This document shows positions 1-64,000 of a DNA stretch of 64,000 nucleotides, in pieces. The DNA is taken from contig VCMS01000188.1 of assembly GCA_022539475.1 (NCBI GenBank), positions 1 to 64,000 on the forward strand, written 5' to 3'. The notes under the pieces are model-generated. The model had not been told where the DNA came from and did not search any database. It worked only from the letters and a program-made list of their open reading frames with translations. Numbering within the stretch: position 1 is the stretch's first letter; each line of letters opens with the position of its first letter. Position numbers and translations under genes: made by a program. Source of the DNA: Gracilaria domingensis. Its lineage: Eukaryota; Rhodophyta; Florideophyceae; Gracilariales; Gracilariaceae.

Positions 1-439
1 TGGTGACGTGGTGACGTATGGAAAGCACCGGCCGACGCCGGGGAACGCTGACAGTAAGTTCGCGTGCGCGGATACCCACACGTGCACGGTGCACGATGTA
101 CGGTCGCCAACCGTAAGGCGAACGGGACACCTGTTTAGTGTATAACTCGTGCTCACACGTGCCACCCCGCCTGGCCAAACCAGAGGGCCGCGATATGCAC
201 CGTGATTGGTCAATCAGCCTCCATGGCGCACGAGACGAGCCCTGCCCCGTTTCTCCGCGCACGCGACGATCCTTCTGGAGCAAAGGGAGCCCAGAATCCC
301 GAAGCACCGTTTGGACGGTCGGAAGCTCAACCAAAACGAGCTGAAGCCTCGTCATACTCCAAAAAGCGGAGAGTAACTTTCAAGAAGAACCTTTCAGGTT
401 GAATTTAATTGGACGCTCCTTTGGCGTAAGTTGATAGTT

Positions 440-880
440 GTCGCGCCAGCGAGGAACTCCTAGTTGAGTCGTGCGTGACTGGTTTTAAGTCCAAGAGGAA
501 CCCCTCTAGAGGTTAGCCGGCCACCACTTCGCCACCCTCCGAATGGTACGGAAACCCACAATGGTGGAAGGAGAGCAGTCAGACAACCGAGGTGTACCCG
601 CAGGAATACTGATCGAACGTATCGTAACGTCATGTTGTAGACCCCGATGGACGGTTACCGTACCCAACGTGGCGATGGTATCGCTACTCCGCCGAGAGGA
701 ACCATGGAGCCGGTCGAGCACCTACCTAGGTCGAAGATCCGTTTTCATACCACCCGTTCCGCACTCGTTCCAGCCTTGCCGTCAACCTGGGACCAAAGCC
801 CAGGTGGGATAAGAACCGTTCCGGTGAGGATCTTTCAACTATACTGCGATGCGGGAAGACCTCAGAGTGGGAGAGTTTGA
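440..880 (+). pseudogene. Element D pol C-terminus with degenerate chromodomain
   Basis: Pieces in different frames line up with the C-terminal chromodomain of elements A and B: VYPQEY near 592, DPDGRLPYPTW near 640, and EPVEHLPRSKI near 707-740. In A the same segment reads VVYPQEFMGDRIVEH...EPIEHLPRS and in B YSKEFVVDHIVGH...EPVEHLPRSK. Chromodomains at integrase C-termini bind modified histones and can steer integration into heterochromatin. At least one frameshift separates the pieces, so this is a dead copy. The stretch 1-440 probably belongs to the pol linker but shows no firm motif. Confidence 0.6.
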
Positions 881-1197
881 CCCCTCCTGTGTGGGATGAA
901 TGAAGGGAAAAAAGACCAATGAAGCGGTGAAGACTGAACTAGAGGAAGTGAGAAGAAGGAAAGAAAAGCATTACCGAAATTGCACCGAAATGCCGGTGTT
1001 ACCGAGTTAAAAGGGTTAGAGTATAAGAAGCACAAAGAAGTGAAGTACACTTGAACACAGTTGTGATGAAAAGTATCGGCAAGGATCGATCAAGTTCGTG
1101 GAGAACAGGCAAAAGGGTGAAGGAAAGGTTACCACTAGATGTTTTACTGTTTCTATCTTATACTAAGGACCAAGTCCTCCAGCCCTGCCTGGTCATC
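881..1197. other. Element D purine-rich spacer between convergent ORFs
   Basis: This non-coding stretch lies between the end of pol and the end of the antisense ORF. About 895-975 is strongly A/G-rich on the plus strand, with GAAG/GAGG runs. The same position is purine-rich in element A (15693-16022) and B (33945-34415). It probably holds the 3' ends of both convergent transcripts. Confidence 0.5.
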
Positions 1198-3083
1198 TTA
1201 CACCCCCGATGAGGGACCGGCACCGCCGCTACCGGAGGGACCCTGCGAAGGGTGCGGAACGGCGTAAGCCAGTATCCCTGCCATAGTGGTGAGATGATCG
1301 GGCACGATAATTCCAGCGTTCTGGAGACTGGCGCGCAACATCGCGATGTTCGCCGAGGAATCTCCCGGAGCGACCGGAGCTGTCGGGGCCGGAAGGACCG
1401 AAGGAACGGTAGCCGCTACAGGGGCCGGACCCACCACCGGAACACTCGCTTGAGTCGGAACATTCCAACCCACAGGAGCCTGGGGTACCCCGCCGCTGGC
1501 GTGCAACACCTGATTCGCCGCCGGTAGGTCGTTCACCAACTCCTGGTCCATCTCGACGAGTGCTCCGCCGCCTCTCCACCAGTATCCATGTTCGGATCAT
1601 CCAGATCTACTGGGGCGACCCAGTTGTCACTGAACATGAACCCAACGGGTGACGTCTGGAATCGACCGTGGCTGTTCGCTGCCCACTCGGCATACGCGCT
1701 AGTCGTCATCGTACCCTCCCATGGGCGTAAATTACACGAAATCTCCTGCTGTGGATGTCTCCTACCGAGTGAGCCGGTTCGTGAGTACGACTGGACCTTT
1801 CCCGCGTGTGGCGAACGGTGGGGGGGGGACACCGTTCACCAATCGGGACTCCATCGATAAACATCCAGACTGTATGGATCTCATCCACGTTCTCTTCGGA
1901 CCCCAAGGGTGTGCAAATCCAGCGAGCGGATAATGCTGCGAAGCATCGGCTGAATATACAAACCACTCGGTAGTTTGTCGCTAAGCCTCCCAGAGGGAGA
2001 AACGGCTGCTATGCGTGCCGCCCACTCGCCGGCATACGAGACCCCACCATCCTGAACGCGGATCGTTGATCAATCGGTAGCCGATGCTAACTCAAGCACG
2101 GAGGCAGTTCTGCAAAACACCTTTGCGGTTTACCTCCACATCACTGCCACCATCTGGTAGAGGAGGGCCTCTCGGTCTCGTATATTGGGTAGGAATCAGA
2201 TAAGCCCATCCGCAGAAGCGAGCTTTCCGCTCAAACCGAATGCGGTTGACGACCCCACCCTGGGAAGCGTTCTTTTTACGATTGAAGAAGACATAGACAC
2301 GGGGAACTCCGCCTCGGAGTATGGGGGCCGACTGTCAGAGCAACATCATCTCGATGTGGTTCGGCCATCGCAGCGTACCGCGCATGGTTCGAACGTCGCC
2401 AAGTTGTCTCCATATCGACTTCAACGCGAAAGTACGTTAGAACGGAGTATCAAACGCCATATGACGGTGGAACCAGGTGCTTCCAGGTGCACTCGACTGA
2501 GTCTCTTGTTTACGCCAACTTCCGCCGTTGTTCCGCGCGCGCTGGTTGGTTCAGGTTTCACCCTCGCGGGGTTATGTACCGGGCAGGCGGCATCGGTCTA
2601 TCGCTATTACGACTTTCCTTCTGGGATGCTGACACTATCCCGCTACGGCAGACGCCCGGTAGGAAGCCGTTTCAGGCATAACGACTCCAGAGAGTGTCAC
2701 CGTTTAACTAGAGCTAACCGGAATGAAACTAACGGTGCACGGCTGAACCGCAAACCATCACGGAGTGGATCGCGTCCTGCGAGAGATTCCTTCGATATCC
2801 AACCAGCTTGGTTCGCCATCAGCGGCATCGCTTGCGCTGAATTCCATAACGGAACGTTCACCGGGACCATCGGTTGAGACTGAGGCAGTGGAGCCGTCGC
2901 AGAACCCGGCTGAGGGTAGTTCGACGCGCTCGCCTGACCCGTCGGGTGATGAGGAAACTGATTCGGGTTCATCGGAATGACAGATGATGTACTGTGATCG
3001 AGTTCGGATACTTGAATACTCTGTTCGCTTGAGTGTGTATCGCGCTTGCGAGGTATAGAAATCGAGGAGTTGGTACCGCTCAT
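1198..3083 (-). pseudogene. Element D antisense ORF (accessory protein family), broken
   Basis: The ORF starts at an ATG at 3081-3083, 80 bp from the 3' LTR, and ends at 1198. The N-terminus is Ser/Pro/Gln-rich, followed by GWISKESLAGRD and FSRAP, which match GWISRKSLVNRD and FSRAP in element A. Near 1600-1680 SPVGFMFSDNWVAPVD matches HPVGLVFSEDYAVPSD of A. The C-terminus (LRASLQNAGIIVP then a Gly/Ser tail) matches LRADLQAHGIPIP of A. Several frameshifts lie between about 1830 and 2700. I do not recognise the family. The overlapping plus-strand frame at 2185-2877 is a shadow. Confidence 0.6.
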
Positions 3084-3145
3084 GATTGTGACGTATTTAC
3101 GTACTTGCGTTTCGCACAAAACTTCAGCCTCGAAGTCGTTCTCGG

Positions 3146-3162
3146 CTCTAAGGAGGGGGAGA
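3146..3162 (+). promoter_or_regulatory. Element D 3' polypurine tract
   Basis: The run CTAAGGAGGGGGAGA directly precedes the LTR terminus TGTAGAGCAACG. This is the expected place and composition for the plus-strand primer of reverse transcription. Elements A, B and C have matching tracts in the same place. Confidence 0.75.
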
Positions 3163-4135
3163 TGTAGAGCAACGCATTTTGCGTGGTTATCAGGATGATG
3201 CGCCTCATATACTCAGGGGAGTGATACGAGGATGCACTCGAAGAGTTATGAGTTGGACCCAATTTTGGCGGTTACTTTTGGAATGGCTTTCCCACAGTTA
3301 CCTGTAATCAGGGTTGCCATTGCTGGCCAATACCGCTAGGTGGACGCGTGTACTACACCACCGTGTGTGTGCATATTACGGGACAATAGGTAGTGCACCT
3401 GAGGTGCCTGACACTGGGCTAGCCACGTGTACGGACCCCTGCGGGTGTGCACCACGTGTACATAGTTAGTTTAGACCTACTTAGGTGAGCTCGACCTCGT
3501 CGTCGCGAGCACCTTTGTAAAGTCAACCCGAGCACTTCTAAGTGAACTCTTTGTCGAGTAGCGCTCTCCTGAGTGGACTCTACACGAGTGAGGCTCTGGC
3601 GCCAACCGCCTACGTGGGTTATCACTCTCGCGAGTATAGCCACGTCTGGTTACGGTGGTCCTACCCTCTCGGTACCTTTGAGGAACATCTGTCGTTGATG
3701 TCGGGACCTGAGGGTCGTACCGAGGAGGTATAGGACTAGATTACGAAGTGATCCGACTCTGTATAGAGTTTTGCCGTGTTTACGGAAACCCGTGCATTAC
3801 CGTTGGAGGATCTCGCCCCGCTCCGGGCACAGTGCGAGGAGGCCCTACCCGTCGCGTGTGGGTGTTGTTTGGTTGTTGTTTTCTGTTGCTTTCCCTCTCG
3901 GGACTACACCTGTCGTTGGTCGTGTTTCATCGTTGCCGATACCACCCCATCTCTGGAGTTTCTCATCGTTTCCTCACCACGTGGCCTAGCACCTCTGTAG
4001 GTATAGCCAGTTGCCACTTCGGCCTTACAACCGAGTTACGGTGGTACAGAGGGCTCTGTCACTGGTCTGCCATCTCTCACGAGAGCGGACCTTCGGACAG
4101 TCTGGTGGGTTTCACTCTTCCGAGTTTGCCCCACA
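3163..4135 (+). repeat. Element D 3' LTR (973 bp)
   Basis: The LTR starts TGTAGAGCAACGC after the polypurine tract and ends TTTGCCCCACA, matching the TGTAGTGCAACG...TTTTGCACAACA termini of element B. The middle (about 3390-3720) is rich in tiny hairpins such as GCACC-TGA-GGTGC, ACCC-CTGC-GGGT, ACTC-TCGC-GAGT and GACC-TGAG-GGTC. Only one LTR of this element is visible. Confidence 0.75.
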
Positions 4136-6233
4136 AATTGTAGCCCTCGAAGCAAGGGCTTTGTATCACGCAAGTTGTGAGCCATATTCATCTCATCTCA
4201 TGCGGAGGAAACAGGGGCAATAAAATGATTGGCGCGGCGGCAGCAGTGTTCTAAATTCGGGCTGTGCGTTCCACCATTTCGGCATAAATAGGCTAATTGT
4301 GTACAATTTGTGGCTGCGACAGTATCACATTACTGGAATATCCATACAGTGACAACAGAGATGGTAACTCATGGCAACAACATTCCCCAAAGCTTTGCCC
4401 TTTTCCTGAAGGCACATGTTGGTAGGGTTGATTAGAAGACAATGATGAAGAGGCGTGACGATGATGTCTCTGACGTGCCCTGGGTACTGCAGGTAGTACG
4501 CCTGCATGGTAGTGGGTGACATCCTGTTGTCCCCTATGGTGATCCATGGCGTCGCAGTAGGTGGAGGGGCGATGCTCGCTTGGTAAAGTTGAAGGCTGCA
4601 GCATGAAGATAGCGAAGGTGTTGGTGAGAGGATGCTGTGTGCGATATTTGTGCTGCTGGAAGTAGCGTGAGGTGGAAAGCGGCAGGTAATGACGGAGAAA
4701 GCGTGCGGGAGTAGCAAAAACGTGAGCGGAAATGAGTACTGTGCGGTTCTAGAGCCCATGAAGACGCTACTTTGGTTGTTTTGTGCGCTGGATGGCGTGC
4801 AACGGTGGCGCCGGAAGGTTCAGAGTAATTTCGTGGTGCTTTGAACTCCAACAGGGTTTGATAAATACGCAGACGAAGCAAAAGCCTAGTCCTGCGTTTG
4901 CATTGTACTCAAACGCACAGCGCGCATTCCGCCTCCATTGCCAAACATTTGCACCTGACAAGAACTGCGGCCACAAATAACTCGCAAAGCTCCTCAGAAA
5001 ACCTAGTTGGCCATTGCGTGAAAATTAGAAGCACAAAATTTAAATTTAGAGTCATTTAAAGATGTTCTCAAAATAAGAATTGTTGAATTCTATAAAAGCT
5101 ACTTCCTGGGCCGTATTTACGACTACTAATTTTGCTAAATTATGGACACTGACTGACTGCTCCGGCCAAACGAGTAGTCATTATCTTATTTATTGAGTAT
5201 TTTTTCGTCGTTCTGACTTCTAGATTTGGAGGTCTTATGACTATTTGACAAATGATTCGGCTGTTTCGTAGTCGAAAATACGCCCCTGGTTACTTCTTCT
5301 ATCGAATGATGCTTTAAAATAGTTCACCTTTTGTACACGTATTTATATCTAACGATATGTACGGATATATGTAAAACATTTCAATTATTATTTTCTAAGA
5401 GGAGATTTATAGATTTACTTTGTTCAGCAAACCTGGTAGACATCCTTGTTCGTAATCAACTACGTATAAACTCTAATACTGACAATCGAGTCACTATTAT
5501 TACATCTAACATTAATTTGCTAGCTTTTGCACTCGAACACAATGCAGAAGACATAAGAATGAAACAAAGTTTTTTTTCAAACAGTTCCTTGAACACTCTG
5601 ACAGTTTCTTTGTAGCAAATGAAACATACAGTATGCATCTTAGAAAGCTTTTACCAAAAGAGAAAGAAAAATTCTCTTTTCATGAAAGGTATAAGGTAAC
5701 GTGTTGAATTTTCATATTTACAGCACTTGAGTTATATTCGTTTGAAGCGCTTATATAAAATATTGTCTTATACATGAAATTCTTAGCTTAAATAGAACAG
5801 TTCTTGAATGAAGTCAGTAATTACGAAGTTGCTTGCTCTAAATTTTGTCGACCACTTAATCGTTCGAAAAAATACTAGTTTTACTAAACAGTTCTTCAGA
5901 AGTATGATGTAAAAATTTAAAAGTTTTAAGGAATGTTTGTGAGAATAGTCATGTGCCTCATTTCATACACCACGATTGCAGAAATAGTGCGCTGATGGTG
6001 TTACTTCTTCAACATATCCTCCACAATGTCCTCGGTGGAGAGACCCATCTCAGAAAAATCGTTTTTCCAAGACAGCTGATTCCTTGGCTAAAAGGAGAAA
6101 TGAAAAGAAGATATGAATGTTACATGATTCTATTGAATTAGAACAGCTCTTCTGTGGTTTCCAAAATCACGGTAGCCAAGTACAAATACTTTACCTCTTT
6201 CCCAGTCTTTGCCTTTCTTACTAACAGCCTAAC
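4136..6233. other. AT-rich unique sequence without a supported gene
   Basis: This interval lies between elements D and A. The first 850 bp have mixed composition with several overlapping short frames on both strands and no motif. From about 4980 it is strongly AT-rich with frequent stops. I see no clear repeat, RNA gene or conserved domain. Confidence 0.6.
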
Positions 6234-6707
6234 CTATCGCATTGAAGAACATGACGAATTCCTCCTCCTATTTTTCTTATTTTTTACACAACAGGAAATT
6301 GGATGATTTCCCCAGCGTTTGCGTGTGGCAATGAAGCGGACAGAAATCTGTCCTGCAGTAATTTCTGTGATAATATCCTTTTCCGCATAAGCTTCGTAAA
6401 TTGCAATGCTCGATCTTGCAATCATATCGGCAGCGATTAGAATATTGGTAATGCGCATTTGCATCATCAATTGACCAGAAAGAACTTCCGGAACTTTCTC
6501 ACCCCGAACCAAATTGTATAGTGCGACAGTTAATCCAGTCAAAGTTGACGTTAGGAACGTGGCATGCAATCCTAGTCTCTTTCTTTCATCTCCGTGTTCA
6601 AGGAAAATTCTTTTGTGGTACCATGAGGAAAAACGAAATTGACGGTCGTCCAGTCGTAAAAAAGCTGTCTTGGGACGAAGACATACTTCATTAGAAATAG
6701 AGGCCAT
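6234..6707 (-). CDS. Hypothetical protein, 157 aa
   Basis: An open frame starts at an ATG (6705-6707; MASISNEVCLRPKTAF) and ends with a Lys/Asn/Arg/Ser-rich tail. The centre has amphipathic and mildly hydrophobic stretches (FLTSTLTGLTVALYNLV; ITNILIAADMIARSSIAIYE), but there is no convincing signal peptide and no domain I recognise. The composition is more protein-like than other frames in this AT-rich region. The 5' LTR of element A begins 132 bp upstream of the start and points away, so the insertion may have removed upstream exons or the promoter. It could be one exon of a larger gene or a chance frame. Confidence 0.4.
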   Translation of the reverse strand: MASISNEVCLRPKTAFLRLDDRQFRFSSWYHKRIFLEHGDERKRLGLHATFLTSTLTGLTVALYNLVRGEKVPEVLSGQLMMQMRITNILIAADMIARSSIAIYEAYAEKDIITEITAGQISVRFIATRKRWGNHPISCCVKNKKNRRRNSSCSSMR

Positions 6708-6839
6708 GGCCGGGTCTAAAACCTTTACGGAAGCGGGGATATCCAAAAGTAAGTTTTTCTACTGCAAGCTACTGATTCTCTTTGGACCTTCCGTAGCAGT
6801 CCCCAGGCAACACGTATACGAATATTTCATTGTCCCACT

Positions 6840-7856
6840 TGTGGAGCAACGGCCTTCCGCTATCGGATGCGTCATGCCGCTCATAATGAGATGGTACCGA
6901 TGGTCGGTGACCTGGCGAAGTTATGAAAACTCCCTTTAATTTTGGGCATTTTTTGGAGGGTTTTAACACAGCCTTGATAGGTGAATCCTCTGTAGGAAGT
7001 GTATAGTAAGTGGAACAGTTGGCCACGTGTAGAAGTTGGCCTTCAGATAATTGTGCCACACCCGCTGGGAATTACTCCACCCCCTGACAGTCGGTTGCTC
7101 ACGTGTAGAACCCTCGCGAGGTGTGCACCGTAGACCTAGTAGTAGTATATATGCTCGGGTGATCTCACCCTTGAGCCTCCAAGTAAATGGACAACTGAAT
7201 CTACACTCAAGTCGAATCCTGTTCAGGATCGGGCTATAGTAGCTTGCTGCCTACGTAGGTCTACGACTCCATCAGGAGAGTAACCACGACTGGTATCGGC
7301 GCTACTACCCCTCAGGGTCACTAAGGAAGCACTTGTCTCGCCATCTTTGGATCTTTGATTGTCTTTACCGCTGTCTCGGTTGTCTCTTGTTGTTCCTTGT
7401 TTTGTTATTGTTGTTGATTCTTGTTGTTGTCACTCTGTTGAGTCTCGTTGTTTACACTTGTTCACCTGGTTCAGGTATCGCTTCCGCTCCAGTATTGGGT
7501 TTACTTTTGGCGCCTTTGAGTGCGTCGCTCCGCTGTGGGACCTGTTCCCGCCGGTTGGCACGGTCTGTGGCTCCGCTCCAGTGGTTTCTACCGTGAGTTT
7601 TCCCCCGTTTACACGGTCCCCTTTTCTTTCCCTTTGTTCAGGTTCGGGTCACACTCCATCTCTGGATCTGCACCGTTCTTTGCATCCCACCTCTGTAGAT
7701 ATAGCCAGTCACCGTCCCCGGTCTTATACCCGGCTTGTCACCCGACTCGAGTACGGACAGAGGGTTCTATCGCTAAGTCTATCCCTCACAGAGAGTAGGA
7801 CTCGGACATCCTAGTGCAGATTCCCCATAGCGTTTATCGCAGGGTTTTGCTCTACA
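6840..7856 (+). repeat. Element A 5' LTR (1017 bp)
   Basis: The LTR begins TGTGGAGCAACGG and ends TTTTGCTCTACA, and matches 18153-19166. It contains compact hairpins GGGTGA-TC-TCACCC (7157), ATCCTG-TT-CAGGAT (7216), CCTACGTAGG (7250), CTCC-ATCA-GGAG (7267) and ACCC-CTCA-GGGT (7317). The promoter, which by LTR biology should be here, cannot be pinpointed. Confidence 0.85.
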
Positions 7857-7859
7857 TTT

Positions 7860-7878
7860 TGTTCTCCCGACTTAGAAC
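7860..7878 (+). other. Element A primer-binding site
   Basis: TGTTCTCCCGACTTAGAAC lies 3 bp after the 5' LTR. It matches TGGTCTCCCGACTTAGAAG of element B at the same place, except for a mutated third base and the last base. The TGG start in B is the expected complement of a tRNA CCA end. I could not assign the tRNA. Confidence 0.55.
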
Positions 7879-8068
7879 GGTACAGGACCATAACTGAATT
7901 GTTGTGTCCATTGGAATCTGGACACTTGGAATCCTTTTTTCGGAAGATTGACATTTATAGCCCCTTTCTGCGGGTTGTGATTAGATTTCTCCCATCCACT
8001 TTTCGGTAGTTCGGAAGTCTCGTGATTTCTCACAAAATTATCCCAGAGTCCAGTTGGCTACCTGCGGT
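7879..8068 (+). other. Element A leader between primer-binding site and gag
   Basis: About 190 bp of untranslated leader. In element B the equivalent leader is about 420 bp (25911-26328). I see no open frame or clear motif in it. Confidence 0.5.
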
Positions 8069-10180
8069 ATGCCGCGCCAGGCTCGGTCCTTGAAAGGAAG
8101 ATCGGTTACGTCGAACGCCCCTGCTCGTTCGGGTGGTGCGCGTTCAAGGACATCGGTCCCCGAACCGGGAAGTAATCGTGAAAACTCCGAGAACCCGGAC
8201 GCGCCAATTGATGGACAGGAGGCTGTAGAATTTCCTTCGCAGGTTGCACCGCAACCAGAGGAGGAAGATCCAGTCGTGTAAATACCCTCAACCGCACCGT
8301 CGGAAAAGCTTGGCTCTCAGGAGTACAGTAACCTGGGCACCCGCCTTAGCATCGCTAATGCAGCCCACGTATCCCTCATCGAGTCAGTCGAGGAGCTCCG
8401 TCGACAGGTCTATAAACTCCTGGATAAGGATGTCTCGGGAGAAGTTCGTACCCTGAGACAGGAGATGAATTCCGTAATGGAGTGCTTTAGTTCCCCAAGG
8501 GCATATGTAGAGGACTCTCGCCTCGAAAGACAGGAAACTTGAACCGCCTTGGAGCGAATCCATGTACGTTTGGATACCCTTGAGGCTACCATTAAGATGG
8601 ATGAGGACACAGAAGCCGCCGAGCGGAATCCTTCGGAGGCCGAAAGTTCCATTCATCGATCTAGTAAGAGAAGCCGTCGTAAGTCCATGAAGGAATCTCG
8701 TAATTATTCGGATGTGTCTGACTCCGACTCCGGAAGTAGTTCGGACAGTTTGTCATCGTCGCCATCCTCCGATTCTTCGGATGATAGCGGCCGCCGGCGT
8801 TCCCGTTCGTCAAAGTCACGGTCTAAAGCTACCCTTACCTCTCAAAGGGCTATCCGCACTTGGAAGGAGAGAAAGAAGCACCATGGATTGAAGGAGTTGA
8901 AGCCATCCAATCCGCTATATCGGAAGTTGCTTTCATATCGATATTATCGACTTCAGAATACCTCCAAAGTTCGGACCTCGAGAGGAACTGGAAAGGTTAG
9001 GGATTTTATCCGAAGGCCCGGCGTTACTCTAAACAAGAGAGAGTTTACAGGAGAAGACCCCATTCTGGTTCTGGATTTCCTCACAAGGTTCGTGCAAGGA
9101 GCCGATATACTCCGAATGAGTGAGGGACAGGCGTATGTAGGCCTCCCGTATTGCCTCAAAGGTCTGGCAGAAGATCAATTCAATTCCGTCCGCGGATCAT
9201 CGAGAGCCTCGGAAGGAGGAGTGACGTGTTGGCCCGAAGCGGTACACTACCTCTTACGGTCATACGCTACTGGTCACGCCATTCAAAAGGCTACTTCAGC
9301 CCTGAGGGATGCAAAACAACGTCCGGGAGAAACAGAAACCGCTTATTCAACGCGCCTGAATAAGGCTTTCCAACGCTGTCGAAATGTTCATCCGTCTGCA
9401 GAGAGATGTTCCATGTTTGTGGATGGGTTGGATCCCCAAATACGGGCACTGGTAGCCCGATATCGGGAGGATAGTAGAAAGAAGACCTACCTTGAATTGG
9501 TACAATATGCCCAAGCCAATGGCGAAACGCTGCGAGCTCGGCGTTCCTCTAGATCAACGTCTCGTATAGTACTATTCGCTGAGGAATCTGAGTACTCATC
9601 CGCACAATAAGATGAGAACGACTCCAATTTGGATCAGGACAACATCAAACTTCTGGGTAGCAACCCCGACTCAGTGGGTACTTCGGAATTACCGTCCACG
9701 TCAGCTCCGTCATCGGAGACTGATCCTGCATTTTATGCACAAGAACAGCGGGTTCTCGCAGCACCTATCCCTTATGGAGGTCGTTAGATGCGATTCAGCG
9801 GCCCAGGATGGAGGGAAAACACCCCGCAGGGTCGTGTGGATAGAGGTCCGCAAGACCAATCAACCTCAGTCATCTGCTACGAGTGTTACCAATTTAGGCA
9901 TATCTCGACGCAGTGTACACTCCCAGCACGGGAAAGGTTGAGAATTATCGCTCAGTTCGAGTCCCTCTCGCCAGAGAATCAAGCTCGTGTGCCGACAACT
10001 TCCTATGAAGGCGCGAAGCACGCGATGGCTGTCCACTTGAGTGGTGGATCAAATGTTGGTCAGGCCGCCCGCACGGCAGCCCAGAACATGGTAGGAAAAT
10101 TCGAACCCGCGAACGGTCATCACCACGATGCCCAGGATGGAAACCGCTGCAAACAGGTGGGCCCTGCTCCGAAAAACTAA
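8069..10180 (+). pseudogene. gag: Element A gag polyprotein, four in-frame stops
   Basis: One frame runs from an ATG at 8069 to a TAA at 10178-10180. It has in-frame stops near 8279, 8540, 9608 and 9786 and no frameshift that I can see. Order: low-complexity N-terminus, coiled-coil-like segment (SIESVEELRRQVYKLLDKD, RLDTLEATI), Ser/Asp/Arg-rich region, a conserved capsid-like core from about 8980 to 9540 (GEDPILVLDFLTRFV, ASEGGVTCWPEAVHYLLRSY), and a CCHC zinc knuckle (CYECYQFRHISTQC, near 9878-9917). The core aligns closely with element B gag. Gag assembles the virus-like particle and binds the element RNA. Confidence 0.8.
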
Positions 10181-10197
10181 ACTTCGGAGTCTTCCCT

Positions 10198-13100
10198 GTG
10201 GGAGGGGCGTCTTCTAAGCCAAAGTTGAAGACGCCCGAGGCGCCTCTGCTTCACTCCCTGGCTGTTAGAATCCTGAGAAGGAAGATGGCTGCCACAGACG
10301 TGGATTCAGAACACTGTGGTGTTCTTCGTTGCCCGTGGGTACGGTCCCAAAATCTCCGTGCGCCGGATAGAATCCTGGTAATGGCCAAGAGGAACTACAA
10401 GCTATATGCTGACCTTGGCCTGTCCACCCAATTCATGGTTAGGCAACTAGCTGTCCTAGACACAGAAACTGCTCCTAACTTGATCAACAAGAAGTTAATT
10501 CCGCCCTCTCTTCGGGGAACCATCCGTTTCGGCCCTGCTTTACACCTCGCCGACGCGAACAATAATCCGTTAAAAACGGCTGGTTACATTACACTCCTTG
10601 TACGATTAGGAACTTGTTTGGTACAACTTGACTTTGTCGTCTGCGACTCATTGGCTGCCCCGATTATCTTCGGTTGTGATTTCTGCGACCGCTTCGTGGA
10701 AGCTATCCGCAGGCGGAAACGCCAAGTGGAAATGGAAGACGGATCAGTCCTGCCGATTGTTCGGAAACCGCTGCGAGCCGCAACGCGGAAACACGTGCCG
10801 CTACCAGCCGCGCAGCAAGCTTCCAACGATGGCATGGTGTCTACCTAACTACACGTCTCGAAATCCGTGCAGCTGCCACCAGAGTCCCAGGTATGGGTCG
10901 ATGTGACCACCAAACAATGGGGCCTCCACACAGTACAGCTTTTGCCGGCTTTATATGAACAGCGCCAAATCGCTCTTGCGAATGGAGTGATAACTATCCA
11001 CCCAGATCAACCCTTCAAGGTTATGGTCGCCAACTTTGGAAAGTCCACTCAGTGGCTGGTAAAGAACCAAGTGATTAGTACAGTTCTGCGACACCCGACT
11101 GCGGTCGTCCCAACGAAGATCTCTATTGCAAAGGTTCTCGGAGTGTCATACCATAAGGAGAGGGAGGAGAGCGCTGAATCGCAAGTTAGTGAAGCCGTGG
11201 AGACGGATGAAACCCAAAAGGATTCGTGTCAAGACAATCCGAAACCTTTGGAGGTTAGCCCTGTACCGCCTGGCAGTGATTTGAAGGATCCTGTTGAGGA
11301 ATTGATGAAACAAGATCTGGAGCATGTACCAGAATCCCATCGGGAGAAGTTACGTGAGATGTTGCGTGAATTCACTCCCATGTGGGACGGCACCCTAGGA
11401 ACGATTGGGGTAACTGAACACTGTATCGACTTGCTTCCGAATACTCGGCCTATCGCGCAACACCCCTATCGGACCGGACTGAAAGCTCGGGAAGAAGAGA
11501 AATCTCAAGTCGAGAGGATGTTGAGGGCTGGCGTTATCGAGGGCGCTCAATCCGCTTGGGCGTCACCTGTAGTGCTAGTTCCGAATCCGGATGGATCTTG
11601 GAGATTTTGTATCGATTACCGAAAGTTGAACGCGGTTACAGTGAAAGATATATATCCGATACCTCGGATGGACGAATATATCAACTCTCTGGGGAGCGCA
11701 AACGTGTTTACCACCCTTGATGCTAACTGGGGATATTGGAAGGTCCCCATCAGTAAGAAAGACCGGTACAGGACAGCTTTCGTCTGCCATCAAGGCCTTT
11801 ACCGTTTCCGGAGAATGCCCTTCGGGTTAACTAATGCCCCCGCTACCTTCCAGCGTGCAGTTGATATCCTGTTGGCACGATTTAAGTGGACCACATGTTT
11901 GGTGTATCTGGACGATATCGTCGTTTTTCCCAACAATCTGGACGATCATCTAGCCCATGTGCGGAATGTCATGAGAGTACTGCGTGATGCAGGAATCACA
12001 CTGAAACTCAAGAAGTGCGAGTTCTTCACCTAATCAGTTAAGTATCTGGGTCACATCATCCGTTCCGGAAAACTTTCAGTCGATGAAGTACGGGTCAAAT
12101 CCTTGAAAAAGCCTAAGCACCCAAGGACTCAAACGGAATTGCGATCCTTCTTAGGATTGTGTAACGTACACAGACGTTTCGTTCCGAACTTCGCGGAAAT
12201 TGCTTCACCATTGAATAAGCTCCTTACTAAAGGAAAACTTGTTGAACTAGACCCCTTTGGAGGTGCAGAGGCATCCGCTTTTACGGCACTGGTTGACGCC
12301 ATAACGTCACGGCCAATTTTGGCTCTCCCCAAACCTGTGTTACCCTATGAGGTCGATACCGACGCTAGTGCGAACCAGGTTGGGTCTGCTTTGTTTCAAA
12401 CCGACGAAACCGGGAAACGACACCCTATTGGGTACTGGTCGAGATCGCTGAACGTCCACGAACGGAATTAATCGGTGTCCGAGAAGGAATGTCTTGCCGT
12501 GGTCTGGGCATTGTCTACTCTCAGACCATATTTGATGGGAACTTACTTTAGAGTGCACACTGACCACAAGTACCTCCGTTGGCTCATGAAAATCAACGAA
12601 CCATCTGGACGCTTGATGCGTTAGAGACTCCGAATGTCGGAATTTGATTTCGAAGTCGTGTACAAGAAGGGCTCCCTCAATCTACAGGCAGACGCACTAT
12701 CTCCTTTGGGCACAGCAGCTGAAGCAGAGCCTACTGAGGACGCTGATATCCCATGCTTTATGGTTGTTGACCTCGATGGGAGTACTGAAATCCTGTCGGA
12801 TGACGTGTGTGACGACATTCTCGCCACACGAGCCGCTGAACCGGGTGCTGGGTCATTTACACCCATCACGCCCGAGGAGATGATACGGGAACAGCAGACG
12901 AATCCCTTCTGTACCTAGGGACGAGCCCGTCTGAACGGTGGATATCACTTACCTTTTCAGGTGAACGATCAAGGCTACCTAGTAAGGAAGGTGTCAACGA
13001 ACCCACAAATAGTGGTGCCGCACTCTTTGCAGAGTCGAGTTCTTCTCCTCTCTCACTACGTGAAGTTAGGAGCCCACCCGGGAGGAAGCAAGTTGTATCT

Positions 13101-15692
13101 CACATTGAGAAAGGATTTCCACTGGCCGGCAATGGCATTTGAATATTATGCAGTGCGCCGATCCTGTCAGGAATGTGCTAAGAACGACATCAAATTGAGG
13201 AAGCACTCCAAGAAGTTAAAGCTCTTTCCCGCAAGACTGCCGCTCCAGTCTGTCACCATTGACATTCTAGGCGAATTGACCAAAACCTCGCAAGGGAATC
13301 AATACCTCTTGGTAATTACCGATCGCTTCTCGAAGCTCGTACGGACTGTGCCGCTTAAGCGGATAACTGCTGCCGCCGTGGCTCAGGCGTTTGTTACCCA
13401 CTGGGTCTTTGTCTATGGACTACCGGTACACTTATTCTCCGACAACGGCTGACAGTTTACGTCAAAGTTCTTTCAAGACGTGTGTCGCATCCTGGATATT
13501 AGGAATCTGTTTAGAACGACGTATCATCCGCAAACTAATGGTCAAGCAGAGAGATTTAACCAAACTATTCTTGGTGCACTGAGATCCTACGATGCGGAAC
13601 ACCCCAAGACTTGGGATTTGTACACTGACGCAATCACATATGCGTATAATACCCAAGTACATCGGGTCACGTCTTTTTCCCCTTTCGGGTTGGTCCTGTC
13701 AAGGAGACCGCCTCCCCTTGCTATCGAGGCAAAGCCAACTATGGACGAATACTCGACACCGAGGTTACATCGCGGCGCGAGAAAGAAATGGTTAACTATG
13801 ATGTTGCCTATTGCTAAACGCTCTATGAAGAAGGCTCAACTCGCTTACAAGCGCAATTTTGATTGCCGAATTCGGAGGCCGCTACCGCAACTGCGAGCTG
13901 GGGAGTACGTGTTCCTCAGGGAAGAGTATTATAATTCTGAGAAGGGGAAGCGGCATTAGCTCTTTCCGATTGCTAGTGGCCCCTATCGGGTAGTATCCGT
14001 ACAGAAGACGACCGTCGTGCTCGATATAGATAATCAGCACGAGAGGGTATCGCGAGATCGCTTTTATCGAGCCCCAAGCCCTATCCAGGAAGTTATCGCA
14101 ATGCCGAGGACCGTAAATGGCTCATTGCCGCACTAGGAAACCGAACAATCGGGTGCTACTGCGAACTGCCCATCGGTTTTGACCCACCCGCAACGCGGTC
14201 TTTCTGATTTATCTAACATAACAAGGCTGCCCAAGGATAACCCCGAGCTCTCAAGGGTTACACCTACACCCTCTACTCAGTCGAATAAGGTTCACCCCCC
14301 GTCGACGGTATTGGCGCCAAGTGTGGAAGCTGTATAGCACCGGAAGGAGAAGGCGGACAGTGTAAATCGCGCTCCTGTTGCTCCGGCGTCCGCTGGACCT
14401 GACCGAGGTGCTGAGTCTCAGAGTGAGACAGAATCCCCCGCTGGGAATGGTCGCGTTGGCGCTGTGTCATGTGGATCCGAGGTCTCGGAGAGGAATGAAG
14501 TTAGAAGAAGTGAAGAATCCCCTGCAAGGAGTGCTACAGTTAGGGAAGTTGGTGGCCTCGTTGGGATGCAATCCAAGTCGTTGGAGCGTACTGTATCTCG
14601 CTCGCACGAAAGCACTCTCTCTGCCGACCCATTTGTAGAACGAGGCGACATGGAGAGCGATGCATAGCCCACCTGGGAACAGCCCATAGCGGGAGGAGTA
14701 AGGAAAGAAGAACCCTTGTGGAGTACCTTGGGAAGCCTGGAGAAGGAAGTTGAGAAGTCCCTCTAACGGCGTAGTGGAGACACGGAACGCTACCCTGCGT
14801 GGGACCCGTAATCACGCTAAACGCCACCGCCGATAGTGCGCATGTGCAGCCTTCTGGCGGGAGATTTGAGATTAAACGCTGTAGTCGCGCGCCATTGCTG
14901 GAAGAGTCATGCATGCCGCTTGGCAACCGTCGGCCGGGGTCTGACACTGTAGATACCGTTCACGGGACGTGTGGCGCACACGCGTGCACGCGTGCGCCCT
15001 AATTTTCAATAAAAATGGAGTGCAAGGCAGGCCACGCGCCGTGGCCCGACGTTCCGCCGCCCTGCGCAGGCAGTGCTGTACACCACTTCTCCCTCGCAAT
15101 GGCTCTTCTTCGACCAAAGCGAAAGTGGTTCCGCATCACGGAAGCTATTGCTTGTCGATTAGTTGCTCGTTTGGGATAGAAAAGAGTTGCCGGAAATCGG
15201 AGATCGAGAGCTCTCGATTGAGCTCACTTGTGAGGCAATTAGACGCCCGTGCCGGTAGTTGGCGCACTCCGTCACGACGGCTTGAGGAAGCGACAGTTCA
15301 CCCATCCCCTGCCCCGAGAACCGGTTCGAAACCCAAAGGAACTACTACCCAGCTTGGGTTTTGCTAATTGTCACTTCCCAATGTCGATAAAGGGCAAGGA
15401 AGAAGCCAAAGATGTCGTATACCCACAAGAATTCATGGGAGATCGTATCGTGGAACACGAGGAAAGCCCTGAAGGGAAACTACTGTATAGAGTGCGTTGG
15501 TACTGCTATTCCCCTGATGAGGACACTTGGGAGCCAATTGAACACCTCCCTAGGTCAAGGTCATGTCGTATCATCGCCGCACTCAGACGCCATTGCCTCC
15601 AACATTGGATAATAATGCGATGGTCGGTTAGCCCGCTCACCGGTATGCCCTACTGTACTCGTGCCCGCCTTGCGGTTGGAAGAAAGAAGTGA
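10198..15692 (+). pseudogene. pol: Element A pol polyprotein with C-terminal chromodomain, broken
   Basis: From 10198 to 13959 one frame is kept with stops at 10846, 12031, 12469, 12622, 12916, 13450 and 13957. A frameshift lies between 13960 and 15249. Order: aspartic protease with a mutated active site (VLDTETAPN where B has VLDTGAGPN), reverse transcriptase (FCIDYRKLNAV; YLDD at 11904-11915), RNase H (about 12340-12690), integrase with zinc-binding and catalytic segments (about 13000-13600), a long variable linker, and a chromodomain (VVYPQEFMGDRIVEH...DTWEPIEHLPRS, about 15415-15560). The original ATG after gag appears mutated compared with B. Alignment with B identifies most lost codons. 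Confidence 0.85.
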
Positions 15693-16022
15693 GACGCTCG
15701 GAAGAGAAGAAGAAGACCTAGCAGTAGGAAGAGATCCTCTGTATCATAGGAGAGATGTAGTAGAACTACCGAATTATCGGGATACTTCCGTATTACGGAG
15801 AAATAGAAATTGCCTGAAGAGGAATGAAGATATTTGCACTGTATGGCCAAGGGTTGGAAGAGAAGTGGAAGAAGGTAGATCATGCTGAAGGAGAAGGAAG
15901 AAGAAGAAGCTCGTTGCCGAGAAGCATACCTCGATGAGGGTAAGGGAAAATTTGCCACTAGCTGGCTTTAATTGGAAACTATCACAAGACACTCTAAGAT
16001 TGGAGGAAGACCTCATGAGGGA
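15693..16022. other. Element A purine-rich spacer
   Basis: This non-coding sequence sits between the convergent pol and antisense ORF. It is rich in GAAGAAG and GGAAGA runs on the plus strand (for example 15695-15735 and 15868-15915). Its position corresponds to 881-1197 in D and 33945-34415 in B. Confidence 0.5.
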
Positions 16023-18083
16023 CTATCCGCCAGTGGAGGGAGCACCGCTTCCCGTGTTGGGATTCTGCGCGAAGTACTCGCTTGCGAGAGCCGCGAGCCC
16101 CGCAACGGTGTTCACTCCCGGTGGGATCGGAATGCCATGAGCCTGGAGGTCAGCACGAAGGAAAGCCACACTCTCAGCCCAATTCGCAGGCTGAGCAGTG
16201 AGAGCAACCAAGGACCATCCCGCAGGGGCTTGAGCGCCGTCTGTTGGGACCGCTGTCGCGTTAGGATCCGAGTTCGGAACTCCCGTCAGCTGTGCTGGCC
16301 CGGCTACGGTGGCTATCTCATCATTGTCCAACATTGGATCAGTTGCATCCGACGGAACGGCGTAATCCTCGGAAAACACTAATCCCACTGGGTGACCGAC
16401 CGGCATTGCGCGGGGCATAGCCGCCATTGCGGTCGCTTGCTCCTCGGAGATAAACTGTCGCTCCCACCGGTCGTAGTACACCCAGACCCCGGAACGGGTG
16501 GAAATTCGCCACGGTGATCGGTCTCGGAATCGCTGTCGCCTGTCAGGCTGCCAAGCTACCGGAACTCGGTCCCAATTTATCCTGTCGATGACATCCAGCA
16601 ATTCTCTAACCTCTTCCTGGTTAGCCTCGGAACCCAAGGGGGTAACGAGATCAATCCTTCGAAGGAGCCACCTCAGATTCGGAGGGAAATACCACAGACG
16701 GTAATCGTCATGGACATCCCACAGGAAATGAACCGTGACGCGGGCAGCTCACTCGGCAAGAATCAAAGACCAATAGCCCGAGTTGGGATTGTCTATCAAC
16801 CGTGAACCGATGTAGTAGATACTCGGAGGGAGTTCAGCGAAACACCCCGCGGGGACCTCTACGCGGCTCCAGCACGATGGCAGGGCCACGTATCGGGATT
16901 GCAAGGCGTCGAAGCGCAAACGATCAACTTCCAAGTTTGGATACGGAACTAGGAGTCCCCGACGGGAGCGCGCATTCCGTTCGAATCGGACTCGTCTCTC
17001 GAAGTCGTAGAGATCCTTGTTGTGTCTCTTACTCCTGGAGAGATATCAGAACTCCGCCTTGAGCAAGAGACGATTCCATAAGAGAATACCAGGATCAACC
17101 TCACTGAAATGGTATCGATGCTCCGCTTCCAGAAATCCCGCCAAGGCGTTAACATAGGAAATCTCACCGTAGGTACGGTAATGCAAGATGCTGAAGTCAT
17201 ACTGAGCCGGAATCGGATGGTCATATCGCAATCTTTCAACTCTGGAATAAGCGAGTCGCGCCATGTCCCGACGTGCGTGGTCATGGGACTCTCCGCGGTC
17301 GCAACGAAGCAAATGCGGCTCCACCGCTATGCCGGTTTGCCACTCGCGAGAGCGCACCGCAACTCGGGGAAGCCCACCTGGGAGTATTCCGTGCACGGCA
17401 TAGGAATCGATGAGAGCATCATCTGCTATCGCTTTTGGGTGAAACCACGGGGCGCGGGAGAAGATCAACCCCTCACGTCCGGTATCCCGGTTCACAAGAG
17501 ACTTTCTACTAATCCACCCACGAGGGTTCACCGTCAACGGTACGGCCTGCTCGGCATCCTAGGCGAGAGCGATTGGATCATAGGGCTGTTGCACCGGAGC
17601 CACGGGAGGAGCCGGAGGTATTGGAAGAGGCGCACCCGGATGGGGATAAGCTTCATAGAAGTTGAAAGGAGCTACCCCTTGCGGGATAGGCTGAGTCGGA
17701 ACCTGAGGAGGCAGGAAACCTGGATGGTTGTACCCCGCGTAGGGTTGAGCGAACGGACCGCTGTACGGATTCCCCTGAGGGAGAGGAGCTGACTGGAAGC
17801 CACTAAAAGTACTGTGGAAGCTCTGAGGAGGCTGTCCTTGTTAGGAAGCACTGCCCGAGGGGACCTCAGAAGCCGCTTGCGGAGCTGACGACGAATTCTC
17901 CGGGACCGGGTTGGTATGGAACAAATTCGGATTCATTCCTGTCGAAGGAGAAGAAGAATCAGTAGGTACTGGTATCGAACGCCGAGGTATCGGCAGAGAA
18001 GAAGTAGTTGTATCCGAAGTCGGAGGCGAAAGCCGCTTGCGTGCAAGAACCGAGTGGTCGGTCGAACCCCTAGGGGATGTCAT
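16023..18083 (-). pseudogene. Element A antisense ORF (accessory protein family), about 686 codons
   Basis: The ORF starts at an ATG at 18081-18083, 70 bp from the 3' LTR and opposite to gag-pol, and ends at 16023. The identified pieces lie in one frame, with stops at 17841, 17046 and 16749; 17540-17840 was not fully traced. Motifs in order: Ser/Pro-rich N-terminus, GWISRKSLVNRD, FSRAPWFHP, RGESHDHARRDMARLA, RTYGEISY, KAEF-stop-YLSR, RYVALPSCWSRVEV, YYIGSRLI, RLWYFPPNLR, HPVGLVFSEDYAVP and a C-terminal LRADLQAHGIPIP plus Gly/Ser tail. Equivalent blocks occur in B, C and D. Two stops are single transitions relative to B (CGA to TGA at 17046; TGG to TGA at 16749). I know no function for this family. 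Confidence 0.75.
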
Positions 18084-18134
18084 ATTTATACTCCCGATGT
18101 CGGTGTGTCGCCGTCGCGCTCGCGCTCGTGCTCG

Positions 18135-18152
18135 ACCCTAAGGAGGTGGAGA
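18135..18152 (+). promoter_or_regulatory. Element A 3' polypurine tract
   Basis: CCCTAAGGAGGTGGAGA abuts the 3' LTR start TGTGGAGCAATGG. It matches the tracts of C, D and B and probably primes plus-strand DNA synthesis. Confidence 0.75.
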
Positions 18153-19166
18153 TGTGGAGCAATGGCTTTCGGCTATCGGATGCAACATGTCGCTCATATT
18201 GAGATGGTACCGATAGCCAGTGACGTGTCGAAGTTATGAAAACTCCCTTTAATTCTGGGCATTTTTTGGAGGGTTTTAACGGATCCTTGATAGGTGAATC
18301 CTATGTAGGAAGTGTAAAGTAAGTGGAATAGTTGGCCACGTGTAGAAGTTGGCCTTCAGATAGCTGTGCCACGCCCGCTGGGAATTACCCCACCCCCTGA
18401 GAGTGGGTTGTCCACGTGTAGAACCCTCGGGAGGTGTGCACCGTAGACAGTAGTAGTATATATGCTCGGGTGATCTCACCCTGGAGCCTCCAAGTAAATG
18501 AATAACTGAGTCGCCACTCAAGTCGAATCCTGTTGAGGATCGGGCTATAGTAGCTTGCTGCCTACGTAGGTTTTCGACTCCATCAGGAGAGTAACCACGA
18601 CTGGTATCGGCACTACTACCCCTCAGAGTCACTTAGGAAGCACTTGTCTCGCCATCTTTGGATATTTCATTGTTTTTACCGCTGTGTCGGTTGTCTCTTG
18701 TTGTTTCTTGTTTTGTTCTTGTGGTTGATTCTTGTTGTGGTCACTCTGTTGAGCCACGTTATTTACATTTGTTCGCCTGGTTCAGGTATCGCTTCCGCCC
18801 CAGCATTGGGTTTATTTCTGGCACCTGTGAGTGCGTCGCTCCGCTGTCGGACCTGTTCCCGCCGGTTTACACAGTCCGTAGCTCCGCTCCGGTGGTTTCT
18901 ACCGTGAGCTTTCCCCCGTTCATACGGTTCTCGTTTTCCTCCTTTGTTCAGGTTCGGATCACACTCCATCTATGGATCTGCACCATTCTTTGCATCCCAA
19001 CTCGTAGGTATATCCAGGCACCGTTTCCGGTCTTACACCCGGCTTTTCACTCGACTCGAGTACGGACAGAGGGTTCTATCGCTCATTGTATCCCTCATAG
19101 AGAGTAGGACTCGGACATCCTAGTGGAGATTCCCCTTTTGCGCTTATCGCAGGGTTTTGCTCTACA
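18153..19166 (+). repeat. Element A 3' LTR (1014 bp)
   Basis: This is co-linear with 6840-7856, starting TGTGGAGCAATGG and ending TTTTGCTCTACA. Many single-base differences and a few short indels separate the two LTRs. The sequence immediately after it belongs to element C, not to the sequence that flanks the 5' LTR. Confidence 0.85.
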
Positions 19167-20042
19167 AAAGCGCAGCGACATCGCGACCCACCGGGCAACG
19201 CGACGGGGAACAACCAGGAGTCCTGGGAAATCCTGTGGAGCAGGCATGAGCTGAAGAAAGAGAAGTCCCGAGTGACTCGGTGGAAACCAGCAGTGCAGCC
19301 GTGGGAATGCCGAACACTCCGGGAAGTGTTCACGTCATGGACGGTACAACACCAAATACTGGAAAGAAAATATCGGCGCAAGTGCAGCCGCACGCCGAGA
19401 TCGCGAGATCGGAAGCCCCCGGCGGTACCGATAACCCCGGGAATCCGGAAGTAACCGTTCAGAGCGGAAATTAGAGCAAAGAAGCTCAAGGGCCAACGAC
19501 GCAGCCGTTGGAGGACACCTGTAACAGGGAAGCGGTTCTTCCGAAAGAGCTTTGCAGCCAGCCGTAGCTACAATCACGTGCACGCACGGTTGTAAAGCCA
19601 CCCGAGGTGGAGCCTCCCGCCGCAAGCGGTGAGCACGCAGCTCCCCCAACACCGCCGAAGCGGAAGGACCCACGCCGACTGGCGGTACGAAGCGATTTTC
19701 CGAACGCTCCTCCTCGGAGGAAACCGGCGACGCAAAACCAGGCGCGTGCTGTTACCCCCCCTCACGGGAACAGTTCCCCCGCAAGGGTTGTCGACCGATG
19801 AAGTAACCATAACACGGCAAGGCCAGCAGGTTTACGTTCAAGAGTACATCGTCGACCGAATTATCGGGCACACCTAAGACCAGAATGGCATTTTACAATA
19901 CCACGTCCGTTGGTACGGCTATGGCCCATCGTTGGATACTGACGAACCCATCGAGCAGCTACCGCGCTCGAAGGTCGTACAGTACCACCGCAACGCGGGA
20001 ACGGCCACACCAGCGACGCTGGACATCGCCCAAGTGGGATAA
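19167..20042 (+). pseudogene. Element C pol C-terminal fragment with chromodomain
   Basis: A Pro/Thr/Lys/Arg-rich linker leads into a chromodomain: VYVQEYIVDRIIGHT, a stop near 19875, then QYHVRWYGYGPSLDTDEPI and EQLPRSKVVQYHR, ending at a TAA at 20040-20042. Element B reads VVDHIVGHSW...EPVEHLPRSKIVQYHR. The frame is otherwise kept from about 19800 to the end. The upstream linker is broken. Confidence 0.65.
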
Positions 20043-20426
20043 GGTTGCCGTGGAAACGGACGGTACCATATTGGTTACACACGACGTGCGACCGGAATTG
20101 AGCCCATACTACTTTGGTGGGATGTCCGCCGCATTCACGGTTCAACCGGCTCGCCCCGTGAGGACACCGATTTTCGGAACGAAGGCTCATGCCTGAAGGT
20201 TTTTCATCCAGCTTGCTGGTAACGCCATCATGGTCACACCATGAGCATGGTTTTTCCCCTCGGAAGGGTGCGTTTTTCGCAGCTCATCGCATCGCAGTTA
20301 GCCGGCTGTGCCGGTGAGGAAGGAAAACACCGTCGAAGACGTGTAGGAAAGGAAGGATCTTTTATCTCAAGGCTATACTACTGTGAACAGGTAATTACCG
20401 ACGAATGAGAAGAGCTTGACTCCAAC
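20043..20426. other. Element C spacer between pol and antisense ORF
   Basis: About 380 bp without a supported gene. A purine-rich part lies at about 20310-20370 (GGTGAGGAAGGAAAAC, GGAAAGGAAGGATC), as in the other copies but shorter. Confidence 0.45.
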
Positions 20427-22362
20427 CTACTGGCCGGCACCATCGCCCTCATTCTGAGGAGGCATACCTCCGAGGCGTTGAGCTAAGGCGTCCACCATAG
20501 CGGTGACGTCGCCAGAGGCTGCGCTTGCGCCTAAGCACGAGCCGCGGAGGAAGCGAGCGATAATCGCACCTTCGTTGACACCTGCAGGCGGGGGATGAGC
20601 TGCAGCAGCGGCAGCCGCAGGAGCCGGCTGAGCCGGAATAGGAGCCGGGAGAGGTACCGGAAAAACCGCAGGAGCGGGAGCGATGAAGTCAGCCGCCGAG
20701 GCGGAACCGAAAACCGGAGCAGAGCCGGCGCTCTCCCCCACAGGAGTCGCGTGGACCTCTTCGATCATCTCGATGTCATCGCCTTCCGTGTCCTCGGGTT
20801 CATTATCCGCCATTGGGTCATTCCCGAGGTACTCTCGGTAGTTCTCGTCAGAGTTCACGAACCCGGTTGGGTGATGGGCCGGCACGCGCCGGGGAGCAGA
20901 ACGGAGCTCACTCGCCTCGTCAGCGGAGATCTCCCGATAATCCCACGGGTCGAAAAAGATGAAACCGCCCGCGAGAGCGGTATTTCTTCCCAGACCTGGG
21001 CCGGAACCACCCGAGTTCGGAGAATCACCACGAACACTCTGAGACAGAGGCACCTGAGTCCAGTCGACACTATCGATGTAATCGAGAAGGCTCAGCACCT
21101 CGTCCTTGTTGGCGCGACACACGAGGGGGACTTCCAAGTGCAAACTTCGGATGGCTGCCCGCACGCGGGGTGGAATGAACCACAGTCGATACTGGTCATA
21201 TGCCTCTGCGAGGATGAACGCCACCGCGCGAACTGCCCACTCAGTGACGAAAACGGACCACAACCAGGTAGTGGGATATGTGAGCAGATAAGACCCTAGA
21301 TAGGTGAAGACCGGGGGCAACTCGATGTAGCACCCCTGGGACGCCTCTAGGTAGCTCCACCACTCTGGTAGAGGAACATATTGACCCTGTCGTGCGCCGC
21401 CGCGATGTGGCGGATTTCAACGTTCTGATACGGAGCGAAATACCCAAGATGGAATCGAGACCGACTCTCATGGCGGATGAATTTCTGAAGGAAGTTTGAC
21501 CGCGAGCGGCGCAGAAGATAACGAAACTCAGCCCGAAGAATCGGTCGTGTCCAGCACATGGCTTCCTGTCGTGCAACGGGCATACCTCGCGAGGCGAAGG
21601 TTTCCAATTCCGCTAAGCGGGCGCAGTAACTACTTTCCCCGCGGGTGCGGTAATAGGCCACATCAAAGTCCATCCCCCGGTGGGATTGGGAACTCGAAGA
21701 GCGCCAGGCCTTGCCGTTTGTAGGCCACGGACACGAAGTTCGCGTGAGCCTTTTTCCGGGATTGCCGGTTCTCTCATGCCACCGGATGAACAGGGATCGC
21801 GAATCGCGTTCGCCAATCTCACGAAGTGGCCACCATCGCTGGGAGGTCCCTCGGAAGGGTGTTGCGCCCATCGGCATACTCAGTAATGAGGCTTCGTTGA
21901 ACACCGCAGTCGGGTGAAACCCCGGCACAAGCCGGAGACGCCTCGCATGTCGCCAGTTTGCCGGTTCGAGCCCTACAAGGAAGTTGAAAGATGGCCAGAC
22001 CACGCCGGGGTGGAAGCCGACGACGGGCCCCGCGAGAGCGGCATGTTGCGCAGAGAACCCAGCGACGTTGTTCTGTTGCCCCGCGGACGGGTTGGAGCCC
22101 TGTTGAGGGAGTGGAACGGATCGGAATCCGGTGAAGTCCCCTTAGCGGAATGGCGGTTGTTTCGGAGGCTGGTTCGGTGAGACATAGTGAGGTCTAGTTC
22201 CGGTGTCGGAGGAAAGTTGACCGCAGGAGCGAGAGAGCGTTCGGTACTCTGAGGAGGTGCGGCTACTGCTGGTGGAGGGAGCACGTCGTTGACGTGAGAA
22301 GGAGAAGAACATACCGGAGGACCGGGGTGCGTCGCACTTATATCTTTTTCGCTCGACGCCAT
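20427..22362 (-). pseudogene. Element C antisense ORF (accessory protein family), frameshifted
   Basis: The start ATG is at 22360-22362 (MASSEKDISATHPG), 44 bp from the 3' LTR. Three blocks in different frames cover 22362-21973, 22003-21347 and 21320-20427, so about two frameshifts are present. Motifs: PGFHPTAVFNEASLL (A has APWFHP), DFDVAYYRTRGESSYC, CWTRPILRAEFRYL (B has CWTRPLLRAEFRYL), YDQYRLWFIPPRVRAAIRSL (B has YDQYRLWFIPPRLRQLIRAL), IDSVDWTQVPLSQSVRG (B has IDGVDWSQVPLSQSARD), HPTGFVNSDENY, an Asp/Glu-rich stretch, a Pro/Ala-rich linker and a short C-terminal helix with a Gly tail. The 21320-20427 block alone is 297 codons and open. Confidence 0.7.
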
Positions 22363-22388
22363 CCTGCCCTCTTCGAGGTTGTATTGCC

Positions 22389-22405
22389 GCCTAAGGAGGG
22401 GAAAA
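22389..22405 (+). promoter_or_regulatory. Element C 3' polypurine tract
   Basis: GCCTAAGGAGGGGAAAA directly precedes the LTR start TGTAGTGCAACGC. Confidence 0.75.
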
Positions 22406-23228
22406 TGTAGTGCAACGCTCATCTATTAGGAATTTCGCTGGACTTAGTCATAATTCCCATTCACGGGTTTGCCTGGCGCACACCAGTATATGACTAGTAG
22501 TAAGTAGTGGTTGCCGTCGAGATGGTTTGGAAACGTGGCACACGGTGGAGCTGATTGGAGGTTGGCCACCACACGTGGGCGTTTGCTACAATTAGTGGGA
22601 TGTTTAGTTAATATTATTTATTAATTTTAGTGAGGACACTACTTAGTGCGACGGCGTCGCCGCCGTCGCACCAGTAAAGTTCCCCAACCAGGGTGATCCT
22701 ACTTCAAGGATCTTGGCTCTATAGATATAGATATATATATATATATATACATATGTAGATATAGATAGATATAGATATCTATATCTATATATATATGGCT
22801 AGCTAGCCACTCTCGCCTTCGGCCGTGCACAACTCCTTATCGGAGGGAGTTCCCATTGTCACGGTGGGGCTATCCACCCTGCGTCCCCGCAGAACCCAAC
22901 TTTGGCAGTGTTTCACCTTTGTTGTTTGTGTTCGACCCTGTATAGGGAATACCCCGGCGATACGCCGTACCTCTCTTACCTCCTTCTCTTTCCCTCTCTT
23001 TCCCTTTCCCCACTCTGTGGTTTCGTCCCTCCTTCGAGGCTGCTACACTCACGTGTGAGTCACATTTCTCTGCTCAAATCTCAACGCCCCGTCGTGACGG
23101 TTTGGCCCCGGTCTTACACCCAGCTAGTTGTGCCATTCCAGATAGGCTCTGTTCCCTGGGTTGCCCTCAGTAGAGAAATATCCCGAACGTCTTCGTAGTG
23201 TTTTCCTGCTTGCAGGCATTGCACTACA
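22406..23228 (+). repeat. Element C 3' LTR (823 bp)
   Basis: It starts TGTAGTGCAACGC like the LTR of B and ends CATTGCACTACA. Its length is close to the 818 bp of B. It includes a TA-rich hexamer microsatellite (22722-22797). Confidence 0.65.
22722..22797. repeat. AGATAT/TATATA microsatellite inside the element C LTR
   Basis: About 75 bp consists of AGATAT and TATA units that form a near-palindromic block. It is specific to this LTR and absent from A, B and D. Confidence 0.8.
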
Positions 23229-23934
23229 TCATATGGACATCTTAAGGAGATCAAATGGACATCTTCAGGTTTCGTAATTCTACTATGAGTTATCTGAGGG
23301 ATATCATCCGTACATCAATTCACTTCTCTGAGTTAACCAAGTCTCGCTTCTAGAACTGCCACTCGAAAGTTGGAGCACTTGAGACTCGTCTTGAGTGTGG
23401 GCTCTACGCACTACTGACCTTGCCGGTTTATTACTCCATCAGGAGGGTCACTTAAAGAATTTTAAGTGTGCTTATTCCTTTTGGGACGCTTCAGGATCTC
23501 TGCATACCTAGTGAGGGTCGATCTTTTGTTTGTTTCTTATTCCTGATTGCAGGACAGAATTCTGCCACAGTATTGCGTTCTTTTCTTGGTTTTCCTTTGT
23601 TTTTTCCCGTGTATCGGGCTTGTTGCCTGCTTGCCTACGACCCTTCACTCCCGTGTCTCGGACTTATTTTATCCTCCTCCCTTTCGGAATACGGCTTCTC
23701 TCGGAGCCTATAGCCCATTCTTCTGGGTTTCCTTGCTATTTCATGTCGTCTTTCCGGGTTTTCCTCACGGTCACGACTTCTCCATCAACCCTGTAGTGTT
23801 TACATCAGCTCACTACTGGCTTTACAACCAGGCCCTAGGTGGCCACAGGGGCTCTCCCGCCGAGCTTCCATCCCCTCAGAGAGCAGGATTTCGGACGTCC
23901 TGTGCGTCTTTCCAGTCCCCAGGTTTGCACCACA
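23229..23934 (+). repeat. LTR remnant E of a further related element
   Basis: This follows the element C LTR and ends TTTGCACCACA, like the other LTR ends. It shares features of the A-type LTR: CTCC-ATCA-GGAG (23434), a short run ending in CCTAGTGAGGGTC, a Y-rich stretch and a final GGCCACAGGGGCTCTC...GGACGTCC block. A perfect 8-bp hairpin CACTTAAA-GAAT-TTTAAGTG lies at 23449-23468. No TG start is obvious, so it may be 5'-truncated, or C and E may be one unusually long LTR. Confidence 0.45.
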
Positions 23935-24516
23935 CCAGATGGAAAGCACTATTAATTACTAGTCATATACTGCTGTGTAATAAGCAAACTCGTGAACGGA
24001 AAATTTGACTAAGTCTAGCCAAAATCGTCTAAGTGAGCATTCCAATACATTTATGGATGAATCGTGATACGTTTCTATTGGAGCGCAACTTGGTAGTCGG
24101 ACGTTGGCGGGACCGCGAATAGCTGTTCGAGGATGATGTCAATCTGTTGGTTTCGAGTAATATCAGTTTGGGATTACCTACGCAGGCGAACTTTCAGATT
24201 TATGAAAATGTGGCAGAGCGCAACCTACAAACTGCTTTGGTGACAAAGTAGTTTTTGGCGCGTTCTCGGCTTTTAGTGCACTACAACTGAGGCTGGGATT
24301 TCACGCAAGTATTTTTGTTGTTCTTTTTCACTTTGTACACGTCCCGAACCATTTTGGAGCGCTTTCTGCTCTCAGCGTACTCATTCTCTGCATAGCCTTG
24401 AACTTACTACCACTCTACTTTATGTCTTTATGTACGAGAATTATATTCCTTTCAAAATTGATGAAAGTGTTCTTTTGTAAAGCAGAACCAAAGCAGTGAG
24501 ATTGTCGTTCAAAGCG
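23935..24516. other. Unique AT-leaning sequence without a supported gene
   Basis: Stops are frequent in all frames. I see no repeat or RNA-like structure. It separates the LTR remnant from a candidate spliced gene on the minus strand. Confidence 0.5.
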
Positions 24517-25040
24517 TTACCGTTTTGGCCCCCTAGAAGAGATAGTCGCAGTGAGAAGCCCTCCAAACGCAGGCAGTGCGTGTGTAAGGCCGCCCGTGAT
24601 ACGGGATGCATCTACGTAGGTTGTGACTCTGAACGTATTTTGATCTGAGATTCCGGTCAAAGCAAGAGATTGGTTTGAAAGAGTAAAACTGTAGAGCGGT
24701 GTACGTTCTAGGTTCACCGCTGATATGAATTGGACTAAAAAAGAAGGAACGCTCAGTGGAGCGTCTAATAAGCGGGGAAAAGACTAAGAGATGGAAGAAA
24801 AGGTTTTATATTCAACTCACATGGCAGGGAATTTTTTAAAGAGCGTGTAGGTTCTCTTTCTGTAGTTAAGCAGATATCTGTACACCAAGCGATGTACTAA
24901 GGCGAAAAAAACCTAGAACAAACAGTCAGGAATGATTGAAATTGGCGTAATGATCCCGAGAGATGACGCCAGATAATACAGTACGTCCTAATGCTTTAGA
25001 GAGCGTTAGACACTTTTTGCAGGCGAATGTACTTCAACAT
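24517..25040 (-). CDS. Candidate three-exon hypothetical gene
   Basis: The last exon (24517-24751) encodes a very protein-like segment (VPSFLVQFISAVNLE, SNQSLALTGISDQN, GGLTHALPAFGGLLTA). A 69-nt interval (24752-24820) begins GTGAGT and ends AG after a pyrimidine-rich stretch. The middle exon (24821-24912) reads VFFALVHRLVYRYLLNYRKR and is preceded by CTGAC...TGTTCTAG, a good branch site and acceptor. A first exon at 25014-25040 would start with ATG (MLKYIRLQK) and a GTGTCT donor. Phases agree across both junctions. Splicing is inferred by eye and no domain is recognised. Element B starts 31 bp upstream, so more 5' sequence may be displaced. Confidence 0.3.
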
Positions 25041-25066
25041 AGACTCGCATTACACGTTACTAAAAA

Positions 25067-25071
25067 TAAAG
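25067..25071 (+). repeat. Left target-site copy of element B (TAAAG)
   Basis: The 5 bp before the 5' LTR are TAAAG. The 5 bp after the final partial LTR (37723-37727) are TAGAG, a 4/5 match. This suggests the outer boundary of the inserted unit is 37722, not 37337. Confidence 0.4.
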
Positions 25072-25889
25072 TGTAGTGCAACGCGATTGCGGGACTCCTT
25101 CGCCGATGCGATTCATAACATGCACGGCGATGTCGGGAGGTGGTGGCACACAGTATGAGTAACTGGTGAGATCAGCCCATTCTTGGGTATACTTAATATT
25201 AGAATTAGTGTTATGAGGTGCACGGCCTAGCCGGTGAGTGACACACGTGTGGGAGGTTTGCACCCATTCATTGGGGTATTTGAAGTAGATATTTGTAGCA
25301 TATCTGCTGTACCACACTGACAGTGGGCCAACCTACTGCAGTACTTACAAGGTTGAGCCGCACCCATTGCTGGGGGAGTAAACGAACCCAACCGAGTGTT
25401 CGGCTCTGATGTTTCACCCTTGGTGACCGATATCCTCCTCCCGGAGAGTCGACACCTTGTGCAGGGTTCATCATCCGCCTCGCGGCATCATGAACACCAC
25501 TACCGCTTTCGCGTGTTTACTTTGTGTGTGTTTTCTTTATTTCTGTCCCTGTTATACAGGTAGCACTACTTGGTGTACCGGTGCATACCGTTCGTGGCTT
25601 GACACACTCGCGTGGGCTATTACCGCTCTCGCGTGTCATCGCCACACTCGTGGGTACCGTGTGCTACGCACGTGACGCTACTGCCGACTTGTGTCGTGTG
25701 CTCTCTACCGCTGGAGGCGTCTTCTTCGCCGCTTCGCTCCCTCCATTACTTGAGAAGGGTCGACCCCGGTCTTACACCCGGCATTGCCGTGTCGTACCTG
25801 TGAGAGCGCTCTACTGCTGTGCTCGCCTCTTGAGAGAGGGTCTGAACCGCCTCTGCGTGTCTTTCCCCATCGCTGGGTTTTGCACAACA
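25072..25889 (+). repeat. Element B 5' LTR (818 bp)
   Basis: It starts TGTAGTGCAACGC and ends TTTTGCACAACA, and matches 36520-37337 over its whole length. Small hairpins include CCGA-GTGT-TCGG (25392), TCACC-CTT-GGTGA (25414), CTCC-TCCC-GGAG (25435) and CCGC-CTC-GCGG (25475). In the 3' LTR the first hairpin reads CCGG-GTGT-TTGG, so both arm changes still pair as G-U. Confidence 0.9.
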
Positions 25890-25891
25890 AT

Positions 25892-25910
25892 TGGTCTCCC
25901 GACTTAGAAG
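25892..25910 (+). other. Element B primer-binding site
   Basis: TGGTCTCCCGACTTAGAAG starts 2 bp after the LTR with the expected TGG. It is shared with element A and duplicated at 37340 behind the 3' LTR. The tRNA is not assigned. Confidence 0.65.
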
Positions 25911-26328
25911 TCGCGTTGATCCAGCAAGTTGGTTTTCTGATCAATTTCCGGTTTGCCGGTTCATATCTGGTCGTGGAGATACACTACACAGTTTGTAGTG
26001 GAGGGCTTTGCCGACAGACGTCGTGTTGGTACTGCTTTCTTCATTTTGGGTTGTTGTTTGGACACAGTTTACTACCGGTGGCACTACCTATTTCCGTAGT
26101 GTGTGATTCCCGTCGGTACGGTTGTTGTCACCCCGTTTGGGTTGTCTACTGTTCCCAGCAATCTGGTCGAATCAGCCCTAATTCCGTATACGGCTGTTCT
26201 CGTTCGTACGGTTGGTTCGTCCGATTTGTCCGTTATCGTCACTCGTGTGAGGACGCTACACTCATTCGAGGTTAATTTGTTGTTTGCTTTCCTTTTCCCA
26301 GTTTTCTGGTTGTTTCTCGTCGTGGACG
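25911..26328 (+). other. Element B leader
   Basis: This 5' untranslated internal region of about 420 bp separates the primer-binding site from the gag start at 26329. It is T/G-rich on the plus strand. Its first part (to about 26050) reappears at 37338-37498. Confidence 0.6.
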
Positions 26329-28413
26329 ATGGTGTCGGGCAAGCGCTCGAGCCCTACGAAGTCTCGCTCCGTTGGCTCTGGCTTGGCCCCGCGTTTGCGG
26401 TCTGTTCCTGATCCCCTACACGGTGATGGAAAGAAACCCGGAAACCGGAAACAGCCTGTCAAGTCGTCTGACGCCCCAGTGGCTGGGCCCTCATCTGCTC
26501 CTTTGGAGGGTCTTATACCCGCTGTCGCGGCGAAAGACGCGCTCGTAAACGAGTTGGAGGCTCAAGTTCGTATGCTTGAGGCTCAGACTGCTGTCATGAG
26601 GAGTTCTCATGAAGCACTCGTTTCCGAGGTCGACACACTTCGTTTGAAGGTTGACTCAGCCCTCAACGGAGGTGTATCAGAGGATCTACGTATTTAACGG
26701 AAGGATGTTAATGCCCTCTTGGAGGTTCCCGAAGGATATCCCAGTTTCACCGAGGAGGTCGACACGAAGTTCATTCGGATTCTTAGCCGTCTTGAGACGT
26801 TAGAGGCCACCATCAGTGAGGATGACGGCCCTGCTGCCGCCTCTGCGGGAGTGTCTCGTGGTACACGTGACCGGAAGTCCGGGAAGAGTCGCTCTAAGAA
26901 GAGGAATGTCGACGAGTATGACTCGGATTCGTCACAGTCTTCTGGTATTTCAAACCGCTCGGCGGGTTCCTTATCATCGAGCTCGTCAAGTGACGGTGAA
27001 CGTCGTGCTCGTTCTACGCGTTCGCGGAGTTCTACGTCCACCTATGGTGTTGTTGGTACCCGGAAACGGGTGCGAAAGCATTCAGGTTTGAGGGAACTGG
27101 AGCCGACGAATCCCTTGTTCAAAAGGTTGTTATCTTACCGGTATTACCGTTTGGAATATTCAAGTCTGAATCGGACGCCCCGTGGCACGGGTAAGGTGAA
27201 GGACTGCATCAAACGCATGTCCTTAACCTTTCGCAACCAGTTGTTCACTGGGGAGGATCCCATTCTGGTGCTTGACTTTCTTTCACGCTTTGTAGCGGAA
27301 GCTGACATCCTCGGCATGAGTGAGGGGCAAGCTTATGTTGCCTTACCGTATTTTCTACGTAGAATCGCTGAAGATCAGTATAACTCTGTAAGAGGTTCAT
27401 CTCGCGCCTCTGAAGGAGGGGTCACCTGCTGGCCCGAAGCAGTGCAGTATTTGTTGCGCTGGTATACGACAAATACCTCTATCGAGGAAGCAATCACCGC
27501 GTTGCGGGAGACGAAACAACGCCCGAAGGAGTCGGAAACCGAGTACTCGGTACGCCTGAATAAGGCATTCCACCGTTGTGATAATGTTTACTCCTCAAAC
27601 GAGCGCTGTACGCTGTTTATCAACGGATTGAATCCGGCTATTCGTACTCTGGTTGCCCAGCGACGGGAAGACCGGAAGAAGACTACCTACCTGGAGTTTG
27701 TGCAGTACGCGAAGGCGGAGGGAGACGCCTTGCGCGCACGCCCCGGATACCGGGTTTCAACCAAAGCGTTGCACCTCGAAAGAGGGTCGTCATCAGCTTC
27801 ACTGCTACCGCAGGAGTTTTCTGGCCACGATGTGGATAACTTACATCTCGCTCAGGTGGACCTGGATTCTATCCCGACTACGGAGTTGCCTTCTACTTCA
27901 GAAGCCTCGTCGAAGACGGAAGATGCACTGCTTTACGCAGAGCGTCCACGCGTTCGCGGTCCTCAAGTACCCTATTCAGGGAGTCGTTACCAGCGACCTG
28001 GTTGGGTACGCCCGCGAACGGTGAAGTTCCAAGACCCACGGAGTTCCGGAAGACCACCCCTGATCTGTTTCACGTGTTACAACCACGGTCATGCAGCTCC
28101 GAACTGCAACCTCTCGATGAGGGAAATGCCGACGGTTGTGGCGAATTTTGAAGCGCTGACCCCAGCCGAACAGGCGTTAGTGCCGGTGACCGCATATCTG
28201 CGTGCGAAGGCTGAGTACCCCCGTAGGGTGTCTGCTGCAGAATTGGCTGCGTTACTGCACTCTGGTTCGACCCAGGTCAATGTTTCACTGGCTCAAGCCG
28301 TGGCGGGAACCGCTGCCGCGGGTAGTTCTGTCGTTGTTCCACAGAAATCTGCAAAGGTACCTGGTGCACAGGACGCCGTTCCCGTTAGAACGGATGGAAC
28401 TCAGTTAAACTGA
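26329..28413 (+). pseudogene. gag: Element B gag polyprotein, one in-frame stop
   Basis: A 694-codon frame runs from ATG 26329 (MVSGKRSSPTKSRS) to TGA 28411-28413, interrupted only by TAA at 26695-26697. Order: basic N-terminus, coiled-coil-like helices (NELEAQVRMLEAQ; ILSRLETLEATI), a Ser/Asp/Arg stretch, a capsid-like core (GEDPILVLDFLSRFV; ASEGGVTCWPEAVQYLLRWY; RLNKAFHRC) and a canonical CCHC zinc knuckle (CFTCYNHGHAAPNC, about 28067-28108). The stop is one change from a sense codon and lies before the core. Gag packages the element RNA in the cytoplasm. Confidence 0.85.
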
Positions 28414-29395
28414 GTATGGAAGTCTCCAATGGAGAGGCGCCCGAGTCGAGGTCTACGGCGCCCGAGGCGTCACCGCCTCGCTCCCAGGTCAGAATCCTTT
28501 CGAGGAAGCAGACCGTCTTAGACGTGGACTCTACCACCATTGGTGTGTTACGTCGCCCGTGGATACGGTTCAGGAACAACCGGATCCCGGATCGAGTCAT
28601 GGTAATGGCCAAGCGAAACTACATGATATTTGCTGACCTTGGCCTATCCACCCAGTATATGGTGCGTCATCTCTCTGTCTTGGATACAGGTGCTGGCCCC
28701 AATTTTATTTTTGAGTCGTTACTATCGCCGGAAGTCCGTTTTCGAATCCGCTATGGACCCGTCATGGACGTGGCAGATGCTAACAATAACCCGTTACGAA
28801 CGGCTGGAATGGTTTCACTGATTGTCAGGATTGGTAATTGCATCGAGCAGGTAGAATTCATCGTCTGCAAGACCCTCGCTGCCCCTGTCATTCTAGGGTG
28901 TGACTTCCGCGACAGATATGTCGAAGCCATACGACCGCGTGCGCGTGAAGTGGAAATGGAAGATGGTTGGGTTGTACCGATTGTTCGTCGCTCATTATGC
29001 CGAGCGTCAGCTAAGCTGGTACCACTACCCGCTCCTCTACAGGATTCCTCACCTCCGAAGGAGTCGCCGAAGCTCCGCGTAGCGCGCCCAATTTCTATTC
29101 CGTCAGAATCCCAGGTTTGGGTTGATGTTACTGCCGCACCGCGTGGTTTGCGGGTTGTTCAACCATTGAACTCGTTATACGAGAAGTATCAGGTCGCGTT
29201 GGCGAACGGAGTTGTTCAAATCAACAGCGAACACCCCTTTCGGGTTCTGTTAGCCAACTTTGGCAAGAAACGCCAGTATCTGGTGAAGAACCAAGTAATT
29301 GGTACTGTCTTACCGCACCCTACGGCGCTTATCCCTACAAAGGTGACTGCCGCCGAGATGCTCGGGATTGCTGAAGAACGCACTGGTGTGCTTTA

Positions 29396-29414
29396 CCCTA
29401 AGGAGGGGGAGGGA
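29396..29414 (+). promoter_or_regulatory. Internal polypurine-tract copy 1 in element B pol
   Basis: CCCTAAGGAGGGGGAGGGA lies in the linker after the protease. It carries the same CTAAGGAGGGGGAG core as the 3' polypurine tract of element D and nearly that of C. It could act as an extra plus-strand primer. It is coding here (YPKEGEGE), and A has a degenerate version at 11151. Confidence 0.4.
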
Positions 29415-32400
29415 GAATCGTCGCGCTCGTCTGCGTCGGACCCGTCTCAGACGGTTGAACACACGAATGACTCGGAAGTTAGGACCGTTCCTACGAGTTA
29501 TGACAAGATTGACCCTATCAAGGAGTTAGAAGAATTGAATCTCGGTCATGTACCGGTTTCATACCGTGAGAAGTTGCGCAACATGTTGCGAGAGTTTACA
29601 CCAATGTGGGATGGTTCCCTCGGAGAGATTTAAACTACGGAACACCGGATTGACCTCCTGCCGGAGATCAAGCCGATTGCTCAGCACGCTTACATGGCAG
29701 GCCCGAAAGCACGGGAAGAGGAAGAGTTTCAGATCAACAAAATGCCCCGCGCTGGCGTGATAGAACCGGCTCAGTCGCCGTGGGCATCTCCAGTTGTACT
29801 GGCTCCGAAACTCGATGGGTCCTGGCGCTTTTGTATCGACTATCGTCGCTTGAACGATGTCACCGTCAAAGACGTGTACCCTCTACCTCGTATGGACGAG
29901 TATATCGACTCGCTTGGCGATGCTACTGTGTTCTCCACTTTGGATGCAAACTGGGGTTACTGGCAAGTACCAGTTAGACCGGAAGACCGTGACAAGACGG
30001 CGTTTACCTGTCATTCAGGATTATACCGCTTTAAGCGTATGCCGTTCGGGTTAACGAACGCCCCCGCTACGTTTCAGCGTGCTCTGGACATTTTGTTAGC
30101 TCGCTTCAAATGGCGGAGTTGCTTGGTATACCTCGATGACATCATCGTGTTTTCCAACAGTTTAAACGATCACCTCGAACATGTTCGGGAGATAATGACC
30201 GCTTTGCGGGATGCTGGAATTACTCTCAAATTGAGGAAGTGTGAGTTTTTTACTGACTCAGTGAAGTATCTGGGGCATGTTATACGTCCAGGACGGTTAC
30301 TGATCGAGGACGCTTGCGTGAAGTCCCTCAAAGAGGCGAAGCACCCCACTACACAGACAGAGCTAGGCTCCTTACTGGGGCTATGCAACGTTTATAGACG
30401 GTTCATTTCTCGCTTCGCGAAGATCGCGGGACCGCTCAACGAACTCGTGAAGAAGGGACAACCCCCCAAATTGGGACCACTTACCCCCACGCAAGTGGAG
30501 GCCTTCAACTCTCTTAAAGAGGCTGTTACTACGGCACCCGTGTTAGAGTTACCGAAGAACGGGTTGCTGTACACCGTGGATACGGATTCGAGCGATTACC
30601 AGATTGGCTGTGCTCTCTTTCAGACTACACCCGAAGGGGAACGCAAACCAATTGGCTATTGGTCTCGTACACTCAACGTGCACGAGCGCAATTACTCGGT
30701 ATCCGAAAAGGAGTGTCTCGCCATGATATCGGCTTTGCAGACTGTACGACCATATCTTATGGGTGTGCAATTTACCTTCAATACGGATCATTCCGGCTTG
30801 CGTTGGTTAATGTCAGTCACAGAGCCTTCCGGACGCTTAATGCGTTGGCGTCTTCGACTTGCCGAGTTTGACTACGAGTTCACCTATAAGAAGGGTTGTT
30901 TGAACGCGTAAGCGGATGCTCTTTCACGTTTAGGAACGGAAGGTGAAGCTTTACTCGTCGATGACGAGGATGAAGATATCCCCTGTTTTCTCATGGAGGG
31001 GGGTGATGAAAACTACGACATCGTGTCGGACGACATCTGTGATGATTTGCTCGTCGCAGACGGTGAAGACCCGGAATCCGGTACATTCGTCCCCATTACT
31101 CCAGAAGAGCTCGTGCGGGAACAGCAATCTGAGCCGTTCTGTACGAGGATACGCGCCCAAATTAATGGTGGTGCTAACATCCCGTTCGGGGTTAACGCAC
31201 AAGGTTACCTCGTCAGAGTGGTTCGTTCTACCCTACAGATTGTGGTTCCTCACTCCTTACAAACAAGGGTATTGCATCTCTCGCATCACTCGCGGATGGC
31301 TTGCCATCCGGGTGCTAAGCGGTTATACACGACACTGCGTTGGGATTTCTACTGGCCCGCGTTAGCGTTAGACTGCTACACCACCGTGAAGGCGTGTACA
31401 CATTGTGCTCGCGAGCGAGTTAAACAGCGTCGCCATGCGAAGAAACTAACACTTTTCCCCGCAAGGGCGCCGTTGGAGTTTATTGCCATCGATATACTCG
31501 GTGCGTTCTTGCGTACTTCCCGAGGAAATCGGTTCTTACTCGTTATTACGGATAGATTCAGTAAGCTAGTCCGGACAGTTACGTTGAAGTCGATTACAGC
31601 ACGCAGTGTTGCGGAGGCATTCGTTCGCCATTGGGTTATGGTCTCCGGTCCCCCGGTCAATCTCCTCTCGGATAATGGTCCGCAGTTTACTGCACGTTTC
31701 TTCCAGGATGTCTGTCGGATACTCGACGTGAAGAATCTCTTCACGACGACGTATCATCCCCAATGCAATGGGCATGTCGAACGGTTTAACCGGACAATGC
31801 TCTCCACGTTGCGGGCTTATACTGTTGAACACACGAAAACTTGAGATCTCTACACGGATACCGTGACATATGCGTATAATACGCAAGTTCACAGAGTAAC
31901 TGGTTTACCGCCCTTTGAGCTCGTGCTCTCACGGACACCACCGCCAGTTGCGATCGAACCATCAGGAAAGCTGGATATGTCACCGTCAATACGGGATCAC
32001 TACTTGCAATGGAAGCAGTGGTTATCCGCAATGGTACCCGTCGCCAGGTCTTCAATGGCGAAAGCACAACACGCCTACAAGCGGAACTCTGATGCCCGGG
32101 TACGGAGACCACTACCGCCACTGAAAGTGGGAAACCTCGCCTTTGTCAGGAAGGAGTACTACAACCCTGAAAAGGAGAGGCGCCACAAGCTTTCACCCAT
32201 CGCTGATGGTCCATACCGCGTTATTAGCGTGAATAAGGACACAGTCGTACTGGAAGTTGGCGACGCTCATGAGCGTTTCTCGCGCGATCGCGTTGTGCAG
32301 GGCCCAACCGTACACAGGGAAGTAGTTTCGGATTCACAGCAGGAAGCTGGACAGACACAGAACCGAGAATTCTCGTCGCAGAACACTACACCTACTGTGG

Positions 32401-32548
32401 GGCTTCGCCACCCTGCAAGGGGTCTCGCAGAGGTATCGATTATATCGTCGCAAGCCGAGATATCGGAACATACACGGCTGGTGAAATTGCGTTTCACAGC
32501 GTCTATTACACCGTCAACAGACGTGATTACTGCTCCCCGTAACGCACC

Positions 32549-32568
32549 ACCTAAGGAGGGGGAGGAGG
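32549..32568 (+). promoter_or_regulatory. Internal polypurine-tract copy 2 in element B pol
   Basis: ACCTAAGGAGGGGGAGGAGG lies in the variable linker between integrase and chromodomain. It shares 15 consecutive bases with the copy at 29397 (CCTAAGGAGGGGGAG). The surrounding protein sequence is not related, which argues for a nucleic-acid signal rather than a protein repeat. Confidence 0.4.
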
Positions 32569-33944
32569 ATTCACGCCTCGTTGCGGAGAGTGAGTCACCG
32601 GTGTCGCTACCGTCGCAGCACCGTGATTCACGGGAAGATAATGAAGAGGAGGCGGGGTTGCCTCAGGACACCGTCGAAGACGTAGTTGCTACGGACACCA
32701 CTGTCAGTGGGGAGGATTACCCGCTATCGCGTGTTGAGGCCGCGAAGGACGCGCTGCAGTCGGCCGCTGTCGCGCAGAACTCCGCGGAGGATGCACAACC
32801 TTCTACGAAGGATCGCGACCTTTCTGGAGGATACCGAACGCAACGAACGGACTCGAGATTGTCCCAGGCTACTGGTATCGCTCACCCGCTGGGGGAATTG
32901 TCGCCAGAACACGCGCCCATCGCCTCTTCGGCGCAGGACGCGGAGCATGCTCTCGTTCGCGACGTTACCACGGCAAGGCCGGAAGTTGATCAAGAACACT
33001 CGACTTCTCGGCAGAGTGAGGCTACAGCGAAGCTGGATACTGTATCACGGAGTATTCCGGACGCGCAGTCGCCGCAGACCGTCGCTGACGACCGCCACAT
33101 ACCGCCTTCGCGGGCGCGCACTAAGGAAGTTACGGCAGATCCCGGTACCTTAGACACTGCAGAGCAGCAAGAAGAGGAGACGCTCGCTGAAGCGAAGATC
33201 ACACACCCCGGTTCGGGTAATGGTAGTGTACCGTTGCACCCAGCAGTGGGGAAGTCGCAAGTCGCACGTCATGACGTTTCGCTAAGTCATGACGGCGCAC
33301 CGCTCGTTGGAGATACGGATTACACCCCTGATTTAGGGAAAACGCACACTGCAGCTGCAGGAGCGCTTGCGCACCACAAATCTTGGGGCGCGCAGCGCGC
33401 GCCACACAGTGGGGCAATCACAGCTCGCGGCAGTGCCACCACCGCGAACCGTCGCGTGTCGTCACGTGAACCGGCACGTGCCGTGGTGAACAATCCGTTT
33501 CCGCGTCCGCCTTCACCGTCAAGACGGGAACTACCGCGTGAACTAGCCGTTCGCGGACCCGCCGAAGCGGCGAAGCTGCTTGAAGAAGCCCGGAAACGGG
33601 AAGCGAACACTCAACAGAAGACACGTTCACCGCCGAAGGCGTCAGTCGAGACTCACAGCACCGCTGGTGACGAAGTTACGGCACAGCCGCAGCGCGCTGA
33701 CGACCCTTCGCAGGAAGAGCTCGAGCGGGGCGTATACTCGAAAGAGTTCGTCGTAGACCACATCGTGGGACACAGTTGGAACCCGAAGGGGTATGTTCAG
33801 TACCAGGTACGCTGCTATGGCTATCCGCCGTCGTGGGATTCGGACGAACCCGTGGAGCACTTACCCCGATCGAAGATCGTGCAGTACCATCGTCGAACTA
33901 ACACGGCGTTGCCGGCTAACCTACATCAAGCGATGGTCGGATAA

Positions 33945-34415
33945 CACACGTCGTTGGAGACGGAGGCTTATCGCGTACCACGCACGAACGGTTCTACGAA
34001 CGACAACACCCAATCGAGGAACACTGCGACAACCTCCAGAGGAGTACTGTACCGCTACTCACGTGGTGAGGAGACACTCTATGAAGAGGAAAGTTGAAGT
34101 TCGAACAGTCATGCCCTCAGGAATAGGAGACTATAGATACACTCGAAAGAGGAAGAAGACTCTATGAAGAGGAAATGAAGCTCAGAAGAGAAAGAAGAAC
34201 TATATGAAGAGGAAATGGAAACTCGTAAGAGGAAGATTACCCCGAAAGGAAGTTATGAAGTATGTACCTTGAGAAAGGAAAGAAGCCTTGAAGTTAAGAG
34301 AAGTCACAGTTTTACTGGTTGTCGTAACTATGTTGCGGCTCACTACTCGAGCCCGCAACTGCCTAGCTAATGGGTATTACCCAGGGGGGACTCCATGGAG
34401 GAGACGTTGCACGAG
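33945..34415. other. Element B purine-rich spacer with GAAGAGGAAA repeats
   Basis: Between the pol stop and the antisense ORF stop the plus strand is strongly purine-rich. A unit close to CTATGAAGAGGAAA occurs near 34079, 34162 and 34202. No gene is supported. Equivalent purine-rich spacers lie in A and D. Confidence 0.55.
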
Positions 34416-36440
34416 TTACTCGGAACCAGGCTGATTGTTCGCGTTCGCGAGGTGCACCAGGAGAGCATCGCGCATTTGCGAAACGTCCCCCGACGCCGCG
34501 TCGGAAGCACCAGGCTCGCTGAGGAACTGAGCAATCACGGCAGCCCGTACTTCATCAGAGATACCCGCGTTCGCGGCTTCGTTCGGCGCAGCCGACGCCG
34601 CCATCGCAGAATGGGCGGCACTCTCCTCTGGAGTCGAGACAACCACTGGTGGGTACAGGAACCGCTTGAGGCGCAGAAGGAACATTCACCGGGGTCGACA
34701 AGGCCGCGTTAGCACCCGCTTGCGGACCTGGCACTGCTGGGGCAGGTACTGTCCCCTCCACCGAAGCTGCCGCGAAGTCGTCGTCGCCGTACTCGTCACC
34801 GTCATCGGGAGCGTCGTCGACCATGATGTTCTGGTCCCCAACAGGGTGGAAGAACTCATCAGTTATGATGAAGCCCGTAGGGTGCCCCGGAGGGATGATT
34901 CGCTCGGCGTTCCGAAGGAGCTCCGCCTCGGCGTTGGTAATCGGCACCCGTGTCCAGGGGTCGTAATAGATGTAATCACCGGACAGTGGGGACCGGCGAC
35001 CCGGAGACCGATCAATAGCGGAATCGCCTTCGTCCCGCGCGCTCTGCGAAAGAGGAACCTGACTCCAGTCGACGCCATCGATCACTCGCAAGAGGCACAT
35101 GACTTCCGAGAAGTTTCCATTACCGCCAAGCGGGATGGTGAGATCCAAGGCTCGGATGAGTTGCCGCAAGCGCGGGGGAATGAACCACAGTCGATACTGG
35201 TCATATACCTCGTCGAGAAGATATACCGCTGTTCGCGATGCCCACTCCGTGAGGACAACGCTCCACCTTCCCGTAAACGGGTTTGTCACGAGCCTACTAC
35301 CCACATACGTGAGACAGGGGGGGAGTTCCACGTAACAGCCACGGCAGATCTCCACGGACGCCCACACAAAGGGGAGAGAAACATATCTCCCACGCATGTG
35401 ACGCGGACGAATCCGATTTGACTCCGTGTTTTGATACGGGATCAGGTAACTCCATCGGGAGCGGGCACGTCGTTCGGGACGGATCATTGTTTGAAGGTAG
35501 TTGGACCGCGGCACGCGTGAGAGATATCGAAATTCTGCACGAAGAAGCGGACGGGTCCAGCACAGGAGATCCTGGTGAACGGGGACGTTCTGGTAACGCT
35601 CCACCACACCGGCGAGCGGGGCAAGATTCTCTCCATATTAGATTTCGCCGAGTGTTCGGAAGAAGGCCACGTCAAAACGGAAGTTCGCCAGAATCGGGCG
35701 CTCTGAGTACGGGCGAAACATGCGCATGTGCGCTACGCGAACCATGGCCGCCCGAGCGGAGTTGTGCGACTGACCACGATGGTGGACGAGCGCGTTGGTA
35801 GGCACGGTAATCCGGTAATGCCAGTCGAACGTCACCGTCATCCAGACTGCACGTTTTCTGGGAGGTGACCACTGCCATCGGCATACGCCTCGAGGAGGGA
35901 ACGATTGGTCACGCCTTGCGGATGAAATCACGGAGCCCGTAAGAACAGTGTGGGATTGCTGCGAGCGTCGACGTTGTCGAGTTCGTCATACGACGCCCAC
36001 GCGCCCGCATGCGGGTTGACTACCGGTTGAACTGGGACAGCAGGAGCGATCCAGTTCCACTGCGGTACAGACGCCGGGGGCGGGAGTTGACCACCCGTCT
36101 GGGGAAGAGGCGCCGTGTGAAATCCCGGATTGACCGGTTCCGGAAGCGGAACGGCAGCGGAAGACGGCTGTGAGAGAGGCACTCCAGAGGAGAAAGGGTG
36201 TGAAAGCCCATCGAAACCACCAACGTATTGGTTCTGAGACCCGCCAGGCGGTTGGTTGCTACCCTGGTTCGGGTTCGGCATCGCAGGAAGCGCGCGAGGA
36301 AGAGACGAAAGCGCTGGAAGCGAGAGAGAAGGGAGAGCGCGCCGAGGTATCGGAGGAGACACTACCGCAGTACGCGTGGAGAGGGGTTGACCGGAGTCGC
36401 CGTTAGAAGAGACCAGGGAGGCCAGATTGGAGACCGTCAT
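34416..36440 (-). pseudogene. Element B antisense ORF (accessory protein family), about 675 codons
   Basis: The start ATG is at 36438-36440, 80 bp from the 3' LTR, on the strand opposite to gag-pol. Order: Ser/Pro/Gln-rich N-terminus of about 150 residues, FLRAP-stop-FHPQGVTNRSLLEAYA, RGQSHNSARAAMVRVA, DVAFFRTLGEI, CWTRPLLRAEFRYL, RGRYVSLPFVWASVEI, YVGSRLVTNPFTGRWSV, YDQYRLWFIPPRLRQLIRAL, IDGVDWSQVPLSQSARD, IYYDPWTRVPI, HPTGFIITDEF, an acidic stretch, a Pro/Ala/Val linker and a short C-terminal helix. There are stops near 35928 (TGG in A, TGA here) and 35638, and frameshifts near 35870 and 34680. It has no similarity to env, gag or pol that I can see. A nucleic-acid-binding, particle or silencing-related role is possible but unsupported. 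Confidence 0.75.
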
Positions 36441-36502
36441 GCCAACGTGCTTAAATACACTCCAGAGGAGAAAAGCGAAACCGCTCGCGGGGTCGTCTCG
36501 AA

Positions 36503-36519
36503 CCCTAGGGAGGGGGAAA
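36503..36519 (+). promoter_or_regulatory. Element B 3' polypurine tract
   Basis: CCCTAGGGAGGGGGAAA abuts the 3' LTR start TGTAGTGCAACGC. Confidence 0.75.
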
Positions 36520-37337
36520 TGTAGTGCAACGCGATTGCGGCACTCCTTCGCTGATGCGATTCATATCAGGCACGGCGATGCCGGGAGGTGGTGGCACACA
36601 GTATGAGTAACTGGTGAGATCAGCCAATTCTTGGGTATACTTAATATTAGAATTAGTGTTATGAGGTGCACGGCCTAGCCGGTGAGTGACACACGTGTGG
36701 GAGGTTTGCACCCATTCATTGGGGTATTTGAAGTAGATATTTGTAGCATATCTGCTGTACCACACTAACAGTGGGCCAACCTACTGCAGTACTTAGTAGT
36801 TTGAGCCGCACCCATTGCTGGGGAAGTAAACGAACCCAACCGGGTGTTTGGCTCTGATGTTTCACCCTTGGTGACCGATATCCTCCTCCCGGAGAGTCGA
36901 CACCTTGTGCAGGGTTCATCATCCGCCTCGCGGCATCATGAACATCACTACCGCTTTCGCGTGTTTACTTTGTGTGTGTTTTCTTTATTTCTGGCCCTGT
37001 TATACAGGTAGCACTACTTGGTGTACCGGTGCATACCGTTCGTGGCTCGACACACTCGCGTGGGCTATTACCGCTCTCGCGTGTCATCGCTACACTCGTG
37101 GGTACCGTGTGCTGCGCACTTGACGCTACTGACGACTTGTGTCGTGTGCTCTCTACCGCTGGAGGCGTCTTCTTCGCCGCTTCGCTCCCTCCATTACTTG
37201 AGAAGGGTCGACCCCGGTCTTACACCCGGCATTGCCGTGTCGTACCTGTGGGAGCGCTCCACTGCTGTGCTCGCCTCTTCAGAGACGGTCTGAACCGCCT
37301 CAGCGTGTCTTTCCTCATCGCGGAGTTTTGCACAACA
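36520..37337 (+). repeat. Element B 3' LTR (818 bp)
   Basis: This is the full-length partner of 25072-25889, with the same termini. It is followed not by genomic sequence but by element B leader sequence. Confidence 0.9.
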
Positions 37338-37498
37338 ATTGGTCTCCCGACTTAGAAGTCGCGTTGATCCAGCAAGTTGGTTTTCTGATCAATTTCCGGT
37401 TTGCCGGTTCATATCTGGTCGTGGAGATACAATAAACAGTTTGTATTGGAGGGCTTTGCCGACAGACGTCGTGTTGGTACTGCTTTCTACCGTGTGCT
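37338..37498 (+). repeat. Duplicated element B leader segment behind the 3' LTR
   Basis: ATTGGTCTCCCGACTTAG and the following 140 bp repeat the primer-binding site and start of the leader at 25890-26040. The copy stops within TGCTTTCT, where it switches to LTR sequence. Confidence 0.85.
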
Positions 37499-37722
37499 AC
37501 GCACGTGACGCTACTGCCAACCTGTGTCGTGTGCTCTCTACCGCTGGACGCGTCTTCTTCGCCACTTTGCTTCCTCCGTTACTTGGGAAGGGTCGCCTCC
37601 GGTCTTACACCCGGCATTGCCGTTTCGTACCTGTGGGAGCGCTCTACTACTGTGCTTGCCTCTTGAGAAAGGGTCTGAACCGTCTTTGCGTGTCTATTCC
37701 CATCGCTGCGTTTTGCACAACA
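37499..37722 (+). repeat. Partial LTR (3' portion) of element B type
   Basis: ACCGTGTGCTACGCACGTGAC to TTTTGCACAACA corresponds to the last 230 bp of the 5' LTR (from about 25659). It ends the element, and the next 5 bp (TAGAG) resemble the 5' flank TAAAG. Confidence 0.85.
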
Positions 37723-38649
37723 TAGAGGTGACTGGGAAATTATTTAGTTTATTGCAATCTGTAAACTGGTTAACATAAATTAAATAATCTAATTCGCACC
37801 CAAGCAAGTGCCTACGCATATAACACGTAACATTCTGCGGTAGTAGCTATTACAATATTTCAAGAACCAGCATAATGTCTTACCGCGTTATAGTAGAACG
37901 TAGGTGCTATATGACGAGGACGAGAAAACATTCTATCTATAGTCCAAGAGTTATATACTTGGAGTGGAAAGAACTGCTTAAACTGAAAAGGTTATAACTA
38001 AATATATTTTTATATTAAAAGAGCACGTTTTTTGTTCATCTTTATGCTAGGACGCGCAACAAAAATATAATTTACAGTAATTACGGTTTTACACTAAATA
38101 TGGTACAAACCAAAATAGTGTAGTCTATTTTATTTACGTTTGACTGAAATAATGTGGCTTTAGCATACACGCAACGTATCATCTACTGCAAAACAGCTTC
38201 AGTGTCAAGTTGATTTTGATGCTTTGCTACAATCTGTTGAAGTGCAGGGAACAAATGGCGCTCTTCCCAGAGCCTATTCAAATTTAGCGCAAGTCGTGTG
38301 CGAATTATAGCAAGTTTTTGCGTTTACACGCGGAATTCACAACCGTATCCCACACTAAAATAGTCCGTACATGGACCTGTTTGTACCGTAAATAGTGTGG
38401 GTTATTGCCGTTCACACTATTTGCGGTACCACAGTAATTGTGCACCCACACTAATTGCGGGTGTACAGTTTTGACGACGAAAAATAAGCGGAATAATCAC
38501 TAAATTTAAAGATGGTAGTCATTCACGTAGTAATCAGTATACAAATGCTTAATATAGGTTTAGAACAAAACGAAACGTTCTGAACCCGTTTTAATCGTAT
38601 TTCAAACAAGGGACGTTCAAAACTCGTTCCGAGCATTACAGTAAATCAC
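37723..38649. other. AT-rich non-coding region with a possible degenerate MITE
   Basis: No open frame of note. Between about 38078 and 38470 several short, inverted copies of a motif like CACACTATTT(G/A)CGGTAC occur. ACACTAAATATGGTACAAAC (38091) pairs in reverse with GTTTGTACCGTAAATAGTGT (about 38378-38397) at 17 of 20 positions. A small non-autonomous inverted-repeat element is possible. Termini and target duplication are not resolved. Confidence 0.35.
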
Positions 38650-39370
38650 ATTACTGTATTGGTGAGGGGTAAACCGCGCTGGTCTCGTGGACACGACGCC
38701 TCAGCCAGCGCGACACGCGCACGTGCGTGGCGGTCTCAATCAAATCGCTTGCAATCGTTTTGCGTGGCGTCCGAGTCGTTGCGCAAAGTACACGGTCGTG
38801 GAAAGCTAGAACGACCTTTCGGCACGAGAGGCAACTCTCGTATAACAATAAAGAGGCACTAAGCTCTCTGTTTATTGTTTCCCAAAGGTATTGTTCTACG
38901 TCGTGCGGAACAGAGTAGGCAACGCAGAGGTAGTCCGAAATACCTTAAACGTTAGCAAACAAGCCCTCGCAGACGAGCTCACACTGCGAGGTGCGGCGGC
39001 GCAAATATCTCCTTACAGTAATGTCGAACAGTGCGAGCCCGAACTGGTCTGCAGTGCAGAATCTGCACTCTGGGGCGTGTGGCGGCTGCAAGGTGCCGCC
39101 GCGCGCAGCAACATCGTGCACTCCCTACCACCGAGCGCCCATCTGCTTCACCCACACGCAGCCGCCGCGCCCGTTTACCCCCTTCAGCCCGCCCGCGCGA
39201 CGCCTCCCACCGCCGACGCGTCCCGTCGCCGCCCGCCCGAGACCGCTGCAATGCAGGTGGCCGCCAACCAGCCCGCGTAGCCGTCCTCCCCCTCGCTCTC
39301 CGCGCCCACCGTGCCGTCCGCGCCGCACCGCAAGCTCAAACGCAGCAGCAGGCCTTTTTATTTTTCATCG
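38650..39370. other. GC-rich island without a supported gene
   Basis: An abrupt rise in G+C (most marked at 39040-39330) sits between AT-rich flanks. Frames are open on both strands because stops are rare in GC-rich sequence, and none shows a domain. A polyadenylation-like AATAAAG lies at 38850. I cannot tell a promoter island, an LTR-like remnant and a decayed exon apart. Confidence 0.35.
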
Positions 39371-39920
39371 GTTGATTTTAAAGTTGTTTTGGAACGTGTT
39401 TATGAACGTCTTAAACTAGTAAAAAACATTTAAAACGTTTTGAAAAAGTTTTGAACGTTTTAAACGTTTGTATAGTAATCAGTTTAGTATTAGTGAAAAT
39501 ATTGAAAAGATTACTTTTTTGAAATATATGTTTACGGTTTTTTGAGAAAATTCAACTGGGATGTGTTGAGTCATAAAAGCGCTGGTGTCGTGGAAAAATA
39601 AGAAATGAACCAGTTTCAAAAAAATACACGTATAACGTCGTGTTTCGGATTTATAGAAACCTAGAACTATCGTCTACTTGGAACAATTTCTAGCTAGAGC
39701 GAGTTAGTGAAAAGGTTTGATACGTGTACGTGGTAGTCGCGGACGAAAACAAAAGTTGTCTTCTATGAGTTCCATATATTTCGTTGTAGAGTTAATACGA
39801 GGAGAGTGTGCTTTTACGCATACGTGTACAACGATACACATCTGTCGCATATGAAGTCGAATGACGGTACTAGCGGTAGGTTGACTACATGCGGAGCACA
39901 TTCCATTAGACCCCAATGTA
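39371..39920. other. AT-rich sequence, nothing recognised
   Basis: Short poly-A/T runs and TTTTGAA/AAACGTTT motifs, with stops in all frames. No gene, repeat array or RNA is supported. Confidence 0.5.
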
Positions 39921-39955
39921 GTATAAATGGCTATACGTGGCTACAGTCCACATCC
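39921..39955 (+). repeat. 35-bp direct repeat, copy 1, with TATA-like box
   Basis: GTATAAATGGCTATACGTGG followed by CTACAGTCCACATCC recurs without a mismatch at 40277-40311. It includes TATAAA and an A-box-like TGGCTACAGTCC. It lies directly upstream of a tRNA-like segment. Confidence 0.8.
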
Positions 39956-39959
39956 GAAC

Positions 39960-40050
39960 TCCGGTTTAGCTCAGTCGTTTTACACCCACCTATCATAGTT
40001 GTGGGCCTTCACTACCCCTGGTACGTCGCGAGTTCGCGTCTCGCACGGTT
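39960..40050 (+). other. tRNA-like segment (tRNA pseudogene or SINE head)
   Basis: TTTAGCTCAGTCGT (39965-39978) fits a polymerase III A box. GCGAG-TTCGCGT-CTCGC (40028-40044) is a perfect 5-bp T-arm with a 7-nt loop and a B-box-like core. Between them CCCAC...GTGGG can pair but leaves an 11-nt loop, and the acceptor ends do not pair well. A working tRNA is therefore unlikely; a tRNA-derived SINE or decayed tRNA is more plausible. Confidence 0.4.
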
Positions 40051-40276
40051 CTGCACGAAGAATACTTGAGGATTTTCGTGAATTCCCTCTGGAATGGTCT
40101 GTTCAACCATCTCCAGACAGAGCCTGCTGCGCATGCGACACCTTGACACATCTAACTTGTGCTGTGTTGTCTTGCCATCTATCCCCTACTTCATGGGCGC
40201 AACCATTGGTGTTGCCCAGAATCCTTGTGTTCAGGTTCTGGTAGAACCTGCGATTCTGGCCAACGAGGGGAGTGTG

Positions 40277-40311
40277 GTATAAATGGCTATACGTGGCTAC
40301 AGTCCACATCC
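40277..40311 (+). repeat. 35-bp direct repeat, copy 2, with TATA-like box
   Basis: This is identical to 39921-39955. It is followed 17 bp later by GGTTCGAATC (about 40329), a near-perfect polymerase III B box. Confidence 0.8.
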
Positions 40312-42824
40312 ACAACCTTCACGCACTCGGTTCGAATCGACGGAAACTGACTGACGCCAAGGCCTTGCTGTTCGATGTGAATCTGCCACGACATGTTGAT
40401 TCAACTCGTAGTAAATTTGAATTTTTTGAAAACGTCCAGTCACCTATTTCTTTTTATTTCTTGTAATCATGTCACATACCTCGCCGTGGCACGGCTAAGC
40501 CGGCTACCAGCAAATTAATTTGTGCGTGAGCTTCTTTCTCTCTCGCAGATCAACGAAGCGTTGGGAAACGTTTTGTTCTTCAAGCGTCGTCGTCTTCCCT
40601 TTTCCGTATGACGGTTGTACAACTATGAGATACATGTAGCGTGTCCCCATTCGCTGTCCATCATCTCATCAACAAGCCGACTTTTCTCTCGGTGAGCAGT
40701 TCCAGAATGAAATGTGCACTCTGGGGTTTTAACGACGAGTATCCAATCTATCTCGTTCAAGATGGTACATGGAGGACGGCGGTCTTCAGACACGCACGCG
40801 CAGATGTGAAGTTCAATCTGCATCGCAGTACTGTACAGAAACTCAGGGGACATTCGTTCAAGCTCGCTGCAAACACGTTGTGAACGTTCAACGTCTTGAC
40901 CAGCACGAAAGCCACACATAGTGCCCAACGTTACTCTCTTCGTTCCCGTGCAAGCTGCCACGGGCTTGACTTACAGCGTTATGTGTCGACGTGCACCCAC
41001 CCACGCACCGTAGCGTCACCTCCGATGGGCTCAGTGTGCACGCGCATATGCCCCTTCTGCTACACCATTTATCGTTAATTCCTCGCCTCAAACAGGCGGG
41101 GAGCCCATTTTAAAGGTTATTCTAGCGGGATGTAAGTCCTGTCTTCCATCGAATTTGCCTCGATATGCCCTTCTGTTACGTCATGATGTCACAGTTGCAA
41201 TCCGCGTTGCAGCAGGCTCCACGTCTTCTACTCAACCCTACAGGTCAAAGTTACAGGTTGTGGTTATTCTCTTTCCTCATTCTGGGTGTCCGAGCTTTAA
41301 CCTTAACCCTACAGGTTATGGTTAGTCTCTGTTCTCATTCTACGTTCACCAGCATCTTCACTGGTGTTGGGTCAAACCTCCGACAATCTAACCTACCAAG
41401 GGTACAAATTTCTCAGTCACCGCTAATCTCTCAATATCAAATACACTCCGGTATTGTATTCTCTTGTATTCTCTTGTACCAATCTACTGGCCTAGCCGAA
41501 TTACGTGTAACGAGTTTCGCAGGAACACGCAACTTTTGGGTTGAATCTTCAGAAGCGCGCGTCAAGCACGTGCTTCGAGCTTGTCAGCGCATGAGTAGGT
41601 GTGAGTGTTTGAAAGGGTCGAGCTGTCGGAGGTTTGCTTTGGTTGGTATGGTCAGTACGTGTAGGGTTGCACTGTGAGGAGCAAACAAGTAAGTCTAGTA
41701 GGCGAGGACCATCAAATGGCGCTGTGTCGCGACAGACAGGCGCCTGTGAACAGCACGAAGCATCATGCGGTGATTTGTCAGAACCGTTCGCGAGCCAAAA
41801 GTCTCGAGTTTCTCGGCCCAATTCGTCTTTACGAATTTGTGACACGAATGAGGTCAGCTGCGTAAGTAGCCTCTTAAGAGGATGATGTTGGGTAGCCATT
41901 CGCATTGCATCAACGGGGCTACAAATTCGAATGAAACTGTGGAACAGTCGTTCTACAGTAACACTGTTGTACTCTTGCTGCAATTGTCATCAGGCGGTCG
42001 CCATCATCGTTACCATCCGCACTGGCGAGAATAATGTCCGAAGGACAACCTCCGCATCTTCCAATTAGTAAGGAGGAGCTCCGCGCCAGTGACGTCTGGC
42101 ACGTCACATCCCGCCAATCTAATGCACCGCCCCGCTAGATTAACATAAATTATTGGTTAAGCCACCCATCAACTTGTTTACAATAGCTGACAGACCGACA
42201 GACGTCGAAGGAAACCGCCAAGATACCCGTACATATACGCCATCAATGAACGTTGTTGATCGCGGCACAACTTCTGCTCTCCTGTGAGACAAATCACTCA
42301 AACAAAACTCCATCATGAGTTGCCTATATGATTGCCGTTGGCTGATCGACAAACTCAAATCCTTGTTGTGTATGAAAGTTCTTCGTTCCTTCCACAGCAT
42401 ATCTACAGCTCACGCTCTATCTGACTCGGGTGACCCTCCATCCATGCTAACTCAGATACACTGTTACCTAGATGTGTCACATTATCATGTTACATGTACC
42501 TTAGCGTTATCGTTGGGATAGAGGGCTACTAGCAGCGAATCTCAAAAAGGTCCACGAACCGCGCATTCCTTTCGTCAGTGCCGTGAATTTGGCAACGAGC
42601 ACCGTGCAAGCGTCAAAGTCTTCTGCGTTGTTGCGCTTATCCAAACTTCTCATGTCGAGTGTTCCTCCTTTCGGGGTTTGAATCGCTTTAAAAGGCCGCT
42701 GTCGACTCCTCGGATACCTCCACCGACACAAGCCTGAACATCACAACATCTGATTCAATTTCGCTTCTTGCACTTTATTTCCGTCGCATATTCGATCGCT
42801 TTGCAATCTCACACTACCTTAACC
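40312..42824. other. Intergenic region without a confident gene
   Basis: Several 60-170-codon frames occur on both strands. The most protein-like is a minus-strand frame at 40623-40919 (98 codons, MCGFRAGQDVERSQ...), with no recognisable domain. An imperfect direct repeat around AACCCTACAGGT and CTCATTCT lies at 41231-41342. The last 100 bp form the upstream region of the glycine-rich gene. Confidence 0.45.
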
Positions 42825-43526
42825 ATGAAGTTCACATTGGCTCTCGCGCTTTGCATTTACGCCGCTAACGCTGCAGTCGTTCCTTCAGTCCGACAAGCAG
42901 GAGCCGGAGGAAATGGAGGAGATGGTGTCAACATTGGAACCGGAGGAACTGGTGGTATTGGAGGAGATGGTGGTGATGGAGGACTAGGAATTGGAGACGG
43001 CGGAGCTGGTGGTAATGGTGGAACTGGTACCATTGTTGGCGACTTCGCATTCGGTGGATTTGGTGGTGAAGGTGGCCGAGGAGGTGACTCACTCTTCATC
43101 GGTGACGGTGGCGCAGGAGGTGCAGGTGGCGGCGGCGCTCTCTACGGTAATTACGGATATGGTGGGGTTGGTGGCAATGGTGGCAATGGTGGCGAGGGAG
43201 GTTTGATCTTCGGTATTGGCAGCGGTGGCAACGGAGGAAATGGCGGTCAAGGTTTGCTCCAGGGTGACGTCGGTGTCGGCGGCATCGGAGGAAATGGCGG
43301 AATGGGTGGTGGTGCCTTCTTTGGCCTTGGCGGCGACGGCGGGGCAGGTGGTGCCGGTGGTCTCTTCGGCGACTTCGGATTCGGCGGCCAAGGTGGAGAT
43401 GGTGGCGATGGTGGCATCGGATTCGAGGGTGGAGCTGGTGGAGATGGTGGTGCTGGTGTTCTCGAGGGCGAATTCGGTGTTGGTGGAGTTGGTGGCGAAG
43501 GTGGTGACGGAGGTGACCAGATCTAA
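42825..43526 (+). CDS. Secreted glycine-rich protein, 233 aa
   Basis: An intact single-exon gene. The ATG at 42825 is chosen because it gives a classic signal peptide (MKFTLALALCIYAANA, cleavage probably before AVVPS); an upstream in-frame start at 42768 would bury it. From about residue 25 to the end the protein is a run of GGxGG and GGDGG/GGNGG repeats broken by short hydrophobic or aromatic inserts about every 25-30 residues (VGDFAFGGFGG, YGNYGYGGVGG, FGDFGFGGQGG), with no cysteine. It should be exported and form an extended extracellular or wall-associated material. The repeat shows no stop or frameshift, unlike its surroundings. The exact family is not assigned. Confidence 0.85.
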   Translation: MKFTLALALCIYAANAAVVPSVRQAGAGGNGGDGVNIGTGGTGGIGGDGGDGGLGIGDGGAGGNGGTGTIVGDFAFGGFGGEGGRGGDSLFIGDGGAGGAGGGGALYGNYGYGGVGGNGGNGGEGGLIFGIGSGGNGGNGGQGLLQGDVGVGGIGGNGGMGGGAFFGLGGDGGAGGAGGLFGDFGFGGQGGDGGDGGIGFEGGAGGDGGAGVLEGEFGVGGVGGEGGDGGDQI

Positions 43527-44175
43527 GAAGATGGCGTGGTTTTTGGTACTGAACGTAGCTGATGTTGTTTACGATCGCGGTTTGTGCAATCTGCTAGTTG
43601 GCGTCTAGAAACTTGATCGTAGACAATGGTGTAAAGCACTAGCAATCTACTGTTGACTTTCAACCTTCTCCGCAGTTCAGGTTTCTGTTCGGGACCAAGG
43701 CGGGCTTCCCAGGTGGAAGGTGCGATATCTTGGCCAATGGGTGAGACGTGGAAGAGGCCTTCATGCGGAGAACTGCCTTTCGTTCCGCATCACAACCAGC
43801 TACGCAGGCAATATGCGTGGAACAAATTCAAAAGCGCTCCACGCTGCATGCCTGCAGGCCACATGGGCTTTGTGCTGCAACGCTAAAATCATGAACGAGC
43901 AGGCTAACCTTCTTGATCAGTTTTACTCTGCTTAAACCTTTATTCAGGAAAGAAATGCCGCTAACTGGGCAAGTCCCACGTGCGCCGACGCGGTCATGAC
44001 CTTGAACAGGCAGTGAATTCTTCTATAAAACTGTTGACAGCTTGACAGTGATTACACACTCTTTAATTTTAAAATGAATTAAAATTTGAAAGTCACGTTC
44101 GATTGTATCACTTCCGGTGATCCAATTCATTTTGAAGCACTCCTTCTCAGACTAGGAGAGCTGTCCATTTATCAC
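43527..44175. other. 3' flank of the glycine-rich gene, no further gene
   Basis: Short frames of 70-80 codons at 43653-43935 have no motif. A possible polyadenylation-like region lies in AT-rich sequence near 44050-44100. Confidence 0.45.
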
Positions 44176-44293
44176 AGGTGTACATCTGGACTATCAGTGT
44201 ATGTCGGTCTAGGTCGAGGACCTCGACCTAGATGATTTCCGCTTGCAAACCTCGACCTAGACCGACATACACTGATAGTCCAGATGTACACCT
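44176..44293. repeat. Perfect 44-bp inverted repeat with 30-nt loop
   Basis: The left arm 44176-44219 (AGGTGTACATCTGGAC...CTAGGTCGAGG) is the exact reverse complement of 44250-44293. The loop itself begins ACCTCGACCTAGA, so the 11 bases CTAGGTCGAGG at the left arm tip can also pair with the loop. There is no tract or target duplication to make it a standard transposon. Possible roles are a small-RNA precursor, a foldback element or a strong structural terminator. Confidence 0.9.
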
Positions 44294-44916
44294 CCATGGG
44301 AAATGTCATAATATGACTTATAACCTTCCGATCCCTCCGAGATACGCCGAAAATCAAAATGCGGGAAAAGCTTTAACCTTAAAAAATACGAGTTTAGAGC
44401 AGGACGATTCCGTCGCACAGATAGAATCGCACAATGCAAGCTACTCTACTTCTACATCATAAATTCAATGAATGTTTTGGATGTTCAAGTTTCGTGCAGT
44501 AATGGGAGCTCCATCAGACGTTGTACTCGTGAGTTTTTTCATTGTTGATACTACTTCACTATGCTCACTCGTAAACTCGTTTCAAAGAGTCGTTTTGGAT
44601 TCGTCCTTCCAACGTGTTCCAGTGATTGAATGGATGGCTCAATCCGAGGACAGCTCACAATCGCGAGTAGGCTCTGCTACGCTACTCCTTCATAGGACTA
44701 CGTTTTTGTTACTGTTGAGTCAAGAAGTCAGCACTTGCGGTAGCATTGGTAGCAAATATGTCACAAGAAAGCGTGAACGTTTATTAGATAGCTTACGAAG
44801 GGGCTCCAGGTTGAAGATGTAATTGCCTTCAATGCGGACAAGGTCACTGAACTTTTCAGCTAGCAGAGTAAGTGGCGATTGAGCTACTCCCATTATATAA
44901 ATGGAACAGGCTTATC
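44294..44916. other. Intergenic sequence, no supported gene
   Basis: A 116-codon plus-strand frame at 44472-44822 shows no domain and begins at a non-preferred start. Nothing else stands out. Confidence 0.45.
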
Positions 44917-45385
44917 CACTATGGCAGTTCGTTAGTGCCTTTAAGCAGAGTCATGCTCGCTTTTCTATCTATTTTTACAATAGTTGCAAAGTCATAGCAA
45001 CAAGAATCACCTGCACGTTTATGAACGTCTAATCACAAGCATAGGAGTAGAACTACTAGGTTGGACTGTCTCAATTGCTTCAATCCAAGGTCATAACGTC
45101 TTAGCTGGAGCGAGTGCTGGCGGTAGACACTGCCAATATATTATGAACGACTACCACTATGGCAGTCGTAGTCGCTTTAAAACCGCAGAGTCATGTCGGT
45201 CTTCTATCTATTGTCCAATAGTGCAAAGACATCTAACAGACTGAAATCACCTTAGATGACTGTGAGTCATCAATGGACTGTCTAGTTCGACAGCTTTCAA
45301 CAACAACAAATGAACGAATGATATGTCGGAAGATTAGTCTAATCCCAAGACATAAGTCAGACTACTGAGATGCTTGCGTTACTAC
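44917..45385 (+). repeat. Degenerate direct repeat, period about 234 bp
   Basis: CCACTATGGCAGT...CTTTAA...GCAGAGTCATG...TCTATCTATT...CAATAGT...GCAAAG recurs at 44918 and 45152 in the same order with substitutions and small indels. Weaker echoes continue towards 45560. The unit contains no frame. Confidence 0.55.
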
Positions 45386-46639
45386 TGTGGGCGGTCACAA
45401 TATGATGCTACTTAATACCTCTCAAAGATCATACCACGTCATCATCGAGCTGCTATTGAGCCCGTATCATCTTGTGCAGTAGACACCTGACCTCATATGA
45501 CTACGCCACTGCTGCGAGTCTCACCAACTGTCATCAATACCTGACAGATTGTGCCACGTCATATCTATGTTCGAGAAATGCTACTTGGATGCGCTGAATC
45601 CCGATACGACCACTGCGTTTAAAACACTCAGCAAATCATCACACCACAGTAAAAAAACCCATCGCAAGTGCATCAATAAGACGTAATGAAAACTCGCTCT
45701 TGTCCGTCACTCATAATCTTCAGGACCGCTGGCACTTGTGCTCGCGTGGTGCTCCGAACGATCAGTAGAGCTCGATGGACAGATTTAACTAATGTGCTTT
45801 TGGTTTTTTTTTGTGTTACTGATGATAGTTGGCGATCGTTGGTGCCGAGAAGCCCAAGCTCTGGCTTTTATAGGCTTTCACTAGCGCCCTCTCGTAAGTA
45901 AAGGTTGTCTATTCTATGTCCTCTCCTTTTAACTATTGTTTCGTGGTTTCCTTGCATTAGCTGAAACAATTCTCCTTCTATGATAACCATCTTGCACTAT
46001 CACGTATTGTGATAAAATGCAAGAAACGATGGACATATCATTTTTAGTGCAATCTACACTTGCTTTCTTTTCTAAAACTATTTTTCATCGTAAAAGATTA
46101 TCTACTATTCTAGTCTATAATTACCTATTGCTCAACCGGATGTTTGATAATGTTATGAAGAATTTGATTGAACAATTTTTTCTTCTTTCTCTCGTAAAAA
46201 CGTCTGCAGGATTAGATTTTAAACAAATGAATCCAACATCTAAAATTTTGTTTCTATCATAAGCTTTTCAAACCGCACATATGTCAATGAGCAATCTCCC
46301 TTGCCGATGATTTTTTTAATTACGTCAAAGAGAGTTTTAAAATCGGTGAACATTTTGATGGATATGTTTCTTTTTCGTAATTCTTTCAGATCGTGCTTTA
46401 GGGTGTAAACGTAGTTAAAAATATCTGCAAAAACAAAACCTTTCCGACCTATTACTCAACGAATCACACGACCAGGGGTGTCTTACAATATATTGCCATT
46501 GCAATATATTGCAATATGCAATAAATAATACAAATTGCAGAGTGCGTGAGCATTGCAATTTATATTGCACTTTTCTTCTTTATTGCAGTCGATATTGGGA
46601 AGCTTTCTACATTATTGTAATTTCTATTGCTGTTTGTAC
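45386..46639. other. AT-rich region with ATTGCAATAT-type simple repeats, no supported gene
   Basis: An 81-codon AT-rich frame (46017-46262) is probably chance. At about 46485-46625 the motif ATTGCA/TATTGC/ATTGCAATAT occurs many times in both orientations, forming a dense self-complementary patch. Confidence 0.5.
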
Positions 46640-48640
46640 AGTGTCATGACACTCACGAAAACCAAGGAACGATCTAAAAGGATATGACGATGTTGAATGC
46701 ATAACGACAGGTGTATCTTCAACGTACCCCAGACAGGATCGTTCCTCATCTAAGGGCCATTCCATAAGTTTACAAATTTGGAAAACGGAAAGGGCCAATC
46801 AAGACGTGTGCAATATTCATTGCACACGTTGCCTTGCTCTTGTTTCCGCAACCGTTTCCGTAGGGCGCTCGATTTGTTTTGCCTTCATAAAAACAAACCC
46901 CGATTGCTATCGCATACACTGTCGCAATGCAATAAGTTCTATACTTGCACAGCGCTCACAAACTCAAATAAGTAAATCTCCCTCCATGTCGTGCACTTTA
47001 GAATGCGAGGTTCCCAACCACCATCAATGAATGTAGGACATTTCAGCGCAGCCCTCACTACCGCAGTCCTTACAACAAACTAATAATGCTTCAACAACTG
47101 AAAAAACACCAACAGATGTATCTACCGCTGTAGCTATTCTACAACAGCAAAAGATGAACAACGGATTCTGCAAGCAGTCAATTAAAGCATCTAAAATCGT
47201 TGGGGCATACAATGCAAAGCGTGATACTAAGCTCAATCTGATCGGGATGAAAACGGTGCGGCGCACTGTTTTGTTCTTGGATCTACAGCAAATCATTAAT
47301 GATCTACCTTATCATGCACAATGCAATATGGCTATTGGGTCGAAATTCTCAATGACGACCGTTTGCAGTGAGCGTAAGGACACCTTCGAAGAAGTATCAA
47401 AATATATTTGAGGAGATATTCTAGTGCTTGAAGATGGAAAGGTTAAAATTTGTTTGCCTATGAAGACAGAACCTGTGAATAGTTCTTAACTCACCGACGG
47501 AAGAGCACCAGCGTTTGACGCGTCAAAAGTTTCCCGTATACTGCATGCCCTCACTGATCCACATATGACTGTCGCGCCCCAGATATTGGTGGAATGCTTA
47601 AGCATTAAACAAGAATGAGTTGGACCAACAGCGCGAAGATCTTTCGTGCGAGAAGATTGCTCCATTGTTTAATGATCTATCTTTTAAACCACCTCCAAAT
47701 ACCATTCGTACAGGTCGTATTACTCTCAGTGACATCCGTCTATTGAACTCTGCACAGCGACCATATGAACGAGAGCGTGATTTACTCAAGCGTAAATTCG
47801 CTGCGTTCACGAGCCAATACGGCATATGCTTATCTCGCTACGAACCAACTGGACAAGGTGATCCGGAAGCGCCTTTCTTAGTTTCGCTAACGGTGTCAGT
47901 TACATCATGTACGCGCATTGCTTTCTTAAATTGCACACTATTCTGCAACCTCCTGCGACCATAGCACTGGAGGCAGACACGCAACAAGAGGAAGGCGTTA
48001 ATGAAGGTATATCACCATACGGATTTGGGAGGAATGCTGCCAGCCATAGTCAATACTCATCACGACGTAAGACGCTGGATGTCAATATTGTTGGCATGGA
48101 CGGGCTTGTTTCTGTTCTTTCTGCTAGACGTGACACAAGTTCAGTGGAGAATGATGAGCTAAATCGTGGTACTCTTCAGCTCGAAATGTTTGAGGCTCAC
48201 GCTCGTCATACTACTTCTGCATTGGAAGCAATCAGGAAAACTATGCAAATGATGGATGAAGCTAGAAGCGTTGAGGATAGGGAGGTTTTCAAGCTTGTTC
48301 TGGATAAACTTAAGGCTAACCTCGATTGCGGTGCAAGGATGCAATCCAGATCGTGAGACAATGCGAGTTCTTGTTTATTGTACACCATAACAGCGCATTA
48401 TTGCCGTAGGCTTAGCTAGAACTGTGCAGAATTCAGTGAAGAATTATACGCGGAAGGCCCTAGACGTGACTATAGAAGCGGGTAAGGCGTTCGAAACGAA
48501 CTTGAAAACTGCTGAGATGGCTGGCGTTCCAGGCAAGGAAGCCGCAAGCCACCCGCACCCATCCAAGGCGAAGGCGTTTTCGTTTGCCGCGTCGCTCTTG
48601 GAAGAACTTTGCTTGCAGAAACGCAGACAATCGGTGTGAG
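46640..48640 (+). pseudogene. Decayed unknown gene, plus strand
   Basis: Protein-like pieces follow one another in shifting frames: 46740-47030, 47060-47411 (NGFCKQSIKASKIVGAYNAK; RRTVLFLDLQQIINDLPYH), 47412-47590, 47620-47890 (EKIAPLFNDLSFKPPP; GRITLSDIRLLNSAQRPYER) and 47907-48356 (LNRGTLQLEMFEAHARHT; a helical MQMMDEARSVEDREVF stretch). At least two frameshifts and several stops break it. Either it is an old transposon or duplicated gene, or introns were missed. I recognise no catalytic motif. Confidence 0.45.
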
Positions 48641-49523
48641 TTCTAACTCATGAAGTGGTATGCTGTCCTCCCATAAGCTACTTTCTAGACTACTCCATAT
48701 TGAGGCAATGTCTTTGCTTGTGGACTTTCCCTGACAGTCTTCAAAACAGGAACCGCACTTTGCAATGCATGGATGGAACGACGCGAGTCTCTAAGCTACT
48801 CGGCTCTGAATCTGTAATCGCGCAGATTAAGGTACATCGGGGTGGACTTGCACGCGCCCGCAACAATGGCATAACTTCTCATGTTCTTCGCATAAGTCGC
48901 AGGAGTACAAGCCCGTTATGATGTTTCATATAACCCTTTCTTGCACCGTCCTTGTGCACGCGCCGGCGAGAGGCCCAGTGAAGACTGCAGAATTTACAGC
49001 ACGCAGTACGCCTTTGGTCATAACCATGTGCTCGATTTCTTCGAAGTGTAAGCGTCGCAGAATGGTATTCAGCGAGACCATGAGCTTTCCCACTGGGAAC
49101 CCAAAGCGTCATTTGCCCATCGCCTTCGAAAGCTAGGCGCCGAGTTCCGTCCACAGGTCACGTGCGCCTTTGCGCGACGCGTCGGTTTTGATCATGTGCT
49201 GTACGTACCGTCTGACAGCAGCTGCTTGAGCACTATAGTGCTCACTAGCTAGTGAGCGCAATGAATTCACGAAAAGCGCTATGAAAAGTGGCGTAAAGAT
49301 GATTAGTGGCTATGCAGATTTCAGGTTTAAAGCGAAAAAGAACACAATATAAAGTCAACGATCCGATGCTTGGATCCTGGAAGTTTTTCCTTTCGTTCTC
49401 TGCATCGTTTTTATTTCTCAAGCAGTAAACTGGCTCCTATTTCAAACGGAGCCAGTGTCAGACACTGTCAGCGCGATGCGCCGTGTTTCAAAGAGCATCT
49501 TCAGCCTCATCAAGTGGGCTACT
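48641..49523. other. Probable downstream/LTR region of element F, not delimited
   Basis: Read on the minus strand, the sequence just left of the MULE continues element F past its pol stop: an AATAAAAACG signal near 49410-49420 and small inverted repeats around GACAGTGTCTGACACTG (49450-49470). LTR ends cannot be fixed because the matching LTR is missing. No gene is supported. Confidence 0.35.
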
Positions 49524-49532
49524 GCTACAGTG
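49524..49532. repeat. MULE target-site duplication, left
   Basis: GCTACAGTG, identical to 54861-54869. Nine bp is the typical MULE duplication. Confidence 0.9.
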
Positions 49533-49987
49533 AGTAGACTTTAAACTCCCTACAATGTCCGTCACGATGTGTCGTGAACGGCCGGTTGCCGCCGGTGGCC
49601 GTGTCCGTTGAAGCATTACACAACACGGCATTACACGCACCGATTGCAGCTGTTGTGCACCGATGCACGCACAGTTGTTCACGCGCTGCCTCCGCCGGCG
49701 ATCAAAACCTTGCAAGCTGATCTCGCCGGCTGTGTTCACCAGTCTCCTCCCTCGTCGTCGCTCAGCCTTTGCGCCTTCGGCGCCATTCGCGCTTCGCGCC
49801 CTTTTGCGCACTCCTCCGTTATCTCCTCGCCTTTGGCGCCCCCTGGCGTCATTTGCTACCATCGTTGTCGCTCAATCTACGCCACACGCCCTCGTGCTCT
49901 CCCGCACAGCCAACAATGCCACACTCTTCTTGCTACTGGCTTCCCTCTGTCCCGCTTAGCCTTGGTTGATCGACGTTCCCCGCCCTT
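49533..49987 (+). repeat. MULE left terminal inverted repeat (455 bp)
   Basis: It starts AGTAGACTTTAAACTCCCTA and ends CGACGTTCCCCGCCCTT. The right copy differs by only scattered bases (for example the second base). It is pyrimidine-rich on this strand. Confidence 0.9.
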
Positions 49988-50715
49988 TTGCTCTACGCCT
50001 CATCTTTTGGCTTCGATGTGCCTCTCTTGGTCAGTGTCCACCAGTGATTGCGTCGCTTTCTCTTTCTAGCTCTGCTTTTGGCATCATTCTCGGCTCCGGC
50101 TTTTCCGCGTCTTGCGGCCACTCGCGTTTGATTTCTACCTCCGACGCCTTCCGGCCTCCTTCGTGTCACGCCTTTTTACGTTGACTATCTTCGCGCCACT
50201 TTTATAGCCATGGTAGGTGCTGCAGCGCTTTGTGCGCTGAGGTGCAATCGGCGCCTTCGTCGCAGTCTTTGTCAACAGGGTGGGTCTTGCTCCGTTTGGA
50301 CAACATCTCATCACGTTTTCATCGTCAACGCAACTTTAATGTTTTTTGTGAGCGCTGTATTGTAGTGTGCGCTGCACGTCATTCTCACCATTCTCACCAT
50401 TCTTCTGGTCTAGTTGTTCTCTATACCATTTGCGCTATGCTGCCCTACTTTCAGCGCTATCGTCAATCTTCTTCGGCACTTTCGTCGTTACTTTTCAGGG
50501 CTTTTTCGTTGCCTTAATTGTTACTAGTCAAATGTTCGGCAAACTCATGGGTATCTAGAGTGATCACGAGAGACGTATTTGGGTACCGGACAGGAATAAT
50601 TTGGGGACGGACAGAATTTATAAGGGGAAAGGACTAGATTTTAGTTTTGGCACCAAACAAGCGCGGAGCACAATAATTGCATAAGGTTCCTTGGTATATA
50701 GTGTTGGGCTTTGAA
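49988..50715. other. MULE left subterminal region
   Basis: A pyrimidine-rich, non-coding stretch between the TIR and the transposase. It presumably holds the transposase promoter. Frames seen here are low-complexity Ser/Phe/Leu-rich artefacts. Confidence 0.6.
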
Positions 50716-53319
50716 ATGTTCTTCAAGTATCTACTCATCGACATCAAGAACTCAGTGGACGTCATGGGTAATCCGCGAATATTATACCACGAACTGTTTG
50801 AAAGCATTCCACCATACGAAGATGTGATGGACGCGCTACTTTGTACGCTGCAAGTGACTACAGAAGATATCGAATCGGCGTTTCGTGCTATCACTCAAGA
50901 GAACGATGAGATTTCAATGGACGAGAACTTTTTTACAGCCATATACATGAAGCTGTTGGATCATAGGGAGCAATGGACTCTTTCTGCACTTCGCTCGTTT
51001 GCGGTTACGACTCGCAGTGGTTGCAATAAAGCGTTCACTACGGACTGTTTCTTTTCGAATACTAGCTTCACTCTCACACAGAGATGTTACAAGTGTCGCA
51101 GTGAAACTAAAACCTGCGAGGTCCCAACTGTGGTGAACGCGAAGTTGTCGGGTAGAAACCTCACTTCAGATATGTTTGTGTCTGTGTACAAGACCATCAT
51201 TGAAGCAGCCCGTCATCTCTCCTATCCAACCGAAGTACTCTGTGTAGCCTATGACTGCTTGTTTGACTTAACAGTCTCTGAGCCCAATGATACAGGGCAT
51301 GATTGCAGCGCTCTGCCAGACAATATGGTAGGTACCACACAGCAAGAATTTCTCTCAATTGTGCAGAAGATAGAGAAGTATACATACATTGTGCATCAAA
51401 GAGCTTCGGGTACCCGCAAGTCGGAATCGTACATATGCAGTCAGAGGCGCACTAAACAACCCAACATGAACCGGCCAATCAAGAGACATCGCCAGTCTAA
51501 AAAGGAAATGGACTGTGGAGGTTTCTTATCTTTCTCTTACGGACGTGGGTACAACGCGGTTGCTAGAGTAAAACATGAACGACATCATGAAAAGCTACAA
51601 AAGCTGCCACCACTTAATTTGAGGGCACCAGGCGCAGAAAGAGAAATTAAGGTCATGATTGAAGCCGGCATGACACCATTCCAGATATGTGAGCACATTC
51701 GAAGAATGTTTAAAGTGGAGTTTCAATACCACTAAGTATACTACATCTGGAGCAGAGAGTTGGAGAATCGTTCCAAGAAGTGTGCTGATCCCACTGATTC
51801 TGCTCTGCGAATGATTGAAGATTCGAGCAACATTGATTTACTTTACATGAAGTACGATCCATTCTGTGTTGGATTCGTAGTGAGAACGGGACTGGAAATT
51901 GCTAGGCAACGTAACATTGTAGAGATTCAAATTGACTCTACATATAAGACGAACAGCAACAGTATGGAATTGTTCGCTGTGATTGGCTCATACATTGGTG
52001 TCGGATTTCCTCTTGCCTATCTACTTCTCGACTCTCAAAAGCCGGATGAAGCAGAAGAAGGGTATAGGATAAGAGTTCTGACTACATTTTTGGATAGTTT
52101 TAAACGCGCAACTCCATATATCAAGCCATTGTTTTTCTTTAGTGACAAAGACAAAGCGCAGTTGTCAGCAATTTTTAACGTGTACAGGACTCATCCTTCT
52201 ATGTGTTTGTGGCACATGAAACGCGCGATCAAGAAGAAATTCAATGAGCTAAGAAAAACCGAGTGCACATTATACACAAAGAAGTTGGAAAGTGAAGCGT
52301 TGTCATTGATCACCTACCACTACCATCTGCATCCATTCTTTGTTAAGTTGTCCTTGAAGGCTATACATGCGCTATATATATCCGAAATGAATACGTTTTG
52401 CGATAGCTACCCACTGTTGCAAAAATATCTCATGGATAACTGGTACAAGGCAGAGTGTTTTGCCAAGTGGGGAAGACGACGTACTGATTTCGTGCCAATT
52501 GCTAAGACGACAATGATGGTTGAAAGTCATTGGAGGGTACTGAAGAGGTTATACCTGCACAACTACAATCGCCCCAGAGTCGACCTTCTTGTGTACATAA
52601 TTGATCGCAACTTTCTATCGAAGTACAAATTTGATTTTGAATCATACATTACTGGGCGTAAGAAGCCCTCTTGGTGGAAGTCCTTTACAAAAGAATGGAG
52701 AGCAGCTGCAATTAGGCAGCATAACCACGTTTACCATACTGATACCCAAGCATGGAACTGCTCTTGCAAAGCCTTTTTGCTCAGCAGATTTATGTTCTGC
52801 AAACACCTTGTCAAAGGCAGGAGCTGTCCTTTGTACCGTGTCATCATTCGGAGTCGTCGGCCTCCGTTCCTTCGTTTTGCCAGAGCAGAGGGCAATTACA
52901 CCGCAATCTTTACTGAAGAAGACGCAACCAATTACTGCCGAGATGATGATTACTTCCTCGAAGGTCGCACCTCACAACCGTTGCCTCTGCCAAGCCACGC
53001 CGCACTGCCTAGCAACAATCAACCATTCGCGGTAGAGATTACTGAGCAAAGCGATAACCCCTTTCTCGAATTAGATGATTCGGTAGAAATTGTTCAGCAT
53101 AACCAAGTCTCGACATCGGACGAAATCCGCTCTCTTCTTGAATGGACTTTGGAGCATCTCCGGCAGCTGCGTGAAACGAGTGCATCCGCAAAACAGACTC
53201 AGCACCTTCGAAAGGTCTTACAGAAGCTGTTCGAATACCGCACCGACGTTCGAAAGAATCTACAGGCACGTGTAGCGCCTACTACATGGAGCAACCGAAA
53301 CACACTTGAACTCCGGTGA
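50716..53319 (+). pseudogene. MULE transposase with SWIM zinc finger, one in-frame stop
   Basis: An 867-codon frame runs from the first in-frame ATG (50716) to TGA 53317-53319, broken only by TAA at 51733-51735. Catalytic DDE core: first Asp in QIDSTYKTN (codon 51934, residue 407), second Asp in FFFSDKDKAQ (residue about 477), the family CxxH as CLWHMKRAIKKK (about 52203), and Glu in VESHWRVLKR (codon 52522, residue 603). A SWIM zinc finger follows (CSCKAFLLSRFMFCKH, about 52759-52806). The N-terminal third has a Cys pair (CYKCRSETKTCEVP). The enzyme cuts and joins element ends in the nucleus. The stop lies before the catalytic core and is one change from a sense codon. An intron or readthrough is possible but not visible. 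Confidence 0.9.
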
Positions 53320-54405
53320 TAGGTATAAAAGATATAGATACTCTTTCTTCTGCTCTGCCACCTGTCCTTCCTTCCTCCCGTGTATGCCGTCCTAGAGAAC
53401 ATAACGTTGTGCCGATATTGCGGTTGTATCAATTTCTGGACGGGGATGGCGCAGAGGGCGACGAAGGTGTTGACCAGAGCGGTGTAGAGCAGCAAAACAA
53501 AGCTGGAGTGATAAGCGGTGCAAACTCGGGAGAAAAAAAGGAGGTCACACAGGGGTGAGGACCAGCGACGAAGATTGGTGGCAAGGGTGGGAAGCTTCAA
53601 AAGCAGAGGGCGGCAAGGTCAAGTAGTCTCATGGAGCGGGCACGAAGTGGGGCGGTATATCAATGGAGATTAGAAAAACAGCAAAGTCGACATCGAAGCC
53701 TATGTAACGTACGTACTGATGGCGAAAAGGCCCTAGCTCGATCGGTAGTATGGTGGAAAAATGGCGACTTGAAAGAGAAAAGGGCACCGAGAGCAGCGAC
53801 GACTGTGAATCTGCCAAAGATAGAGATGGAGCCCGGAGTTGGCGAGGAGAAGACCAAGGGCCCAGTGATGTGAAGGTTAGAGGGCGTGAGCGCTGGCGTG
53901 GCAGACGCAGATTTGGCGGCACAGAGTAGCAAGGAAACCGCAAGGAAACCGCCGAAGGCGGAGCAAGCAGAAGGCAAGATCGAGGTTGAGAGAGCACAAA
54001 AAAAAAGAGTGGCAGAGGTAGCGCGCTGGAGAACGCGAAAGACGTTTGACGCGAGCAAAGCAAGGCAAGCGATGGAGGATTAGTAACGAAGACCGAGCGA
54101 CGAAGAGCTAGCGGAAAAAGACACGAGATGGAAGCCAAGCGGCAGACGATGAAAGTCGTAGGCCAAGCAGCAGAGAACGAGCGACAGAAGCCAACCGATG
54201 AAGGACGAGCAACGACGGATGTCAAGCTGCGACTATGCGACGACACGAGAAAGAGAGAATGGAGCGGTTCAGAGCGTGGCAGGCGTCGGGGGTCACCAGG
54301 AGGAACCAAATGCGCGAAAGGCGAGGAAACAACGAATTAGAAACATTGCCGGCGTTACATGCGGGTAAACTACGAGGGAGAAGTAAAGCATAGGTGACGA
54401 CTCTG
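53320..54405. other. MULE right subterminal region
   Basis: About 1.1 kb, purine-rich on the plus strand from 53440. The minus-strand frame at 53629-54309 is low-complexity (Ser/Leu/Phe/Pro) and reflects composition rather than a gene. The asymmetry mirrors the pyrimidine-rich left side. Confidence 0.55.
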
Positions 54406-54860
54406 AAGGGCGGGGAACGTCGATGGACCAAGGCTGAGCGGGACAAAGGGAAGCCAGTAGCAAGAAGAGTGTGGCATTGTTGGCTGTGCGGGAGAGCACG
54501 AGGGCGTGTGACGTAGATTGAGCGACAACGATGGTGGCAAATGACGCCAGGGGGCGCCAAAGGCGAGGAGATAACGGAGGAGTGCGCAAAAGGGCGCGAA
54601 GCGCGAATGGCGCCGAAGGCGCAAAGGCTGAGCGACGACGAGGGAGGAGACTGGTGAACACAGCCGGCGAGATCAGCTTGCAAGGTTTTGATCGCCGGCG
54701 GAGGCAGCGCGTGAACAATTGTGCGTGCATCGTTGCACAACAGCTGCAATCGGTGCGTGTAATGCCGTGTTGTGTAATGCTTCAACGGACACGGCGACCG
54801 GCGGCAACCGACCGTTCACGACACATCGTGACGGACATTGTAGGGAGTTTAAAGTCTAGT
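54406..54860 (-). repeat. MULE right terminal inverted repeat (455 bp)
   Basis: This is the reverse complement of 49533-49987 with few differences. The outer end reads ACTAGACTTTAAACTCCCTA on the minus strand. Confidence 0.9.
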
Positions 54861-54869
54861 GCTACAGTG
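54861..54869. repeat. MULE target-site duplication, right
   Basis: GCTACAGTG, identical to 49524-49532. Confidence 0.9.
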
Positions 54870-54885
54870 GTCTCAGAAACGTCTT

Positions 54886-57800
54886 CTAGACTGTTTCTTC
54901 AAAGCCACAGAGGCGAAGTGCTCGCTTTCTCAGTTTGCGCTTTTGTGCAGTGTACAGGAAGTCATGGAGAAGACCAGGCAAATCGTCGCCAACATTTGCT
55001 AGCGGCTTCCAGGTTTTGTCGTCCTCGTCCGGTAGTCCTTGCCACTAAATCAGAACCTCAATTCTTTCTTGACCGTCTCGAATATTGCACAGTTTTTCTG
55101 CTGTCTGTACGTCTCCACAATTATGCTTGGCATACTTCAATAATGCCTCATCTACTTCTTCATTTTCCAATTTCGCTCGATACAGTATCAACCTAGAGAC
55201 ATGCACTACCTTCGCTTCATGTGAAACCAAATCCTCGACTCGAAATACCCAATCTGATACAGTGTCAACAACGCGACGAGGACCTTTCCAAACGAATTGA
55301 AGCTTGTGATGCTTCGTAGTACTACGGGCTTCACGTACCAGAGCAAAACAACCGATATCAATTTCGATTCTCTTCACCTTTGTCTTTGCATTGTGGTACT
55401 CGACTCGTCTCTTTCGTTTTCCTTTGACTGTTTCAGAAACATCGTGATGCATCTTCTCAAAAGCGTCTTGTAGTCTGTCTATGCAAACTATCTGTCGTAT
55501 ACGCAATTCATCCTGAGTATTCGCATGCATATACTGCTCAACTGGCCATGCACGCGTCAGTGGTCTCAGAGGTTGATGGCCAGTAAAAATTTCTAATGGT
55601 GTTCGAAACACACCTTGTTCCTCTTTGTGGCGTAGCCCCAATCGCTCTAGAGGCGACTGATTCAGTACACTCTGGATACTTTCCACAGCAGATGGCCACT
55701 CTCGGGGACGTAGCTTCCATTCAGAGAGAAGAGATTTACATGCTCGTAAAACTTCTTTGCACATGCGCTCCACTGTACCATTGCTCCAAGGACAGTACGT
55801 CGTAGTGAAATGATGATGATAGTGGAATTCTTGGGAAAGCTTCTTTAGGAGTTGGTTCTTGAAATGAGCACCTTGATCGCTCACCAGCCACTCCCATCCT
55901 CCGAATGAAGCGATCCACATCGCAAGAGCTTCTGCGGCTACGGTGCTATCCGCTGTCGAGCATGGCCAGAGCCAAACGTAGGAGCTCAGGTCGACTTTGA
56001 TGAGCAAGACATGTTTCTGACCAGTTGTACTGTCTCCCATAAAAAGAAAGTCTACATGGAGTACTTCGTTAGGTCTGCTGCCATGCAGTGCACTTCCCAA
56101 TGGGCGTCGAATTCGCGATCCGGAGCGAGTTATAATAAAATGAATACAACCGCTTATGAAATTATTAACATCTTCATTCATTTTGTTCCACCATACTTCT
56201 TCCTGGAGGATACTGGCCGTGGCAACGCGCCCCCTGTGTCCACTTATTCCACAATGGGCTATTTCCAAGAGACGTAGCGTAAGCTCTAGGTCTTGACGGG
56301 GAATCCATATTTTGTTGTTCACATTCCACAACTTACTGGAAGAATCCCAGGTTAATAGAGAGTCGATGCTATCTTCCGGTTCAGCGTCAGCCTTCGCTTT
56401 CGTCTGTGAGTGCCTAAATGTTTCAAGCGTTGGCCACTCAATATCATCCGTACTTGGAATGATTCGACGTAGTTTTAGTACCAAACTGTGTACAGAACCC
56501 ATCTGAAGTTTCTTCGTGCGATGGTTTTTTGTCCATCGTGTCAGCATGTCTGCAAAGACATTAAGTTCAGCGCTGAGGTGACAGATCAAATAATCAAACT
56601 TCGACAGAAAGAGAGCCCATCTTTGCACTTTGCAAACGATATGTCTGCCCAGGTTGGGTTCAAAAACTCGAGGGTTGAAGATGAACAGTAGATTACGGTG
56701 GTCTGTGAATACATAAACAGGATTCTCACCCATAAGGAGACAATCTAGTTTCTTGAACACCTAAAAGATAGCAAAGGCTTCTTTTTCGGGAGTGCTCCAC
56801 TTCGTCTGAGTTGCAGTAAATTCTTGACCAACAAAAGCCAATGGTTCGTGGTCTTGCTGGTCTAAATCGCGATCAATCTGCTCTAATGGGACTTGAGTCA
56901 CTACGCCCGACCAGAAACGTTCAGAAGCATCAGTGAATATACATATTGCGTAGTTATCCTTTGGATACGATAAGCGCACTGCTTGACGTAGTCGCTCCTG
57001 TAGTGTCTCAAAAGCTTCCTGATGTTCTTCGTTCCATTTCAGCTGCACGAGGCTAACATTTTGTATTGCCTTCTTGGTTCGCTTGGACTTCATCTGATAT
57101 GCTTTTTCAAGCAACTCCTTCAACGGAGACAAAAGCTTTGCTGCGTCGGGAACACAGTGCGGCATCTATCTGACGCAGTGTACAAACTCACAAAGCTCTG
57201 CTGCAGCTTTTGGAATTTCTATATTCTTCAACGCTTCGATCCTGGATGGATCTAAGCGATAGCCCTTCTTGTCAATAACACGACCGCACCACTTCACCTC
57301 TGTCTTGAAGAAAGAACTTTTCTTAAGAGATATAAATAGTTCTTTCTCTGTGCATATGCCAAAGAAGCGGTCGAGAACATCAAGAAGTTTGCCTTCATCG
57401 CGAGCATAAAGAATGAAATCGTCAACCCAGAGCTTGAAGTGATCCTGTAACTCTTGAAATGCAGTTTGTACGCATCTCTGAAAGTGCGATACAGCATTGG
57501 TCAGTCCCATGAGTACTCGTCGCGAGGAATATATTCCTTTCGGACAGATAATGCCACACTTTTCGTAAGAGTCTGGATCAAGTGGGACTTGTCAATATCC
57601 GGACACGAAGTCAATAACTGCAAAGACAGTGCTTCCTTCGAAGTCTTGTATCTCGGAATCTATATGCGGCATGGGCCACACTACTTTCTCTGTAGCAGAG
57701 TTAATTGGCCGTAGGTCCACGGTCATACGAAATTTGGCTTTTGAACTTGGCTTGGCGACAATAAGCGGAGCCGAAAGCCACTTTGCTTCCGGAAATGGCA

Positions 57801-57894
57801 TCATAAAGTCCATTTCTACAAGTTTCTCGATGAAACTGTCAAGAAATATCTGTTGTTCTGTCGGATAGCAGCGCGCTTTCACCTTGATGTGCAT
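54886..57894 (-). pseudogene. pol: Element F pol: RT, RNase H, integrase, chromodomain; four stops
   Basis: One frame is kept from 57894 to the TAG at 54886-54888, with stops at 57592 (TGA, expected Trp in GYWQ), 57166 (TAG), 56761 (TAG) and 55045 (TAG, expected Lys). RT: MTVDLRPINSATEKVVWPMP, MGLTNAVSHFQRCV, and WVDDFILYA as the YxDD box. RNase H: CIFTDASERFWSGVVT, FTDHRNLLFIF, FADMLTRW. Integrase: His-His-Cys module with its last Cys replaced (SGCIHFI), then DDE residues in HVDFLFMGD, VSDQGAHFKN and GTVERMCKEVL. C-terminal chromodomain: EKLCNIRDGQERIEVLI-stop-WQGLPDEDDKTWKPL. The pol ends 17 bp before the MULE target duplication. Confidence 0.88.
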
Positions 57895-58789
57895 GCGACC
57901 TTTTATGGTCTCAATCCTCAGAGGTGATAACTTGGCTGGTGGCGACTTTCCCAGCCTTAGTCGAAAATTTGCGGGTACTTATCGAAGCTTAATTGTAGCC
58001 TCTCGGATCCTGATTTCGACAGCTCATTTGACTTAGCTTACAGTACCGATTTCCTCATTGCATCTTTAATATCCACTTCGCTGTCCTCTCCAACGTCGAG
58101 ATAGATGGATTCTTCAGTATTGTCATCATCGCTTTGATCACCTTGACTGTGCATTATGCCCCGCAAAGAAATCGATGACACCTTTGCTGCCTCCTTGTCG
58201 TCCTCGAGACGAATGTCGTTTGAGGCATACAAAAGAGGAATATCAACGTCGGACCCAACTCGAGACATTGCCGCTTCGAGCATGACCCGGTTGCTTAGCC
58301 CGAGGGCGTTCAGAACCTGCCTACCAATCACAATACCAGTAGCAGGCTCATTAGCTGCGAGCCAATCGACATTGCGGAGAAGCAAGAGTTTATCGTGACG
58401 GACTTCCAAAGCCACATCAGCGGACACTCGAAAATTACAGGTAATTGGAGCGGCAGCTTCGTTGAATACATTATACACTGCTGTTCGTACCAGCTTGTGC
58501 ATTGAACGAATGCCATCTAGATCCTTCAGCTTATTGTAAAATGACATTGGCAATATGTTTGCCGAAGATCCTTGATCAGCGGTTACTTCGTCTTCCAAAT
58601 TTTATTTACAGAACAGAGCATCAAAGATGGTAGAGGTCTTTTTCTCGTCCTTTGTCTTGATCTTCTTTACCGATCTCTTTTGGGTTTGAGATTTTTCTTT
58701 CTGTTCGCGAAATGTCTTGAGAAAAGCCTTTTTTTTCCTCTGTTGAATTAGGACATTTGCTAATGAAATGACGTTTTCCATAGCACTTA
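57895..58789 (-). pseudogene. Element F gag end and aspartic protease, truncated
   Basis: From 58789 downwards: a partial zinc knuckle (KCYGKRHFISKCPNS) that lacks its first cysteine because the sequence is cut at a TTA; a Lys-rich linker; a stop near 58600; then a protease-like open frame (58598-58038) with the active-site-like ADQGSSANILP followed by NVDWLAANEPATGIVIGRQ and an acidic tail. The protease lies in a different frame from RT, so a frameshift or recoding site lies near 57900-58037. Confidence 0.7.
58787..58789. repeat. Putative Harbinger 3-bp target site TTA
   Basis: TTA is followed by GGGCCGTTCTAGGAGTTG, a typical PIF/Harbinger boundary (TWA target, G/C-rich TIR start). Element F gag homology ends exactly here. 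No matching right TIR was found. Confidence 0.4.
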
Positions 58790-60260
58790 GGGCCGTTCTA
58801 GGAGTTGAAAAAGGTGGGAAAACGGAAAAAAAAGTTTTCGTTTACTTGTTTCCAGACAAGAACGTGTTCCATGAGTGTAAGTAAATAAAGGAAAGCGTTA
58901 GCACAAATTCCACACAAGAGCGCATTCATGTGTGTGCAAGTGCGAAATCGTCTCTGTTCTCCTCAACGCAGCACTTCAACCCTGCTTCATGATCGGACAC
59001 AAAGGTTTGGTTCGCCGCCATTTGCTGCATCGAAGACTGCTTCAGAAAGCTGTAAAAATCAGACAATGGAGAACTACAGAACTGCCAGATACTATTCAGG
59101 TTCTTTATCTATTGCTTCAAGAATTTCAACGTTCAAAGAGTCTGCGATCTAGGACACTCATATTTCGCCCACTATTTTCAGTCTCACATCATCTACAATC
59201 GCTACCAAATAATTACTTTCAACGTATGTATCGTGTTTCAAAGCAGCAGTTTGAAACTCTTTGTGAGCTTCTCCGAGAACGATTACATCGCACACAAAGG
59301 AATAGTTCACTTTTTGAACATGCACTTCAGGTCGAAGTCATGCTGTTCATAACCCTTCGACTATTAGCTGGGGCTAGTTATTTAGACGTCAGCTGGCCGT
59401 ACGGGATTGGAATTTCTACTGTTTATGCGGTCTTTGAAGAAACTTTGTTAGCGTTCGATGACTGTCTACCGCCAATACGATTTCCACAAACAGAGAGCGA
59501 ATGCGTGCAAAACGCAAATATGTTTTGTTGGCTGCGTAACACACCATTACATGGTGTAGTAGCTGCACTAGACGATCTTGCTGTTGAAATTCGAAGACCA
59601 AGATCTGACGAAGTTCCTGATGCTCGTAAGTACTTCAATCGAAAAGGATTTTTTGCGATCTGTGTGCAAGCAGCAGTAAAAGCCGATTATCGATTCTGTT
59701 TCGTATCAGCGCGTCACTCAGGAGGGACACACGACTCTACTGCGTTTGGAGCTACAAAACTATATGAGTTGCTCACTGGTTCTATTCTACCAGCATGGGC
59801 AGCCGTGGTCGCTGACGATGCCTACTCGAACGAGAAGGCTGTACTGACACCATACCCTGGAGAATCGCTCACACAGCGCGAAGATGCTTTTAATGCGTAC
59901 TTATCTCTGTGTCGAACAGTAATGGAGCAAGCATTTGGTATGCTCGTGTGTCGCTTTGGTATATTCTGGTCTGTGTTGCGCTATCCATTGCCAAAGGTAA
60001 GTCTTGTAGTAATGGTAGCTTGCAAACTTCACAACTTTATTATGGAGAACTGCGATTCTTCACTGTTTGATATGATCCCAATGCATGAGGAAAATCACGT
60101 GAGTGGTGAACCTTATGTTCACTTTCAAGATGTGTTGCATATGGAACAAGAAAGTATGAGAGGGCGAAATCGTAGTCGTGAATCATCTACACTCCGCGAT
60201 GGGATTGCTGATCAGCTTCAAGCACTTGGCTTAGTTAGCCGTAGAATTCTGCATGGATAG
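58790..60260 (+). mobile_element. PIF/Harbinger DNA transposon, right end not located
   Basis: The left terminus is proposed at GGGCCGTTCTAGG (58790) inside the element F zinc knuckle. The transposase occupies 58989-60260. I searched 60261-60700 by eye for the reverse complement of the left end and did not find it. The right end may be deleted or strongly diverged, and the end coordinate given is only the transposase stop. Confidence 0.6.
58989..60260 (+). CDS. Harbinger (HARBI1-like, DDE_Tnp_4) transposase, intact
   Basis: An uninterrupted 423-residue frame from ATG 58989 (MIGHKGLVRR) to TAG 60258-60260. Order: N-terminal helix-turn-helix-like half (SKQQFETLCELLRERL; VEVMLFITLRLLAGASYLDV; GIGISTVYAVFEE), then the catalytic half. 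The first Asp is in ALDDLAVEIRRP (about 59570), followed by the family HD motif SARHSGGTHDSTAF (about 59707-59750). The second Asp is in VADDAYSNEKAVLTPYPG (about 59810) and the Glu in RTVMEQAFGMLVCRFGIF (about 59925), with the HNFI motif after it (KLHNFIMEN). All three catalytic acids are present and no stop is seen, so it may encode active protein. Harbinger elements usually also need a Myb-like partner protein, which is not seen here. Confidence 0.9.
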   Translation: MIGHKGLVRRHLLHRRLLQKAVKIRQWRTTELPDTIQVLYLLLQEFQRSKSLRSRTLIFRPLFSVSHHLQSLPNNYFQRMYRVSKQQFETLCELLRERLHRTQRNSSLFEHALQVEVMLFITLRLLAGASYLDVSWPYGIGISTVYAVFEETLLAFDDCLPPIRFPQTESECVQNANMFCWLRNTPLHGVVAALDDLAVEIRRPRSDEVPDARKYFNRKGFFAICVQAAVKADYRFCFVSARHSGGTHDSTAFGATKLYELLTGSILPAWAAVVADDAYSNEKAVLTPYPGESLTQREDAFNAYLSLCRTVMEQAFGMLVCRFGIFWSVLRYPLPKVSLVVMVACKLHNFIMENCDSSLFDMIPMHEENHVSGEPYVHFQDVLHMEQESMRGRNRSRESSTLRDGIADQLQALGLVSRRILHG

Positions 60261-60796
60261 AAAGGTTATTGTGTTCTAACAAAGGCTTCTACGAGCGACA
60301 GCGTTCTCGCCTCTCGCATCCCCAAATCCGAGTTCCTCTCTGTCAGCAGTTTCTTGGCGAGAGGTGAGACAGGAGAGGCGGGAGAGTCGGAAGAGGAGCG
60401 TTGCTATAGTTATGCACCACCTCGATGTACAGCCCCGCGGCATGTTCCTGTGCGAAATGCAATCTTGCAACTATCAACGAACCCGATTACATCATCAACG
60501 CTGAGAGTTTCAACGCTTGCGGGAATGCATTGCAAATCGCTGCATGTCGGAAACGTACAGGAACGGAGCGGCGCAGCACCATGATGATCATTAAACGCAA
60601 TAAGATGCAGAAGGGCTCTTCCCCATTCCCGGATTTCAGCGCGAATCAGCATGCTCCCAGTTGCCGCCAGGAAAAACAGTCGCACCAAAACAGCTGCTGC
60701 CTTCTTTCAGAACATCGCCATCGAACGCCAACAAAAGCTCAATCCTCGTCGCCCGACCATCCGCCATTCCTCCGCCCCCGTCGTTCGCGCAGCGCA
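60261..60796. other. Region between Harbinger transposase and next gene
   Basis: It contains a small inverted repeat (GCCTCTCGC near 60310 and GCGAGAGGTG near 60357) and the open upstream extension of the next frame (from 60425; alternative ATG at 60581). No Harbinger right terminus was recognised. Confidence 0.45.
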
Positions 60797-61597
60797 ATGA
60801 CCGAAACCAACCCGCACGCTAACGCCGATTTCCGCCAGTTCTTCATCCCCCCAGTGCATGAAAAGGCCGCACCGTCCACTTCAACAGAACTCCATGCCAA
60901 ACAACCCGCCACAGAGAGCAACGATGTGCAGTTGGACACCAAACTATCAAATCTCTTTGACGGCCTTGTGCCAAATGAGTCACCTTCATCTCCTCCGTCT
61001 ACTCGTCAAATTGAACCGGTTCTCGCAAACGACTCTGACGTTGAGTTGGATGCCGAGCTTTCAAAGGTCTTCGACAAACCGGCTGTGACGGAGGTATCGC
61101 CCTCCCCGCCACCGTCCGTCGTGCCGCAGCAAAACCGCTCTGTAGCACATGCGCTTCGAGCAAACTCGAAACGACTTTCGCTCTCCGCTGCGTACAAAAG
61201 CAAGGGCGCTGGCGCCCTGCTTTTCGCTTCGTCAGTAGCGCCCGTGACGACGAAGGCGAAGCCCAAGCCGATCAATTCCGGAGAAACGGAGCCTGCCACC
61301 GAGGATACCACCAACGCAACGAGCGAGGGTGATAAAGAGGTTCGAAAGCCGCTCAATGACGGACACAAGTCAGAAGACGTCGCGCCTGCGTCTGCGAGGG
61401 AGCTGATGAAGAGGCGCCTGGCGGCGAGGAATAGCGCGTCCAGGAAACGGCATGCTCCATCAAACTCCTCGTTGATGAACGCATCAAATAACGCGTCGCT
61501 CCCAAAGCCTTCAGAAGGACAATTCCCGTATCATGACAAAGACAAGACCGGCAGTTCGCTGAAATATGCCCGATTCGGCGACGCACAGCCGCGCTGA
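60797..61597 (+). CDS. Hypothetical disordered protein, 266 aa
   Basis: The frame is open from ATG 60797 (MTETNPHANADFRQFF), with an in-frame ATG upstream at 60581 as an alternative. It is rich in Ser, Pro, Lys and Ala and has no membrane segment. It contains two copies of an acidic-amphipathic motif: DVQLDTKLSNLFDGLVPNE and DVELDAELSKVFDKPAVTE, each followed by a Ser/Pro stretch. Later parts are basic (RELMKRRLAARNSASRKRH). The duplicated motif argues for a real, translated protein, possibly a scaffold or regulatory factor with two docking sites. I do not recognise the family. Confidence 0.55.
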   Translation: MTETNPHANADFRQFFIPPVHEKAAPSTSTELHAKQPATESNDVQLDTKLSNLFDGLVPNESPSSPPSTRQIEPVLANDSDVELDAELSKVFDKPAVTEVSPSPPPSVVPQQNRSVAHALRANSKRLSLSAAYKSKGAGALLFASSVAPVTTKAKPKPINSGETEPATEDTTNATSEGDKEVRKPLNDGHKSEDVAPASARELMKRRLAARNSASRKRHAPSNSSLMNASNNASLPKPSEGQFPYHDKDKTGSSLKYARFGDAQPR

Positions 61598-62448
61598 CGC
61601 ACAGTACACGACAAAGATTATCAGCGCGGAAGGGCAACAAGTATGAACAGAAGGATGAGAAGCGGCTGCGCCGCCTCAAGGGCAGTGGACAAGCCCGTTT
61701 GGCACAGCCAGCACAGAGTAAACAGCCGCACCAAGTGACAATCGGGCGTAGAACACAGTATACGAACGCAGTGCGCACACTTGAGCACCTGGGCTTCACT
61801 TTGGATGAGCAATGTTCCTTGTGGCTCCGAGCGACGAGGTGCAGACCGTCGGGTACGGCCCACTGTTGAAGCGGGCGCTCACGCACGTGGCCGCCGAAGA
61901 ACGGACTGCGGCGCAGAGCGCCGCTGCAGACGAGGCGCGCACGGCGCTGATGGAACTGTGCGACGAATACGAGGGCGAAGGCGGCGGATAGAAGAGCGGC
62001 ACGCGAACACGCCCGCAAAAAACGTACAACACGTGCTGCATACAACCGTAAAGGCGCTCGATACCGAAGGTATATCAACGCAGCTGTACATCGATGCACA
62101 ACAAACCGATGTAGTTGCAACAACGATGGCGCCTCCGCGGCGATGAGCAAAGGACGCGGGCTCAGCGCGACACTACCTGCGGCTGCCCGAATGGCGCCTT
62201 CCATGACCTGAAGCGCCCCAACTAAAAGCGCGGCGTCAGTCCCGACCCGCGTAGCTAGCCGCTCCGCGCCTCGTTCACGCTGGTGAACCGGCCCGCGTCC
62301 AGCAGCTGCTCGACGCCCTCCGCGTTCATCGTCGCTGCGCTGTTGGTGGTAGCCGCAGACGCCCTCTTGACCGAGATGTGCAAGCAACTCTGTCTTTTGG
62401 CCCCGCACGTCATAACCACCGCATGCACGCCAAACCCTTCCAAGACCA
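61598..62448. other. GC-rich region with coding-like fragments, no resolved gene
   Basis: Plus-strand fragments read like protein in two frames: KGNKYEQKDEKRLRRLKGSG and LEHLGFTLDEQ (61630-61810), then VAPSDEVQTVGYGPLLKRAL and AADEARTALMELCDEYEGEG (61811-61990, ATG start, TAG stop). A frameshift or an unseen intron would join them. Long minus-strand frames here overlap these and are probably GC artefacts. Confidence 0.3.
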
Positions 62449-62652
62449 TCATCCCGTTCTCCGATCGGTGCCCGACTCTTGCAGTCGGCGACAGGCCATG
62501 GCGGCTGTGACCGCAATCTCCGCGGGCGTGGTGCGCTGAAAGCGCACAATATGACGATTCTGGTCGAACAAATGGTGGTGTGAAACGCCTTGCAACTGCT
62601 CTGCATGCGTACAGCACGCCACTGCCCGTGCTTCAACTCGGCGGAGCTCCAT
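62255..62652 (-). pseudogene. Unknown coding-like fragments, minus strand
   Basis: A 67-codon frame from ATG 62652 (MELRRVEARAVACC; RTTPAEIAVTAAMACRRL) ends at 62449. It is followed in another frame by MMVLEGFGVHAVVMTCG and EGVEQLLDAGRFTSVNEAR (down to 62255). The two look like one protein separated by a frameshift near 62450-62470. No family is recognised. Confidence 0.3.
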
Positions 62653-62890
62653 TCGTCAACCCTCGATTGAAGCACGCTTTTTTGTGAACAGTAACGTGTG
62701 TGTTTTCGACATGCAAGGAATCCAGCCCAAGGTTGTTGACAAACGGCGTCAACGAGCGCTTTGAATCAGGTAACGTTAACAGATTCGTTTCGTTGCCCGG
62801 TGTCAGAAGAAAGGGCGACTGTCTGAGTCCGTCGCTGATCAAGTCGCGCGCGCACCGATCTCGGCCGATGAATAGACCAGAGGCGGCCGA

Positions 62891-63181
62891 TCAGCCGCAG
62901 CTCTTGTTGAGGGTAATCACGATCGCTTTCCAAGCGCCCATGTCGATGGTCACATGCGCCGCAGCGCTTCCCGAACGGTGACAGGTATAGGGCAGCCGCA
63001 ACTTTTTGTCGCCCTGCTCGAAGGTGCCGTTTGATGACAGGCCGCGCGTGCTGATGGACAGCACTTTGTCGGAGCTCTTCACGCTTGGATTGGCGTATTG
63101 AAGGGCTGTGGCCTTCTGGTTGACGCGCACGATCAGCGTGGTCACCGCAGATGATGCGGACACGAGCATTGCGTACCACAT
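62891..63181 (-). CDS. Possible secreted or membrane protein N-terminus, 96 codons
   Basis: It starts at ATG 63179-63181 (MWYAMLVSASSAVTTLIVRV, a hydrophobic leader) and continues with a polar ectodomain-like stretch containing one cysteine pair (LRLPYTCHRSG and VITLNKSCG), ending at TGA 62891-62893. The same frame is open again from 62890 to 62633 (SAASGLFIGRD; NETNLLTLPDSKRSL), so the stop may be a mutation or lie in an intron. No domain is assigned. Confidence 0.35.
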   Translation of the reverse strand: MWYAMLVSASSAVTTLIVRVNQKATALQYANPSVKSSDKVLSISTRGLSSNGTFEQGDKKLRLPYTCHRSGSAAAHVTIDMGAWKAIVITLNKSCG

Positions 63182-64000
63182 GTCACCAGGTGAAGGAAAG
63201 AAGGCCGTACGTCACTGGCGTATCGCTTTATCACTGTGGTGTGTATCAAGTACTTATCCGTAGGACGTACAGAAACATGATAAACCTGGTTTCATTCTCG
63301 CGCTTTATCGCGCGCACATCGAAATAACAGCGTGAACCAAACGCGCCCATGTGGGTGTGCAAACGCGTTGAAAACGGCATGCGCTTGCGGCGAGCCTGTA
63401 GAAAGCGTCTGAGACTTCAGTCGATACTCTGCCTGGCGCGCACGGTAAAACAGGTGGAGGAAGGACACTTGATCGTGGTGGGTTGGGAACATGGTGAACA
63501 TTGGGGCGAGGCGGCAAACACACACGCGACTGTGGTAACGGCGGCGGTGCTGGCGATCGGATGGCGGGCGCAACGCACGGGAATGAAGAGAGATATTTTT
63601 ACGACATGGTGAGCTGGATGTAGCGCGCGCCCAATGGGCGACGCCCATGTTGTTTTTGTGAATACAGTACTGCACAGGTGTCACACGCCCAGCCACTAGT
63701 GGCTCAGCGTGTGACAGTGCACTGCAATGAAGAGCTGAAACGGCCGCCGGCGCCGATCCGCGGACGCCCACACTCAGCGCTTCTTCGACATATCGCTCGA
63801 CGGATCCTCCGCGCTCATTTCATTGCTTGGGAGTTGCAGCGTGATGAGCTACGTTGCCGCTTTTCTCCCTGCGCTGCAGATTTCCCACAAGGCGCCAGCC
63901 GCAAGGCGACGAACACGGATTGAGCCAAGCGCCAGCACGGCGCCTCGCACGCTGTCCGTCGACACGCCACAGCCCACTCCGCGCCCAAGGTGGTTCCGCG
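63182..64000. other. GC-rich end of window with an imperfect palindrome
   Basis: No gene is supported; long frames on both strands reflect few stops in GC-rich DNA. An imperfect palindrome spans about 63670-63724, with its core TGTCACACGCCCAGCCAC mirrored by GTGGCTCAGCGTGTGACA around CTAG. Confidence 0.45.

Follow-up and report, generated by a model that had tools for sequence, protein, structure and literature searches.

The window analysed here, a 64,000-nucleotide stretch of Gracilaria domingensis DNA, holds four related elements, D, A, C and B, each with a gene or gene remnant on the strand opposite to gag-pol. Element B is bounded by a 5' LTR (25072..25889, plus strand) and a 3' LTR (36520..37337, plus strand), both defined from the sequence and from alignment of the LTR pair, which is 96.7% identical over a 972-base aligned stretch extending past the LTR. 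Between them, the plus strand carries a 564-aa sense ORF in the gag position (26719..28413, 23 lysines) and pol (29694..33944), in which a domain profile search revealed RVT_1, RT_RNaseH, Integrase_H2C2 and rve in that order, distributed over an RT and RNase H part (29694-30911), an integrase part (30993-31844) and a C-terminal part (31863-33944) with a chromodomain match below cut-off. With its LTRs and with RT, RNase H and integrase in this order, the carrier is a Ty3/gypsy LTR retrotransposon. A spacer without strand assignment (33945..34418), part of the exchangeable cassette described below, separates the pol stop from the stop of the antisense gene, and a polypurine tract recognised from the sequence (36508..36519, plus strand) precedes the 3' LTR. 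A copy of the sequence that follows the 5' LTR directly adjoins the 3' LTR of element B (37338-37722), and a partial LTR (37488-37722) comes next after that copy in a tandem arrangement. Elsewhere in the window, two 453 bp inverted repeats (49535-49987 and 54406-54858) are 97.8% identical and lie ~4.4 kb apart, perhaps reflecting two elements in opposite orientation.

The initial annotation had proposed that D, A, C and B share a conserved antisense gene in the slot between pol and the 3' LTR, and tblastn with intact relatives indeed detected the same gene in all four slots, on the strand opposite to gag-pol, converging on pol and ahead of the 3' LTR, all as claimed. The start had been placed 44-80 bp from the 3' LTR; we measured 43-79 bp from ATG to LTR, the LTR coming after the polypurine tract: 79 bp in B (36440/36520), 69 bp in A (18083/18153), 43 bp in C (22362/22406) and 79 bp in D (3083/3163), those of A, C and D being counted by eye. 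None of the four window copies is a long open frame as had been supposed, since all contain stops or frame changes, and the longest ORFs listed in the slot measure 350 aa (B) and 297 aa (C). By tblastn and frame reading, the element B gene (34419..36440, minus strand) is broken into three frame segments (36440-35847, 35847-34651 and 34649-34419) with two stops, the segments matching the protein P0001 at 93, 91 and 71%. The element A gene (16026..18083, minus strand) occupies one frame with four internal stops and is 45% identical to P0010 (tblastn); the aligned stretches of the element A LTRs (5' copy 6840..7856, 3' copy 18153..19166, both plus strand) are 90.3% identical. The element C gene (20430..22362, minus strand) consists of three frame segments with one stop and matches P0002 at 61-82% (tblastn), with the 3' LTR beginning at 22406. 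Finally, element D, whose 3' LTR begins at 3163, retains a remnant (1198..3083, minus strand) with at least 14 stops in every minus-strand frame, whose matches within 1563-2972 are 28-37% to P0002, P0008 and P0010 and are split over two frames (tblastn).

The claim of a conserved gene is nonetheless correct, because 16 of 20 loci fetched from elsewhere in the same genome hold frames of 636-685 aa that are stop-free from the first Met onward. We searched the genome (77.9 Mb, 680 contigs) with the 350-aa piece of the element B copy, scoring 116 of 1218 candidates, and obtained at least 121 match rows for the antisense gene, some of which are two pieces of one copy; the 20 loci were chosen from 121 rows mainly for long open frames and also for variety. 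Two of the 16 (L012 and L024) finish in a shifted tail, and the other four loci have frames of 476-584 aa. By our own reading of the table, a clear sense ORF of at least 300 aa lies upstream at 17 of the 20 loci; the sense side of L019 is obscured by N runs, and L024 and L028 are without a sense ORF, L028 having 85% pol DNA. The genome also contains 12 phycobilisome matches, of which ten fall on contig C680, and among the database relatives found for the antisense protein one comes from the red alga Gracilariopsis chorda; the host is therefore a red alga and not the oomycete that had been presumed. Among the papers searched, none brought an oomycete, a retrotransposon and an antisense ORF together.

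Coding capacity and lysine avoidance

To judge coding status we ran 11 codon comparisons. In nine of ten scored pairs dN/dS was 0.17-0.37, well below 1, and over the core (about 365 codons; 329 in one pair) it was 0.14-0.24 in all five pairs. The tenth scored pair (L021/L024), which includes the shifted C-tail, gave 0.69, and the close pairs L021/L022 and L021/L026 gave 0.60 and 0.87, the latter two being expected since most differences between such decaying copies arose after insertion; these three ratios lend selection no support. In the same elements, pol yielded dN/dS of 0.32-0.90 in the five scorable of seven pairs. Across 19 ORFs, the terminal stop is the only one in the gene frame, and the other five frames of each ORF contain 4-27. 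One opposite-strand frame also has a low ratio (0.23-0.45), which follows from its sharing third positions with the gene, yet it carries 15-38 stops in the compared pairs. A plus-strand gene as the cause of the conservation was thus excluded by the frame-specific dN/dS and by the stops in the other frames, and the dN/dS values together with the absence of such a plus-strand explanation back the initial proposal of an accessory gene under purifying selection. Judged by its codons, the gene is almost certainly protein-coding and under selection.

The predicted protein has a distinctive make-up: P0001 has a Pro-rich N-terminal part, an Arg-rich core (pI 9.7) and an acidic tail (pI 4.1), and a transmembrane-like segment is absent from 15 of 16 proteins (no 19-residue stretch reaching a hydropathy of 1.8). 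Pfam assigned no family, the best match (E 0.36) being far under any cut-off, and a search of solved structures with P0002 as sole query returned one hit at E 0.14. Two structure predictions were poor (pLDDT 50.3, pTM 0.35 and pLDDT 56.6, pTM 0.47), and because the models are poor the fold searches with the second of them are uninformative (best E 3.7; Foldseek viral library empty at E 0.001). Database relatives are few: a first protein search gave P0009-P0012, a second P0013-P0016 and a third nothing new, each scoring just the 7996-7997 candidates that share most words. P0009-P0016 are 30-45% identical to P0010, and relatives in other sources stand at 36-44% identity. An IMG/VR scan produced 34 pattern matches, none of them confirmed.

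The most striking compositional feature is the near absence of lysine (K). P0001 (681 aa) contains 50 R and no K, against 44 K in pol of the same element; 18 of the 19 ORFs contain 0-3 K, the exception being L024 with 7 K, three of them in its shifted tail. The broken window copies retain 6 (A), 6 (C) and 0 (B). From position-specific base use 10.5-11.3 K are expected in four genes, corresponding to Poisson p values of 2e-5 (L014) and 1e-5 (L027) for 0 K and of 2e-3 (L021) and 1e-3 (L025) for 2 K. A stronger test, because it is free of overall composition, compares AAR with AAY codons: the L014 gene has AAR:AAY of 0:32 versus GAR:GAY of 26:34 (Fisher 1.4e-6), and pol of the L014 element has AAR:AAY of 44:32. 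AAR was depleted in all six gene copies tested (p 7e-8 to 8e-3) and in none of five pol sequences. Similarly, Arg-to-Lys replacements account for 0 of 110 changed Arg cells in the gene versus 46 of 232 in pol (four overlapping pairs each), and in the single pair L014/L021 for 0 of 47 versus 15 of 76 (p 4.7e-4). An origin of the lysine deficit in base composition, or in some constraint acting on the plus-strand RNA, is a disfavoured and very improbable reading: the gene is GC-rich (58-62%), position-specific base use predicts just ~11 K and the Poisson p for L021 and L025 is not under 1e-3, but AAR occurs 4-18 times in each of the two other same-strand frames versus 0-3 times in the gene frame, AAY is common in the gene, GAR and CAR are undepleted, and pol and the gag-position ORF contain about 4% K. 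At the level of codon use, avoidance of lysine by the predicted antisense protein is demonstrated. Relatives from other sources have 1-9 K in 383-662 aa (0.2-1.8%), so the lysine poverty is old and most extreme in this genome. By the published definition of a lysine desert (a stretch free of lysine that spans no fewer than 150 aa or 50% of the protein, as given in the consulted part of PMC10665810), 15 of the 16 proteins qualify, with runs of 183-681 aa, and P0016 (383 aa) has a run of 122.

Cassette exchange and a gene-less lineage

The gene is tied to pol in orientation: among 106 pol rows, 68 have an antisense gene downstream, none of the 68 on the same strand, and a pol converging on the gene lies no more than 3.5 kb away at 50 of 53 gene loci, again with none on the same strand. 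It is less tied to any particular pol. When L021 and L025 were compared in 50-base steps, pol proved 92-100% identical throughout the 3.6 kb fetched (one step 87%), identity was 34-92% between ~40-90 bp past the pol stop and ~120 bp into the LTR, and the remainder of the LTR was back to 90-100%; pol pS was 0.059 versus a gene dS of 0.855. The pair L021/L022 displays the reverse pattern, with a gene dS of 0.042, a pol dS of 0.399 and 65-83% identity in the remainder of the LTR. On counting combinations for 53 gene loci against 143 pol rows (pol classes 78-100% or 41-65% to L021), we observed all four combinations of two gene types and two pol classes (30, 13, 6 and 1), the fourth being the single locus C83 (pol 65%), which may represent a third pol type. 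These comparisons make it very likely that a single unit, made up of the gene, the spacer and the opening 120-170 bp of U3, is exchanged between pol backbones. The initial annotation was therefore correct that the gene is kept although the elements have diverged, but the sharing partly reflects exchange instead of vertical inheritance. In L014 versus L010, the first 164 aligned gene codons are identical and the C-tail and spacer are 76-88% alike, as in mosaic copies that would point to further exchange within the cassette.

Since the U3 tip and the gene travel together, the tip would, on the simplest view, contain the promoter that drives the gene. A TATA-like motif in the tip, recognised by eye, is too weak to claim. 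By eye, too, the first ~30 bp of the U3 tips contain a short inverted repeat with different letters at the same place in each U3 type (L014 at 6074, L021 at 5984, L025 at 6014 and L046, oriented, at about 2389), possibly a conserved hairpin.

The other 38 of the 106 pol rows have no listed gene match downstream. Six of these gene-less copies (L045-L050) were read, and all six contain ~2.2 kb of unrelated sequence between the pol end and the LTR. Compared with L014, the stretch at the pol end is 88-89% alike, the LTR is 93-95% alike with the exception of its first 150-170 bp, and the pol C-terminal protein is 87-97% alike. Pol frames of 1851 aa are present in three of the six, and the copies have been amplified, with mutual identities of 98.7-99.9%. 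Their spacer has 40 genome matches (75-100% identity) and follows 27 of the 38 gene-lacking pols, the other 11 being without it. A plus-strand ORF of 150 aa is found in the 2.2 kb spacer of five of the six copies. The existence of this lineage, which has long pol frames and no gene, shows that an element can do without the gene in cis. Absence of the ORF from intact relatives had been named beforehand as a sign against a gene; such absence does occur, in this sister lineage with its long pol frames, and the gene is still coding.

Known antisense genes and possible roles

Antisense extra ORFs between pol and the 3' LTR are described for the plant elements Grande (gene23), RIRE2, Retand (TRP28, PF04195) and PvRetro13, and the plant aORF-3R genes are portrayed in the sections consulted as having many copies and unknown function (PMC7264820, PMC11963269). 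The red-algal gene resembles these plant genes, as far as those sections describe them, in being antisense to pol, between pol and the 3' LTR and present in many copies; its position and orientation are those of an aORF-3R, and as regards presence 'in all or most copies', the figure here is 38 of 106 pol rows without a listed gene match. It differs from them in its red-algal host, in having no TRP28 match, in its near-zero lysine content and in being exchanged as a cassette together with U3. Membership in the Retand/TRP28 family (PF04195) was rejected, as none of 11 family members matches and TRP28 had no genome match at E 1 in a search whose control set held no plant and so provided no positive control. 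The comparison with Grande and RIRE2 made at the outset thus holds by position, but the accompanying statement that no equivalent had been described does not, since the Botrytis cinerea gypsy element Boty is reported, in the portions consulted of PMC7264820 and PMC8365987, to carry an antisense extra gene, brtn, outside plants. By that description, brtn shares with the red-algal gene its status as an extra gene, the antisense orientation and a Ty3/gypsy carrier outside plants. No red-algal equivalent and no lysine-free retrotransposon protein were found in literature listings and abstract openings, a coverage with subscription journals mostly outside it. The kind of gene is known (Grande, RIRE2, Retand, Boty), and the family and its features are apparently new.

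Our leading reading, to which we give an even chance, is that of a separately transcribed accessory gene with a promoter in U3, which would encode a stable, Arg-rich, nucleic-acid-binding protein acting in trans. The gene would form a self-contained unit facing pol, with its ATG 43-79 bp from the 3' LTR and its 3' end in the spacer adjoining pol, and would be driven from the opening 120-170 bp of U3, read in reverse. Its product would be a soluble protein of ~636-685 aa, with a Pro-rich N-terminus, an Arg-rich core and an acidic C-tail, that may be nuclear and trans-acting, with nucleic acid as its target. The DNA or RNA of the element itself would be the likeliest target, and the effect would be higher expression or relief from silencing. 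It is only by charge and by analogy that action in the nucleus and binding of nucleic acid are suggested. HTLV is described as having an antisense promoter within the 3' LTR (in the part consulted of PMC7264820), and the antisense proteins HTLV-1 HBZ and HTLV-2 APH-2 as having a nuclear location (in that of PMC11963269), although these belong to primate retroviruses and the red-algal protein is without any Pfam match. Lysine may have been purged most simply to avoid turnover or modification by ubiquitin or SUMO, and the cassette may be swapped by recombination, through template switching, during reverse transcription, with crossover sites just past the pol stop and within U3. To the promoter in U3 and to this reason for the lysine loss we give about even chances. 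In a bolder version, which we regard as possible but doubtful, portable cassettes comprising U3 promoter, gene and terminator would supply a new family of lysine-free, Arg-rich retrotransposon proteins, which would serve the whole population of elements in trans; elements lacking a cassette would be parasites of those that have one, and lysine would have been purged to escape ubiquitin- or SUMO-based host control.

Unlikely, in our view, is that the gene encodes a second structural protein, Gag- or nucleocapsid-like, that packages RNA in the manner of foamy virus Gag. The latter is described, in the excerpts consulted of PMC3705266 and PMC3705263, as Arg-rich and almost lysine-free, and on those excerpts it is the closest retroelement precedent we found for the lysine-poor, Arg-rich make-up; the shared composition (rich in Arg and Pro, almost no Lys, and in 15 of 16 proteins nothing resembling a transmembrane segment) speaks for such a role. 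Yet foamy virus Gag is a sense-strand, structural protein with no detected homology to the red-algal one (no Pfam Gag family matched, and the Foldseek viral library, queried with a poor model, was blank at E 0.001), the gag position of element B is filled by a sense ORF of its own, with 23 K and no profile similarity, opposite-strand expression is hardly what one expects of a structural protein, and copies lacking the gene multiply. In this connection, the idea that the antisense protein is an inverted gag copy was rejected for lack of similarity, the gag-position ORF of element B being the one such sequence compared.

We consider somewhat less probable again that the gene is a passenger, captured and riding along by recombination, and either dispensable or serving competition between elements. 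Exchange from backbone to backbone and absence from one lineage would fit a passenger, but purifying selection on the gene is no weaker than on pol, and the relatives at 36-44% identity in other sources likewise argue against it. That an antisense RNA is what matters, through dsRNA or silencing control, with the open frame incidental, is scarcely credible and disfavoured by the dN/dS values: the consulted part of PMC7264820 discusses antisense transcripts with a regulatory role in other elements, but the frame-specific constraint, the stops in the other five frames and the frame-specific avoidance of AAR would all be left over.

Lysine deserts are described, in the portion of PMC10665810 consulted, for ubiquitin ligase subunits and mycobacteriophage proteins. 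Those are host ligases or phage proteins and the red-algal ones are retrotransposon-borne; the main text of that paper contains no word beginning with 'transpos'.

These results bear on what antisense extra genes do in LTR retrotransposons, a class of genes now placed in red algae. Here a selected gene, recognisable by its near-zero lysine mark, occurs with and without closely related pol, and the natural gene-plus and gene-minus lineages within one genome make it directly testable whether such a gene acts in cis, acts in trans or is not needed. If the lysine loss is an escape from ubiquitin or SUMO, it would be a retroelement counter-defence that can be read from sequence alone.
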